In this document: positions 1 to 64,000 of the stretch, piece after piece
Position numbering within the stretch: the first letter of the stretch is position 1
Layout of the letters: every line of letters starts with the position of its first letter
Origin: Hydra vulgaris
Taxonomy: Eukaryota; Cnidaria; Hydrozoa; Anthoathecata; Hydridae
Reading direction: 5' to 3'
NCBI RefSeq assembly: GCF_038396675.1
Contig: NC_088922.1
Span: 9,007,001-9,071,000, forward strand
Length of the DNA: 64,000 bases
The notes under the pieces: generated by a model
The model's database searches: none
Told to the model about the DNA's origin: nothing
The model's input: only the letters and a program-made list of their open reading frames with translations
Translations under genes and position numbers: made by a program

Positions 1-1020
1 GTTTGTTAAAGCGTGGTGATACGGACTTATTTTTACTCGTTAATATAGTTTCTAAGTTAGAACTAGATATAAAGACAGCTCTGTAACCGAAATTCCGATA
101 CATTTTTTTAAGTTTTGGGCTTGTTCCTGGTATCCATTGTTGCGAAATTATCTTTAAATCATTACAGGAGGTAGATTTTATCATGTCAGATAAAGGTTTT
201 TGTTTTATATTTTAGAACTATTTGTTTTAATTTAATTTTTCGGAACCATTTTTATTTATTAGAAAATCAATTTCTTGTTGTAAAATTGTTTAAATCAAAT
301 CTTGTAGGCTCTTTAAATAAAACCAGTAAAAATCCCTTCAAGAACTTTTGGACCATGTCCCAAATTTGGTTTAATTTAGATATTGGTAATTGCATCTTTT
401 CGGTGAAACTTGAACTCGTATTGGTCATTTTTGCTATTGGTAAAATTAATATCTAAAAAGTTGAATGATTTATTTTCAACTTCAAGTTCCATTGTAATTT
501 AAGGCTAGTACTTTGTTGGTTGAGAATATCAAGTAACTTGTTAGCTTGTTTGATTGATTCAACTCGTATGTGACTGTCCTCTACGTATCGTAAAAAATAT
601 TTTATATTAATATTATTACTCAGTGCGATGTCAATCGCATTTGATTCATGTTGTTGCAAAAATGCTTTTCTTTGAACAGATGTAAGATTAAATTTTGGTG
701 GTTATGCTTTTTTTAGCACACCAAGTACATTCAGGCGAATTTTTACTGAACTTGTTTCTTTGTTATCATATTTTAATTTTAAGGCAGTAGCATTCAGTTT
801 TTGTTATAATATCCGGGTAGGGAATTTTATTATTCACTGAAACAAACTTTGATCCAAGGTCTAACAGAGATTTATAATGTGGTGGAATGCAGTCATTACT
901 TGTGACGGATCCAAGGGCAGGAGGGGATGAGGGAAGGTGTGAAGTATGCGTTTCCTTTCCCCCCCCCCCCCTTCTCCTAGAATCTAAAAGTCCCAAAAAA
1001 TTTTAGAAGTTGAAAAACTT
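1..1020 (-). pseudogene. Penelope-like retroelement remnant, reverse-transcriptase part
   Basis: The minus strand at 660-1 reads through a reverse-transcriptase-like stretch containing FLRYVEDSHIR, close to the YVDD/YVED active-site block of Penelope-like elements, followed by a weak region with stops. The part at 996-766 reads PPHYKSLLDLGSKFV, which resembles the conserved block upstream of the RT core in these elements. Frames shift repeatedly, there is no intact ORF, and a run of 13 C at 959-971 interrupts the copy. The element continues at 1560-2110 on the other side of a LINE fragment, so the LINE piece appears to be inserted in it or joined to it. The family call is from motif resemblance only; a related RT class is possible. 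Confidence 0.5.
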
Positions 1021-1029
1021 TTTTTTTTA

Positions 1030-1555
1030 GGAGACGCAAACCGGGCTTCGATGGAATACTGTTGCCATATCTGGGACGGATCTTCTAATGATGCCCTTTC
1101 TTATTTAGACAAGGTGAAAAAACACATTGTAAACATAGTTGGATCTGCTCTTGCAGTCAACCTCTAACCATTATCACATCGTCGTAATGTTGCTTCTCTT
1201 TCTCTTTTCTAAAAATACTGTAATGAGCACTGCTCTAAAGAGCAAGCGTCTCTTGTGCCATCTACTAAAATTCATTCTTATGTTGCTCGTCATTCAATTA
1301 AGTCTCATCCTTTTTCTGTGACTGTTCCTAAGTGTTCCAAAAATTCGTCAAGTTTTTTTCCTCGAACATCAGTTCTTTGGAATTTGCTTCCTTCATCTTG
1401 CTTTCCTGATTTCTATTATTAACAACCTTTTAAGTCGTCTGTCAATTGTTATCTTGCTCTACAATCTTCATCTTTTCTCTTCCAGAAACTTCCAACTTTA
1501 ATTAGTGGTTGCTTGCAGCCTTGTTGGAAGCGAAGATGTTTAAAAAACAAAACAA
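1030..1555 (+). mobile_element. LINE 3'-end fragment (same family as 54.3-57.4 kb)
   Basis: This stretch is a clearly diverged duplicate of 56911-57420. It shares GGAATACTGTTGCCATATCT and the common 3' terminus GTTGGAAGCGAAGATGTTT followed by an A-rich tail. It contains only the last part of ORF2 plus the short 3' UTR, with stops and small indels, so it is a 5'-truncated, inactive copy. It sits between two pieces of the Penelope-like remnant, both on the opposite strand. Confidence 0.85.
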
Positions 1556-1599
1556 AAACAAAAAGTGATTCAAAATGCAAAAATATTTCAACATCAACC

Positions 1600-2110
1600 A
1601 AAATTTTCTGGATCTGTCACTGGTCAGTTACAATTTAGCAATGAGGATTTTATTTGAAATGGGTTGCAGAAATAAAGTATTTTGTCTGCAATCATTTTTC
1701 AAACTTTGCTTTTAAATTTTTTCTGGATGTGACGAAAATAGTTTTTTTAGATTTTTCTGTAATTCTATCAATGTTTTGGAAGTCAGCTGGGGATAACAAA
1801 TCTGAAAGTTTAGCTCTAAGGTCTTTAAAGTAACTTAAATGTTTGAAAAAACGTTTTTTAGCGACATTTTTCAAGCTCATTAAAAGTTGAAATTGGTACC
1901 TTTATGTTAAATCTATTAATTTTTTTGTTTTTAAAGGGGTGCGTGTTCTTTAAAATGTTGGAATTATTTTGTGAGTAGCGCATCTTTGTAAAAACACGAG
2001 TTGATTCTTTGTTATTGCAACATTTGCTTTTGATTCTTTTAGTTTCTTTGTTAGTTTTTGTATTTTAACTCCATATTTAGATATGATATATTGTTTTAAA
2101 GACATCTTGA
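1600..2110 (-). pseudogene. Penelope-like element remnant, N-terminal part
   Basis: The minus strand encodes a lysine-rich stretch with the blocks FLQRCATHKIIPTF and FFKHLSYFKDLRAKL. This layout (an ...IPTF block, then a helical basic region) is what I associate with the N-terminal part of hydrozoan Penelope-type ORFs. Only 1880-1692 is open without a stop (62 codons). It is co-oriented with the RT remnant at 1-1020 and probably belongs to the same copy, split by the LINE fragment at 1030-1555. Confidence 0.45.
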
Positions 2111-2184
2111 ATGAATGATGAAAAATTGAAAATGAAAGGCAAGTTGAATGAATGAGATTCTTTTAAGATGTCTTTAAAACAATA

Positions 2185-2188
<4 letters not shown>
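2086..2188. repeat. Inverted repeat, about 22-bp arms
   Basis: ATATTGTTTTAAAGACATCTT at 2087-2107 is repeated in inverted orientation at 2164-2185, separated by about 55 bp that include GAATGAATGA-type repeats. The right arm runs straight into the following (TA)n tract. It could be a small foldback MITE. Confidence 0.6.

Positions 2189-2278
<90 letters not shown>
2182..2278. repeat. (TA)n microsatellite
   Basis: Nearly pure TA dinucleotide repeat of about 95 bp. Confidence 0.95.
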
Positions 2279-2280
<2 letters not shown>

Positions 2281-2815
2281 AAAAAAAATGGATTTTTAAA
2301 TTGTTAATGGTCTACAACACTTAATTTCAGCAAAATTAAATTAAAAAAGTCACGTCATAGAAGACATAAAAATATTAATATCTGTTTTTAATAACTTGGC
2401 TTTCATAGCAAATCTGAGAGGTGCAAATATTTAGCTTGGTTTAAGTACTACATAATAAAATACATCAATGTACAGTCATTTTGATGGTCTTAAATTTTTT
2501 TAGCATACTTATTTTCATATATTTTTAGATTGTTTACCGTTGGACTCCTGTCCCAATTTAATCTAGTGGAGACAAAAAGAAAGGACTGCGCTGGAAACAA
2601 GAAGGGGTTGAAAGGATCAGCCCTTTTTGAATTAATAGTCGGTAAGTCTAATGTGTTTCACTCAGCTGATTAAATTTCATTTGCTTTTTTTTTATTACAT
2701 TAAAACAAGAGACTGTTTTTCATGATCACTCATTTTTTAGAAGTTGTATCCAGCTCGCATAAAAAGAGTTCTCGACTTGAAATAGTTAATTTTATTCATT
2801 TACGACGTGAAATAG
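2279..2815. other. AT-rich stretch without recognised gene
   Basis: No gene was recognised. The only internal structure noticed is at 2783-2823, where GAAATAGTTAATTTTATT occurs twice about 28 bp apart. Confidence 0.5.
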
Positions 2816-2929
2816 TTAATTTTATTGTTGCGTAAGCAACAACGCCAAGAAGCAGAGCTCGCTCAAGAAATAAAAGAGAAAGATGAAGAAAATGATGAGT
2901 CTGGAGATGAATCTGTTGATTATTCTTAA
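2816..2929 (+). CDS. Possible terminal exon, acidic C-terminus, unknown protein
   Basis: After ...GAAATAG at 2815 an open frame of 37 codons runs to TAA at 2927. It reads basic then acidic (RKQQRQEAELAQEI, then EKDEENDESGDESVDYS). The sharp charge segregation, the AG just before the open stretch and the AT-rich downstream sequence are compatible with a last coding exon, either of a host gene or of a transposon. No upstream exon was identified and no family was recognised, so this is a weak candidate. Confidence 0.2.
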   Translation, partial: LILLLRKQQRQEAELAQEIKEKDEENDESGDESVDYS

Positions 2930-3029
2930 ATAAACATATTCTCTCGAACAATACTGCTGCTTTATTTATAAATAATTATCCTATGTTTAAACATATAAAA
3001 GATGTAGAAAATTCTTCCTCTTTTATATT

Positions 3030-3390
3030 GATATCTAAGAGAGGTTTTTTTTTCGGCATCGGAAAGAGCTTTTTGTAATACTTTGTATGAAGAGCTGTTA
3101 TCATTTTCATTTAATGAAAACAGATTTTCATATATGAAAAGCAGGAATACTATAGTATATAGGATACTATAGTATACTTATAAATATGACAAAAAAAGTC
3201 TTTCCGACGTCGAGAAAAAACTTTTTTAGATATGCATAATTGATTAACAAAGACGTCTTAAAGACGCATTTTTTATGTCTTTTCATGACAAGATAAATAC
3301 AAAAAAAGACCCCTTTTCGATGTCGAAAAAAGATGTCTTTTAGATTTGCATAATCGTCTTTTTGACGTTTTTTTCCCACTGGGAACACTG
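3030..3390. repeat. GACGTC/AAGACG-rich repeat segment ending in CCCACTGGGA
   Basis: The segment carries several GACGTC and AAAGACG(T) words in both orientations and ends near 3374-3385 with CCCACTGGGAAC. That end resembles the CCCAGTGGGCAC terminus seen at 45764 and, inverted, at 23673. It is probably a degraded MITE-like element; the left end was not found. Confidence 0.4.
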
Positions 3391-3400
3391 CTTTGCAAGA

Positions 3401-3576
3401 AAGTTATGTAAAATAAAATGATTCTAAATGACGGCATATTTGTAGCACTTTTTTCAGTTAAAATTTCACTTATGAGTAATTTTTTTTATTTAAAGTTCAT
3501 GTATAATTGAAATTTTAACTGAAAAAAGTGCTACAAATATGCTGTCATTTAAAATCATTTTTATTTAACGTAACTT
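3401..3576. repeat. Foldback MITE, about 70-bp arms
   Basis: AAGTTATGTAAAATAAAATG at 3401 begins an arm that is the near-perfect inverse of the segment ending at 3576. The arms also share TTTGTAGCACTTTTTTCAGT and its complement. The spacer is about 40 bp. There is no coding potential; this is a non-autonomous inverted-repeat element. Confidence 0.8.
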
Positions 3577-4259
3577 ACGTAATAGTGTTGTAATAGCTCA
3601 TTTGAAAGATAATACTTGATTTCATTAAATTATGCAATAAAATGAGAGGTTTTAAAATCAACAACTGTTTTATGCTTATCAATCACTCAAAAAATATTAC
3701 CAAATTAAAAAAAAAATCGAAAAGAAATATTTAGATAAAAAAAAGATTTTTATTCTACAGCTTAGACGCATACGCCATGATAATTATTTAATAATGTATA
3801 CAATTTATAAAAGCTGAATGTTTAAGCTATAAAATGGTATATAAAAATGTAGTTTTTCAAAAATTATTTTTTTACTTTTATCCACCACCTGGCCTATGGT
3901 GGGTTTAAGTATATATAGTGGGCGAAATGGACTATCAGACCTAATAAAATACAATATTAAAAACCATGCATGACAATTTCTGCTTTATAAGTTTCAGTGG
4001 ATTTTTGTAGTATTTAAAGCAGATCAAATAAATCAGAAGTGATGCAAAGTTAACTACACGCAGCTAAGCAAGCTCCAGGTTAATTATATTGAATACAATA
4101 TGCTCAAAAAGAAAAAGATCTCCAATAGACCAGTCAAATTAGATTTTGACCCGGAAAAAATTAGGAGCGAGATGAAAACTGATGCAAACGTTCTGTATGC
4201 ACTCCTGATTCATATTAAAAAAATCGGCTAATTTGGAATGGAGCTTTATCAGAAATCCA
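3577..4259. other. No gene seen
   Basis: AT-rich sequence without a supported gene, RNA or element boundary. Confidence 0.5.
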
Positions 4260-4680
4260 AGATGCTGTATAAAATGGCATCCAAAATACAGTTTGTAATA
4301 TCTGAGCTTGTAGATCACTTAGAAACATGATTCTTGTGTGTACTGATTCTTTTATAAGGCAATAGTTTCTGACCTTTTTAAATTTATGAAAAAACAGAAT
4401 GGTTGTCAAAATCTAAGATGGTCTAAACGGCTTCAAAATTAAAATGTAAAATATCTCAGCTCGTTGATCACTTTGAAGTACAATTTTTGCGTAATGTATT
4501 TTATTTTTCAGGTCGAGCAATTCGTTTTTTGGAATTTTAATTTTGTGAAAAAATAAAATGGTTGTCAATATCCAAGAAGACTGCCTAAACAGCACCCAAA
4601 CTAAAATATGAAAGTTTATATATCACTTTTAAAAACAATTTTTGTGTTTACAGGAATGTATTATTTTAGTAGAAAATTTC
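4260..4680. repeat. Diverged tandem repeat, about 180-bp unit
   Basis: Words such as GTAATATCTGAGCTTGTAGATCACTT, AAAATATCTCAGCTCGTTGATCACTT and GTTTATATATCACTTTTAAAAACAATTTTTGTG recur at roughly 165-185 bp spacing. Each is followed by TATGAAAAAA or TGTGAAAAAA and then AATGGTTGTCAA. This gives just over two diverged units. A related segment (GAGATATTACAAATATCATTTTGGATGCCATC) occurs at 9055-9085, so the unit is dispersed as well as tandem. Confidence 0.6.
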
Positions 4681-5071
4681 GTGTTATTTTAACCGCTATT
4701 ATAATTATATTATTCATAAGAATAAATTTACTGTTTTTACACTCGCAATTCCTAATGCATCTAGTTTTGCAGTTACAGTTAACAAGATGAAACAAACTTT
4801 TCGGAGCTGACTGTTGAAGGTTTGATGTTGGCAATAGATTTGATCCTATCATTTTCCAACCTCATTCCAGTGGATCCAAAATATGACTGCGCCATTGCTG
4901 TACTTGTTGGTTGACACGAAATGAATTTTGCTTTGCTCAGGAAATTGTTTAAGGTAATACAGCTAAATCGAATGTTTTGTCACCAAGACCTTCTCTCAGC
5001 TTGTTTGCAATGTAATCTTTGTCTTGCTTAGTATCTTTGCTTCATCATGAAAATATTAGAAGTTAAATCTG
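4681..5071. other. No gene seen
   Basis: No convincing feature. The short open frames on both strands show no recognisable family. Confidence 0.4.
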
Positions 5072-8000
5072 TTAATAGTAGCAAGTTAAATCTGAAGTTA
5101 AATAGTAGAAGTTAAATCTGTTAATAGTAACAAGTAATAGTAGCAGATCTGTGTCTTCTCCTATAATTACGAAAGGTTCGTTAAACCCATATCTTGAAAA
5201 ATTAGTTGTTGTATTGATAATTAGTGTATCCACATCTCCTGGTGCATGTTTAACATGAACTCCAGAACCTGCAAGGTGCACTGGTAAGGTTTCAATAAAA
5301 CTAGTTTTGTTGCGAGAGTTTGAAATAAAGTTTGCCTGTGTTGAATTCACATCTACTGAAGCTGCTTTGAACAGGCGTCGTCTATGTTCTTCTGATTTGT
5401 TATTAGGTAGACTATCAGAATAGTCATAAAAAACAAACAGTTTTTCTTATATTGATGTATTTATATATACTTTTGATAAAATTTATATATACTTTTATAT
5501 GTTGCATCAAAAAATATTTGAGACCTCTGTGCCAACTCCTACTTAAAACATGCTGCTAGTTCTTCATCTGTTTTGGCTGTACATATTATACAATTAAAGA
5601 GCTGCAGAGTATTAATAATTACTTCTTTTCTATGAGCCTTCACAGAAGTCGTTAAGGAACCCAAGGATAAAACTTTATCCGCCCGTTTTAAATGAATATT
5701 GGCAAAATTCATTCCAACCATTTTGTTAATTGCATTTATGCGAGTATCAACTGCTCTATCATAGTTAATTTTATCATTGCCCACTATAAAGTTGGAAAGA
5801 GAGATCAGTTCAGGTCGGGTTGCACAAAATGGTTCATGGTCTTTTATCCATCCAATGAAGATGTTGGTATCGCAAATGTAACGTACTTCCTTCGATTCAC
5901 GCAACGTTCAACATGTTGCTCTGACACTTCAAAAGTGATACCACAAAAACCATCAGTACCTATAACAAGAGTCGAACATCTGGGCATACCGAGAATCAAC
6001 GAGAAAGTACACTGTTGGTTAAACTCCTTCCACGTGAAAACCCACCTGGTGTCTTCATTAATCTCATAAATACCTGCTCTATGTTCATGTCAGTCCAAAT
6101 GCCGGACCAAAATTTATATGTTTGGAGAATGGTGAAATACCCGCCATTTGTAAATTTTGAGTATTCTTCCGGAGACATTCTGGACTTGAGCGACAACATC
6201 TGTTGTAAATATAAAGGAGCGGATTTCGCATAAGGCAAGTGAGATGATGCATGAAAATGTGGTAACATTTAACGCACACAATATAAGTGCAGCTGCCAGT
6301 CTCCAGTTTGTTCTGCTTTAATGAACAGTCTCGTTAGTTGCACTTGATTAAAATATTGTACCCATAACTTTTCAACTTGATTTGAAGCAGCAGCAAACTG
6401 CATTCCTGCGTTCATTCTACCTAATATGTTTGCAATGATCGGACATTCATTAAGACGTTCTGCAGATGATATTCAGAATTTAGGAATGTAAACTGCTGAT
6501 TTTAACTTTAGTACCTTCTTCAATTGGTTAGATTAATTCCTGTAGTACAACAACTGTGGTGCTAATTGAGTCATGAAGTGTGTTCAAAGTTCCTGTGATT
6601 GCAACAAATTCCTGAGTGTGCTACAAACGAAGATAAATCACCATCGATACCGGAAGTTGCTACTAGTTTGCATGTTTTGGCAAATTGCTGATTGAAAGTA
6701 ACAAAAGATATCAGTTGACTATCTTTCCTACATTCTTCTTTATCCATCAGTAGTGAAGTGTATATTGTACTTAAATTTACTGGGGCATTGTTAATTAAAG
6801 GCATTGTTGAGATATAAGACAAGTTGTACGGATGACTTTTGACCATGGATAGTGCCATACAGCCGTTCAGATCTACGAGTGACTGCAAGCCATGTGCCAA
6901 TCAGATCTACGAGTGACGGCAAGCCATGCACCACACATCAACAAAAAATCAATGGTGCATCAAGAAACGACAAAGATTGTGTAACCCCATATACATCCTT
7001 TACAATTAAATCTCGAAGACTTCTGCTCCTTGGCTTGTTGTAAGTAGCCAATTTTATCTTCTCAACATAAAAGGTTAAAATAAAGTAAGTAGAATCTTTG
7101 GCCTACTTACACTTATAAACAAACTGATTGCATGCGCAGGAGTAATACATCGAATTCCACCCATGCTATGAAAAGTATTGTGATCATCTAATGTGCGGAT
7201 GTTAAAATCAACATTATCAAAAACAAACTGATTAAATGCATCTGATTCTATCTTATCATCTTTTCTGGATAATGTTACAACAGACTCGAAAAACTTTGCT
7301 TTGTTATATGATGAACATAATCTAATACTGGAAAACATTTCGATTAGAGTTCTTGATTCAAAGTGTCTGTGCAAGTACACAAAAAACCAAATTTGAATTT
7401 TCTTCTTACTTTATTTGTCCTTATTAACCACGTTTTCAACAAAGATTGGTAAGCTTTCTGGAACTTGTTCTTGTGAGGTAACCATCATATTCTGAAATGT
7501 AGGGTATTGTTCTAATTCACAGGCACAACAACATATGTCCTCTCAAATAATTGCTGCACCTGTCTCAACAATCCGACGTCGCTCATCAACCCTGTTGGCG
7601 CATGTTGGTATGTACCAATTATCTGTTAAAGTCTTATGGCTTGCATGAAGTAAGCAAAAAGTGTTTTTTTTTTCCTGGAACGATTGTAATTAACAATTCA
7701 TCTCCAAAACGAGTTTAGTTTTTAAATTTCTCAGTGTACGGGGCAATTCCAGAGGGAAGGAACTCACAGAACTTGTCATTTAATTCGAAAATTGAATGCT
7801 GGTATTTTTTGTTATCACATAGATAACCATATAACTTATTAAAAGCCAAATTTTGTTCTAATTTAAGTGGATGCCCAGGTTTTCTTTTATTAAATTTCTT
7901 TACTTTCGAAAACTGCAACTGACAGGTGGTTTAAGCACGGGTTGGTGGTGTAATAGATTTGGTTGCAACAGTAAGGCGATATCCTAGAACCTCACCCCAT

Positions 8001-8110
8001 TCGTCATTTCGCATTTGAGCAAATTCCAGCATCAAATTTTTTATAGATGATACAATGGAAATTGTTTCTTTTTATGCGTTTTCTTGCTTTCGTCTTTTAA
8101 ATTCGCAGAT
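5072..8110 (-). pseudogene. Decayed dispersed repeat protein with PIN/NYN-like VGED-DLL motif
   Basis: Read on the minus strand, consecutive pieces line up with a protein found in many copies in cnidarians, arthropods and fish, usually annotated as uncharacterised. The N-terminal KPGHPLKLE block is at 7918-7715. HRHFESRTLIEM, FDNVDFNIRTLDDHNTFHSMG and CITPAHA lie at 7380-7075. SYISTMPLINNAPVNLSTIY is at 6900-6571. KFTNGGYFTILQTYKFWSGIW is at 6268-5996. NFANIHLKRADKVLSLGSL is at 5904-5539. The C-terminal ADTL-like acidic block VDTLIINTT and VIIGEDTDLLLLL are at 5350-5072. Domain order is preserved, but frames change at least five times. The acidic VGED.DLL motif resembles the metal-binding strand of PIN/NYN nucleases (inference). 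The high copy number suggests a mobile-element ORF of unknown class. Confidence 0.65.
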
Positions 8111-8455
8111 TTTCCTCAGAATAGACTATTTAATTTGAAATCAAACCTTTCTAACGTTGAGCAAAGTCTTGAAATATTTTCTAATGAAGCACTCTAAAAT
8201 AGAAATGGTTATTTGTTGAATGCTCTTAGCATTTGTATAGTCTTTGCGGCAATGAATGTGAATACAGATTGACTTACATTCTTGTACTTTCTCTAACTTG
8301 CCATCATTTTGTAGTTTACTGTAGCTTATCAGGTTTCCCAAACCAACAAATAATAAATTCAAGGACAGTCGTTTTTTGTTTGTATATTTGTTTGTATATT
8401 TGTAAACTGCATACGAAAGCAAAATTAAAGTGACAAACTGAAAATCTAATATCAC

Positions 8456-9123
8456 AATTATGTTTGTGAAAAAGTTTATGACTTACGCACCTCTTTGAAA
8501 ATGTACTACTTCAGCATAAAAAAGAGATTTACCGCACAATAAGCATAACTCGTCTATTACGTCCATCAAGATAAAATTAATTATAAGCGTGCTGTGAACC
8601 GCGCATTCTAAGCCGCAAGGGAATTGACGTTAGTGTTTCTTTAGTGTCACAGGGAAACAAGTATAAATTCTTCACAATTGTAATTAATATGATTATTTAT
8701 AAATTAACTCATTTCAGTTTTCAATCATCATTTTTCAATTCATCAGATAACAAACTCATTCATTAAACAGTTAATAATCGCTACAGTAAATTGATACATT
8801 AACTTTAATAAATATAACAAATATGACATAATAAAATAACAAATAATTTCTAATCTCGAATGGATTTGAGCTGGCACTCACAACATTGTAAGTGTATTAA
8901 AAAGCGCATGAATAAAGTGCATTAATTTTAATATCTTTTTGGCCGCCATCTTCTAGCTGTTTAGTTCAAAAATTAATATGTTGGAAATGAATATCTTGAC
9001 CTCAAAAACATAATACTAGATGCAAAAATCATATTTCTAAATCATCTAAAAGCTGAGATATTACAAATATCATTTTGGATGCCATCTTGGACGTCATCTT
9101 GGATTCCAGGCAAAGCTCTAATG
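8456..9123. other. AT-rich spacer with a dispersed-repeat segment
   Basis: No gene seen. At 8936-9120 the words GCCGCCATCTTCTAGC, GAGATATTACAAATATC and GATGCCATCTTGGA resemble the tandem unit at 4.3-4.7 kb. Confidence 0.4.
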
Positions 9124-9351
9124 TCGTATATACGACCTATTCTAGTCATATATACAGCATTGGTAAAGAAACATTAGCAACTGTCAACTAAGCAGTAGGC
9201 AAAAAAAAAAAAAAGGTCGACAAAAGAAAAAACTTTTTTTTCTTTTGTCGACTGCTTAGTCGACATTTCGATCGACATTTTTATCTTAATCGACATTTGC
9301 CAATGTTTCTTTGCCAATGTCGTATATAGGAGCAGAATAGGTCGTATATAT
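9124..9351. repeat. MITE with about 58-bp terminal inverted repeats and inner hairpin
   Basis: TATATACGACCTATTCT and TTGGTAAAGAAACATTAGCAA near the left end are inverted at 9300-9350, where TTGCCAATGTTTCTTTGCCAA and AGAATAGGTCGTATATA appear. Inside is a second perfect hairpin built on GTCGACAAAAGAAAAAA. It is non-coding; both sides end in TATATA. Confidence 0.75.
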
Positions 9352-9732
9352 TTTGAATTTCTCTTTTGGTTCTAAAGCTAGTACTCTTGCAAACCAGCTT
9401 CAAAATACTTTGTACTCGCACCACGACTGCAATAAAAATTGCACCCTGTATATTTTATTATAAAAAAGGTTTAAATCAAGATAACATAAGAGTTTTAGCG
9501 GTAGACGGCAAAAAAGTGTGTAATTATAGAGGAAGTTTGTCAACCTAGGGCTAGATCTTTTATACCTAATACCTAAATTCAAGAACCCCAGACTTGTCTA
9601 AAAATAATGAAACTGATTTGATAGCATCTCCACACTAATTACTTTGTATTAATATAGGTGTAATTACTTAGATTATAAAATTCAGTCGTGTAGAAGGGTT
9701 TACAATTAGTTAAGTTAATTAAAAAAGTTACG
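9352..9732. other. No gene seen
   Basis: Spacer between the MITE and the piggyBac element; the overlapping short open frames look accidental. Confidence 0.4.
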
Positions 9733-11750
9733 TTAAGAACGGCTGGGGTGTTAAACTACCCCACCTAAAACTATAGGTTTTTAAACAAAATATGTTTAAC
9801 TTTTTAAATTAAAATGCATGCTTTTAACAAAAAATATCAATTTTCTCAATTTTTTTTAATAAAAGTGATATTTGATACAACTTATTCAAATAAAAACAAA
9901 ATATATCTTCTAAATAAGGCAGCTATTGGAAACAATTTTGCTACAAGCCTTGCAAACAGAATGGCAACATGATGCATATTGCAGACAGGTTTTTCTGTCA
10001 TGAACACGAGAACACATATTGCATCTTTTTATGTGTTGCTCTTGAATTGAATGATTGACCTTGATTTAATAGGTAATTTTTTGTAAATACTTGGCTAAGA
10101 TTATTATTTGAAACTATTTGTGGAACATTGTCATTTGCATCAAATTTTTTAATAAGACTTTTTAAAAATTCTTTTAAAAATTCTCTTCTTCTATGAGAAA
10201 CCCCATTTTTATAATTCGGGTGAATTGACAAGAATAAAATCAAACTTTTGTATGCTGCAATATCCAAAGTATTACAAAACATTGTAAATGGCCATCGGTT
10301 ACTCTTTCGGCGACTCGAGTAGCACCTGACAACCTGGTCTAACGTGTCAACTCCACCTTTATATTTGTTTTAATCTAGAATAATACGCGGTTTTTTATTA
10401 TGGGTAATAACAATGTCACTACTGTGATGGAAGGTTGATAAACATTTTACTGCTTTGTTTTTCGTAGGTGCATAAGAAACTATTGTAAAGTCATTTTGAA
10501 AACCAAAGAAGCTAGAGCAAACTGGTCGATGTAAGGCTGGCAATAAGTTTTTTGGTATTTCTCCTTTATTTTTTTTAATGGTGCCAGTGTATGTCATTTT
10601 ACGTCCTAGCAATGTACATGCAAAATGAATGTTTATAAAAAATTTATCAGCTGTTTGTAAAAAAATTATCAGTTGTTACGTGTCTACCACATCCATTTAA
10701 GTGATCAGTTAGTTCAAGAACAACTCGTATACGTTATCTAACATCACGTACTCCATTTACTCTACCAATATACGGTTACAAGTTTATGCAGTAAGAGGTT
10801 TCAGCATCACATAATATCCATATTTTCATATGGTGGTGCTATAAAGAGTTTAAAGGCAGTATCCACACTTTGGCCGCAAGTCTGAGCTGCAAACCTTGTT
10901 GGGCCAGTTGGTTATTAAATAATATTGTGTGCACGTGGCTGAGCAGCATTTACACATGGAAGTTTACTTCAAATTTCCTCACCATTCTTTGAAATCATGA
11001 TTTTATCTAAAATGTAATTTTCCTGAACAACTTCTTCATCACTTTCATCAGAGATGATAGCCTCTGATTCATCGTCAGTTGTAATAATACCTTCTTCATC
11101 ATCTGTAAGGTTTTTGTCAGCTGAGTCATCACTTGAAGATAATTCATTTAAAGCAAAAATAATATTATTAGCCTCGACTGCAGCATTTCTTCTAGGGCGA
11201 CTCATTATATTAATATATCTATTGTAAAAAATAGTTTCAGTTTTTATCAATTAAAAATGTGAAAAATTTATAACAAATATTTCAGGCATTATTTTGTATC
11301 AATAATATAAATATTTTTGACATAAAAATATAATGTATGTGACATAAGCACACTACTGTTGTTAGAGTGATTGTATATAATAATGCATGTATGGTATAAT
11401 TTACTCATAAAAAAGATAAGTTATACCCCATACCTATTAAAAAGTAAATAAAACACAAGCAAGTGTTAAACTAAACATGATTTAAATAAATATTTATTGA
11501 TTCACTAACTAAAAAATGAGAAAACTTTCATGGGGTATAAAAATACCCCAACCGTGTTTAACGTAACTAAATTTTCAACTTACAATATTATGGTCAATTG
11601 ATTAGTAAAACAAAAACATTTTACACTAACAACTTCCTTAAATGATAATAAAAGAAGTTCTGAAGTGGCAGTTCAAATAGACAAAATTTGTTGATGTGGC
11701 AGTTAAAAATAAACTCTCCTGGGGTAGTAAAATACCCCGCCGTCCTTTAA
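9733..11750 (-). mobile_element. piggyBac-type DNA transposon, degenerate
   Basis: The 2018-bp unit begins and ends with TTAA (9733-9736 and 11747-11750), the obligatory piggyBac target site. Directly inside are imperfect inverted repeats: GAACGGCTGGGGTG on the left and, read inward, GGACGGCGGGGTA on the right, each followed by a CTACCCC motif. The enclosed minus-strand ORF pieces are recognisable as piggyBac transposase. Ends, target site and content agree, so the boundary call is strong. The ORF is broken, so the copy is inactive. Confidence 0.88.
9910..11205 (-). pseudogene. piggyBac transposase, broken
   Basis: The ATG at 11205 starts MSRPRR followed by an acidic region (DDSADKNLTDDEEG), the usual acidic N-terminus of piggyBac transposases. 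The C-terminal half at 10612-9910 has GRKMTYTGTIKKNK, then NKYKGGVDTLDQ directly after an in-frame TAA where an aromatic residue is usual. RPVCSSFFGFQND and RRREFLKEFLKSLIKKF follow. The last part is cysteine-rich (CNMC, CLQYASCCHSVCKAC), matching the C-terminal cysteine-rich domain that binds element ends. Total span is only about 430 codons against about 550-600 for the family, and the middle, including most of the catalytic Asp region, is scrambled or deleted. Confidence 0.8.
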
Positions 11751-11865
11751 GGGTTAATGAGTGGTTTATAGTAAATAAAATTTCACTAAATACTGACAAA
11801 ACGAAATATATTTTGTTTGCTAAACCATCTAAATCTGAGAACCTTTAGCTTAAACTACCAGAACT

Positions 11866-12091
11866 CAGAGGCGATTCCACGAATAAATTGAGGGGGGTGA
11901 ATCCTTAGAAAGGAACGATTGGTTCCTTGAAAAAAAAAAAAAAGTCTTTAAAACTAAAATTTACGCGGCGGAATTGTGTTAAATACCTGATTAGCCGACT
12001 AAGTCCGTAAAAAAACCGACTATAACTTAAAAATCGCCTTCTTTGAGAGTGTGGAACACCCCCTACCCATCCCCCTTTAAAATCGCCTCTG
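11866..12091. mobile_element. hAT-type MITE with 8-bp target duplication
   Basis: The 226-bp element starts CAGAGGCGATT and ends AATCGCCTCTG, an exact 11-bp inverted repeat of the CAGNGNCG type used by hAT elements. It is flanked by CCAGAACT (11858-11865) and TCAGAACT (12092-12099), an 8-bp target duplication with one change. Removing it and one copy of the duplication rejoins the LINE frame on either side. There is no coding capacity. Confidence 0.85.
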
Positions 12092-12576
12092 TCAGAACTA
12101 ACAATTAACAATATTAAAACAAAAATAGTTTTTTCATGAAAATACTTGGAATAATGTTCGATAAAAACTTAAATTGGAAAAGCCAAATAAAGTTAGTCGA
12201 GAATAAAGTTTCAACAACTCTGGGGATGATATACAAGACAAAACATCTATTGAATAAAAAATGTTTAAAAAATTTATACATAATCATATTAACTATTGTA
12301 ATATTGCCTAGGCAAACAATCGTTCATCTATTCTGAAAAAAAATACATAAAAAACAAAACCAAGCAAGTTAATTAGTTTTGTGTGCAATTAGGTACAAAA
12401 GTGCCAAGCCATTAAGGAAATAAATGATCTAAACGTATACAAATTAAATATCCACCATAACTTGTTAGTTATGTTTAAACTTTCTTTTGTTTATTCGATG
12501 CTTGTGATTTTCATAAATACTTTTGTACTGGGCCGCTCCAAACATTGTAAATATGATTGTAATGACTTTTTGATAT

Positions 12577-13352
12577 AGGAGAGACCAGGGCTAGTTGGCA
12601 GCAGGGCTAAGTTGACGAACTGCGTTTGTCTTCAGAGCTCTCATCAGAAAGTGACAAAAATTACTCAGAACCTTCTTAATTGATTATTTCATCATTCACT
12701 GTGGTATTTTTAGGGTTCGCGAATGCGCATGGGAAGTATTAAGATTTATATATTTTTTTTGGAAAAAAAACGTAACTTTTGGAACTTCGCTTCCTTTTTT
12801 TTTTACAAAGAAAATAGTAAGTCGTATGAAAAAAAAAATATTGTAAAGTTTCCAGTAACAATTGGTTTACTATTTCCAGTCAGGCTTTTTTTCAAAGTTG
12901 CCATTTTTCAGTATCTTTTGCTTTTAAAAAAAGGCTTTTCGGTTAAGTTTGCTAAATTTTCACGGGGTAAGTTGGCTCAAAGCATTTACTATGGAAAAAA
13001 AAATATATTTTTATAAAATAAATTTTTTTTTTTTAATTTTTAACAATTTTAAAAGAATTTATTCTTACAAAAAAATTAAAAAAAAATTTTTTTAGGGTTT
13101 TTTCACAGATAAAAAGTGGGCTACTGTTTTAGCTGTTATACGTACTAATATTTGGTACCAGCTAAAAGTAATATTTTATTTGAGGGCCAGGGAAGACCTC
13201 AAAAATTTTTTTTTGTAAATGAAAGTAACTTTTATAAGTTACCCAAATTCATACTCTTTGAGACTACACTTTAATATTTTCAAAAAAATGTGCTGTTAGG
13301 GCTACAGAGCCCTTAAAGTAAAAACCAAGCCAACTAGCCCCGGCCTCCCCTA
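12577..13352. mobile_element. Non-autonomous inverted-repeat element, about 775 bp
   Basis: The left end carries CCAGGGCTAGTTGGC and the right end the inverse (GCCAACTAGCCCCGG); the ends are about 25 bp, preceded and followed by TATA. Related subterminal words (GGGCTAAGTTGACG at 12604, GGGGTAAGTTGGCTC at 12964) repeat the end motif. A 97-codon open frame inside (12723-13016) is low-complexity and F/K-rich, so I do not regard it as a gene. The superfamily is not assigned. Confidence 0.7.
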
Positions 13353-13640
13353 TAGCAAGTATTTAAGGCGGTTTTCTAAAATATTGGGGTCTAGAAACAG
13401 GTTGTAACGTTGTCGGAGCGACCCTTATTTTATCCATTATTATTTAAATGATAATTTAGTTCCAACTACATATTTCTTTGGTAAACATTTTTTTTTTTGA
13501 TTTTTTATTTAACTTTTTGTTCTGGCTGCATAAAAGTTATACTATCAGAATTAAAATTAAATTTCCAACAAGATAGTGCTAAGATTATTTTTATATCAGT
13601 TTTGGTTTAAGCACTATTTTATCACAACGATAAAAAATGT

Positions 13641-14985
13641 ATAAAAATATTATAAAATTATAAAAATATATATATATATATAGTTTTGACTCTCCGTTAA
13701 AGTTGTATTAGAAAAGAAAAAAATGGAGTTGAATCGGCATACAATTTTATCTATTCGAATAGAGGAGATAGTTCTGTATTTGAATCTATTTTATTTTTTT
13801 CACAGTCACATCCATTTCGTTTTTATTTGATCAGTGTGCGGAATGATATGATGTGCGGTTTGACCCGGTTTTACTCTTTCATTTTTTTTAAAAAAGAATT
13901 TTAATTTATATTTTTTTCTTGTTGTTTTTGTTTGTCTGTTTCAATTTTGTATAAAAAATATGAATAGATGAATTCAAATTTTCAAAATGTTTTGAATCTT
14001 CTTAAATTTTAAATCTCTTTTAAATATTTAAAAATATATAAATATATATTACGAAATTGTATTGAATATGTATATGTATATATATCGATTTGTAAATTTT
14101 TACATTTACGTTATTAATACATTATTTAAAATTCTGCACCAATCAAATATCTGCACCAATCAAATATCTGCACCAATCAAAATTCATCAATCTACCTCGT
14201 TATCAAACAACTTCTTTACGAACATAAAGCCCTAGGTGCAAGAAAACTATATACCCCTAAGTACAAGCTAAGTATATACCCTTAAGCCTCTTGAAAAGTG
14301 TCATCTACATTATTATACGCTTAAATACCAAATACTATAGTATTTAGTAGTTAAGTAAAAAGCAATATAATATACAAGAACGTATAGTAATGCATTTTCT
14401 TTAGGATTGTTAAACAATTTGAGATAATTAAGTAATTAGTAATAAAACTTTATAAAAATATAAAGTTTATTACTAATTACCGGAATGAGAAGCATAACTT
14501 AGAACTTTACAGTTTGAAGTGGCCTAGATTTAAGGAGGCTCTAAGTACACAAACTTCTCCATACTTGCAAATATTGAACTGTAGCTACCTAGTAAATACA
14601 GTAACGTCTAGAATAATAAAATGTTTAGCGATCGATTATTGAAAAAAATCGACGGTTGATTTTAATCATATTTAATATATGTTGATTAAACGTTTAGAGT
14701 CTAACATAACTCATTTTACTAAACTTTTAATAAACGTTTACAATATAAATTTATCAACTTATACGTTTATTAAACGTCTATTAAAAGATTACTATATTTT
14801 GTTCTAGGAAAAACTTCCCCCGGCAAAAATCCCCCGCAAAAATTTTTTTTTCAATTTTCACAGTAGGAACTTAGATGAGTTGAAGCCGAACAGGAATATC
14901 AACAATATTGCAATAGTTTTTTACAGCAAATAACTAATTTTTTTGGATTTAAAATTCACACGCCTCCGCAAGCCTTAAGTTGTTA
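13641..14985. other. AT-rich spacer with a 3x19-bp tandem repeat
   Basis: No gene seen. Three copies of CTGCACCAATCAAATAT (19-bp period) lie at about 14133-14185. A C-rich patch, CTTCCCCCGGCAAAAATCCC, is at about 14813. Confidence 0.5.
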
Positions 14986-14989
14986 CAGA

Positions 14990-15130
14990 AAAGAGATCAT
15001 ATTTAAGATTGGCTGCTTGTTAACAAACTTAGAACATGTTCTAAGCGATTAAAAAGTGATGACTTTTTGTGAAGACATGAATATAAAGTTGAGTTGTCAG
15101 CAAATAGAGCTACTTTAGATTGTCTGACAA
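14990..15130 (-). mobile_element. LINE reverse-transcriptase palm fragment (inverted 5' segment)
   Basis: The minus strand reads SKVALFADNSTLYSC, homologous to SKVALFADDTIIYSC of the LINE at 56.5 kb; the second catalytic Asp of the FADD box is Asn here. A fragment of the same family's 3' end lies 110 bp away on the opposite strand (15240-15520). That layout is typical of 5'-inverted LINE copies. Confidence 0.65.
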
Positions 15131-15239
15131 GTTTGAACCACTCTCCTAGCGTCATATGGTTGCATGTTATTCTTGTATGTCTTACTAAAATATTATCATG
15201 GTCAAATAAGCAATCATCTTTTGTTTAAATAAACAAAAC

Positions 15240-15520
15240 TTATTTTTGCTTGGGTTATCATTCAGCTAAGTCGCGTCCTTTTACTATATCTTTCCTTCAT
15301 GCTATAAAAATTTTTATTTATCTAGTTTTTTTCCTCCCACATTATTAAAACCTCAAAACTCTCATCCATTTTCATGTTTTCCTGACTCATACAACCTACA
15401 ACTACTTAAGTCTTTAGGTAACCGTTTCCTTGCTTTTTACCCCTATCCTATGTTTCCTAGTAACTCATAACTAATCACTAAGATTGGTTGTTGGAAGTGA
15501 AACAATTTATATTTTACAAC
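15240..15520 (+). mobile_element. LINE ORF2 C-terminus and 3' end
   Basis: The translation contains SSFFPPTLLKP and SCFPDSYNLQLLKSLGNR, matching SSFFPRASVLW and SCFPDSYNLQSFKSSVNR of the LINE at 57.2-57.3 kb. It ends in the family's GGTTGTTGGAAGTGAAA-type 3' terminus. Frameshifted and inactive. Confidence 0.75.
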
Positions 15521-16113
15521 AACGTTTTAATGATACTTAAAGTTTCATATCATTTTCGGCACTCATTAGCCATATATTTAAATCAAAAAGAAAAAACTAT
15601 TTAAAAATACAACTAATATTATTATTACTATTATCAAATGATAATAGTAATAATAATAAAAATAGTAATAATAATAACAATAATTATAACAATAACAATA
15701 TTAATAATAATAACAAACAAATCTAACTAACAATGTATTTTTTTTTTTGTATTTACTAAAGTAAGCATGTTCCAAAGTATTTTCATCTATCTATATTCGC
15801 TTTGTTATTTATTTTTTTGATAATAAAAACAATTTGTTAATTTTAGATTCAGAGTGGAGTCGGAACTAAATTTGGAGATACATAAGTCTAATTTTGAGTT
15901 GCCCAACATCATAAGTAAGTTTTGAGCTGGATAACTGTTTAAGCAAAAAAACCATAAGTTTGTAATCAGCAAACAAGTAACTTTGTAAAAAACTGGTGCA
16001 TTACCATTTTAGAACATTACCAAGCACAAGGTATTGTTGTCACAATGTCAAGTTTATTTAAAAAAAAAACTCAACAAATTCTTCATACTTCAAAATGCTA
16101 TTTTTTAAGTTCA
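15521..16113. other. Downstream spacer of the channel gene; ATT-type microsatellite
   Basis: No gene seen. At about 15615-15712 there is an imperfect (ATT)n/(AAT)n repeat that folds on itself around ATCAAATGAT. Confidence 0.5.
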
Positions 16114-16119
16114 TTTATT
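16114..16119 (-). promoter_or_regulatory. Candidate polyadenylation signal AATAAA
   Basis: AATAAA on the minus strand lies 50 nt past the channel gene's stop codon, a normal position for the poly(A) signal. It is a short motif in AT-rich DNA, so chance is possible. Confidence 0.4.
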
Positions 16120-16168
16120 TGAAACAAATGTAATTGAAAATGCAAATCAAGATATTATTTTTGATGTT

Positions 16169-17452
16169 TCAAGGTGTTTTTTTATTGTTTTTGTTGTATA
16201 TGTATTTTATCAAAACCAGACATAAAAATGTGGTTATTTCTATTAAGGATATAGCTGAGCTTCCTGTAAACAAACTAACTAACCCACCACATTCAGAAAG
16301 AAATTGTTCAAAAGAATACAATTGTGCTTCTTCAAATACGTGATAGTATGGGCCTAAAGGATAGTTAACATAAATCTCTCGTGCGTTATTTTGGAGCCAA
16401 CTACACTTGGTTGTATAAGACATTATTATTTTGAAGATACTTTCTTCACAAGCCAATGCACACTCATTGTCGTAACTTTTTTCATACTCTGATTTTAAAC
16501 ATTTGGTCAATATATCTAAATCAAGCGCAGAAAAGTTTTTTGCGTACTTAACTCTAAAATTATTGTTTAAAAATTGCTCACAAAAATCATAGGTACCCCC
16601 ACAAGCTTTAAGCGAGTTCATGCATTTCAATGATTCGACACATTTTAGCTTAGTGTAGCCGCCCGGAAATATCATATCTTTTAAAATCTGACTACAATTT
16701 GATGAAAAAGGATACTTTAGCCTTTTGTACTGAATGACTTCTATGTTTATTTCATCGCTTTCCAAAGCTTCAATATAATTTGGTTTAGTTTGAAAAAAAG
16801 GGTATTGCTCTTTTTCGTCATGAACATATACTTCAATATTAGATTTTGGATAAACTGTGTAAACGTGTATGCCATTTGAAGATGAAGATGACGTATCAAA
16901 AAAACTCAGATTCATTCTAATGCACTGGTAATATGTACTTTTTATATAATCTCTGAGCTGAATTCCTGTTTTAACTGATTTTCTTGATTCGTTTATAACA
17001 ATAACTGACATTTTATCGTTCCACCATGCGTAAGAACTATTTTCTGTATAAAGCGTACTAATGTCAGTAGAGTTGTTTATACAATCATTGGTTAAGTTGC
17101 ATATTCTTCGTTTATCAATTTTATTTGGACAAATTGTAAAAATTGGCATATTCAATTTCGAATACTCCTTAGAGAAAAATTTAATGTAAACTTCATTATT
17201 TCTATACTTTACGGCTAATTTCCAGGCTAGGACTGCTATAGCCGTTAAGCTTGATAACACTATAAATCCCCAAAAAATATTTTCATAAAAATTACCAGTT
17301 AGAGCTCTTGACAAGCCATGTACTGTAAACGATCCACGGTATTCATTGCTCTTATCGTAACGATCGTTGACTTTATCAGCTATTGACAAAGCATCTTTCT
17401 TATCTTTATTATCAACAAAATCAAGAATTTTTGCTCCCTTTTTTGCCTCCAT
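16169..17452 (-). CDS. DEG/ENaC-family sodium channel subunit (HyNaC-like)
   Basis: The 427-residue uninterrupted ORF has the full DEG/ENaC layout. A short cytoplasmic N-terminus carries the gating His-Gly pair (TVHGLSRA, residues 45-46). TM1 spans about residues 58-80. The large ectodomain has about 14 cysteines and several N-glycosylation sequons. TM2 is preceded by the selectivity-filter triplet GSS at residues 397-399 (LFTGSSAISLIEI). A short basic tail ends KKTP. In Hydra such subunits form trimeric cation channels in the plasma membrane gated by RFamide neuropeptides; that role here is inferred from family membership. I chose the ATG at 17452: the frame extends 11 codons upstream but reaches only a TTG, and an acceptor-like AG lies between. 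The coding region is in one exon. It is the only intact cellular gene seen in the window. Confidence 0.93.
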   Translation of the reverse strand: MEAKKGAKILDFVDNKDKKDALSIADKVNDRYDKSNEYRGSFTVHGLSRALTGNFYENIFWGFIVLSSLTAIAVLAWKLAVKYRNNEVYIKFFSKEYSKLNMPIFTICPNKIDKRRICNLTNDCINNSTDISTLYTENSSYAWWNDKMSVIVINESRKSVKTGIQLRDYIKSTYYQCIRMNLSFFDTSSSSSNGIHVYTVYPKSNIEVYVHDEKEQYPFFQTKPNYIEALESDEINIEVIQYKRLKYPFSSNCSQILKDMIFPGGYTKLKCVESLKCMNSLKACGGTYDFCEQFLNNNFRVKYAKNFSALDLDILTKCLKSEYEKSYDNECALACEESIFKIIMSYTTKCSWLQNNAREIYVNYPLGPYYHVFEEAQLYSFEQFLSECGGLVSLFTGSSAISLIEITTFLCLVLIKYIYNKNNKKTP

Positions 17453-17460
17453 TCTAGTTT

Positions 17461-17480
17461 CTAAAATTATAAAAAAAAGT
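17461..17480 (-). promoter_or_regulatory. Splice acceptor just upstream of the channel start codon
   Basis: On the minus strand a T-rich tract ends in TTTTAG at 17461, leaving an 8-nt leader (AAACTAGA) before the ATG. This could be a 5' UTR intron acceptor. Equally it could be a trans-splice site, since Hydra adds spliced leaders to many mRNAs. The sequence alone cannot separate the two. Confidence 0.5.
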
Positions 17481-18195
17481 TTCAATAATTTTAAATATAA
17501 CCGTAACTGAATTTTGGAACAAAATGATGTCAGGTTTAATATCGATTAAATTGAAACAAATAAGTAGTAACTTTTAAATGTAAGAGGTGACTTTATTAAG
17601 TTTTACTTTTTAAGAGGTGACCTTATTCAGTTTTACCTCTTAGGATTTTCAATAAAGAATTTCAAAGTTACTACTTTGAAAATTCTAAGAGTTAACTCAC
17701 TGAAATTTGAAAGGGAATTTGCAAAAACAAGTCTGTGACATTTTTTTTCGACCAATAAGTATACCTCATTAAAACGAATGACCAGAGAGAATGGTAAACA
17801 CTACAGAAGTATTTCAAGCCAAAAATATTTTATTTTTTGAAAGTTCTTAACATTTTACTTTAACAGAAATATTTTATTTTTAAAAAGTTCTTAAAATTTC
17901 ACTTTTTTTTATATTTGTAAATAAATACTGTGTTTAAACTTAGATTAATTTTTAAAGTTTTTCAGTATTTTTTTAAATAGTTTTTCAATCGTCAAATAGT
18001 TTATTAATTTATAAATTTAGTTAATAATTGTAATTGCATTTATGATGTCATAAATTTTGTTTAATGATTGCTAGGTGTCAGTTTTCAATTTATTTCATAA
18101 ATAAAATATTTATTACTATTAACCGATTTAATTTATCCTCAAATTAAAATTTAAAAAGAGGTTTCTACTTTTACCATCTAATTATAATGAACTTA
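17481..18195. other. 5' flank of the channel gene
   Basis: No gene seen. At 17580-17640 TAAGAGGTGAC(C/T)TTATT(A/C)AGTTTTAC occurs twice in tandem. At 17640-17692 TAGGATTTTCAATAAAGAATTTCAAAGT is followed by its partial inverse ACTTTGAAAATTCTAAGAG. Confidence 0.4.
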
Positions 18196-18410
18196 ACAGC
18201 AGCTGTGACGCAGTGATTAGAGTTCTGGCTCAGAACCCAGAGATCCGAGGTCCGAGGCTGACGCATGTTGGGCTAGAGCCTAACAAGCAATATTGGTACA
18301 AAAGAAAGCGTGAAACTCTAGTTAAATGCTATGTCGCGGTACTTAACGATAAGAATGTAAGGACTTCTGGGTGCACTTAAAAAACTACAAAAAAAATTTA
18401 AAACCTTTGA
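18196..18410 (+). mobile_element. tRNA-derived SINE candidate
   Basis: TGTGACGCAGTGATTAGAG resembles a polymerase III A box region and GAGGTCCGAGGCTGA a degenerate B box, about 40 bp apart as in tRNA genes. The intervening GGCTCAGAACCCAGAGATCC can form an anticodon-arm-like hairpin. About 150 bp of non-tRNA body follows, ending in an A-rich stretch (18376-18400). No target duplication was found. Confidence 0.55.
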
Positions 18411-18639
18411 TTTGTAGAATAATTTGTAATAAAAATTAAAATGTAAATTTTAAAGTTTTTATCTGATTAGGTGGTTGGGGTAAGATAATTTAATTTGCAA
18501 TTTTTGCTTTCAACTTTATTGAATTTTGAGAAACATCTACTTTACTTAAAATACTTAAAGCAAAACAACTACTTTACTTAAAGTATCGTGTCGTATCGTA
18601 ACATATTAAAACACTAACCCTGAATCAAGTCTTTGAAAC

Positions 18640-19355
18640 CAACTGAGAAGTTAGGATAAGTTCGTATCAGCAATTCAATATCAACACAATGGCGTTGTTA
18701 AAGCTCAGGAACAGCTTAGTGAACAATCTGATCATGCATCAATTTTATTAAAGTCAAAGTCACTTCAGATGGAAGATTTCTCATTTTAAGTCTAATAGTT
18801 TGGCGTGATCTTTTGTTTGAAATAAACTTAGTTTAGTGAACAATATTGTTCATAGAAAGCTCTCAAACATTTGTTTAGCTTCTGAGCAGCTAAAAAATAG
18901 TATTAAATTTGTTAAGACCTTTCGAAAAAAAGGATTAATTCATTCTATCTCTAAAGCAAAGAAAACAGCTGAGGAAGTTGGCATCGAACCACTGTTTAAG
19001 AAAAAGTGCCAATGAATAAAGGAAAGACTATTTCTTTATGAAAAAGAAGACGAATAAAACCCAAAAGAATCTTTCAAAAGTAATGTTTTTTTGCAATTGA
19101 CACAATTAAATCATCTTTAAAAACAGAACTCCGAACTGGAGTCAAAGTGAGTATTTCTATTTAACCTGAAAAAACTACCCCCAAAGGAAAAAATTAAAGA
19201 GGGTTGTTAAATGTTACAAAAACACCTGACTGTGAAAAACATTTCAGATATAAATAGGGAAGAACTGTACAATAAACTTTTACACATCAGCGACGACCCT
19301 GTGCAGCATTTCATCTATTGGCAACAACCTTCAAGGAAATATTTTCTAATCGTAA
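18640..19355 (+). pseudogene. hAT-related, ZMYM1-like transposase fragment
   Basis: Pieces in shifting frames read WRDLLFEINLV, KTFRKKGLIHSISKAKKTAEE and VGIEPLFKKKCQ, then ESFKSNVFLQLTQLNHL. This is the C-terminal half of the hAT-derived family annotated as zinc finger MYM-type protein 1-like or TTF-type proteins. Several stops and frameshifts are present and no termini were identified. Similar relics lie at 36.4-37.8 and 37.9-38.6 kb. Confidence 0.6.
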
Positions 19356-21427
19356 AAAAAAATACGCGCGTTTACAAAATTTAAAAAAATCAATAGGTAT
19401 TTTAATATAAAAACAATATACAAAATAATGTTTTATAAAGTTTTGTTTCCACGCATTTTTTAGTTTTTTTTGTTTAGAATTTGTATGGTAATGTATTTTT
19501 AATATCTTTACTAGCAGTTAAACTGCCGCTGTAGGCAGGTGAATTAAAAAAAATTAGTTGCACTTTAAAAAAACCTGTTTTATTCAACAGTTTGGGTAAC
19601 AGATCAATCCGTCGTTATAGCATCAACGGAATTTCCTTAAAATAATTTCCGTTAAATTTACGAATTAAAATTCTAATGGATTGAACTCCATTGATATTAC
19701 TCTATTAAATCTAAGCATTTATTACGTTAGTGCAACGAATAATGTTAAAATAATAACAATAAAATTAAGGAGAAATTAGGCAAGACAAAATTGTGATGCA
19801 ACAATAATTCTTGTATTTGTATTCACAAAGGAATTACGAATTAAAGGAATTACGAATTACGAAAAGGAATTACGAATTAATTTGTATTCACAAAGGAATT
19901 CACAATAGGAATTATTTTATTATGACATTTTACATTAATACATATTGGCGCTTACCATTATAAAAGTAACAATAATTGACACCTTGTATATATATTACAC
20001 AGCAAGCTGTTGTCAATTTCTTAAAGATTTGGAACCTAAATGACATACGGAATGCAAAACTAAAACAAAAACCTAATTTTACTGGTAATCCTAAAAAGAA
20101 AATTTTTATACTTAATTTTTATTATCAAAGTTCAATAGAACTTTTGTTATTTTATCAATTTCTGATATAATTTTCTGAGAATAGAACTTTAATAGATCAA
20201 GGAAATAAGTTTTACAACACTTTAATATTGTTTTGATGTTATTTTTCACACTCTTAATACTATTTATCGACACTGTTAATATTATTTAAGCTAGTTTATG
20301 ATGCAAAAAAATTTTTTTTGAATAATATGTTTAATGCTTTATATAAAAATGTAAAAAAATTTAAATAATTTTAGAAAATAAAAAAAGAAGAACATAATTA
20401 AAAATTACATATTGTTACTGAATCTGATTGGATAAATTAATTTTTTATCCAAAAAATTTTTAAGATTATTCGAAAGTTTAAAAAATGCACTTTTTGCACC
20501 CACTGTTGAAGTGCACCCACTGTTGAAAAATAAAGTTAGCTCGTAACCGAGATCTCTCAAATGAAACATTCCTTCCATAAACAAAATCAATTAAATCTTA
20601 CAACATTTTGTAAAATAAAAGAAAATGTACAGAAATAATTTTTTCAAACGTTTTACTTTATAAAAATTTCTAGCATAAGGAGACTTGAAGGAGACTTCTG
20701 ATAGAACGAAATCTTTATTTCCGCCTAAAAAAAATAATTATATATTTTGAAACTATATTTTTAAGAAATAATGTTGCTATTGACTGCAAATTAAAAATTT
20801 TTTATATAGTGAATCGCGATACATTTTGGTTTTTTAAAATATGTTCGTATGTAGTGGAACCTTAAGACGATCTGCCGAATTAAAATTCAAATATGTTGAA
20901 AGTATAATATACACTCTTGGGCAGCATTGGTAATTTAATCAAACACTTTATTGCGAATTAGCTCACCTTTAAAAATTATTATTGTTAATACCTGTAGCCT
21001 ATGGTTGGTGTTTTTACTTTTTTCACACTCAGTTGCCGACGCAGAATTAATTAATGTTTTAGTAATAACACTTTTTGGCATTGTAAAACTTTAAGTCTAT
21101 GGGTATAGACTCATATCAAATGAAAATGTTTTGAAAAAAATTGAGGTAATTAGAGGCTGAAAACAAAAATATCCCAAAATAGTTTACTATTTTATAGTAA
21201 GACAAGAACGTATATTTAATATCTTTAACCATTGTGATTTGTATTACAATGTCTTTATATTACAATGATTATATTTATATGATTGTATTAAATTTAAATT
21301 TATCAACTGGTTTTAAATTTTATCTGATAATCTGTTTTTAAATTTAGTGTTTTAAATTTTATCTGATAATCTGTTTTTAAATTTAGTGTAAAAGATATGA
21401 ATTTGTTTAGAACCCTTTCATTTTGGC
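19356..21427. other. Gene-free AT-rich stretch with small tandem repeats
   Basis: No gene seen. AAAGGAATTACGAATTA-type words repeat at 19825-19905. GTGCACCCACTGTTGAA is repeated at about 20496-20527. A 43-bp direct duplication containing TTATCTGATAATCTGTTTTT lies at about 21320-21390. Confidence 0.5.
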
Positions 21428-22591
21428 TACCCAGCGGGCACAACAACGTTGATACAACGTTAAATGACGTTGCTTTTTTGGTCGGATTAACGTTGGATTA
21501 ACGTTGGAAATGGAAAGGATGGACGACATCAGTTTTGCTAACGTTAGCTAACGTTGTAATTTGGACGAAGACCGATATGTTATAATGTTCCTCAATGTTT
21601 TTCCAACATTATTTAATGTTGTATTAACATCGAGCAACGTTGGTATAACAACATTCTAACATGGCTTTTTAGGTTGGTTTGGCATTGGGTTAATGTTGGA
21701 AATGGAAAGGATGGACGACGTCAGTTTTGCTAACGTTAGCTAACGTTGTCATTTAGAAGCTAAAACGAAATGTTATAATTTTTATCTTAACGTTTTTGGT
21801 CAAGATAATAATTATAACATTTTATCTTGACGTTTTGACATCGAACGACATAAGATTAACACCATTCAAAAGTTGCTTAACGTTATTCTAACGCTTGTTA
21901 AACGTTTGAATAGATCTACTTAGCTGAAGGTTAACATTCAATAAACAACAAGTTGACAACAAAATGAGAAGAAACTGTTAAAAAACGTCGATTTACAAAA
22001 ACATTACAACGTGGTAGAGTAATTTCGTTCATTAAGAAATATTCCGAGGAAATTTTAACATAATAAATTTAAAAATAAAAAGTTAGTTATTCTCTTGTTG
22101 CTGCAGTTTTTTGGGACGACATTGGTTGTGCTTTAATTTTGTTTTCGCCCGCCATCTTCTACGTTCACCTTGTTTGGTGCGTATCTCAGAACTTTCTGTA
22201 TTTCAAAATTAATCTCATTCAACGTGTTTTCTTTCCAAGACATTACCAAGGCTAAAAATGCATAGTTTGGTTAATATAAAATTTAATTATCTATAATATC
22301 TTTCATTATATTTATTATTAATTAAAATTAATACTTGTAATATTAATAACAAATAATTATATTAAAATTTATAATTTTAAACTTTGGCCATGTTGCAAGA
22401 TAACAATAAAAATAGGATTTGTGCTTTGTGTCAAACACACAAAAACTTGAAGAAATACAAATAAATTAGAACTCTGTTAGAAAATAAAATTTATATACAG
22501 TGATTTATAAATTTTATTTTCTAAAATTTATTACAATGAAAGTATTTAAAATAGTATTTTAAATACTTGGCATTTAAAATACTCCCAGCAC

Positions 22592-22611
22592 TGTATGTAT
22601 ATATATATACG

Positions 22612-22687
<76 letters not shown>

Positions 22688-22712
22688 AAAAACACATACT
22701 CGTGTCTATACA

Positions 22713-22772
<60 letters not shown>

Positions 22773-22782
22773 AATATATAAA
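22592..22782. repeat. Compound (TA)n tract
   Basis: Two TA runs separated by an interruption at about 22685-22710, with TACATA variants in the second half. The long YIYI open frames here are artefacts of the repeat. Confidence 0.95.
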
Positions 22783-22863
22783 TATAAATTATGTTAGTGT
22801 ATTTTACAAATAGAGTGCTCAATGTTCTTAAAGAACAGAGCAATAATAAATTAGTAAAAAATA

Positions 22864-22919
22864 CTTACCTAACTTTTTTCTTCAACTTGAAGTTTCACCA
22901 TTGCTGAATCATCAGGAAG
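22864..22919 (-). other. Possible mini-exon inside the 2.2-kb element
   Basis: On the minus strand TTTTTGAGATTTAG precedes 56 nt containing LPDDSAMVKLQVEEK, directly followed by GTAAGTATT, a consensus 5' splice site. In this frame a TAG ends the exon at the junction, so it is either decayed or an accident. No partner exons were identified. Confidence 0.25.
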
Positions 22920-23673
22920 AGCTACTAAATCTCAAAAAAAATTCGATTTATAGAAAAAAATATTTTACAGGAAATTATAAATTATTATAAAAAAAATTTT
23001 AATTACTATATTTTTTCGGTTAACGGGAAGTTACAGAAAGTAATTATTAAATAAATTTCTTTGGAATGGGGATAGTTTGATTTGGTCATTTGTTTTTATA
23101 GGTATTTATTTTTGTGCCTACATTTAGAAATTAATTCAGATTTTTTATTTAATAAATTTTCCTGATTTAAATGAGTAATTATTTCAAATTTTTCTTGCAA
23201 ACATAGCATACATTTTTTGGTAAAAAAAAGTAATATAATTTCTTTTTAAAATGTAAACATTTATTCGCGTGTTTTCGTATAATGTAATTAGTTTTACCAA
23301 AATGAATTAAAATTATATATGGATTTCCTGATTTGTCGCAAAATGCGATTCATGAGGAAACGCATGATGACAAAAAATATTTTAATTAACCAAATGTAAC
23401 TGCGACGAAAAAAAGTCCGCTTCATCCAACGTTAACAAAACGTTATAATTCCGATTTTAAAAAAAATGTTAGTATAACCGAAGTTGTTATAACGTTGTAA
23501 CTCGATGAAAAGAAACGTTAGTGTAACTAACGTTACCATAATGTTACGATTCCGATAAAAAATAACGTTAGTGAAAATAACGTTATTACAACGTTAAATA
23601 TAGTTGGTCGATGTCGCCCAACATAATCTATCCTAAATCCAACGTTGGTTCGACGTTGGGTGCCCACTGGGTA

Positions 23674-24036
23674 AGGTGTAAAGTTCACAGTCATAACTTT
23701 CGAAAACTAATGACTATGAAATTAAAAACTTGTCGATGAATTTAATTTGTGGTCGCAAACTATTTGGTGTATTTTTAATCCCATGCTCTAATTAATGCAG
23801 TTATTTACATTAATAGGAGAAGTAAATGAGATAAAATGGTCTTAAATTAAAATAATTTCTTATTAGTCAACGATGAAATAGATGGAGTTATGAATAGTTA
23901 ATAATTTATTTATTTATTCAAAATTATATTTTTTTAAGGTGAAATTTTTTAAGGTATTATAATTTTGTTTTAAGTATATCTAAATAAATAACTCATACTA
24001 TGACTGGTAATACTTCGGGGGTAATATAATTTACAA
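23674..24036. other. No gene seen
   Basis: AT-rich spacer without a recognised feature. Confidence 0.4.
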
Positions 24037-24381
24037 TGCCATAAATAAGTTTTATTTGTGACGCATCTGACCAAAACCAGTCGGATGTCGCGTTATGTTA
24101 TATTGAGAAAACCATCAAAACATCTCAAAAATTCAATTTTTATCATTATTTATTTTTTTACATAATTGTTTACATTGTAAACAATTATGCAAAAAAATTT
24201 ATCATTATCATTATTTATTTTTTTGCATAATTGTTTACATTGTAAAAAATTATGCAAAAAAATAAATAATGATAAAAATTGAATTTTTGAGATGTTTTGA
24301 TGGTTTTCTCAATATAACATAACGCGACATCCGACTGGTTTTGGTTAGATGCGTCACATTTAAGCTATTTATAACATGGCT
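24037..24381. repeat. Long foldback MITE
   Basis: GTGACGCATCTGACCAAAAC at 24059 starts an arm of about 130 bp whose near-perfect inverse ends with GATGCGTCAC at 24357. Weaker inverse similarity (ATAAATA) extends to about 24037 and 24381. The core is itself built of ATAATTGTTTACATTGTAAA palindromes, so the whole element can fold into one hairpin. Non-coding. Confidence 0.85.
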
Positions 24382-25334
24382 TTTTTAAATTAATTTCATA
24401 GATAAAATATATATAATAATCAACTTTTTAAATTTATTTTCAATGTTTGACAAACAAATTAGATTAAGTTAGAAATCAGGTTTTTCTGGTTTTACTACCT
24501 AATTATAACGATAATGAATTATGAATGATAATGAAAGGTTATTAATAATTTACTAGAACAATAAATAAATATTTTAAAAATGCTTGAAATGAATTGAATT
24601 TATTATGCCGTTTAGAACTAAGCTGATTAGTAAAAAAAAAAAAGCAAGTGCAGTAAATCAAAATACCAACAGAAAAGTATTGAGTTGGAGCCCGTCGTTA
24701 TCTAATGAGATGGTCATGTCTCGTTGTTTTTACCTAAATTTTTACTTCTCAACCAAAGTAGTCCATTTAAGTAAAAATATCATAAATTCACATTAATTTC
24801 TTAAAAACTAAAACAAATACGCTAAAATAATCTGCACCGTATTTTTCAGTTCTTGGAAAATTTTTTGCATTTGTTAGTTAGAGGACGTCCAAATGTACAT
24901 ACGAAGTAAAAACACTAATTTCGGACCCTACCTTCCCTATCATACGTACATGTTTCTTTGAATGTTCTCCCTCCTTGTTTGCACGTACGTATGATTTATT
25001 ACAAAGTTAACCCCACCACCGTTATTCATAATCGCATTAACTTTTTAAAACATTAAAAACAAAAAAATCTTTAGTCAATTCAACATTTTTCTGGTAAATA
25101 ACGTAAGATTGATTTTTTAGCTCGTAAAATTAAATGCTTTAGTTTAAAATATAAGAAATCAAATTTTAGGAGGGATAGAGAACGAAAGAATTAAAACACC
25201 TACGTACTTGCTGCCAGGAGCTCCCCCCCTTCCCTCGATCGTGTACACATTCGTATGTTTTAAAGAAAATTCTTATATTTTTAACCACTTCCCTCATACC
25301 TGGGTACATAAGGCTTAGTTTTGTATACCGTAAT
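24382..25334. other. Gene-free stretch with pyrimidine-rich, TACGTA-containing patches
   Basis: No gene supported. Two patches (about 24885-25020 and 25195-25320) contain CCTTCCC runs and CATACGTACA/TACGTACGTA words on a TA-rich background, resembling degraded MITE interiors. Ends not defined. Confidence 0.35.
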
Positions 25335-25635
25335 TTTGCATTTTTTCAGTAAAATTTATGATTGACGGTGTCAAACGTCTTTGATAAGTCAATAAGATTC
25401 CCAATTTTTTTATTATTGTTTGATTTGTTGATCCTGTTAGCAAAATCAAAGATTGCATACTCTGTTGAGTGTCGCTTTAGGCTTTTATTTATAATTTTGT
25501 TAGAATTTAAGTAGTTTTATACTCTATTATAGACTAATCTTTCAAGAAGTTTTTAAAATACAGGAAGGAATAAGATTGACCTATAGTTGTTTAAAGAGCA
25601 TGTATCTCCTGATTTGTGAATGGTACTCTTCCCTA
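25335..25635 (-). mobile_element. LINE reverse-transcriptase fragment
   Basis: The minus strand reads HKSGDTCSLNNYRSI, then ERLVYNRV, RHSTEYAIFDFANRIN and LIDLSKTFDTVNHK. These are the finger and palm blocks (NYRPIS and DLSKAFDTV) of a non-LTR reverse transcriptase. Stops interrupt it and no EN or 3' end is attached. A G-rich stretch with several GG/GGG tracts (25646-25675) abuts it on the plus strand. Confidence 0.75.
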
Positions 25636-25689
25636 CCTAATTATTGGAGGGAAGGAGGATGGGTGGGGGAGGAGGTAAAATAATTTTTA

Positions 25690-26827
25690 ATTGATATCAA
25701 TAGTGATAGTTGTCCAATACCAGAAAATATACTTGAAGAAATATCTCAATTTTGAATTACTAGATCTCCAAGAAGATCAAAATCTTCAAATGCTGCACAA
25801 AACACTGGCTTTATTAGATTTTTGAAAAATGGTTCCTGAAGTTAAGTATCCTCGACTAAAAAGAATTTGTATAAAACTTATTTCAATTTTTGGTTCAACA
25901 CATACATGTGAATCTTTATTTTCGACTATGAAATTTGTTAAAACAAAGTATCGTGCCAATCTATCTAATTAACATTTGTTACAGTTGCTTAGAATATCAA
26001 CTACAAGCTTGAAACCAGATTTTTAAAAACTTACCATTAGTGTTGAAAATCTTAGTGCCTCATAAATTTATAGTAAATTATGCAAGTTATTATACAAGAA
26101 AAATTTTCTAATGGTCTTTAACAAAAAATAATTGATTTTATAAAAAGATTTCTCTTTGTTATGTCTGATTTTTTGCTGAATGATGAAAAGATATTTTTAA
26201 ATTGAAAAAATAAAAGTAATTTGAACTTAATTGAAGTTCATTTAAATTTTTTTTTATTGAGTCGTCGTTTATTTATTTGATATTTTGCAGCTTTTAGTAA
26301 CTTATGCTATTAAGTGGTTATAAGCAAGTTCAATTTGAATAAAAGCAAGTTTAATTCAAATACATTAAAATAATTTTTTTCTCAAAGAAACCTTTTTATC
26401 TTTAGATTTTTATATCGTGCTTACAATTATTTTTATAAGGAAATTTATGGTTGTTGTAATTGTGTTAATTCAAAAAAAAATTATGATTTAAAGATGCTTT
26501 CTCAATTTTTTCTACAAATCGTTTTCTAGTGTGAATAAAAAGGAATCAGATTTTATGTAGCCAAGTTTACATTTAAAGAATAGCTTTTTCTTTCTTTATT
26601 GTAAAAAAACTAAATACTAAATATAAATTGTGTACATACTAAGTTTATTTATAAAAGTACAATTTCCATTTAAAAAATCAAAATATTGATTTATAAAAAA
26701 TCTAAATTTACATTCGCCAATTATTTTTTTTAAAGATGAAGTTGGCATAGCAACATATTTATTGCGGCTCTTCGATCACGTCATTATTTATATACGGCTC
26801 TCGCGTCTAAAGTTCTGGCCAGCGCTG
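25690..26827 (+). pseudogene. hAT transposase C-terminus with right element end
   Basis: 25690-26040 reads DLQEDQNLQMLHKTLALLDF, then YPRLKRICIKLISIFGSTHTC and ESLFSTMKFVKTKYRANLSN. This is the hAT C-terminal dimerisation block (FGSTYxCExxFSxMxxxK). Two in-frame stops are visible. After an AT-rich 3' region, 26765-26827 carries GCGGCTCTTCGATCACG and ends TTCTGGCCAGCGCTG; read inward this is CAGCGCTGG, a CAG-type hAT terminus. The left end was not found, so the copy is 5'-truncated. Confidence 0.7.
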
Positions 26828-26987
26828 TTCTACTTTTTTAATTTGTGGTTTTGTGGTTTAATTACTTCCTGCAATTAAATTAGTGCGTTTTGACATAATT
26901 TTGTCAGCTTTAAAACCACAAACAAGCGAAGAGCCATTTTTTTTTTTACCACAAACACGTTTTCTTAGCCCTAAAGTATAGGAATAT

Positions 26988-27162
<175 letters not shown>

Positions 27163-27236
27163 CTAAACCACTTCAACAGATTTTATAATACTTTTTAGAT
27201 CTGTAATTTGAAATATGTTTTAATCTCGAGTATACT

Positions 27237-27613
27237 TTTAATTTTGTGTTTTATTTGTTTTAATTAGTAAGGCACACTGGTTGCCGTTTCTGTTATGTTT
27301 TTTGATGTGCAATTTGTGTCTCAAAAACCCTACAAATTTTGTGATTGTTAAAATACCCTCATTGCCTAACAATTGTCTTTCAAACGTTAAAATGACGCCC
27401 AGAACGTCTTTTGAACTATTTTCTAAATCAATTTTGTCTAACTGCACTCTGCACTTAAACGGAAAGTCTTACTTGAGTCTTTTCACGACGTCTTTAGAAC
27501 GTCCTAAAATGATGTCATTGAGCGTATAATGTAGAATCAGTTTAGAACTCGTCCGAGACGTTCCGTCTTAACGTTCATTGTACGTTTTTTGTACGCCCCC
27601 ATGTTTGCTTGGA
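27237..27613. repeat. GACGTC/AACGTC-rich MITE-like segment
   Basis: Repeated AACGTC/GACGTC words at 27385-27590 end in CCCCCATGTTTGCTTGG, which resembles in inverse the CCCAGCAAACATAAG terminus at 50571. The open frame 27281-27529 shows no family. Probably a non-coding element; left end unclear. Confidence 0.45.
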
Positions 27614-27971
27614 AACTTTGAATTTTCAGTTTTTGAACCAACTTAAGGCAAAGAAAAAAAATTAAGGAAAAAAATCTGAAATCTCTTTATAAACAACTTA
27701 CACGTTCAACTCAATCGATGAATTATACTTAGGCACAAACTTATACCGTAAAATATACCTATAGTTGACAACTTCCTTAAGTTTACAAAGTTAGCGTTAA
27801 CTTATCGTTTGCAAATTTTTAAGGACTACTTAATTTAAACTTTATTTACTTAATTTTACTTTATTAACAATAATGCTTTTGTGTTGCATATTGTTAATAT
27901 TGCATTTAGTTTTATATTGACTTAAAGTTAAACCATAATCAGTTAAACCATAACATAACTATAGTTATGTA
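27614..27971. other. No gene seen
   Basis: AT-rich spacer. ACTATAGT and ATAACTATAGTTAT palindromes mark the edge of the next foldback. Confidence 0.4.
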
Positions 27972-28060
27972 AAACAAATGAATGTCGCTTTTTGTAAGTG
28001 ACATCACTATAGTGATGTAACTATAGTTACGTCATTTACAAAAAGTGACATTAATTTGTT
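27972..28060. repeat. Small foldback, about 30-bp arms
   Basis: ACAAATGAATGTCGCTTTTT at 27974 is inverted as AAAAAGTGACATTAATTTGT near 28059. The loop contains two further palindromes (ACATCACTATAGTGATGT, GTAACTATAGTTAC). Confidence 0.75.
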
Positions 28061-28211
28061 CTTCAAGGTAGAATTTTATTATTTTGTTTTTCTCAGTTTA
28101 CCTTTGTTATTTGTTCTGATTGATTATTTTTCTGTTATTTCCTCTGTTAAATGTTCTCATCGGTTCTCCTCAATTATTTTGTTTTTCGCGGTTCCCCTCT
28201 GCATATTTATT

Positions 28212-28247
28212 TTTTTACAGCGAGCATATATGCTCGCTGTGGAAAAA
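28212..28247. repeat. Short perfect hairpin
   Basis: ACAGCGAGCATA followed directly by TATGCTCGCTGT, with A/T runs continuing the stem. A 24-bp palindrome of unknown role. Confidence 0.7.
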
Positions 28248-29606
28248 TAAATCTGCTAAGGGGAAATGAAGACGAAAGCACCGAACTTTTTAAATTTATT
28301 AGTTATAATGAAATTGCAATATCAAAGCGTAATTTATGAATTAACTGGTTCGGAAACTCAAAATTTCGTTAAACAAAAACATATTTAAGGTGAAACTGTA
28401 ATCACGTAGCATTACCGTGTAGAACATAAAAATATTCAAATTGCTGCTGAAGGATTCTGATTATTTTTGTAGTCATGATTTTGTAATACTTTAAAAAAAG
28501 TTTGCCTTAAAAACTGTATTTAATAAGTTGTAAAAGATATGAGTACTTTTAAAAATAGAATCTATTTTTATTTTTAAGAGTTACTCGTTTACATAAAAGT
28601 GTTATGCTGGTTTATGTTAACAATATAAATCAAAAATAAGCGTCCTTTTCTTCAACTTTTCACTCTCTGATAGAGTAAAATTTGGTAATTTTGCTTATTT
28701 ACTTGATTGTATAATTAGATTAACATAAACTAAATTTGTGAGCAGTTTACATTACCTTTTTGTTGATGTTGTGTTTAGTGAATCCTGGATCATTCCAATG
28801 TGATGTTTTTTTCTACACGTAAATGACAAATTTACAAATTGAAATACATTTCACTGACTCTTTGCTTGTTTTGCAATGCGCTAATGTTATTAGCTCTGTT
28901 TAGACTCGAAAGCCACATTTCTTATACTCTTTTTGAGTTTTACGCAGTGAGATTTAAATCATTCAGGCGGAAGGCCAAGGAAAATGGTTCAACCTGAAAA
29001 ATGTTTTGATTTCAAATCAATGGTTTACAGCATTCCGGAAAAACAACAAATCCGCAGGGTTTTATTGTAAACTTTGTTTACAATTTTACTTTGAAAATTT
29101 AAAATGGTTATGGTGTCTTTGAATTTTAAAGCATTGACATTTGCTTATATTATATATTAAGTATAAATAGGCTTCAGTTATTGCAGGTAACATAAATTTA
29201 GACAGAATAAAGAATATTTTGTAATAGTCTAGTACTTTTAAGTAATTTTTAACCACTCAACCTTTATGAATTGTAACAGCAAGAAATTCAAAATCTTTCG
29301 TTTTTAGATTTAAGTAAACGAAAGTAAATGTTTTAGTTTTGAAATCCCCGCACTTTTATTATTAGTAGTTTCGTATAAACAGAAAAGTAATTAAGGGGGA
29401 GGGGAGCCAGGGGGCTTTCGCTCCAGGCGCCAAGTTTTGATATGGCATCAGCCGTCAGAATGGTTGAATCTTAGAATATCGTTAAATAGTTAATTTACAC
29501 CATTATCACAAAAAATTTTATATTACTACCATGTCCAAATCATATATGGATTTATAGACCTACTAAATATCTCCAAGTTTTTTGCGGCAAAATTTGCAAT
29601 TATTTG
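28248..29606. other. Gene-free stretch
   Basis: No gene recognised in about 1.3 kb. A G-rich patch (GGGGGAGGGGAGCCAGGGGG) is at about 29395-29415, followed by CTCCAGGCGCCAAG, a common look of worn transposon ends. TTGTAAACTTTGTTTACAA is a small hairpin at about 29067. Confidence 0.45.
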
Positions 29607-29614
29607 CTTTCTGC
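29607..29614. repeat. Target-site duplication, left copy
   Basis: CTTTCTGC abuts the left end of the P-type element and is repeated exactly at 35957-35964. Confidence 0.8.
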
Positions 29615-29732
29615 CACGGCCTACTTAATAACAGGCCTGAAAGACGCAAAAAAAAAAAAAAAAAAACTGTAGGCGGATGTTTGTAAAAACAAAAATGGAG
29701 AAAGTTTTTATGCTTTTTTTTAGTGTTTATAT

Positions 29733-30203
<471 letters not shown>

Positions 30204-30206
<3 letters not shown>

Positions 30207-31480
30207 CAGGCATGGGTATAAAGGCTCTTGATACACATGCAAGAGGAGCAAAGCACATATAGTGATTGCCTAAAGAGGGTTATGTTGTTTTGTTCAAAGA
30301 AAATTTGCAATCAGTACCACAGTAGCCTACTTCATCAAAGCAATGCATAATTTCAGATATGCTTCAGAAAGAATCATATTTGAAATTATACATTGCAAGT
30401 TTTGAAAGCAGAATTAGTTTGGTGTTTAAATATTGTTCAAAGCAAATACTCTTTTCGATTAAGTGAGAATAAGTTTAAACAATTTGCTTTGATGTTTCCA
30501 GATAGCAAAATTGCCAGCGACTTTTCATTTGATCGAGCAAAATCTGGCTATATTGTAACTCATGGTCTTGCCCCTTACTTTAAAAAAATTCTGATAAAAG
30601 ATCTTAACCTGCTGGATAACTTTGTAAGTCTTTTCGATGAGTCTTACAAAGTTGTAAAGAAAGGTCAAATGGACTTACATGTGCATTATTGGAATGAAGA
30701 GAGGAATACTGTTTGTAGATATTATACTTCAAAGTTCATGGTAAAAGCTGCAGCCCCAGCAACTCAAGTAAGAGAAAGATTAAAATTGACAAGTTCAAAA
30801 AGGAAATATGTGATTTTCTTGTCTCAATGTGTACTCATATTATTACGAAAAGCCCTTCGTCTTCACTGGTTGCTCGCAGTCTGATGTGTATTTCCCCATC
30901 TTTTATGGTTGATTATCACAGAAAGTGTGATTTTTTTTTTGACAAACTGTTGATGAAGTTTGTTACTTTCAAAAAAATTAGAGCTTCTGTTGGTGATTTA
31001 GCTAAGAAAGAATATTCCAGGTTCTATAAAAGTGTGGTCGTTGATAACAAAGAAGTATTTTTTACTTTTGTTAAAGTAAAAAATACTTCTTGTTTGGACT
31101 ACTTTTTGTGGAAATACACTGATTTAAAGATGTATGCAAATCTACAGCACATTTTCAAAATTGTCCTCATTTTATCGCACGGACAAGCTCAAGTTGAACG
31201 TGGTTTTAGCAGCAACAAAAGTCTGATCGATGACAATATGTCCCCAGACACTATAATCTCCTTATTTTCAATCCAAAATTACCTCATATTTCATGGGTTC
31301 ATGGCTCATGAAGTTGAAATAACAAACAATTAATTAGATTACTGCAAACAAGCAAGAAAGAAGTATTTTGATGATCAATGTTCAAAAGCCCTGTCTGTAG
31401 AAAAAACAGTGAAAATGGAAGCAAAAAGAAAAGTTATGGAAGATATTGAAATTGTCAATACTTAAATTTGACAGACATTA
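30204..31480 (+). pseudogene. hAT-like dispersed transposase fragment
   Basis: Beginning abruptly at the (TA)n edge, the plus strand reads [17 protein letters not shown], the tail of a BED-like zinc finger. Later frames carry FSFDRAKSGYIVTHGLAPYFK, SLFDESYKVVKKGQMDLHV (FDES block), then ILSHGQAQVERGFSSNKSL, the C-terminal hAT-type dimerisation region. The order matches a family of uncharacterised hAT-like proteins common in cnidarians and vertebrates. At least three frame changes, and no termini found. Confidence 0.65.
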
Positions 31481-31764
31481 TCTGTAATTGAGAATTTAAA
31501 GAAGTCATCTGATAAAATTGGATTCCGAAAAAAGAATAGCCTTAGGTTTATGCCTTGAATATAAATGTTTTTTTAATTTATATCACTAAATGTAATGTCA
31601 TTATTTAATGATTCCTTTTCTATTTAGATGACATTAAAGCTGGCATATCATAATCTAATGCATTAAAAAGAGCTGCTTGCAAAAAATAAGAGTTACTAGA
31701 GAAGCTATATGTTAAAAAAAAAAAAACTTGTTGAAAAAAAAATGAACTTATATGTTGACGACAA

Positions 31765-31768
<4 letters not shown>

Positions 31769-31833
<65 letters not shown>

Positions 31834-31876
31834 TATATAAATATATATATATATATTTATATGTATATATATATGT
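31769..31876. repeat. (TA)n tract left of the mariner
   Basis: TA repeat with TATAAA interruptions running directly up to the mariner terminus at 31878. Confidence 0.95.
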
Positions 31877-31989
31877 ACAGGGTGGATGCTCGAATTTTTC
31901 AGACTTTTTTGACAAAAAATAAAAATTACAATAAAAGTATTAGTTTCAAAGCTATATTTCTGAAATTTTAAACAGTAATGTACACATAT

Positions 31990-33000
31990 AAGAGCTTTCA
32001 TTTCACTCAATCCAGCTGTCTTTAGCTTCAATGATTTGGTCGATGCGCTTCCTGAACCTGAAGCAGGCGTGCTCCACCTCATCGGCCAACATGTTGGCAG
32101 TTGCAGTAGTAATTGCTCGCTTTAGAGATTCAACAGTGTTGTGACTTGATTTATTGGTCTCACGTTCCAAAGTGCCCCAGACATAATAGTCCAATGGATT
32201 GAGATCTGGTGGGCAAAAGTGCTTCGACCAGAACATAGGGAGATTCTCTTCAAGCCAACCCTGTACCATTGAAACACTTGTCCATCCAAGGTTTCACCAC
32301 CTTAATCAGAAGGTCCAAGTAGACTTCTTTGTTGAAATTTTGGCCCTTCAGGAAGAAGTGTGGTGGCATGACATGGCCTTTGCTGAAAAAGACATAAAGA
32401 CATGGACAGAGGCTGAAAATTTTGTCTGACCAATCACTGGAACATCTTCTGGGTCTTGAGCCAACCATCTGTCATTTCTTCTGTTCACTTTGGCATCCAC
32501 AGTAAAAAATTTCTCATCGCTGAAAAAACGAAGTTTATGGCAGCGATGAGAAATTTTTTACTGTGGATGACAGCTTCATGTTTTGTTGATGCTAAAAGAA
32601 CGGAACACTTAGCCACTCTCTTCTCCTCTATTGAAGCAGACAGCATCTGCCTGACTTTTAGGACATAGGACTTGTACCTAAGGTCATCACAGATCACTCT
32701 TCTCATTGTTTAATGAGACACATTCATATCTTTGCTCAGTTTTCTGATGGAGGTGTTGGGGTTTTTGTTGATCGACTTCTGTACTCTGCTGATGAAGGCT
32801 TTATTCGTGATTGGTTAGTGAGCAATCTTTTCTTTTCGTTCTGCAGATTCTGCACCATCATTAAACCTCTTTGCAATATCAAGAACTGTGCTTTTTGGGA
32901 AGCAAAACCATTTTATAATCTCTGGGACAGAGTGCCCGGCGCGGAGGGACTCAGCAACTGCAACTCTACGGTCATATTCCTTTGACACGATGTGCTAAAT
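31990..33000 (-). pseudogene. mariner-type transposase, frameshifted
   Basis: On the minus strand the N-terminus reads YDRRVAVAESL then PEIIKW.CFPKSTVLDIAKRF (helix-turn-helix block). The central part has FSDEKFFTVD with the first catalytic Asp region, DPEDVPV and VMPPHFFLKGQNFNKEVYLD. The C-terminal part has FCPPDLNPLDYYVWG, the second catalytic Asp in the usual PDLNPxDxxxWG box. Frames shift several times. A 73-bp perfect inverted duplication (32496-32569) lies immediately at the SDEKFFTVD coding segment. Confidence 0.85.
32496..32569. repeat. Inverted duplication inside the mariner transposase
   Basis: ATCCACAGTAAAAAATTTCT at 32496 is repeated in inverse as AGAAATTTTTTACTGTGGAT, with 27-bp arms around a loop of about 20 bp. 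One arm is the normal coding sequence; the other is an extra inverted copy. Confidence 0.85.
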
Positions 33001-33129
33001 TTGCAATTTTTATTTTTTTTCCCGAGAGTACAATGTTTGTTTTGATTAATGTATGAATTTCGCAACATAGAATTTAAAAACAAAAAAAAGCCGGCAAATT
33101 TAAAATTGTTCGGATTTCGAGCATTCACC

Positions 33130-33132
<3 letters not shown>

Positions 33133-33214
<82 letters not shown>

Positions 33215-33217
33215 TCT
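33133..33217. repeat. (TA)n tract right of the mariner
   Basis: Begins immediately at the mariner's right terminus. Confidence 0.95.
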
Positions 33218-33270
33218 CCTTAAATATTAGGAAAATATCTCCTTAAATCTCCTTAAATCCTTAATTTTAG

Positions 33271-35619
33271 CCCCATTTTTAATAGTGGGAACCCTGAAAG
33301 AACATAAAGTTAAACTTTTTCGATTACCAAACAAAAACCGTAATCCTCAAGAAAGAGAAAGATGGATTAGATCTATTCCAAGAGAAAACATTCCAAATAG
33401 TCCAAATACATTCATTTGTGAAAATCATTGGCCAGTTAATTATGAAACATGTCACATTCATGGTAAAATTCGTCCCTTAAATCCATCAACTATTTTCATC
33501 TGTGTATTTCAAAGTCAAGTTCCTACACCTCCACCAACAAAATGAACAACGACAAATCACTACCATCTACGCGTAAAATGAAACCTGATGAAATTTCAGC
33601 TCACTTGGATTTGTATGAAATTAGTTGTTTTGATGACCTTTGCCTAAAAGTAAGCAAAGAAGTTATTCCATTTCCAGTAACATTTTTTACAGTGGATGAT
33701 GGTTTAATAGTCCAAAGTAAGGATTATATTGATGCCGCTGCTATTCCAAAGTTTCTTTTAAAAGTTAAAATGGATATGCGATTTGAAGGTTTTCATTTTG
33801 GATCTAGATGCTCTATTATACCACTGTGCAGTAATCGAATACATAAAATTACATCTTACTTACAAATTTTAGAAGCTTTAGATATTTACATTCTGTTGAA
33901 ATGGATCATAAAAAAACATTATCCTACAACAAGTTGTAGGGCTTTTGAATATTTTTCAATTTTAATATCTCATTACATTCGTATTAGAGATGACTATGAA
34001 ATGCCAAGTATTGTAACACTTGGTAAACTTATATCTAAGGTTTGTAAGCAATAGGATATTGATTTCCTCAACAAATATTTTATGCTATTAGAAGATCCTC
34101 GTCAAAAAAATGTAATTATTATAATCGATGAAGTTTATGTAAAACCACAACTAACGTATCAAGGGGGTAACTTATTTGGAAAAGCAGTAAATACTCCAGA
34201 ACATTTTGCAACCACTTTTTTGAGTTTTATAATTTGCTCATTGTTTGGAGGAAATAAGTTTTTGTACAAAGCATTGCCAGTGTATTGTTTAAGTGCTGAT
34301 ATTCAATATGAACAAGTTGTTGATATATTAAATTTGATTCGTTCATGTAATGGCATTACTGTTGCAATTTTATGTGATAATAATAGAGTAAATCAATCAT
34401 TCTTTAAAAAATTCAATTTGATTTCTCCATGGCGCACAACTGAAAACGTTTTTTTCCTCTATGATTATGTACATTTAATCAAATCTCTTAGAAACAATTG
34501 GTTAACTGAAAAAATGCAAGAGTTAAAGTATTCTGACTGCGGCCTTGAAAAAACTGCAAAGTGGGTTGACTTGAAGAAGCTGGTTGAGTTAAAAAATAAT
34601 TCTATTGTGAAACTGTCAAGGCCTAATGAAGTTTCTATCCGACCAAAACCTATAGAACAACAGAATGTTGCTTTATGTCTTAAGATTTTTGTGTTGAAAC
34701 ATTAACTGCACTAAAAATTCATCCAGAAATGCAGGATTCAGGTGGAACTGTTGATTTTATAGAAAAAGTTGTAGACTTTTTCAAAATCCTAAATGTAAAA
34801 AGTCAGTTCGAAGATGTTAAAACTAAAGACTTAAAAAGGGCTGTCTTTGATAACCCTAACGATCAACGATTAGAATTTTTACTTGGTATAGCAAGTATGT
34901 TTGAAAAAAGGTTTCCTAAAAAACAAGGACAAAGAGTAAAACAACTTACCAAGGATACTGCTCTTGCTCTTGCATACACAAGTAGAGGACTGGTCGAGTT
35001 AACTAAGCATCTCCTCAGCACTTCACACGAATATGTATGTCTAGGAAATTTTTCGAGTGATCCCATTGAAAAAATGTTTAGTAAGCTACGTCAAGGTTCT
35101 GGTGGAACATATTTTATTAATGTTCAACAATTTTTACAAAAAGTAAACATTAAGAACACAAAACTTCTCCTTGATTTAAACACAGATTTAGATGGAATTC
35201 AAACAAGTTGTGAACATGCTTGTTTGAAATGTGGATTTTTGCTAAATGATGACAATGCCTTAAATGTGTTTCATAATCTTTCAAATATGAAGTTAGCCTT
35301 GTCTAAGTCTGTAAAAATGGCCTTAGTTTATATTGCAGGATACATCAGTAGAAATGATGTAGATGAATATGATACACAGTTCTATTACGAAGAATTTGGG
35401 GAATTTACTGTATTTTTTCATCACATCATGTTATCAGTTTGTAGGACAAGTTTTATAAACATAACAATGATGATAGCAGAATTTTATGGATTTGAAAACA
35501 TAGATAAGCTTCATGGAAAAATACTATCTAAGATATTATTTAACAACTATAGCAAGCTTTACTTACTTCGATCGACAAAAGAACCAGCTTTAAAAGTACT
35601 TAAATTGTCACAAAAATGA
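33271..35619 (+). pseudogene. P element (THAP9-type) transposase, nearly intact 3' exon
   Basis: After an acceptor-like TTAATTTTAG at 33270, the frame encodes the rear of a THAP zinc finger (KLFRLPNKNRNPQERERWIRS, then FICENHW; the N-terminal CxxC is missing). A linker and the RNase H-like core follow: IIIIDEVYVKPQLTYQGG with the first Asp, AILCDNNRVNQ, and LYDYVHLIKSLRNNW, the P-family D-x-x-H-x-x-K-x-x-RNNW box. Then come SSDPIEKMFSKLRQGSGG with the C-terminal acidic pair, and MALVYIAGYISR. Defects are a frameshift near 33540, an in-frame TAG at 34052 and a frameshift near 34690; otherwise about 780 codons are open. The 5' exon with the THAP start was probably displaced by the mariner and the (TA)n tracts. 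Confidence 0.85.
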
Positions 35620-35956
35620 TCACAGCGGAGCAGAAATATAAATGTATCTAAAATATGTTTTGTGAAGTTGTTGGGTTTGTGAAATTTGAAAAGAAATCAC
35701 TTATATTATTAAAGCAAAGTGTTTTTTTTTAATTAATCGATTAAGAAATGTTATCTTATTGTAAAAGGATTTTAAAATAAACAGCTCCCATTATTTGAAA
35801 ACAAGCAACTTAGCAGCTAGTATAGCAAATTTTAAATTTTAACTCAACTTATTTGTTTACAAAATTGTTTAAATCGACATATTTGTTTACAAATTATCCG
35901 CCTACAGTTTTTGTTTTTTTTGCGCGTCTTTCAGGCCTGTTATTAAGTAGGACGTG

Positions 35957-36429
35957 CTTTCTGCTTACAAGTATGTGGGCGCATTTTTTTTTAAACGAGA
36001 ATATCACAATTGGGAATTCATCTTTATAAAAGTTATAAATGTGTATTGCAAAAGAAAGTATCATTTAAAAGGCAATCAAAGTCCTATTGAAAATTATACA
36101 TATAACTTTGCGCGAATTATTTATGAGAAAACGTTGATTTGGTAAAAAAAAAGTGATGTTGCTCAGTTTGGTCTTTTTTTAGAGGATACTATCTTTTTTA
36201 AAGGATCGTACCAGTTTTAAAATATATATGAGCAGCTCATAGGTATAACGGCAGATAATTTTATACAACAATTGGTTGTATAAATTTTTTTGCCATTACA
36301 ATACAAAAAAACTAAATACTTTTCCATCGGTATTAATTCTACTTCTAATATTAGCCATGTAGATTAACTGTGTTCATTTTTCAGTATATTCAAAAGAATG
36401 GCTGTCAGGTAGAAAAATTTTAAAGGTTT
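35957..36429. other. Target duplication copy and short spacer
   Basis: CTTTCTGC at 35957-35964 is the right target copy of the P-type element. The remainder has no recognised gene. AACAATTGGTTGTAT is a small palindrome at about 36270. Confidence 0.5.
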
Positions 36430-37798
36430 TTACCCAACTCTGGCCATAAATCTGAAAAATAAGTTTAGAATTGCATTTATTAGATATAAACAATATTTGT
36501 GGTTACAACAATGCGTCTAACATGTTAAGTAGGTATACAGGACTTCAAGCTTGCATTAAAGAAGTTAATCCCTTAGCTACATTTATACGATGTTTGGTAC
36601 ACTCTTTAAATCTTTTTTGTGAATGCGCCGTAGGCTGTTGTGGAAATGCTTCCGAATTTTTTAGTTTGCTTTTAAAATATCTATAAATATTTCAGTGTTT
36701 CTACATTTAGATAGAAAATACCTGAGAACAATTTAATTAAAACAGGAAATGTATCACTTAAAAAACTATCAGATACCGGTGGTCTGCAAGATTTGATGAA
36801 AGTATTAGTTAAAACAAAAATTGGAATGAAATAATTAATGCACTTAATTTTTTTAAAGATGAAAAAACACAAAAGTCAATCACAAGATCAGAAGTTAATG
36901 GATCTTAAAACGGTTATAACGGCCACGTTATCGGGTGATATACTAGAAAGATTCAGAAAAACTAGTAAACAGTTGCAGTCAGTTAAGGTTGATTTAGAAA
37001 CAGTTGTAAGTTTATACAAATCGTGAATTCGATATATATTAGATCCAAGTAGTATGTTTGATATATATGATAAGAGAGAGCAATCAATAAATCGGGACTC
37101 AAAACATATCGAAAAATACGCAAAAGAAAAAGAAAATTGACTGCAGATAAAAAAAAAGAAGGAGAAAAAAATTTTGAAATTCGAGAATCTTTAAGGATTA
37201 ATACATATTATGCTATTATTGATAAACTAGATTCTGAACTAGAAAGAAAAAAATTGTGCTATGATAAAGCCAATAAAAAATTTAACTTTTTGATTCAAAT
37301 AATAAAGCTATCACCATCAGAAGTTTACAAAAAAGCAGAAAAACTTCAAAAAATAATTAAAAAATAATCTTTCAACTTAATTTACTAACGAGTGTATACA
37401 ATTCAGAAGTTATTAAATGAGTTTAACTGAAAACACAAGACCTAAAACTATTATAGATGTTTTTAAAATGATCAGAACTGATAAACTTCAAGAACTGTAT
37501 AACAATCCTTAAGGCTATATATACTATAAGTAAATATAGCATTAAGGATATAACTGCGCAACGTCAAATTGTTCAGCCAAGAAATCATTTTCAGCATTAA
37601 AGAGGGCTAAGTCTTATTTGAGGTTAAAAATGACTTGTGATCGTCTTAATAGGTGAGTTTAACTTAGTATATATGTTTGTATTGTAAATATTTTTGTTTT
37701 TTTAATAATCACCCCATATCAAAGTATACAGTTATTTGTAAAAGAGGGCACTTAAAGGATTAGTGCCCCAGGGCGCCAAAAGTATAAATACGTCTCTG
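36430..37798 (+). pseudogene. hAT transposase, ZMYM1-like, with right terminus
   Basis: Successive frames read GYNNASNMLSRYTGLQA and FIRCLVHSLNLFCECAVGCCG (the hAT DDE-insertion region with HSLNL). RWSARFDES and SGDILERFRKTSKQLQS follow, then RINTYYAIIDKLDSELE. At 37570-37655 CSAKKSFSALKRAKSYL is the C-terminal dimerisation block. The 3' flank ends GGCGCCAAAAGTATAAATAC then GTCTCTG at 37798, which read inward is CAGAGACG, a hAT-type terminus. No matching left end was found. Many stops; inactive. Confidence 0.7.
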
Positions 37799-38039
37799 CG
37801 TATAGACTTATTTAATCAAAATATAATATCATTGTTATTTTGTAAATTTGTTTTCCCTTTTCTGTTATAGCAGAACAATACCCCAAATGTTGTTAGATAT
37901 TTGGATTATGGATGATTAGAGGCTTGTAGTATAATTGGATTATGGATGGTTAAAGGTTTTCAGATGTAATGTTTCTGAAAATCAATGAATAACAAAGACT
38001 TTAAAAAAGTTTAGTAAAAACAAAATTCTTACATTCAAA
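37799..38039. other. Spacer between two hAT relics
   Basis: Contains a short direct repeat (ATTGGATTATGGATG(A/G)TTA at about 37905 and 37935). No gene. Confidence 0.4.
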
Positions 38040-38640
38040 AACAAAATGTTACAAAAATATTCATGGCTTAGCTACAGTTCTTTTGCTCGTAGTGGTTACT
38101 GTCGTACGTGTCTTTTGTTTTCCTGACGAAGTGACCCATGTTTTAAAAAAGCTAAGACGTTGATTGCACAACTATTCCAACAAATACATCATGCTAAAGG
38201 GGAAGATGGCCTCCTCAATTCACATAAATAGGCTTAATACCACATCAAAGCAATTGAAAAACAAGCCCATTTTAAGGCAGCAATAAAAAATCCAAATAGG
38301 AGTTTTTCTTGAAGAACATGCAAAAGAAAATGAAAAAGCATGCAAGCTTATTCTAACTTCATTGATAAAATGTCTGATCCTCTGCGGGAAAAAATAAATT
38401 ACCTCTACGTGGTTATAGAGAACACGTTCTTTGCAGTTCAACGTTTTACGTTGTTCTTTGCAGGACAACGATTCTGGTGTTTTTAGGAAAATTGTAAAAT
38501 TCATAAGTGAAACTGATGAAACTTTCAGAAATCACTTTCGTCTAGGAAAAAGTAATGCTTCCTACGAATCTTGTGGCATTCAAAATGAACTAACTGATTA
38601 TACATTGGTAAACAGATAAAGCAGGAGGTTGCAAACAATT
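38040..38640 (+). pseudogene. TTF-finger/ZMYM1-like hAT N-terminal fragment
   Basis: WLSYSSFARSGYCRTCVLF corresponds to the TTF-type zinc-finger segment. AHFKAAIKNP, KMSDPLREKINYL and VFRKIVKFISETDETF then SYESCGIQNELTD are in the order seen in ZMYM1-like proteins. Several frame changes. It is the N-terminal half, whereas the neighbour at 36.4-37.8 kb is a C-terminal half in the same direction, so these are two separate insertions. Confidence 0.6.
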
Positions 38641-38880
38641 TAAGAGTTTAATATGCTAAAATGAAAATAAAAATATGGTTGTTCTAGAAAATTTTATCCA
38701 GCTTTAAGAAACTAACAACTCAAAAGTTACGTATCAATTTGCGTTGACCTACCAATTCTTATTACTAAAAAATTATCTTTCTTTTTCTTTAGGCTTGGCT
38801 CAAGAGCAATAGTTGATCTCTCTTCCTGTAGTTTTGCTTTCAAAGAAATTTTGATAACTATTCACACTATAATAAACTAT

Positions 38881-38953
38881 AATATTAAATGTACCTTTCA
38901 TTTATAGATATATATAAAGTATATATCTATAAATGAAAGCTACATTTAATATT
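38881..38953. repeat. Near-perfect palindrome, 33-bp arms
   Basis: AATATTAAATGTACCTTTCA and its inverse TGAAAGCTACATTTAATATT bracket a symmetrical TATAGATATATATAAAGTATATATCTATA centre. Confidence 0.85.
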
Positions 38954-38984
38954 CATTCCTTTCTTGAAGTAACTCAAGCAGCCA

Positions 38985-39405
38985 GTATTGTTGAGCCGAC
39001 AGCATTTTGTGTAAGTTGGTCGAACTGAATTGGATTTGCAGTTGTGCCAACAGCAATTAGTTTCAGTTGGCCAAATTGTACTAGATTTGCAGTTGGGCTA
39101 ACAGCATTTTGATTCAGTTGGCCGAACTGCATTATATTTGCTACTGGGCCAACTGCATACTGCGTTAGTTGGTACAACTGCGTGGTATTTTCAGTATGAT
39201 TAACTACATTTTGCATCAGTTGGCGCAACTGTATTGGATTTACAATTAGGCCTACTACACTATGCATTAGTTGGCGAAACTGCGGTGAAAATTGAAGTTG
39301 GGCCAACTTTTTATTTTGCATTGGATTTGCAGTTGGTCGAACAGCATTTTGCGTTAGTTGGCGTAACTGTATTGAATTTCCATTTGGCTCACAGCTTTTG
39401 GTATT
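38985..39405 (-). repeat. 51-bp minisatellite, frame-preserving on the minus strand
   Basis: A 51-bp unit (GTTGGNCNAACTG...TTTGCAGTTGGGCCAACAGC) repeats at 39015, 39066, 39117, 39168, 39219 and 39270, with a disordered part to 39405. Because 51 is a multiple of three, the minus strand reads a 17-residue repeat, roughly AVGPTANPIQFGQLTQN, for 115 codons without a stop. The units differ by substitutions, not by indels. No start context or flanking exon was found, so I annotate a repeat rather than a gene. Confidence 0.75.
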
Positions 39406-39428
39406 ATTAGGTTTAACTGTGTTGTTTT

Positions 39429-39611
<183 letters not shown>

Positions 39612-39613
<2 letters not shown>

Positions 39614-40406
39614 ATTACAATGAATTAAGTAATACTTGTCCAGAATGCATATATGTCTTAATCATCTTAAATTACTTTTGTATCTTAAACATATATAGTG
39701 TTTATGATATAAGATGATTAATGTCGAAAAACCCAAAGTTTCAAAACTACTAACGTAATGATTTTGATTTTTATTTTTATAATTACGGATTAATTATTTA
39801 CTTTTTTTCATAACTTTCATTAGGTTAGTAGTTGTTAAACTGTCTAACTAGACATAAACACTAAATAATCTTTTAAAATTTATAATATTATTTACAAATT
39901 TATCCAACTTTAAAAAGTTTAGATTAATTTTTTCATGTGTTCTTTTATAAAGCTAAAGATTAACTATTGAATGACTTTTAATTCCAGAATAAAGAGAAAT
40001 TGAGGGTAGATTAGGGTATTATGAGCACCTTAAACCAAAATATTAATATTTTCAAAAACTATAATGCTGGATCCAAAATTTTTGTGAATAAATATTTTTT
40101 AGGGTTTCACTACTTATGATCCAATTAGATATTTAGGCACCGAAATTTTTCTTAAAAACACGTTTAAAAAAAGTAGCCAAAGTGCTAGACCAGTTTCGCT
40201 ACTTTACCTATTACCTAGACCACTAGGTAATTTGAGCAGATTAAATTAGCTCAAACAAATAACTTTAAGTAAAAAAGTACCAACCTAACAATGAGAACTA
40301 ATTTGTGGAATATAAAGATTCGTTATTAACAAAATTTATCCTTAAAAGGTCAAACTTTCCACCACTTTTTATTGAAAAAATACTACTATGTTTTACGCAT
40401 ATATGC
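39612..40406. other. No gene seen
   Basis: AT-rich spacer; no supported feature. Confidence 0.4.

Positions 40407-40494
<88 letters not shown>
40407..40494. repeat. (TA)n tract
   Basis: Pure TA repeat just 5' of a hAT relic. Confidence 0.95.
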
Positions 40495-40499
<5 letters not shown>

Positions 40500-40559
40500 G
40501 TTCTTTATTTTTTCAATTTCCTTTTCACCTATTGGAAATTGAAACAGAGTTTACAGCAA

Positions 40560-41953
40560 TAGCCCATTTTTAATATTTATCATGGGTTTTCAAAATATTC
40601 TTCGAAAAATATGACTAACGTAACATCTTTAATAGGTGACAACTGTGAAACAAATAAGGCCCTTGTAAATCTGTGCAATGTTCTATTAATAGGATGTGCC
40701 TCTTACAGGTTCAACTTGGCTATGGAAATGTTTTTACTCAAATATAAACATATCATCGATAAGACAACGCTTATGGGTAAATTCAAAAATTTAAAGCTAG
40801 CCGGAAAACTCCGTTTGTTGACTTCTCTTTGTGCTATTCAAAGAAACACAACACGATGGTCAAGTACTTCATAAATGATAAAACGATATTTTCGTCTTAA
40901 ACCATTTTTCACCCAAGGGAACTTTGATAAAATGCCCAAGCTAATAGATTACATGTTGTCTGCCAGGGAAGAAAATGATCTTCAGTTGCTAAATAAGACT
41001 CTGCAAAAGTTTAACTCAGTAACCAATGCACTTCAAAAAGAATCTATTAAAATTTTAGAAGTAAGAGTTTTATTTAATGAAATAATTAGACACGGTGTTA
41101 ATATGGGTACCAATTTATCGTCAAATTCTATTATTATTCATTCTAAAACATTTGAAAGTGCGCTAGTTAAAATATTGGACAACAGAAAGCACGAACTATT
41201 TTTAAATGAATAGGAAAGTGTAAATAATCTTCTAAAGCAATCTGAGATCACGCCAGTTAGTATTGATCATAATTTAGACTTTGCTTCTAAGCTGCTAAAG
41301 AAAAGAAAATTAGAAAAAATGTCTTCGGATTTAACATATGTGAATTGCAAGTTTCTGGTGCTAACGTCAAATACTGCGAAAAGGTTTTTTAGTGCGGCGA
41401 TTACGCAATTGGCCAATTGAGGCATAATATACTTCCATCCAATCTTGAAATGCAAATGTTTTTGTGTGTTAACAAAGGATTTTGGGACAGAAAAATGCTC
41501 TCAGATATTATGATGAATAATGAAAATAACTCATTGTTTTAGTGACTTACTCTTCAAATAAATTTTGGTTTTCAATTTATTTTTTATGAGTTCTTATTAA
41601 AGACGTACTTTAAACTGGAATTATACATTACAATGTAATTTATAATTCCAGTTTAAAGTACGTTATTACTTTAAATATATATATATGTAATGATTACATA
41701 TATATATTTAAAGTAATAACCCAACAATATTAATCTTTTAAGTATGATATTTAATAAAAAATGATAATTTTATGTTCTGTTTTCAACATTTTTAAACATT
41801 TTTAAAAACCAATAAGTTAATTGCAATTAATTGCAAAAATTGATTGAATTGTTTAAAAATTGTAGTTAATTGATTGCACTGAATGATAATAGCAACTAAT
41901 TAATTGGTAGCATATTTTTAAACAATTAAATTGCAATTAAATATTCCCTGTCC
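40560..41953 (+). pseudogene. hAT transposase fragment with probable right end
   Basis: LIGDNCETNKALVNLCNVLLI, then GCASYRFNLAMEMFL and RNTTRWSSTS, are the central hAT blocks (GDNCxxN, GCxxHxxNL with His replaced by Tyr, and TRWSS). The frame continues with MIKRYFRLKPFF and ESALVKILDNRKHELF. The C-terminal block LTSNTAKRFFSAAITQLAN lacks the usual Glu. Stops at 40872 and 41211 and a late frameshift disable it. The 3' flank is rich in AATTGCAATTAATTGCAA palindromes and may end at ATATTCCCTG (41953), inward CAGGGAATAT; the left end was not found. Confidence 0.65.
41603..41720. repeat. Two abutting perfect palindromes
   Basis: The first has 23-bp arms (ACGTACTTTAAACTGGAATT... and inverse, 41603-41663). 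The second has 29-bp arms (GTTATTACTTTAAATATATA... and inverse, 41662-41720). They share the bases GT at the junction, so either one or two cruciforms could form. Confidence 0.85.
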
Positions 41954-42496
41954 TTGTATATATATATAATTTTTTATATATTATATAGAAAGCTTTTTAA
42001 ATAATGTAAAGTGCTAAAATCTGCTAAAATGAAATTTTTTGGTATTGTAATATATAAGTCATGCAAATGCCACATAACAGTTAGATTGTGTTTAGTTTTT
42101 AACTGTTAGATCTGTTAATCTGTAGAGAAATCTGTTAAAGGCCTTCAATCTTAAGTTGACACAAAAAAAGATAAAAGTAAATTTTTTATTCTAATTTTAG
42201 TTTATTTTATTATTTAAGTTAATGGTTAACGAGATGTTATGCTATGTAATTGAGTTCATTCCATCTTTTATCAAAATAAAATTTTGTATGGAATAAAAAG
42301 AGTTGATAATCATTTAGATTGTTACCAATTTCATAAAATGAATCACTTGCTTCAGATTCAGATTATGCTAAATCTGAAAGTAAAAACAAAAGTTGTCTGT
42401 TTCCTTTTTAAACTCAAACCAGCAGTTTCCTACTCCTCTTCATCCTCAGTTGCAGTCCGGATAGATTTTTGAACATTTGAAATTTTTGTATTAATA
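41954..42496. other. No gene seen
   Basis: AT-rich spacer; a 62-codon open frame at 42284-42472 shows no recognisable family. Confidence 0.4.
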
Positions 42497-43143
42497 ACAC
42501 AGGTCAATAAAAAAAATTTTTTTCTGGTGCCGAGCAAACAATTTCTTTTTTTGTAAAGCATTTCATTGATTTCAAATTTGTAAAGATTTTCGTCTTATTT
42601 TGATTTTAAATATGCAAATCATTTTTCACGATCACGTCAAATTGTAAAGATATTTGTGTTCAAATCTTTAGCATTTGGGGTAAAATCCCAAATATTGTCA
42701 ACAAAAAAAAAAAAATTCAAAAGTAAGTCAACCTGGGTCTTAAAAGAAGCGTATTTTCATAAAGATTTTAGAAAACATAAATAATTTTCTCTAAAATTTA
42801 TTAACAAAAATAATAGAGACTCTTAAAAAAATTTTAACACAATTTTCTCATAAATAAAGCAAAAAGTACGTATTTTTATCGCAAAAGAATATTATTTTAA
42901 AAATCTCTATGAAAATACGCTTCTTTTGAGACCCAGGTTGACATACTTTTGAATCATTTTTTTTTTTTTGACAATATTAGGGATTTTACCCCAAAGTGCT
43001 AAAGATTTGAACACAAATATCTTTACAACTTGACCTGATGGTAAAAAATGAGTTGCATATATGAAATCAAAAAGAGAAATGCTATACAAAAAACAAATTG
43101 TTTGCTCAGCAACAGAAAAAAATATTTTTTTGTTGACCTGTGT
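42497..43143. repeat. Large foldback element, about 300-bp arms
   Basis: ACACAGGTCAA at the left and TTGACCTGTGT at the right start arms that remain largely inverse to each other to the centre. Matching words include GAGCAAACAATTT, TCAACCTGGGTCTTAAAAGA and AGCGTATTTTCATA. The arms differ by scattered substitutions. A microRNA-like hairpin transcript is conceivable, but a MITE is the simpler reading. Confidence 0.85.
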
Positions 43144-43944
43144 AATTATATTCTATTTCGTTTTGAATAATATTTGATATTATTAATATATTTATAATGC
43201 ATTATATATATAAAGATTTATTATATTTTGCTTTGCACAAATTATAGAAAAATTCTATAATTTGTGCATAGAAATTTAAAATGGGTCTCAATCTATTAAA
43301 TCTACTATCTGCTCTCCTTCATCATCATCTGTAGTTTAAGTAATTATTTAAAAGTTTATAATGTGTGTGCTTGTGTAAATGTGTAATTGTAAAAATTTAC
43401 TGAATCAAATTATGCTATAGGGCATTGCAAGTGAACCAATTATCTCCTGATTTGGTTAATTGCGGTGTTGGAAGTGCGTTTAATTTATTTATGCATTAAC
43501 AGATTATGTTTGTTGTAACTTAATATGACTTAAGATATAAAGGATATCTTTTGTTTCTATAAACTATTATTTCTATTAAAGTATTATTTTATGTATTTTG
43601 TTAAAAATTATGCATGTTTTATTTTCCTTTACATTCAGTGAATGATCGTCGTCAACTGATGTTATTAGAGAAGATCAAACAGGGTTGATCAAGCATTAGT
43701 TTATTTTCGCCTTACCAATGTTTGATTCAATTTAGATGTCGTTCGACGTAATCTGCCAACATGTGGTAGTGCAGATGCTGATTTTCGAGTGCTTTGCAAA
43801 AGATCGTCATAGAGGGAGGAGGAGAATAGAAGCAGCGTTGCAAAATGTTTATATATTATAATTCAAATAATAAATATCTTTTTATAGAAACCCAAAAATT
43901 TATTAGACCTTTATTAATTTAAAACGTAGCATTAAACCTATTAT
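43144..43944. other. No gene seen
   Basis: AT-rich; a short hairpin GCACAAATTATAGAA/TTCTATAATTTGTGC is at about 43234-43267. Nothing else supported. Confidence 0.4.
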
Positions 43945-44757
43945 GATAACAACGTTGGCTTGATGAGTATCAAATCATCCCAGCCTTACACACTGTATTA
44001 CGCCAACGTTGAAAAAACATCGGATGTATTACGCCAACGTTGTTCCAACATCGACCTTTATAGCGTTCTTGCTGAGACATGCCAACTCAATATTTTTTTT
44101 ACAAACTAGTTAAAATGCACAATTGCATCGTTTACTAGATGAGGAGGCAGTTTAGCGCCTATATCCTTTTACCAACGTTTCGCCAATGTAAGACCAACTA
44201 AGTAAAATATCATTAAAACGCGTTGCTAACTGTACCCAACAAGCCGACTTCGTTATAAAAATGTCGGCCCAACGTTGAAACAACGTTTGAAGCGTTGGGC
44301 CAACATGTTTTCAACAAAGTGTTCTAGCTTGAAGCCAATTGGGTTGGCTAACGTTGCGCCTACAAAATAACTGTTAGAATGGGCCAACGTATTGCCAAAA
44401 ACGTTAAGTAAAGCAATGTCAACATAATTTCTATGGACAACCGATTATATGCCAACACAACACTATCATAAACATTTTGGTAGGCTAACATCGCCCCTAC
44501 AAACTTACACCAACGGTGCGCCAATGTAAGGTCAACGTAGTATAAAATGCATTATGCCTATATGTCGCCAACTGTAGCAATTTGTTTGGGCCCACGTTGC
44601 GCCAACAATTTAAAACCAAGAGTAGGCCGACGTTTTGCCGACAACGCTGAAAATATACGCCGCCAACGAAGGAACGATGGGGAGCCGACCTACGGCCAAC
44701 CAAAGCACTTCGGTGGGCCAACATTCACAAATACGTTGGGCTAATGTTGGGCCTACT
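43945..44757. repeat. CAACGTTG-rich repeat cluster
   Basis: About 800 bp carrying more than a dozen variants of GCCAACGTTG(C/G) (e.g. near 43953, 44014, 44034, 44271, 44350 and 44590) at irregular spacing. It is much richer in GC and CpG than the surroundings. It resembles the subterminal zones of the 21.4-23.7 kb element, but clear CCCAG ends were not found. Open frames across it are incidental. Confidence 0.6.
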
Positions 44758-45049
44758 AAATTGTGCTGCTTCGGAAGTCTCTGCCAGTCCTGACGCATGT
44801 TTTTTAAATGGTGGTCATTTTTCCGTAAAACCATTTTGTCATGAGTTAAAAATAATTCTTTCTGTTATAAGAAATCTTTAAAAGATATCTTATAGACGCT
44901 GAGTGTAGATGAAAAAAATGTGTGCATGAGTCTGTTTTATGCATCTAATATGCATCTAAAATAGATGCATCACGCATTCTATGATCTAATGTTCTTGGTC
45001 AGTGATAGTACATAAACATTAGAACTAAGTACTTTTTATTATTTCTTTT
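44758..45049. other. No gene seen
   Basis: Contains ATGCATCTAATATGCATCTAAAATAGATGCAT, a short imperfect palindromic repeat at about 44940-44972. Confidence 0.4.
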
Positions 45050-45705
45050 GATATGTGTGATTTCGCCTGTTTTATAAAGAAAATAAAAATAAAAAAACCT
45101 GAAAAAAAAAACAACCTGATTTTAGATGCAATGGAGTTTATTGGTGTATTCCACAATGCATTTTATGATTCTCAAAAAAACAAGTCAGGCATTGGATTAT
45201 TTAAAGTTCCTAAGAACACTGCTCGTCGAAATTTTTAAGTGGTCTAAAATTAATTCTCAGTTTAGAACAAAATGGGGTAATGAAATTTTATTATAAAGGA
45301 TACAATTTCAGCATGTGAGTTTCATTTTTAAAATGAATATATTCAATTATCAACAAATATTGGCAGAAAAAATTAAAAATGGAAACATTCCTACCTATTT
45401 TTTTATTTAAAAGCAAATTGCAAAGTGTTAAAGTCCTACTAGAAAGGGAAAACATTTGAAAAAAATTTGAAAACGTTTTTAAAAACGAAGATATAAGTAA
45501 TAATAAAATACAATTAATTGACTTAGAGGTTGACAGCAGTCTAAAAAGTAGTTGTTGTGTTGACCTACAACATATAATTGGTTTATTGTAAAAAGAAAAA
45601 CAAGATTTAAAAACTAAAATGTGCTTTTTAGAATCTCAAAATAAGATAATAAAAAATCAATTAAATCAGTATAAAAGAAAATATATCATTAGTTTCGTAT
45701 TAATT
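45050..45705 (+). pseudogene. THAP-domain protein fragment with coiled coil
   Basis: The plus strand reads FHNAFYDSQKNKSGIGLFKVP, then W/INSQFRTKWGN and FSACEFHFKNEYI. This fits the second half of a THAP C2CH finger (short F-x-x-P, Trp and C-x-x-HF spacing). Later pieces (DLEVDSSLKSS, MCFLESQNKIIKNQLNQYKRK) look like a coiled coil, common after THAP fingers of P-type transposases. At least three frame changes and several stops. Which element it came from cannot be told. Confidence 0.5.
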
Positions 45706-45763
45706 TAAAAGTATGACATTTAATTTATTATATATATAATTTGCGTATTACGATTTATGTAAT

Positions 45764-45896
45764 TACCCAGTGGGCACGGGACATAAAAAAGACGTCTTTT
45801 GAATGTCTTTTTAACGTATCGAACGTCTTTTGAACGTTTTGGACGTCTTTTGAACGTTCCAAAAACGTATTTTTTTGGTCCGGTGCCCACCGGGTA
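45764..45896. mobile_element. 133-bp MITE with TACCCAGTGGGCACSG ends
   Basis: TACCCAGTGGGCAC at the left is inverted as GTGCCCACCGGGTA at the right. The interior is a run of GACGTCTTTTGAACGT-like words. The ends match those of the 2.2-kb element at 21.4 kb, but the interior is unrelated. Confidence 0.8.
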
Positions 45897-45945
45897 GTCT
45901 TATGGGAGAAGAGAACAAAATTTAAGAGAACAAAATACTATTTAG

Positions 45946-46236
45946 ATGACTGTCAAGTCATGACGCCTTAAGTCATGACGCGTCAAGTTATGACGCGTCA
46001 AGTCATGACGCGTCAAGTCATGACGCGTCAAGTCATGACGCGTCAAGTCATGACGCGTCAAGTCATGACGCGTCAAGTCATGACGCGTCAAGTCATGACG
46101 CGTCAAGTCATGACGCGTCAAGTCATGACGCGTCAAGTCATGACGCGCCAAGTCATGACGCGTCAAGTCATGACGCGTCAAGTCATAACGCGTCAAGTCA
46201 TGACGCGTCAAGTCATTTCGCGTCATCTTATGACGC
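45946..46236. repeat. 15-bp minisatellite GTCATGACGCGTCAA
   Basis: About 18-19 nearly identical copies, four per 60 bp without indels. Each unit is made of two overlapping palindromes (GTCATGAC and TGACGCGTCA), so the array is self-complementary throughout and holds two CpGs per unit. Because 15 is divisible by three, all frames without a stop stay open on both strands (MTRQV and RHDLT repeats); I do not call a gene. Confidence 0.95.
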
Positions 46237-46369
46237 TATGAGTAAAATAAAACATTAGTTTAAAAAAGAAATAAAACTACCACAACGAAAAAAGTAAGAA
46301 ATTTATTTGTACAAATGAAAAAAAGAGTTTAAGTTAATAAAACATGAAAGTTATTCAAAAATATTGGAA

Positions 46370-46990
46370 CTCCTAAATCAGAAACAGCAACTGAATCAAA
46401 AAGCCTCGACGAAAAAGCTCTCCAGCTCTACACTTTCAACTAATGTAAATTTATACTTTCTGAATTTATAACTTCAAACTTCTCGTACTGCCAGCTTATA
46501 TGGATGTTTCACAATAAGAAACTAAATAAGCGCATAAATCGAATCCACAAAACGCTTCAAGAATTATTTACAGATATTATGGTCTCCATTTCTTCATTTG
46601 AAACTCTCTTACGAAACAGCAGCACTTAAACTATACACCAAAAAAACCTGGATTGTTTAGTCACTGAGATTTTCAAAGTAAAATTACAAACTGTGCCTAT
46701 ATCTATGAATGAAGTTTTTAAGTTTCTCAAATCAAATCTGAGATATGAAAAGCTAAATTCCACCAATATTCGTACAACAAAATATGAATTGGAATCTCTA
46801 TCTTACCTAGGACCTGAAATTTGGAAACTATTCTCAAATAATTTTAAAACATCTTCATTTTTGAAGGAATTTAAACTTAAAATAAAAAACTGATTTCTCA
46901 AGTAATGCCATGCAAATTATCCATGGTTTTTATTACAGATGTCGGATAAATTAATAAACTAAAGTAAAATGAAATTTTTATATTTTTGTT
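46370..46990 (+). mobile_element. LINE ORF2 C-terminal fragment
   Basis: FSYCQLIWMFHNKKLNKRINR, then SISSFETLLRNSST and NLDCLVTEIFKVK, followed by LRYEKLNSTNIRTTKYELES and LSYLGPEIWKLF. This is the conserved tail of Jockey/I-like non-LTR ORF2 proteins (YC.LIWM, the NIR block, and SLSYLGP.IW). A stop near 46630 and a frame shift break it; the last 66 codons are open. Confidence 0.75.
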
Positions 46991-47889
46991 CAGCGCAACA
47001 GTTTACAAGATGCTCTTTAATTTTGTTTGTCTAGAAAACCGATTCCGTAGAAGCTTCTAGCTCAAATTAAATCAATTTCTGTTAAACCTATCTACTCTTA
47101 AGTATACAGACAAAAATTCTTCTCAATGAAACAATTACCAATTTTATCGCAAGAATCAAATCATTAGCATGCTCTGTGATTTTAATACAAAATGTGATTG
47201 TTCAACCTATAGATGTTTATTCAATTATTCAGAGAATATAATTAAATCATAATTAATAGCAGGAATCAACAACTTCACTCATCAAAGTGGAGTTCTGTTG
47301 GAAATTAACTCATTAACTACATTGCAACAGCTGACCGAACGCCTACTAATAATGGAATCCACCAAAAAGACATTGCTATATTTTCAACACACAAGCAAAA
47401 AAACAAAAAAAGCAGAACAGCTCAGCTAAAGTCAAACTATCAAAACACATCACACTATCGTTCTATTCTAAAGCCACACCAAAACAAAATATATTGCAGA
47501 GGTCACACCCAGATGGAAAAAGGTAATGGCCAGCCTACGATAAAATTTGTAGAAATTGAAAAAAGAAAATCATTTTCATTATGTAAGCGAAAGCATCAAG
47601 AAATCCCGCATAAAATAAGATGAACACAAAGAAATATTACTTATATCGTCGGTAGTAACTGACCAAGTATAATTAACCAAACAAATCATACCACAAGGAA
47701 TATGACATACAAACAATTTTAATGTAAATAACCCTAAACCTTTGCCAATTTTATCAGTAAAACTTGAAATAGACATAATGGCTCATAAAAAACTAAAAAC
47801 TTAAACCGCTAAATACCTAAAACAAATAAAATTGTCATATATTACAACATCAACTATTATGCGCTGTTGGCTTAGATATACTTGAGAAA
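46991..47889. other. Unresolved AT-rich stretch upstream of the Gypsy pol relic
   Basis: No conserved block recognised. It may contain worn gag/protease sequence of the downstream retroelement, but I cannot support boundaries. Confidence 0.35.
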
Positions 47890-49965
47890 TTATAATTACA
47901 TGGGCGATTTTCAATAAATCAAGACATAGAATTTGGTCACCGATGACAACCTTAATTTTCCTAATTCTATTAGAAATACAAAAACCATTCTTTTGAGAAC
48001 TACTAGCTCTATAATAGAAAATTGCTTAGCAATTAAAAACTGGATAAAAAACTTTTATGCCAGTCGCGCATTTATTATATGCAGACATTAGCAACGACAA
48101 TCAATAACGGGAAAGCCATTAAACATAACATTCAAAGATGTGGTTGCCCGAAGTGCAGTACACAAGCAAATACCAATACCACACCATTGGCGAAACGAAG
48201 TCAAAAAGAAACTCAATGACGACGTAGCATTCGGTTATACTGAACCAGTACTACAAGGAACCTCAACAGAATGGTGTTCCAGAATGGTGATTATACCAAA
48301 GAAAGACGGTTCACCTCGGAGAACTGTTGACTTACAATGTTTAAACAACACGACATTAAGAGAAACACGTAACACTAATTCTCCAAATAATATTGTTAGT
48401 CAAGTCCGAAAAAGTAAAAAGAAAACTATTATTGACACTTGAAATGGAATTCACAGTGTAACTCTCTCACAAACTGCCAAAAAGGGTACAACTTTTATTA
48501 CAGAAGTTGAGTTTATCGATATTTAAGATCACCACAAGGATTCCATGCGTCAAACGACAGATACTTCAAACATTTTGACAGTATAACCCGAAATTTTCCA
48601 CGATTTGTCAGATGCAATGACGATTATTTACTTTGAGATAATGATATTGAATCTTTATTTTGGCATACTATTTCTTACATTAAGCTATGCTCGGACAACG
48701 GAATAACCATGACAGGATTCAGACCTTCCAAAAAGTTGACGCTATACAAAGTTTTCCATCATTAAAAAAAAATTACCGGGTTTTGCTCATGGTTTGGCTT
48801 AATTACATAAGCCTCATACGCTTTTTCTCAGGCACAAATAATGCCTCCATTTCGCGTCTTGTTAAATAAAAAAGACAAACTTTATTGGTGACTAACTCTT
48901 GAAAATCTTTTTCAAGTACTCAAGCTTAGAGCAATCGAGTTAATAAAAAAAGGTGTTCAAGCATTCGATATTAATCGTCTAACTTGCTTATTTACTGTTG
49001 GAGCGAATCAAGTATCGGTTTTACACTGACACAAAAGCATTGATAATGCTTTGACATTATTAACCCACTATGTGGCCCATCTCATGGAAAAATTGTTTAT
49101 GCTGGCAACCGGTTTACAAACAATTATGAAAGTTGATACGCTCCCGTTGAAGGGAAATCCTTAGCATTACTATATGGTTTAGAAAGTTGCAAAATATTTG
49201 TCATAGGATGTCCAAACCTAACTGTTGTAGTTGATCACAAATCATAAGTAAAAGTATTAAACGACCAAAACCTAGAGGTAAAATACCCTCGAATCCTTAA
49301 AATCCGCAACAACAAAAAAAAACACTAATGTATAATGTCAAAGTTATTTCGAATCCCGTAAAAAATAAATCTCGCATCTTATACAATGTCACGAACCAAT
49401 AAAAATAATAGTTGCACCTTAGATAAAGCATGTGATATCAAAGGTGGCTTGTTTGAAACTATCTATTCTCTGTTTAATAATTTCAATAGCCCTATTAAAA
49501 TGGACAGAATTATCAATTAACTCTACTTATCAAGATCTATTACAAATCATACGAACAGGATTTCCAGAAATAAACAAAGTATACCGATACATCTTTGAGA
49601 ATTTTGTCGAAACGCTTTGACTTATACGCTATAAATAGTTTTGAATTTTTAAATGATTAAGTCTTAAAAAACAAGTTGAGATCGATTTTACTCAATTAAT
49701 TACATAAAGGACATCAAGGTGTAGCTGCAATGAGAGAAAACGCGAAAGGAAGATTTTTTTGCCCAGGAATGAATACTCAAATACAAAACTACAGAGCTTA
49801 ATGTTGTAGACGTAACAAGATTGCACCCTCAAACCATAAAGAGCTGCTTGCAGAACCATGAATTTTCAAAAATCAGTATTAAATCAATTCTCAGGTTGGA
49901 CTGAAGTAGCTTCAACAAAAACAAACTCAAGAACATTTGTTATTTGTAACGCACTTAGAAATTAG
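47890..49965 (+). pseudogene. Ty3/Gypsy-type pol relic (RT, RNase H, integrase start)
   Basis: IKNFYASRAFIICRH and AVHKQIPIPHHWRNEVKKKL lead into TSTEWCSRMVIIPKKDGSPRR and VDLQCLNNTTLRET, the RT entry of K02A2.6-like Gypsy elements. Further blocks are QGFH(A)SND, ALLYGLE-like and VVVDHKS traces of RNase H. At 49690-49960 LHKGHQGVAAMRE and FFCPGMN are followed by the Cys pair of the integrase zinc-binding domain. The relic stops soon after (WTEVAS). Many stops and frameshifts; no LTRs were recognised. Confidence 0.75.
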
Positions 49966-50100
49966 ATGTTTTAATGCTACTGCTTTCAATTATATTTTCT
50001 TTTGTATTTATTGCAAAAAAACACGTTGTTTAATGAAAATGTTGATGTTTGATGGTGCTTGATGGCCTCTATTTAATGGCCGTTGTTTGATGGTTTTTTT

Positions 50101-50220
50101 TTTTTTTTTTTTGTTATTTAGGTCCCCTAAGAAGACCTTACGGTCTTGTCACAGAGCACCGCGTAAGTGCATTTAACTGGGAAGTTCACACCTCCTTCCT
50201 TACTGTAACGTAATATTTTT
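50101..50220 (-). mobile_element. Short retroposon (SINE-like) with poly(A) and direct repeats
   Basis: In minus orientation a unit beginning GTTACAGTAAGGAAGGAGGT runs through GTTAAATGCACTTACGCGGT and a GACCGTAAGGTC hairpin to AGGGGACCTAAATAAC. It ends in an A tract of about 18 (50101-50118). Both flanks carry ACCATCAAACAA, a plausible target duplication in the surrounding TTGATGGT-rich repeat. No Pol III boxes are visible, so it is probably 5'-truncated. Confidence 0.6.
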
Positions 50221-50570
50221 GTTTGATGGTCGTTGTTTGATGGTTTTTGTTAGATGGTAGTGGTGATATTTGTTTGATTATCCTTGGGATTATAATAATT
50301 TTCAGGCTTTCAATTGGAGAGTAAAGTATCATTTTGTCTAAAGATCCTAAATATTTAGCACAGTTTGATCTGTCAAATCCACCTCCACTATAATCATACC
50401 TGATAAAAACTTAACACTTTAGATTGATTTTTAGATTTCAACATTAAAAAGATTGACAACAATCTTTTTAATGTTAGAAATAAATGTCTTTTGGAGCAGT
50501 TCTTTGTAGCCGTAATCAAGAAGTTTAAAAAAGTTACTTCAATGTTAAATAATATTGAATCAAGATTCTT
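50221..50570. other. No gene seen
   Basis: TTGATGGT repeats to 50275, then AT-rich DNA; a small inverse repeat AACATTAAAAAGATTGACAACAATCTTTTTAATGTT is at about 50440-50476. Confidence 0.5.
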
Positions 50571-50850
50571 CCCAGCAAACATAAGAGTCTTAAGACCGTC
50601 TTATTCAGGTCTTTAAATAGTCTTGTCTTCGAATGACGTTTTTAAGACGCCTTAAAGACGTTTTTTAAAAAACTTTTCGTTGTGAAAAATTGCACGCCTT
50701 TTTAAGACGTCCTGAAGACGTCTTTATTTTTCGAATAATTTCAACTAACAAAAAGACGGCTAAAAGATGTCTTAAAGACATTTTTAAAAAGACTTTTGGC
50801 GTGAATAAATTTCGTGTCTTTTAAAGATTTTTCACGCGAAGTTTTATCTC
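50571..50850. repeat. AAGACGTC-rich MITE-like segment with CCCAGCAAACATAAG start
   Basis: CCCAGCAAACATAAGAGTCTT is followed by many AAGACG(T)C/GTCTTAAGAC words, several palindromic, for about 270 bp. Similar in style to 3.03-3.39 and 27.24-27.61 kb. The right end is not evident. Confidence 0.5.
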
Positions 50851-50983
50851 GACTAATATGAATTCTCTAAATCATTCTGGCAATATTCTAGCAAAAGGTT
50901 ATATATAGCTATTATTATGGAAACTAAAAATTGAATGAAGCGTCGTCGCTTGAATAAGAACTTTTATTTTGTTAAATTTTACT

Positions 50984-51118
50984 ATGGCATTTGAAGATGA
51001 AGATATTAATGTTAGTACATCGAATTTGAATCCTGAATTTAATGCTTCTCAGGCTGAGCCTGAAATCCTTGTAAAGCTTTCTTCAAAAATGTTTTTTGAA
51101 GAAAGTGGAGAAATGTAA
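50984..51118 (+). CDS. 44-codon ORF truncated at the Ginger insertion; possible exon
   Basis: ATG at 50984 in the context TTTACTATGG starts an acidic reading frame (MAFEDEDINVSTSNLNPEF, then SQAEPEILVKLSS and FFEESGEM). It stays open until exactly the first bases of the Ginger left end, where TGTAAT supplies the stop. Coding-like composition ending at a transposon edge suggests a first exon disrupted by insertion. No family was recognised and no continuation lies in the window, since the right flank is outside. Confidence 0.3.
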   Translation: MAFEDEDINVSTSNLNPEFNASQAEPEILVKLSSKMFFEESGEM

Positions 51119-51690
51119 TAAAATATAACATCCGCCTAAAATATCACATCCCCCATAGAAAAACCGAAATCGAGAATGCGTTTTCAAGTTATTGCCCTTA
51201 GAAGTGTATCTAGTACGTCCGAAATATTTATGTACAAAAACAATAAAATTAAAAACGCAACGATCAAGATTCATAAAGCGGTTTGTAAATAATATACTAT
51301 AAATCATTATTTTAAATGTTACATAGGGAGATGTAATACTTTAGAAGTCTGAATAAGGGAGATGTGATATTTTACGTAGGAATTTCAGCTTCTTATTGTG
51401 ATATATATACAGATTACACCTGGGGGATGTGATATTTTAGATACCAAATACTAATACTTTGCAGTATTTAAAATAATACATAGGGAGATGTAATATTTTA
51501 GAAGCCTGAATAAGGGAGATGTGATATTTTACGTAGGAGTTTCAGCTTCTTATTGTGATATATATACAGATTACACATGGGGGATGTGATATTTTAGATA
51601 CCAAATACTAATACATTGCAGTATTTTAAATGTTACATAGGGGGATGTAATATTTTAGAAGCCTGGATAAGGGGATGTGATATTTTAAAG
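51114..51690. repeat. Left terminal inverted repeat with iterated motif
   Basis: Contains a 157-bp unit repeated about 2.4 times (starts 51321, 51478, 51635). Within it the word GGGRGATGTRATATTTTA occurs eight times, plus one inverted copy at 51136. The same words occur inverted in the right end (63735-63850). Iterated subterminal motifs are typical transposase-binding arrays (inference). Confidence 0.8.
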
Positions 51691-51815
51691 TCAATTACTA
51701 TATTTTACTTATTTTGACTTTTGGTAATTTGTGAAATTAAACTTAAACCAAAGTTTGTTTATATGTTTAATAATATATTTCAAAATTTTCATGTGCTACA
51801 AATTTTTGCATATTG

Positions 51816-52026
<211 letters not shown>

Positions 52027-52300
52027 GATTTCTTCTTTTTTTTTTAAACTTCTAGCAGTGTTTCGCGGAAAACCTAAATAAATTGTATAAATTTATTTAT
52101 TATGTTATAAAATGTATTTAATAAAGTTATAAATATCAACCATTCTATTTGTTACTTTTTTACAAGATTTATTATGTTATAAATATTATATTATTTATTA
52201 TTAATTTTACTTTTTAGTAATAAACTTGTTCACAACAAAATGAAGTTTTATTTTTAAAACAATGCATCCTATATGGTACCATCGATTTAGGATGCAAAAG

Positions 52301-52489
52301 TCACTTTTTATGTAAAAATAAATATTTAAGGTTAAATCTTTTTTCTATTTGAAAATAATGTTTAAAAGTAATTGAAATATTTCTTAATACCCATTTATCT
52401 TTTTTTTGATTTTTTCTAGTTTTTGGACCAGTTTCACTTCCGCAAATACGACACAAACTATCCTGCCAACATTGATTTAGCTTTATCAA
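52301..52489 (-). CDS. Unrecognised small ORF with CxxC motif inside the Ginger element
   Basis: On the minus strand a 62-codon frame from ATG 52489 reads CWQDSLCRICGSETGPKTRK and is then lysine-rich. The C-x2-C pair and CRICG look like the start of a zinc-binding module. AAATGG|GTATTA within the frame could be a splice donor, making this a first exon. It lies 0.6 kb beyond the stop of the Ginger transposase gene on the same strand. No family assigned. Confidence 0.25.
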   Translation of the reverse strand: MIKLNQCWQDSLCRICGSETGPKTRKNQKKDKWVLRNISITFKHYFQIEKRFNLKYLFLHKK

Positions 52490-52687
52490 TTTTTTTTTGT
52501 TTCTTTTTAAATGTTATTTTATATGAAAGTAATATAAATATTTTTAACATTATAAACAATCTTACTAACCTCCTTCATCTAATAGTAGTTACACCACTTT
52601 CTTCCTATATGCATTCACTTCTTCAATTGGAAAGGTGGTCACCAATTCTTCTTCATTTATATAATTTTCAGCAAACTAAAATAGGTC

Positions 52688-52774
<87 letters not shown>
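52688..52774. repeat. (TA)n tract
   Basis: Pure TA repeat. Confidence 0.95.
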
Positions 52775-52777
<3 letters not shown>

Positions 52778-54190
52778 AAGTGAGAAAATTTACACACATT
52801 TTGAAACTCAACTGTTGATGTTGTAAATGCCAAAGTTACTTGTACACATAATGATAATAATAATATAAGAATAAAAACAATATTATATAAAATATATCAT
52901 TTTTTCATTTAGTTAAATAATGTTACCTTAAGGCAAAATACTCCAAATATTATACTGTCAGCTTGTTTAGCATGTGGCGATGTTAATATTCTAAACTTTT
53001 CAATAATACCATATCTCTGTTGTAAGTAACGACTGAAGTATAACAGTAGAAAAATTATAAAAGATGTAAAAACAAAATTTTGAGATACCAATCACTAGAT
53101 TAAAAAGTCATCATACTTCCATTTGGATTCTTCTTTTTTTATGGAATTAATCGGCTCTCCCATAGGGTTTATATAATGAATAGTTTTATCATCTGGTTTA
53201 ATTATCTAACTAATTTAATTAATAACTATCATTAATTATTTGCATTATACTTTAGCTAAGAGTTTGTGAATACCTCATGCCGTCTTTGTATTAAATCAGT
53301 ATTAATTGGCAACTCGTCCAGTGAGAGCAACCCAGCTGGTGACAATACTTCGATTCGATTCTTCACAGCATTAATAAATGGAATGACATTCAATTTATTG
53401 TTTTATATTTAAATTAAACTTTTTTTAATTTAAATAAGGACAAATTATTAATACTGTTTGTTTTGTACAAAAATTCAATTTTGAAGTATATTCATTAATC
53501 ATACTTTTTTTTTACTGTTTACTAGTAGTTTTAGATAAATATAAACAACTTCGTCACTGAGACATTCGTTTAAAGTGTCTTTAATGAATAATCATATATC
53601 TTGCAGCCACCTAAATCTGGATATATACCCATAATGGCTTTAACAGGGTTTACAATACGGAGATATTCTATCATTGACCTATTAATAAAATGTAATAATA
53701 ATTAATTATTCAAGCATACATTCATCAAATAAAATAACGTCAGTATTACATTTACAGAAGATAACATAATGTTATAAATATTTAGACCTTCTATTTTTTC
53801 ACCGGGTAGGGATAATGTTTAAAATTAATTTTTAGGTAAGTTTACATAGAAATCTTCACTTTACTAGTGCGCCACTGAAAAATATATACCTTTCACTATC
53901 TTCAACTATGCAGCTTTTTTTGTATATAATATCTCTAGAAAATTGCACATAAATTAAAATAAAAAGCCAACATGAAGATATTTGAAGAAAATTTTTTAAT
54001 ACATACCTTCACTATCTTCAATTACAGAGCTTTTTATTGTCTCCTCTGCCTTATTTGTCTCGTCTATAAAATTGAACATAAATATAAAATGATAGGCTAA
54101 CAAATATAAATGAAACTGTAATTATTTAATACATACCTTCACTGTCTTTAAATACGAAGCTTTTTATTGAATCTGCCTCCTCTACAAAAC

Positions 54191-54316
54191 AAACCATACA
54201 TTAAATAAAATGTTAACACTTATAAATTGTTAAAACCATACATTAAATAAAATGTTAACACTTATAAATTGTTAAAACCATACATTAAATAAAATGTTAA
54301 CACTTATAAAAATAAA
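54191..54316. repeat. 42-bp tandem repeat, three copies
   Basis: AAACCATACATTAAATAAAA starts at 54191, 54233 and 54275, giving exact 42-bp spacing. It is intronic in the Ginger gene, immediately 5' of the inserted LINE. Confidence 0.9.
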
Positions 54317-54329
54317 CACTTATTAATAG

Positions 54330-57300
54330 ATTCTATCTGTTGACCAGCTTCGCACCTCTTCTTCATCTATTAGGCTGGCGCAGATGTATTTTTAATACAT
54401 TGTTTCCAGTTTAGGATGTTGAATGGTGGATCTTCTTGACTCAATGCATGAGTTTTGCTTATGTCTCTGTTTTTATGACTAGGCAACTCATTCTATTATC
54501 TCCTAATGAGGGTACAGCTCTAAAACTCAGTTTTATGGTTCTGAGGCCGGCTGGTAGTCAGGTTTCTCGAACTCTGTGGTAGCTCTCAGAGAGGCTGATT
54601 CAATCAACAGGTGAAAAATATCAAAGTAGTAACAGTGCCATGTTGCGCATGGATGGTGTCCCTGATTTTACTTTTGGTGTGCATTGCGAAAGCCACATTT
54701 GGAGCCCTTTGTTACGGCTTAGGGCTTAAAAATCACCCATTTGTCGTGAAACTAGGTTTAAATCCACAGACTATTCTTTCATGTGCTTTCGTTTAGCACC
54801 ACTTCACTCTATTTCCTATCTCTATGTTCTATATTGCTCTCCTTCATCTCAAGACTGCACTCTTTTTGATGTTATTTCTGATCATATTGACCAAGTCCTC
54901 TCTCTTTATCCATCAGCTAATATAGTTGTTGTCGATGACTTTAATGCTCGCCACTCTGAATGGCTTGGCTCTAGTGTCAGTGACTCTGCAGGCATTAAAG
55001 CCCACAACTTTTTCCTTTCTCAATCCGTAACTCAAATAATCAACTTTCCAACTCGCTTTCCTGACAACCCGAATCATCTACCTTCTCTACTCGACTTATG
55101 TCTTGTTTCTGATCCTAGTCAGTGCTCAGTTTCTCCACATTCACCCTTAGGTTCTTCTGATCACAGTTTGATCTCTCTAAAACTAATATCTCATTCTTCT
55201 TCATCACCTGAATCCCCCTATTATCGAACCTTTTACAACTACAGTAAAGCTGACTGGGATTCTTTCCGTGATTTTCTTCGTGATGGCCCTTGGGTAGAAA
55301 TCTTTCGTCTTCCTGTCGACAAATGTGCTTCTTACATAACTTCGTGGATTCAGGCTGGCATGGAATCTTTTATTCCCTCTCGACGATTTCAGGTCAAGCC
55401 TCACTCTCCTCCATGGTTTTCCTTACGCTGTGCTGCTGCGATTGCCAATCGAAACCGTTACTTCCATATTTATTAGCAAAACAATTCTCCAGAAAACAGA
55501 CGTCTGTTTATTACTGCTAGAAACAATTGTAAAAAGGTTTTGTCTAACGCCAAAACCCGCTATTCTCAAGTCAAGAAATCTCGTATCTCATCTCAAAAAT
55601 TACGCTCTCGCGACTTCTGGAGAATCTTTAATAATATCAATAATAAGGGCAAATCTGTAATTCCACCTCTCTTGTATGGTTAAGACTTTGTCACCTCACC
55701 TAAAGACAAAGCCGAATTGTTTGCTAAAAACCTTTCATCAATATCATCTCTTGATTCCATTAGTTGCATTTTACCTGATATTGCCAACAAACAGGTTGAT
55801 CCATTGCTTGACATTCATATCACTCCAGCATCTGTATCTAAAGTGATTTCCTGCCCAGACTCTTCTACAGCTTGTAGCCCAGACAACATACCTGTTATTG
55901 TCTTGCAGAAGTGTTCTCCGGAGCTGTCATCGATACTCTCAAAACTATTCAACAAGTGCTTATCAGAGTCTTGTTTTCCAGCCTGCTGGAGAGCGGCATC
56001 TGTTATCCCTATTTTCAAAAATTCTGGAGAGCAATATGATTCATCTAACTACCGTCCCATAAGTCTTCTTCCTATCATAAGCAAGGTTTTTGAATTTTTA
56101 ATCAACAAACACTTAATTTCTCATCTTGAATCTAATAACTTCCTTTCTTTCCATTAATATGGATTTCGATCTTCTCGTTCTACAGCTGATTTGCTAACAA
56201 TATTAACTGACAGGTTTTATCGTGCATTAGATGAAGGTGGAGAGGTTAAGGCCATTGCTCTTGACATTTTAAAAGCTTTTGATAAAGTTTGGCATGCTGG
56301 TTTTCTCCATAAGCTTTCTTCTTATAGTGTATTCGGCAACATCTTTAAGATCATTGAATCCTTCCTTTCCAATCGTAGCATTAAAGTTGTCCTCGATGGA
56401 CAACACTCTTCTTCTTATTCTGTAACTTCAGGGGTTCCTCAAGGTTCTATCCTTGGCCCTATATTCTTTTTAATTTACATTAACAATCTTCCAGATATTC
56501 TGACATCTAAGGTGGCATTGTTTGCTGATGATACTATTATTTATTCTTGTTGTGATAAGAAACCAGCACCCTCTGATTGCTTGGAGGGGGCATTTGAGCT
56601 TGAAAAGGATCTCACTTCTGCTACAGCATGGGGCTCACAGTGACTGGTGAACTTTAATTTAGATAAAACTCAATTTTTTTCAGTTAATCGTTATCGAAAT
56701 AATTTAGATCTACTTATATTTATGAATGGTGATGCACTCGATGAGTCACCTACTCTTCATCTTCTAGGATTAACTCTTACTTCCAATCTTTCTTGGAAAC
56801 CATACATCAAATCAGTTGCAAAATTAGCATCTGCTAAGGTTGCATCTCTTTATCGAGCTCGTCACTATCTTACTTCGGATTCTATTCTCTATCTCTATAA
56901 ATCTCAAATCCGGCCTTGTATGGAATACTGTTGCCATATCTGGGGCGGATCTTCTAATGATGCCCTTTCTTTTTTAGACAAGGTGCAAAAACGCATTGTA
57001 AACATAGTTGGACCTGCTCTTGCAGCCAACCTCCAACCATTATCACATCGTCGTAATGTTGCTTCTCTTTCTCTTTTCTACAAATACTATAATAGGCACT
57101 GCTCTAAAGAGCTAGCGTCTCTTGTGCCATCTACTAAAATTCATTCTCGTGTTACTCGTCATTCAAATAAGTGTCATCCTTTTTCTGTGACTGTTCCTAA
57201 GTGTTCCAAAAACGCTTATTTGTCTAGTTTTTTTCCTCGAGCATCAGTTCTTTGGAATTCGCTTCCTTCATCTTGCTTTCCTGATTCATATAATTTGCAA

Positions 57301-57420
57301 TCTTTTAAGTCGTCCGTCAATCGTTATCGTGCTCTACAATCTTTATCTTTTCTCTTTCAGTAACCTCTAACTTTAATTAGTGGCTGCTTGCAGCCTTGTT
57401 GGAAGCGAAGATGTTTGAAA
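54330..57420 (+). mobile_element. Non-LTR retrotransposon (CR1/Jockey-like LINE), 5'-truncated
   Basis: About 3.1 kb ending GTTGGAAGCGAAGATGTTTG plus an A-rich tail. It contains most of ORF2 and a rearranged 5' part (54330-54780). The insertion is in an intron of the opposite-strand Ginger gene, between two repeat exons. Fragments of the same family occur at 1.03-1.55 kb and probably 15.0-15.5 kb, so the family has been repeatedly active. Confidence 0.85.
54781..57363 (+). pseudogene. LINE ORF2 (endonuclease-reverse transcriptase), four in-frame stops
   Basis: A single reading frame spans 861 codons. The endonuclease C-terminal half shows VVVDDFNARHSEWLG (usually GDFNAHH) and GSSDHSLIS (SDH catalytic motif). 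The reverse transcriptase shows SSNYRPISLLPIISKVFE, IALDILKAFDKVWH (first catalytic Asp), SGVPQGSILGP and VALFADDTIIY (FADD catalytic pair). The tail has CMEYCCHIWGGSS and RASVLWNSLPSSCFPDS. Stops are at 55474 (TAG), 55681 (TAA), 56156 (TAA) and 56641 (TGA), with no frameshift seen. At least three could be single transitions of Gln or Trp codons. The N-terminal endonuclease residues are missing because of 5' truncation. Confidence 0.9.
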
Positions 57421-58837
57421 AAAAAAATAATAAAAAGGTAGTTTTTTATTACATACCTTCACTATCTTTAACTAGAAAGCTTTTTATTGTCTTCTCTGCC
57501 TTATTTGCCTCTAAAAAATTGGATAGAAATTAAAATAAAAAGGTAACAAATATAAATGCAAATGTAATTTTTTAAGACATACCCTCACTATCTTTAACTA
57601 CAAAGCTTTTAATTATCTGCTCTGCCTTATTTTCTAGAAAATTGAACAAAAAATATGGAAAAAAAATGCTAAGCAGACCAAAAGTTGAAACATACAAAGG
57701 AAATCTGTTGTTACTATTTACCCTTTATGCTTTCCACCGATGAATGTTTTTTTTTCTATTTCATTTTTTGTTGTAATTGTTTCTAAAGTAGAGGCGACAA
57801 AAGTCTTTCAAATTAGAAAAAATTGGTAGTCTAGCAATAATATTCATGAAACTCTTTAGCTTTCTTTTTAAAAGTTAAAAAAGGTAGTTATTGGAAAACA
57901 TGTATATAAGTTGTGCGCATACCTTTATCACAAATGCCTTCGAGAAATTTCTTAACTTGGGCTCTTTTGTGGGTTCCTTTTATAATAACTTTATTACTAC
58001 TCAGTTTGTAATTTCCACATTTTGTAATATCGCTTACTTCATAAGGTCCTTTAAACCGTGGCTTAAAAGCTGCGCTTTTACTTCTCCTCCCTCTAATATC
58101 AAGAAACAAAACTTTGTCCCCAATTTCAATGCATTCTTCCTTAGATTTGATATTTTTGTGAAACTCTTTTATCGTAATATTTTTTTTGATTCTTTTGAGC
58201 TTCTGTAATGTTCTAAAATTTATAACTATTGTAATTAGAAAAAAAAAAAAAAAAAAGATAGTATCTTAAAAATTAAATTAAAGTTAAGTGGTATAAGTGA
58301 TTACTTTAGTGACCAAATTGGTTAAGTTTTCAATATGAATTTTATTTTTTTCGATTTCAGCTTTAACTTCATCTTCATTTGCGGGGAAAATACCGACCTC
58401 CTAATTAACAATGCATACTGGTATTGGTATACTAAATTATGAGTGTAAAGTAAATATAATTGCTTAAAATGATATCCAAATATACTTACTTCTTTGAACT
58501 CACTTCTGCAAACAGGTGAACGACGACCAAACATCAACTCAAAAGGTGACACTTTTGTAGACGTTTGTTTTTCAATTCGTAATGGATATAAAACTATATC
58601 TAGAAACTGATCCCAGTTTGACTGGTTTTTGTCGACGAGTTTTCTGATTTTTCTAATTAACGTAATTTCAAAATAATGATGTTATTATCATTACTTTATT
58701 TTGAACTTAAACAATCATAAAATAATGCACACCTTTTTATATTTTTATTTGTATTTTCATCTTCCATTTGTTTGAGGGTGATAAACAGCAGTTCTTCGTC
58801 GTTCGATACCCAAGATCTTATATACCTCATCGTTTAA

Positions 58838-59440
<603 letters not shown>

Positions 59441-59699
59441 GTATAGAAAAATTAAAATATTTACAAAATTTTTACGTTAAATTGTTACATTATAATTGTA
59501 TTAAAGTGTAAGATAACAATTATACAAACATGTATCGTTACTTTTTCTTAATATTACCACGTTTACTGCTAACGCAATATTTGAAATATATATTAAAGTA
59601 TATTAAAAAATAAGAGTTTATATAAGAAGCTAGCAGTGAACAAATTTAGAAAAAATCAGTAAGTAAATTTTTATACTTTAAAATACTCTTTTTAATATT

Positions 59700-62350
59700 T
59701 TTTTTAAAGCCATTTAAGTTTTCAAGGTTAATAATATTTTGATTAAGTAATAAAAACTTATTTCAGATATGAGGTGCACGATAAGTAATTTTAAATTGCA
59801 CAAGCTTAGTTTTGCATGAAGGCTCAAAAAGGGTACTATTTGTGCGCAACAGGTATTTATACTCTGGCTTTTGTTTATAAAGACTATAGAAAATTGAAGG
59901 AGTTTTTTGCATTTTACTATTATACATAAGACTTAGAACATTATATATATTTAGTTCAAACAATGTTAGTAAAGACATCTGTTCAAAAAGAGGCTTTGTG
60001 TGTTCGTTTTTATTTTTAAAATTAATTACTCGTACAGCATGCTTCTGTTTACGATAGAGAGGTTCTAGTTTGCTTTTATAGCTACTACCCCATGCTGTAT
60101 TGCCGTAATTTAAATAACTTTGAACAAAACTATAGTAGATTTGTTTGAGTAGCGGCTTTTTCAATAAATGGCGTGATCGGTATATTATTCCGATACTTTT
60201 AGATATTTTACTACTTAAATAGGCGAAATGTTTATTCCAATTTAGATTTTCGTCAATAAAAACACCTAAAAATTTAGTAACATTATCTCTACTTATTTCT
60301 CTATTTTCAATAAACAATTTTGGACGAGAAGATTCAACTTCTTTTTTTTATAAGAAGGATGAAATAAAGAAAACTTCGTTTTACTTAAGTTAATAGAAAG
60401 TTTATTTGCCCTAAACCATCCAGATTTTTTTTCTAATTCTTGATTCATTTCTACGCACAGTTCGTTTATAATTTTTCCGGAGATAAAAAAGTTGCTATCA
60501 TCAGCAAACATTAGAGTTGAAATTCTTTTTGATGCCCGATAGAGATCGTTAACGTAGATTAAAAAAAGTAAAGGCCCAAGTATTGAACCCTGAGGAACAC
60601 CACGCTTTAATATGGAAGGATTAGAGAGTTTATTATCTCCATAGTATATAGATTGCACACGTTTATCTAGCTAGGTTTCTATCCATTTGTTCGTTCTACC
60701 CCTTATGCCATACATGTTAATTGATAATGATATTTTGTGGTCGACTGTATCAAAAGCCTTAGAGAGATCTATGAATACACCTAATGTAACTTCTCCGTTT
60801 GTAAAAGAGTTTTTTATTTCATCAACTAGGTGAAGGATTGCGTGTTCAGCTGATGTATTTTTTTGAAAGCCGAATTGCTTGGAGTAAATAAAATTATTTT
60901 CTTTAAAAAAAGTATATACTCTATTGTGCATAATTCTCTCAAGTATCTTTGAGAATGTAGAAAGTATTGATATTGGTCTGTAATTGCCTATTTCACTTGT
61001 ATCTCCTGATTTAAAAATAGGTTTTACTTTCTCAGTTTTCAGTTTTTCAGGAAAGATACCTTCCTCTAAGGAGTGTTTAAATATTTTAAATAAAGGAACT
61101 TTAAGCTCGTTTTGGCAATTAATTATAATGTTGCTATTGATGTCGTCGATTCCGGTTGCTTTGTTTCTTTTTAGGCTTTTAAAAGCATTGTTAAATTCTA
61201 ACATGTTTAGTTTTTCGTTATTCAATTCATTTTTATTACGATCTAAATATTTATCAAAAGATTTATTTGCACTAGGAACTTGGGAAGCAAGTTTAGATCC
61301 TATATTAACAAAGAAGTTGTTAAACTCATTTGCAATGACGTTTTCATCATGAATTGTTTTGTGGTAGATTTTTATAGTTTTAGGAAAGCACGGTTTGTTA
61401 ATTTTTGGTTTACCAATAATTTCATTTAATAATTCCCATGTTTTCCTAGAATCTGTTTGACACTTATCAAGTAGTTTATTATAATAATTAGCTATAGCGG
61501 TTTTTTTAATTTTCTCAAAGAGACTTGCATAACTCTTGTATTCCGATTTTGTTTTATCGTATTTTTTTTAAGGTACTTTATATATAATCGTTGTTTCCGC
61601 TTAGATGATTTTTTAAGACCTTTACTCAACCAAGGTGAATTTATGTCTTTAAATTTAATTGTTTTTACTACTTTGGGAAAGTGTTTATCATAAAGAAATA
61701 CAAAAATATATATAAAGGTATTATACATTAAATTGGTATCATTTGAGAATTCTAAATTTGACCAATCAATATTGGCTAACTCACTTTTAAAGTTAACCTG
61801 GCTATCCAAAGAAAAATGTCGCCTTGTGCTTGTTTTTTTTTCATTTATTTTAATTTTATTTGAGGTACTTATTGAAATAAATATCGGAAAGTGATCCGAT
61901 ATAGATGTTTTAATTACTCCTTTCTTTAAGGAGATTTCAAATAAAGAATTTGTTTGTATATTATCTATTAGTGTTGCCGAATTTTTTGTAATTCGGGTTG
62001 GTTTATTTATAAGAAGAATTACACCAAATTGAAATAAATTATGCTAAAAACTTTGTGTTTCTATATTATTTTCATAATTTAGAGCATTAAGATTAAAATC
62101 TTCTAGGATAAATAATTTTTTTTTTTTTTAATTTATTTCATCTGGAAACATGTAAGGTGTTTCCATATTCATTAATGAAAAGTTATCAATAAAATTTTTG
62201 TCAAGGTCATATTTATCAAAAGTATTTTGATCATTTATTTTAAAAACCTTATCTGAAATGTTTTCAAACATTTCAGATAAGGTTTTCAAAAAGACTTTCG
62301 TATTCAAACGTTTTCGGATTCATTTTAAAGGGCTTCGTTATTGATATATT
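59700..62350 (-). pseudogene. LINE ORF2 (endonuclease-reverse transcriptase), frameshifted
   Basis: In order: endonuclease remnants with ILEDFNLNAL and TSISDHFPIFIS (SDH motif). A linker follows with FKDINSPWLSKGLKK (61809-61492). RT part one has NKATGIDDINSNI, GNYRPISILSTFSKILER and LGVFIDLSKAFDTVDHK (61225-60671). RT part two has GVPQGSILGPLLFLIYVNDL and LMFADDSNFF (60658-60293). The tail has FLGVFIDENLNWNKH, LNYGNTAWGS and KQKHAVRVI (60317-59763). All catalytic motifs are readable; at least four frame changes separate the parts. It resembles CR1/L2-type ORF2. Confidence 0.85.
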
Positions 62351-62416
62351 ATCAATAAAAATATCCAAAAAAAATAAATAAGAATTAAATAAACCGTAAA
62401 TAAAATAAGTAAAAAA

Positions 62417-63198
62417 TTAATTTTTATTTGTCTTCCACTCGCGTACAATAAGCTTGTCGTATGATATGTAAGCAAATTTTCCCAACTTTCTTTCAATTTT
62501 CATTTTTTCACGCAATTCCTTTCTTATTTTATTCGTTTCCATGCAGTAATCTTCGTTTATATATATATTTTTTTCTTTTAACTTTGAGGCATTTCTTAAA
62601 ATTTCCTCCTTATCTTTAAAGTCCAATAATTTCAGAACAATTGTTCTGTTCTCTTTTAGACCTTTTTTACCAGCTCTATGTGCTCTTTCAATTTTTACAT
62701 TTTCTACACCCAAGTACTCATTAAATATTTCTTTTACTTTTTGTTCGCTTTCCAGCCAGATTTCATTATCATCTTCTTTAATTCCGTCAACTCTTAGATT
62801 GTTCCTCCTTGTTCTATCTTCAATTTCTCTTAGCTTACTGTTAATTTTTTTGAGGTCAGTGTTGTTATTTTGTATTTCATTATGGTTAAATTTATTTTTT
62901 ATGAAAATATCTAACGAATTTTTTATTTTTTTTTCAATAAGTTCCTCATGAAAATTTAGACTAAACTTTATTTCTTCAACTTCTGCTGTCAGTGTTGATA
63001 TTTTTTTAGCGTTCTCTAAAATATTTTTTTCTACTTTGTCTAATCTTTCGTTTAAGATTTTGGTATTTGAACTAACGATACTTATAAAGTTGCTTTCTTG
63101 TTGCTTTACCGCTGCTTCCGTCTCCACTTTGTAGTTTGTAAACAAGTCTTTAAATTAGTCCTAATCATTTTTTTAATTTCAACAAGTGTAACTGCCAT
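62417..63198 (-). pseudogene. LINE ORF1 protein (coiled coil plus RRM-like), one frameshift
   Basis: The ATG at 63198 begins MAVTLVEIKKMIRTN. A one-base deletion near 63146 shifts to the main frame, which is then open for 242 codons to the stop at 62417. The main frame itself starts with TTG, so it needs the upstream ATG. About 100 residues of heptad-like coiled coil (LNERLDKVEKNILEN..., IKNSLDIFIKN) precede DRTRRNNLRVDGIKE, the hallmark entry to the L1 ORF1p RRM. KIERAHRAGKK and a basic C-terminal domain follow. ORF1 proteins form trimers that coat element RNA. Confidence 0.85.
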
Positions 63199-63734
63199 AG
63201 TATCAATAATATTTATTACTACTATTAATTTAAAAGTTTTTTGTTAATATATATAAAACAATTTTTTGTCCTAAGTTATTATTACTTTTTTTTTTTTTTT
63301 TCTTCTTTGTAAATTTTCAACTTGCAAAAACACGTCCGCTCGTTACAGTAACCACGAACGTTTTTTTCAAACTCAGTTCCATTGTCAGTAAGTATGACGG
63401 ATGGAAAACCAAAGGTTGTAACTAAACTTATAATCGCTCTTGCTACCGTTATTGCTTCCTTATTTCGTAATGCGTAAGCAATAGGCCATTTAGAAAATAA
63501 ATCGGTGCAACTCATAAAGTATCTGTTACCCATTGATGTTTTAGTAAATGGTCCAGCGAAGTCTAAACTAATAATTTCCCATACTCTTGTGGTCTAAACA
63601 CAAAATTTCAACATAATGCAACATAACAAAGTAAACATAATACATTATACATTCGTACTATGTACTAAATTAAAGATTCCGAATTCTAGAAAGATATTTA
63701 AAAACACTTTATTAAGTTACCTTAATGGAATGTA

Positions 63735-64000
63735 AAGGTATCACATCTCCCTTATTCAGGCTTCTAAAATATTACATCTCCCTATGTAACATTTAAAATA
63801 ATGAAAAGTATTAGTATTTGGTATCTAAAATATCACATCCCCCATGTGTAATCTATATAATTATTGTCACGCAATATATTAAGATCAAAATTTCATAAGT
63901 ATGAATTTAAAATATATTACCATTTAATGCTAACTTCATTTATAGTATATTATTTACAAACCGCTTTATGAATCTTGATCGTTGCGTTTTTAATTTTATT
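63735..64000. repeat. Right terminal inverted repeat of the Ginger-like element (incomplete)
   Basis: The inverse of parts of 51242-51530: TCACATCTCCCTTATTCAGG at 63740, TCACATCCCCC at 63832, and a continuous match from about 63945 to the edge. It has one iteron unit instead of the left end's 2.4. The last bases of the element lie outside the window. Confidence 0.8.

Follow-up and report, generated by a model that had tools for sequence, protein, structure and literature searches.

We analysed a 64,000-nucleotide stretch of the Hydra vulgaris genome (C3:9007001-9071000; G+C = 29%), hereafter referred to as the window, and found on its minus strand a broken copy of a Ginger1-like element in which a row of short, candidate exons (mini-exons u0 to u5) lies between a GPY/F exon and an Ulp1-like part. 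The features are listed below in the order of the gene, together with the sequences inserted in it; L010 denotes another copy of the element.

63350..63593, minus strand, integrase core exon (rve; Pfam rve 35.6 bits, cut-off 32.6, E = 1.2e-8); 3' limit approximate
57923..58208, minus strand, GPY/F exon (FKGPYEV), ending in phase 1; 5' limit approximate; a stop in the window copy
57722..57782, minus strand, u0, the first mini-exon, 61 nt, frameshifted in the window copy
57583..57633, minus strand, mini-exon u1, 51 nt in the window, 54 nt in other frame-keeping copies
57457..57510, minus strand, mini-exon u2, 54 nt
54182..57456, no strand given, u2-u3 intron, 3275 nt; 71 nt in L010
54730-57363, plus strand, reverse transcriptase frames of a LINE within the u2-u3 intron (RVT_1, E = 6.8e-20)
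54191-54316, 42-bp triplicate, the acceptor half of the u2-u3 intron, tripled in the window copy and single in L010
54137..54181, minus strand, mini-exon u3, 45 nt
54007..54063, minus strand, mini-exon u4, 57 nt
53890..53934, minus strand, u5, the last mini-exon, 45 nt in the window, one base lost
53517..53678, minus strand, first exon of the Ulp1-like part, broken in the window; 3' limit uncertain
52912..53205, minus strand, further Ulp1-like pieces (NPMGEP; IFGVFC in the window, SCGVFC in L010)
52217..52513, minus strand, PHD-like pieces (CRICG ... RWYHIGC, by eye)
51114..51304, minus strand, 3' terminal inverted repeat, about 190 bp, outer end TGTAATAAAATA

Five of these mini-exons (u1 to u5) are similar to one another, and each is preceded by AG and followed by GT, as an earlier note on this DNA had reported; the repeat that they form is far above chance (53992-54176 against 57442-57620, 83.8% identity over 185 bp, E = 1.7e-48). 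Its count of five is correct for u1-u5 and missed one more mini-exon upstream, u0, which is 66 nt long and open in several other copies and is possibly a diverged unit, judged by eye from its HSLVESIK end against SFVVKDSE. The proposal that the duplicated unit consists of exon plus intron was borne out, with similarity extending over both and the intron ends preceding u1, u2, u4 and u5 being repeats of one another. Introns of 72-74 nt, also reported, were found in three of the four gaps (u1-u2, 72 nt; u3-u4, 73 nt; u4-u5, 72 nt), whereas the u2-u3 gap measures 3275 nt because the plus-strand LINE and the 42-bp triplicate lie inside it. Similarly, symmetric exons with lengths divisible by three and phase-1 junctions are the general pattern, but u5 in the main family is asymmetric (46 nt in all 27 tabulated copies, running from phase 1 to phase 2), which the next exon compensates; in the window, loss of a single base shifts its frame. 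Two LINE inserts, frameshifts and a missing H2C2 part leave the window copy broken, so its units alone are insufficient as proof of an exon array, and other copies were needed.

Several other repeats were observed in the window. The LINE in the u2-u3 intron matches at least 39 further genomic places at 96%, and its 3' part recurs at window positions 1038-1561 (90%). A second LINE-like element (59763-63154, minus strand), with reverse transcriptase-like frames containing FADD by eye, adjoins a TA repeat (59237-59439) and sits between the integrase exons. At 45952-46236, a 15-bp repeat occurs 19 times, with several frames open on both strands.

We then compared the element with the Ginger1 transposons of Hydra, which, in the parts of their description drawn on here, encode an integrase-like transposase with H2C2, DDE and GPY/F regions, carry an OTU or Ulp1 domain at the C terminus, Ulp1 with PHD present or absent in several families, have 0 to 4 introns (Table 1 of that paper) and reach 7.1 kb, and carry terminal inverted repeats (TIRs) of 40-270 bp starting with TGTNR, a 4-bp duplication and CCGG or CCGT/ACGG targets (PMC2836005, Bao, Kapitonov and Jurka 2010). 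The shared features are the integrase core, H2C2 (L010, PF17921 26.9 bits, cut-off 25.5), TIRs with a TGTNR start and a 4-bp duplication. A candidate GPY/F motif is seen in translation (FKGPYEV), with Pfam SH3_Tf2-1 scoring 13.1 bits, below its cut-off of 30, and the Ulp1-like part shows motifs of that domain. In contrast, the present element has more introns, including the mini-exon row, and spans about 9.4-9.6 kb in the three copies bounded by paired ends (9.49 kb on C8, 9.44 kb on C1 and 9.64 kb on C2). The H2C2 part is absent from the window copy, where the 5' repeat adjoins the integrase exon; this copy extends from 51114 to 128 bases past base 64000 (13,015 bp including inserts) and has TTTC at either side. 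The TIRs are about 190 bp long and TGTAA-ended, and the end sequence occurs 92 times in the genome with at most one mismatch (control, 0). Inside the inverted repeats lie 157-bp tandem repeats with GGGGGATGTGATATTTTA-like motifs (window 51305-51687 and 63739-63860), which are possibly transposase-binding sites.

A CCGG-type target of the Ginger1 kind was not found at the ends: searching the genome for MCGK before the end gave one match, with one mismatch (CCGC). For this reason the element is named Ginger1-like and was not filed as Ginger1; the earlier description of the gene as a Ginger-like transposase is supported. The Ulp1 and PHD assignments are based on motifs (for Ulp1, HW and SCGVFC in L010). 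Pfam searches of the exon pieces gave no match for the Ulp1-like or PHD-like parts, a PDB profile search returned no C48 relative (best match HAB1, E = 0.041, unrelated), and none of the matches listed in a genome-wide PF02902 search fell at a place of this family. Ulp1 is therefore a motif reading here.

Next, we searched the genome (911.5 Mb, 15 contigs) for further copies. Using the GPY/F exon together with the first units as a DNA query, with 40 of 73 candidates scored, we obtained at least 30 loci including the window's own copy; the GPY/F exon as a protein query (81 matches, 30 loci) added four places to these. The array region was read in 33 copies besides that of the window (L010-L038, L050, L062, L065 and L067); further listed genomic places lie outside this reading. 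All of u0-u5 were present in 27 of the 33. Not all of these 27 are independent, since six lie in a tandem cluster on C4 and a mirrored pair accounts for two more on C3. Among the remaining copies, four units are present in L024 and seven in L033, an interruption falls inside u3 of L067, and L037, L038 and L065 share one common deletion that removed u1-u5. Unit number, whose variation among copies the earlier note had raised as a question, does vary among the 33 (four, seven and the deletions). The copies with the shared deletion sit on C9 and C8, and this shortened form may have been mobile.

The C4 cluster (17.876-17.963 Mb; L021-L023 and L025-L027) consists of six copies about 9 kb apart with a common u0 frameshift; one plus-strand end was found at 17875982, and minus-strand ends recur every ~9 kb. 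This arrangement suggests that the whole transposon was multiplied head to tail and not by transposition. The C3 pair, L015 (C3:48006591) and L014 (C3:48127351), is near-identical and in opposite orientation with about 120 kb between, and resembles a mirrored segmental duplication.

In L010, the exons u0 to u5 measure 66, 54, 54, 45, 57 and 46 nt and the introns between them 94, 72, 71, 73 and 72 nt, and joining the GPY/F end, u0-u5 and the first Ulp1-like exon yields 201 codons with zero stops. The expected length class was kept in 14 (u0), 24 (u1), 27 (u2), 25 (u3), 26 (u4) and 27 (u5) of the 27 copies, u0 being out of frame in the other 13. All six exons were open with canonical sites in 8 of 27, four of these eight being without a readable first Ulp1-like exon. 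Across 22 copies left after removing six duplicates, 254 of 264 splice dinucleotides were AG or GT, a count in which u4 of L033 is misaligned. A window with 29% G+C and a broken copy is where AG/GT could match by chance within the A+T-rich repeats of a dead element; however, the same boundaries recur in 27 of the 33 other copies, and u5-type exons are found in other families. Chance matches, to which we give almost no probability, were ruled out by this recurrence.

Changes in unit number were observed directly. In L024, one 54-nt exon combines the start of u2 with the end of u4, in frame and with AG/GT, and two units are lost; in L033, an extra 45-nt unit has a u5-type start and runs into a u4-type intron, again in frame with AG/GT. 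Both exchanges fall inside exons, in stretches common to the units. L033 is damaged elsewhere (u1 donor AT; u0 and the last u5 out of frame). The predicted in-frame gain and loss of units was thus found, while the term "minisatellite" overstated the matter: change in unit number is rare and the six-exon set is constant in 27 of the 33 other copies. In a unit tree, built on about 120 nt per unit and with modest support, each position clusters across main-family copies, u0 and u5 join their counterparts in a sister family (L073, L074, L077 and L078), and the middle units of the two families stand mostly apart.

We further examined related families, placing their exons by eye using splice sites and frame. 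The sister family has four middle units in L073, L077 and L078 and one in L074. In two outgroup families, A (L071, L075, L076, L082 and L083) and B (L079, L080, L081 and L084), three mini-exons separate the GPY/F exon from the Ulp1-like exon, with measured lengths of 84, 72 and 45 nt in A (L075, L076) and 63, 66 and 63 nt in B (L079), all phase 1/1. The last of the three is u5-like in both (DRAVTKKSCIVEDSE; ...SKSCVIKNND). Some outgroup copies are closed, the first mini-exon of L071 having lost one base and the second of L075 five. A u5-like exon of 45 nt was also found in L072 (VVTDTKKSCLIEDLK), and a version one base shorter in L070. The earlier note would have counted relatives lacking the unit as evidence against an exon array, and on this point the relatives are mixed: the outgroups are without the array, yet single phase-1/1 mini-exons occupy the same place in them, the last being u5-like. 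The main family has four additional units, u1-u4, that are u5-like in both exon and intron. Together, these comparisons indicate that a u5-type exon was probably the origin of the array, being amplified prior to the divergence of the main and sister families, with units turning over later in each.

The case for splicing of the units is comparative. In six of eight between-family pairs, identity was higher in the exon than in both flanks (for u5 of the main family against A, 0.83 in the exon versus 0.53 and 0.59 in the flanks; random intron pairs, mean 0.50, 95% point 0.58), and no exon excess was detected in the other two (u0 main-A and u5 main-B). Moreover, all 27 main-family copies have one extra base in u5, and relative to L071, L075, L077, L078 and L079 the exon after it lacks four bases at its start in every one of the 21 readable copies. 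This +1/-4 nt change across the last intron restores the frame, which fits only if u5 is joined to the next exon. Against the exon reading stand the out-of-frame u0 in 13 of 27 copies, the damage to L033, the negative result for amino-acid-level constraint given below and the sister-family last exon (47 nt in three copies, 37 in L074), which mismatches the phase of the next exon unless, in our reading, the acceptor lies 2 nt further in. Nor was a retrocopy seen: a genome search with the u1-u2 junction for a spliced retrocopy gave 0 matches, and a search for an intronless copy gave no match spanning two whole exons among those listed (best 40 of 54 candidates scored).

These data also bear on whether the row is a repeat at the DNA level, such as binding sites or an unstable satellite, with the open frames incidental. 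Such a reading would be in keeping with the non-coding tandem repeats of the element (the 157-bp units near the 3' end and the 42-bp triplicate) and with within-family substitutions that are without coding constraint: in 22 copies, no amino-acid-level constraint was detected among either shared variants (16 nonsynonymous, 22.8 expected; 3 synonymous, 6.6 expected) or singletons (59 nonsynonymous, 57.0 expected; 12 synonymous, 16.1 expected). However, we regard it as very improbable, as frame and splice sites are preserved, a compensating change spans an intron, and single u5-type exons are kept in families whose introns no longer align.

The units might instead be optional or mutually exclusive, with one or few entering each mRNA by alternative splicing. 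They are interchangeable in phase, and the middle units are all phase 1/1, so that any subset preserves the frame; however, they look like a repeat series, with less divergence in length and sequence than alternative cassettes typically show, and we consider this unlikely. Overall, the sequence comparisons point, with good probability, to mini-exons duplicated in tandem within the transposase gene of this Ginger1-like DNA transposon. Units have recombined inside shared exon stretches, the new unit staying in frame in both L024 and L033. Under this duplicated-exon reading, a u5-type exon would have been copied together with its intron to give u1-u4. Every unit would be spliced into the mRNA and contribute about 15-22 residues of a charged linker carrying a repeated hydrophobic-then-acidic core (KSFVVKDSE, KSCIVEDSE). 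The linker would most economically be read as a flexible, multivalent tether that joins the integrase, or DNA-cutting half, to the protease-like half.

More speculatively, the cores may bind SUMO. SUMO-interacting motifs, in the portion of the source available, have a core of four residues, three or more of them hydrophobic, with flanking acidic or Ser residues, and occur in multiple in some SENP proteases (PMC12751080). By eye, the cores SFVV, SFLV and SCIV fit such a motif if Phe and Cys are counted. Like those motifs, the units have repeated hydrophobic cores with acidic or Ser residues after them, and they adjoin a part that resembles a SUMO-class protease by motif; in contrast, in some units (SSVV, SLVE) just two residues of the core are hydrophobic. 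A tunable series of SUMO-binding motifs, with its count set by unequal exchange of mini-exons, is thus a tentative and rather doubtful suggestion. If true, the number of motifs between the integrase and the deSUMOylase-like part would set the draw of the transposase to SUMO-carrying chromatin.

Tandem exon duplications, as far as the cited account goes, are neighbouring exons copied with an intron, in the same phase and with splice sites kept (PMC9013439), and the adjacent homologous exons found here likewise have equal phase and preserved splice sites. Unlike those cases, the present array resides in a multi-copy transposon family and is known from DNA alone. Schistosoma micro-exon genes, in the part of their description used here, combine many short exons with long introns and encode secreted proteins (PMC10526429); a gene with many short exons is common to both, but here the short exons duplicate one another and the introns measure about 72 nt. 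In the literature searched (titles and abstract openings, with few subscription papers covered), no transposase with an exon row of this kind was found.

Tandem exon duplication is usually observed once, in a single gene. Here, the same row occurs in dozens of copies and several families, and with many transposon copies, unit gain and loss become visible between copies, so that the DNA itself records gain, loss, hybrid units and a compensating change of frame. SUMO-class protease parts occur in several transposon families. If the units are spliced in, the copies would offer a natural series for testing the effect of a repeated linker motif on a transposase, and would test whether the SUMO-class protease parts of transposons cooperate with SUMO-binding motifs.
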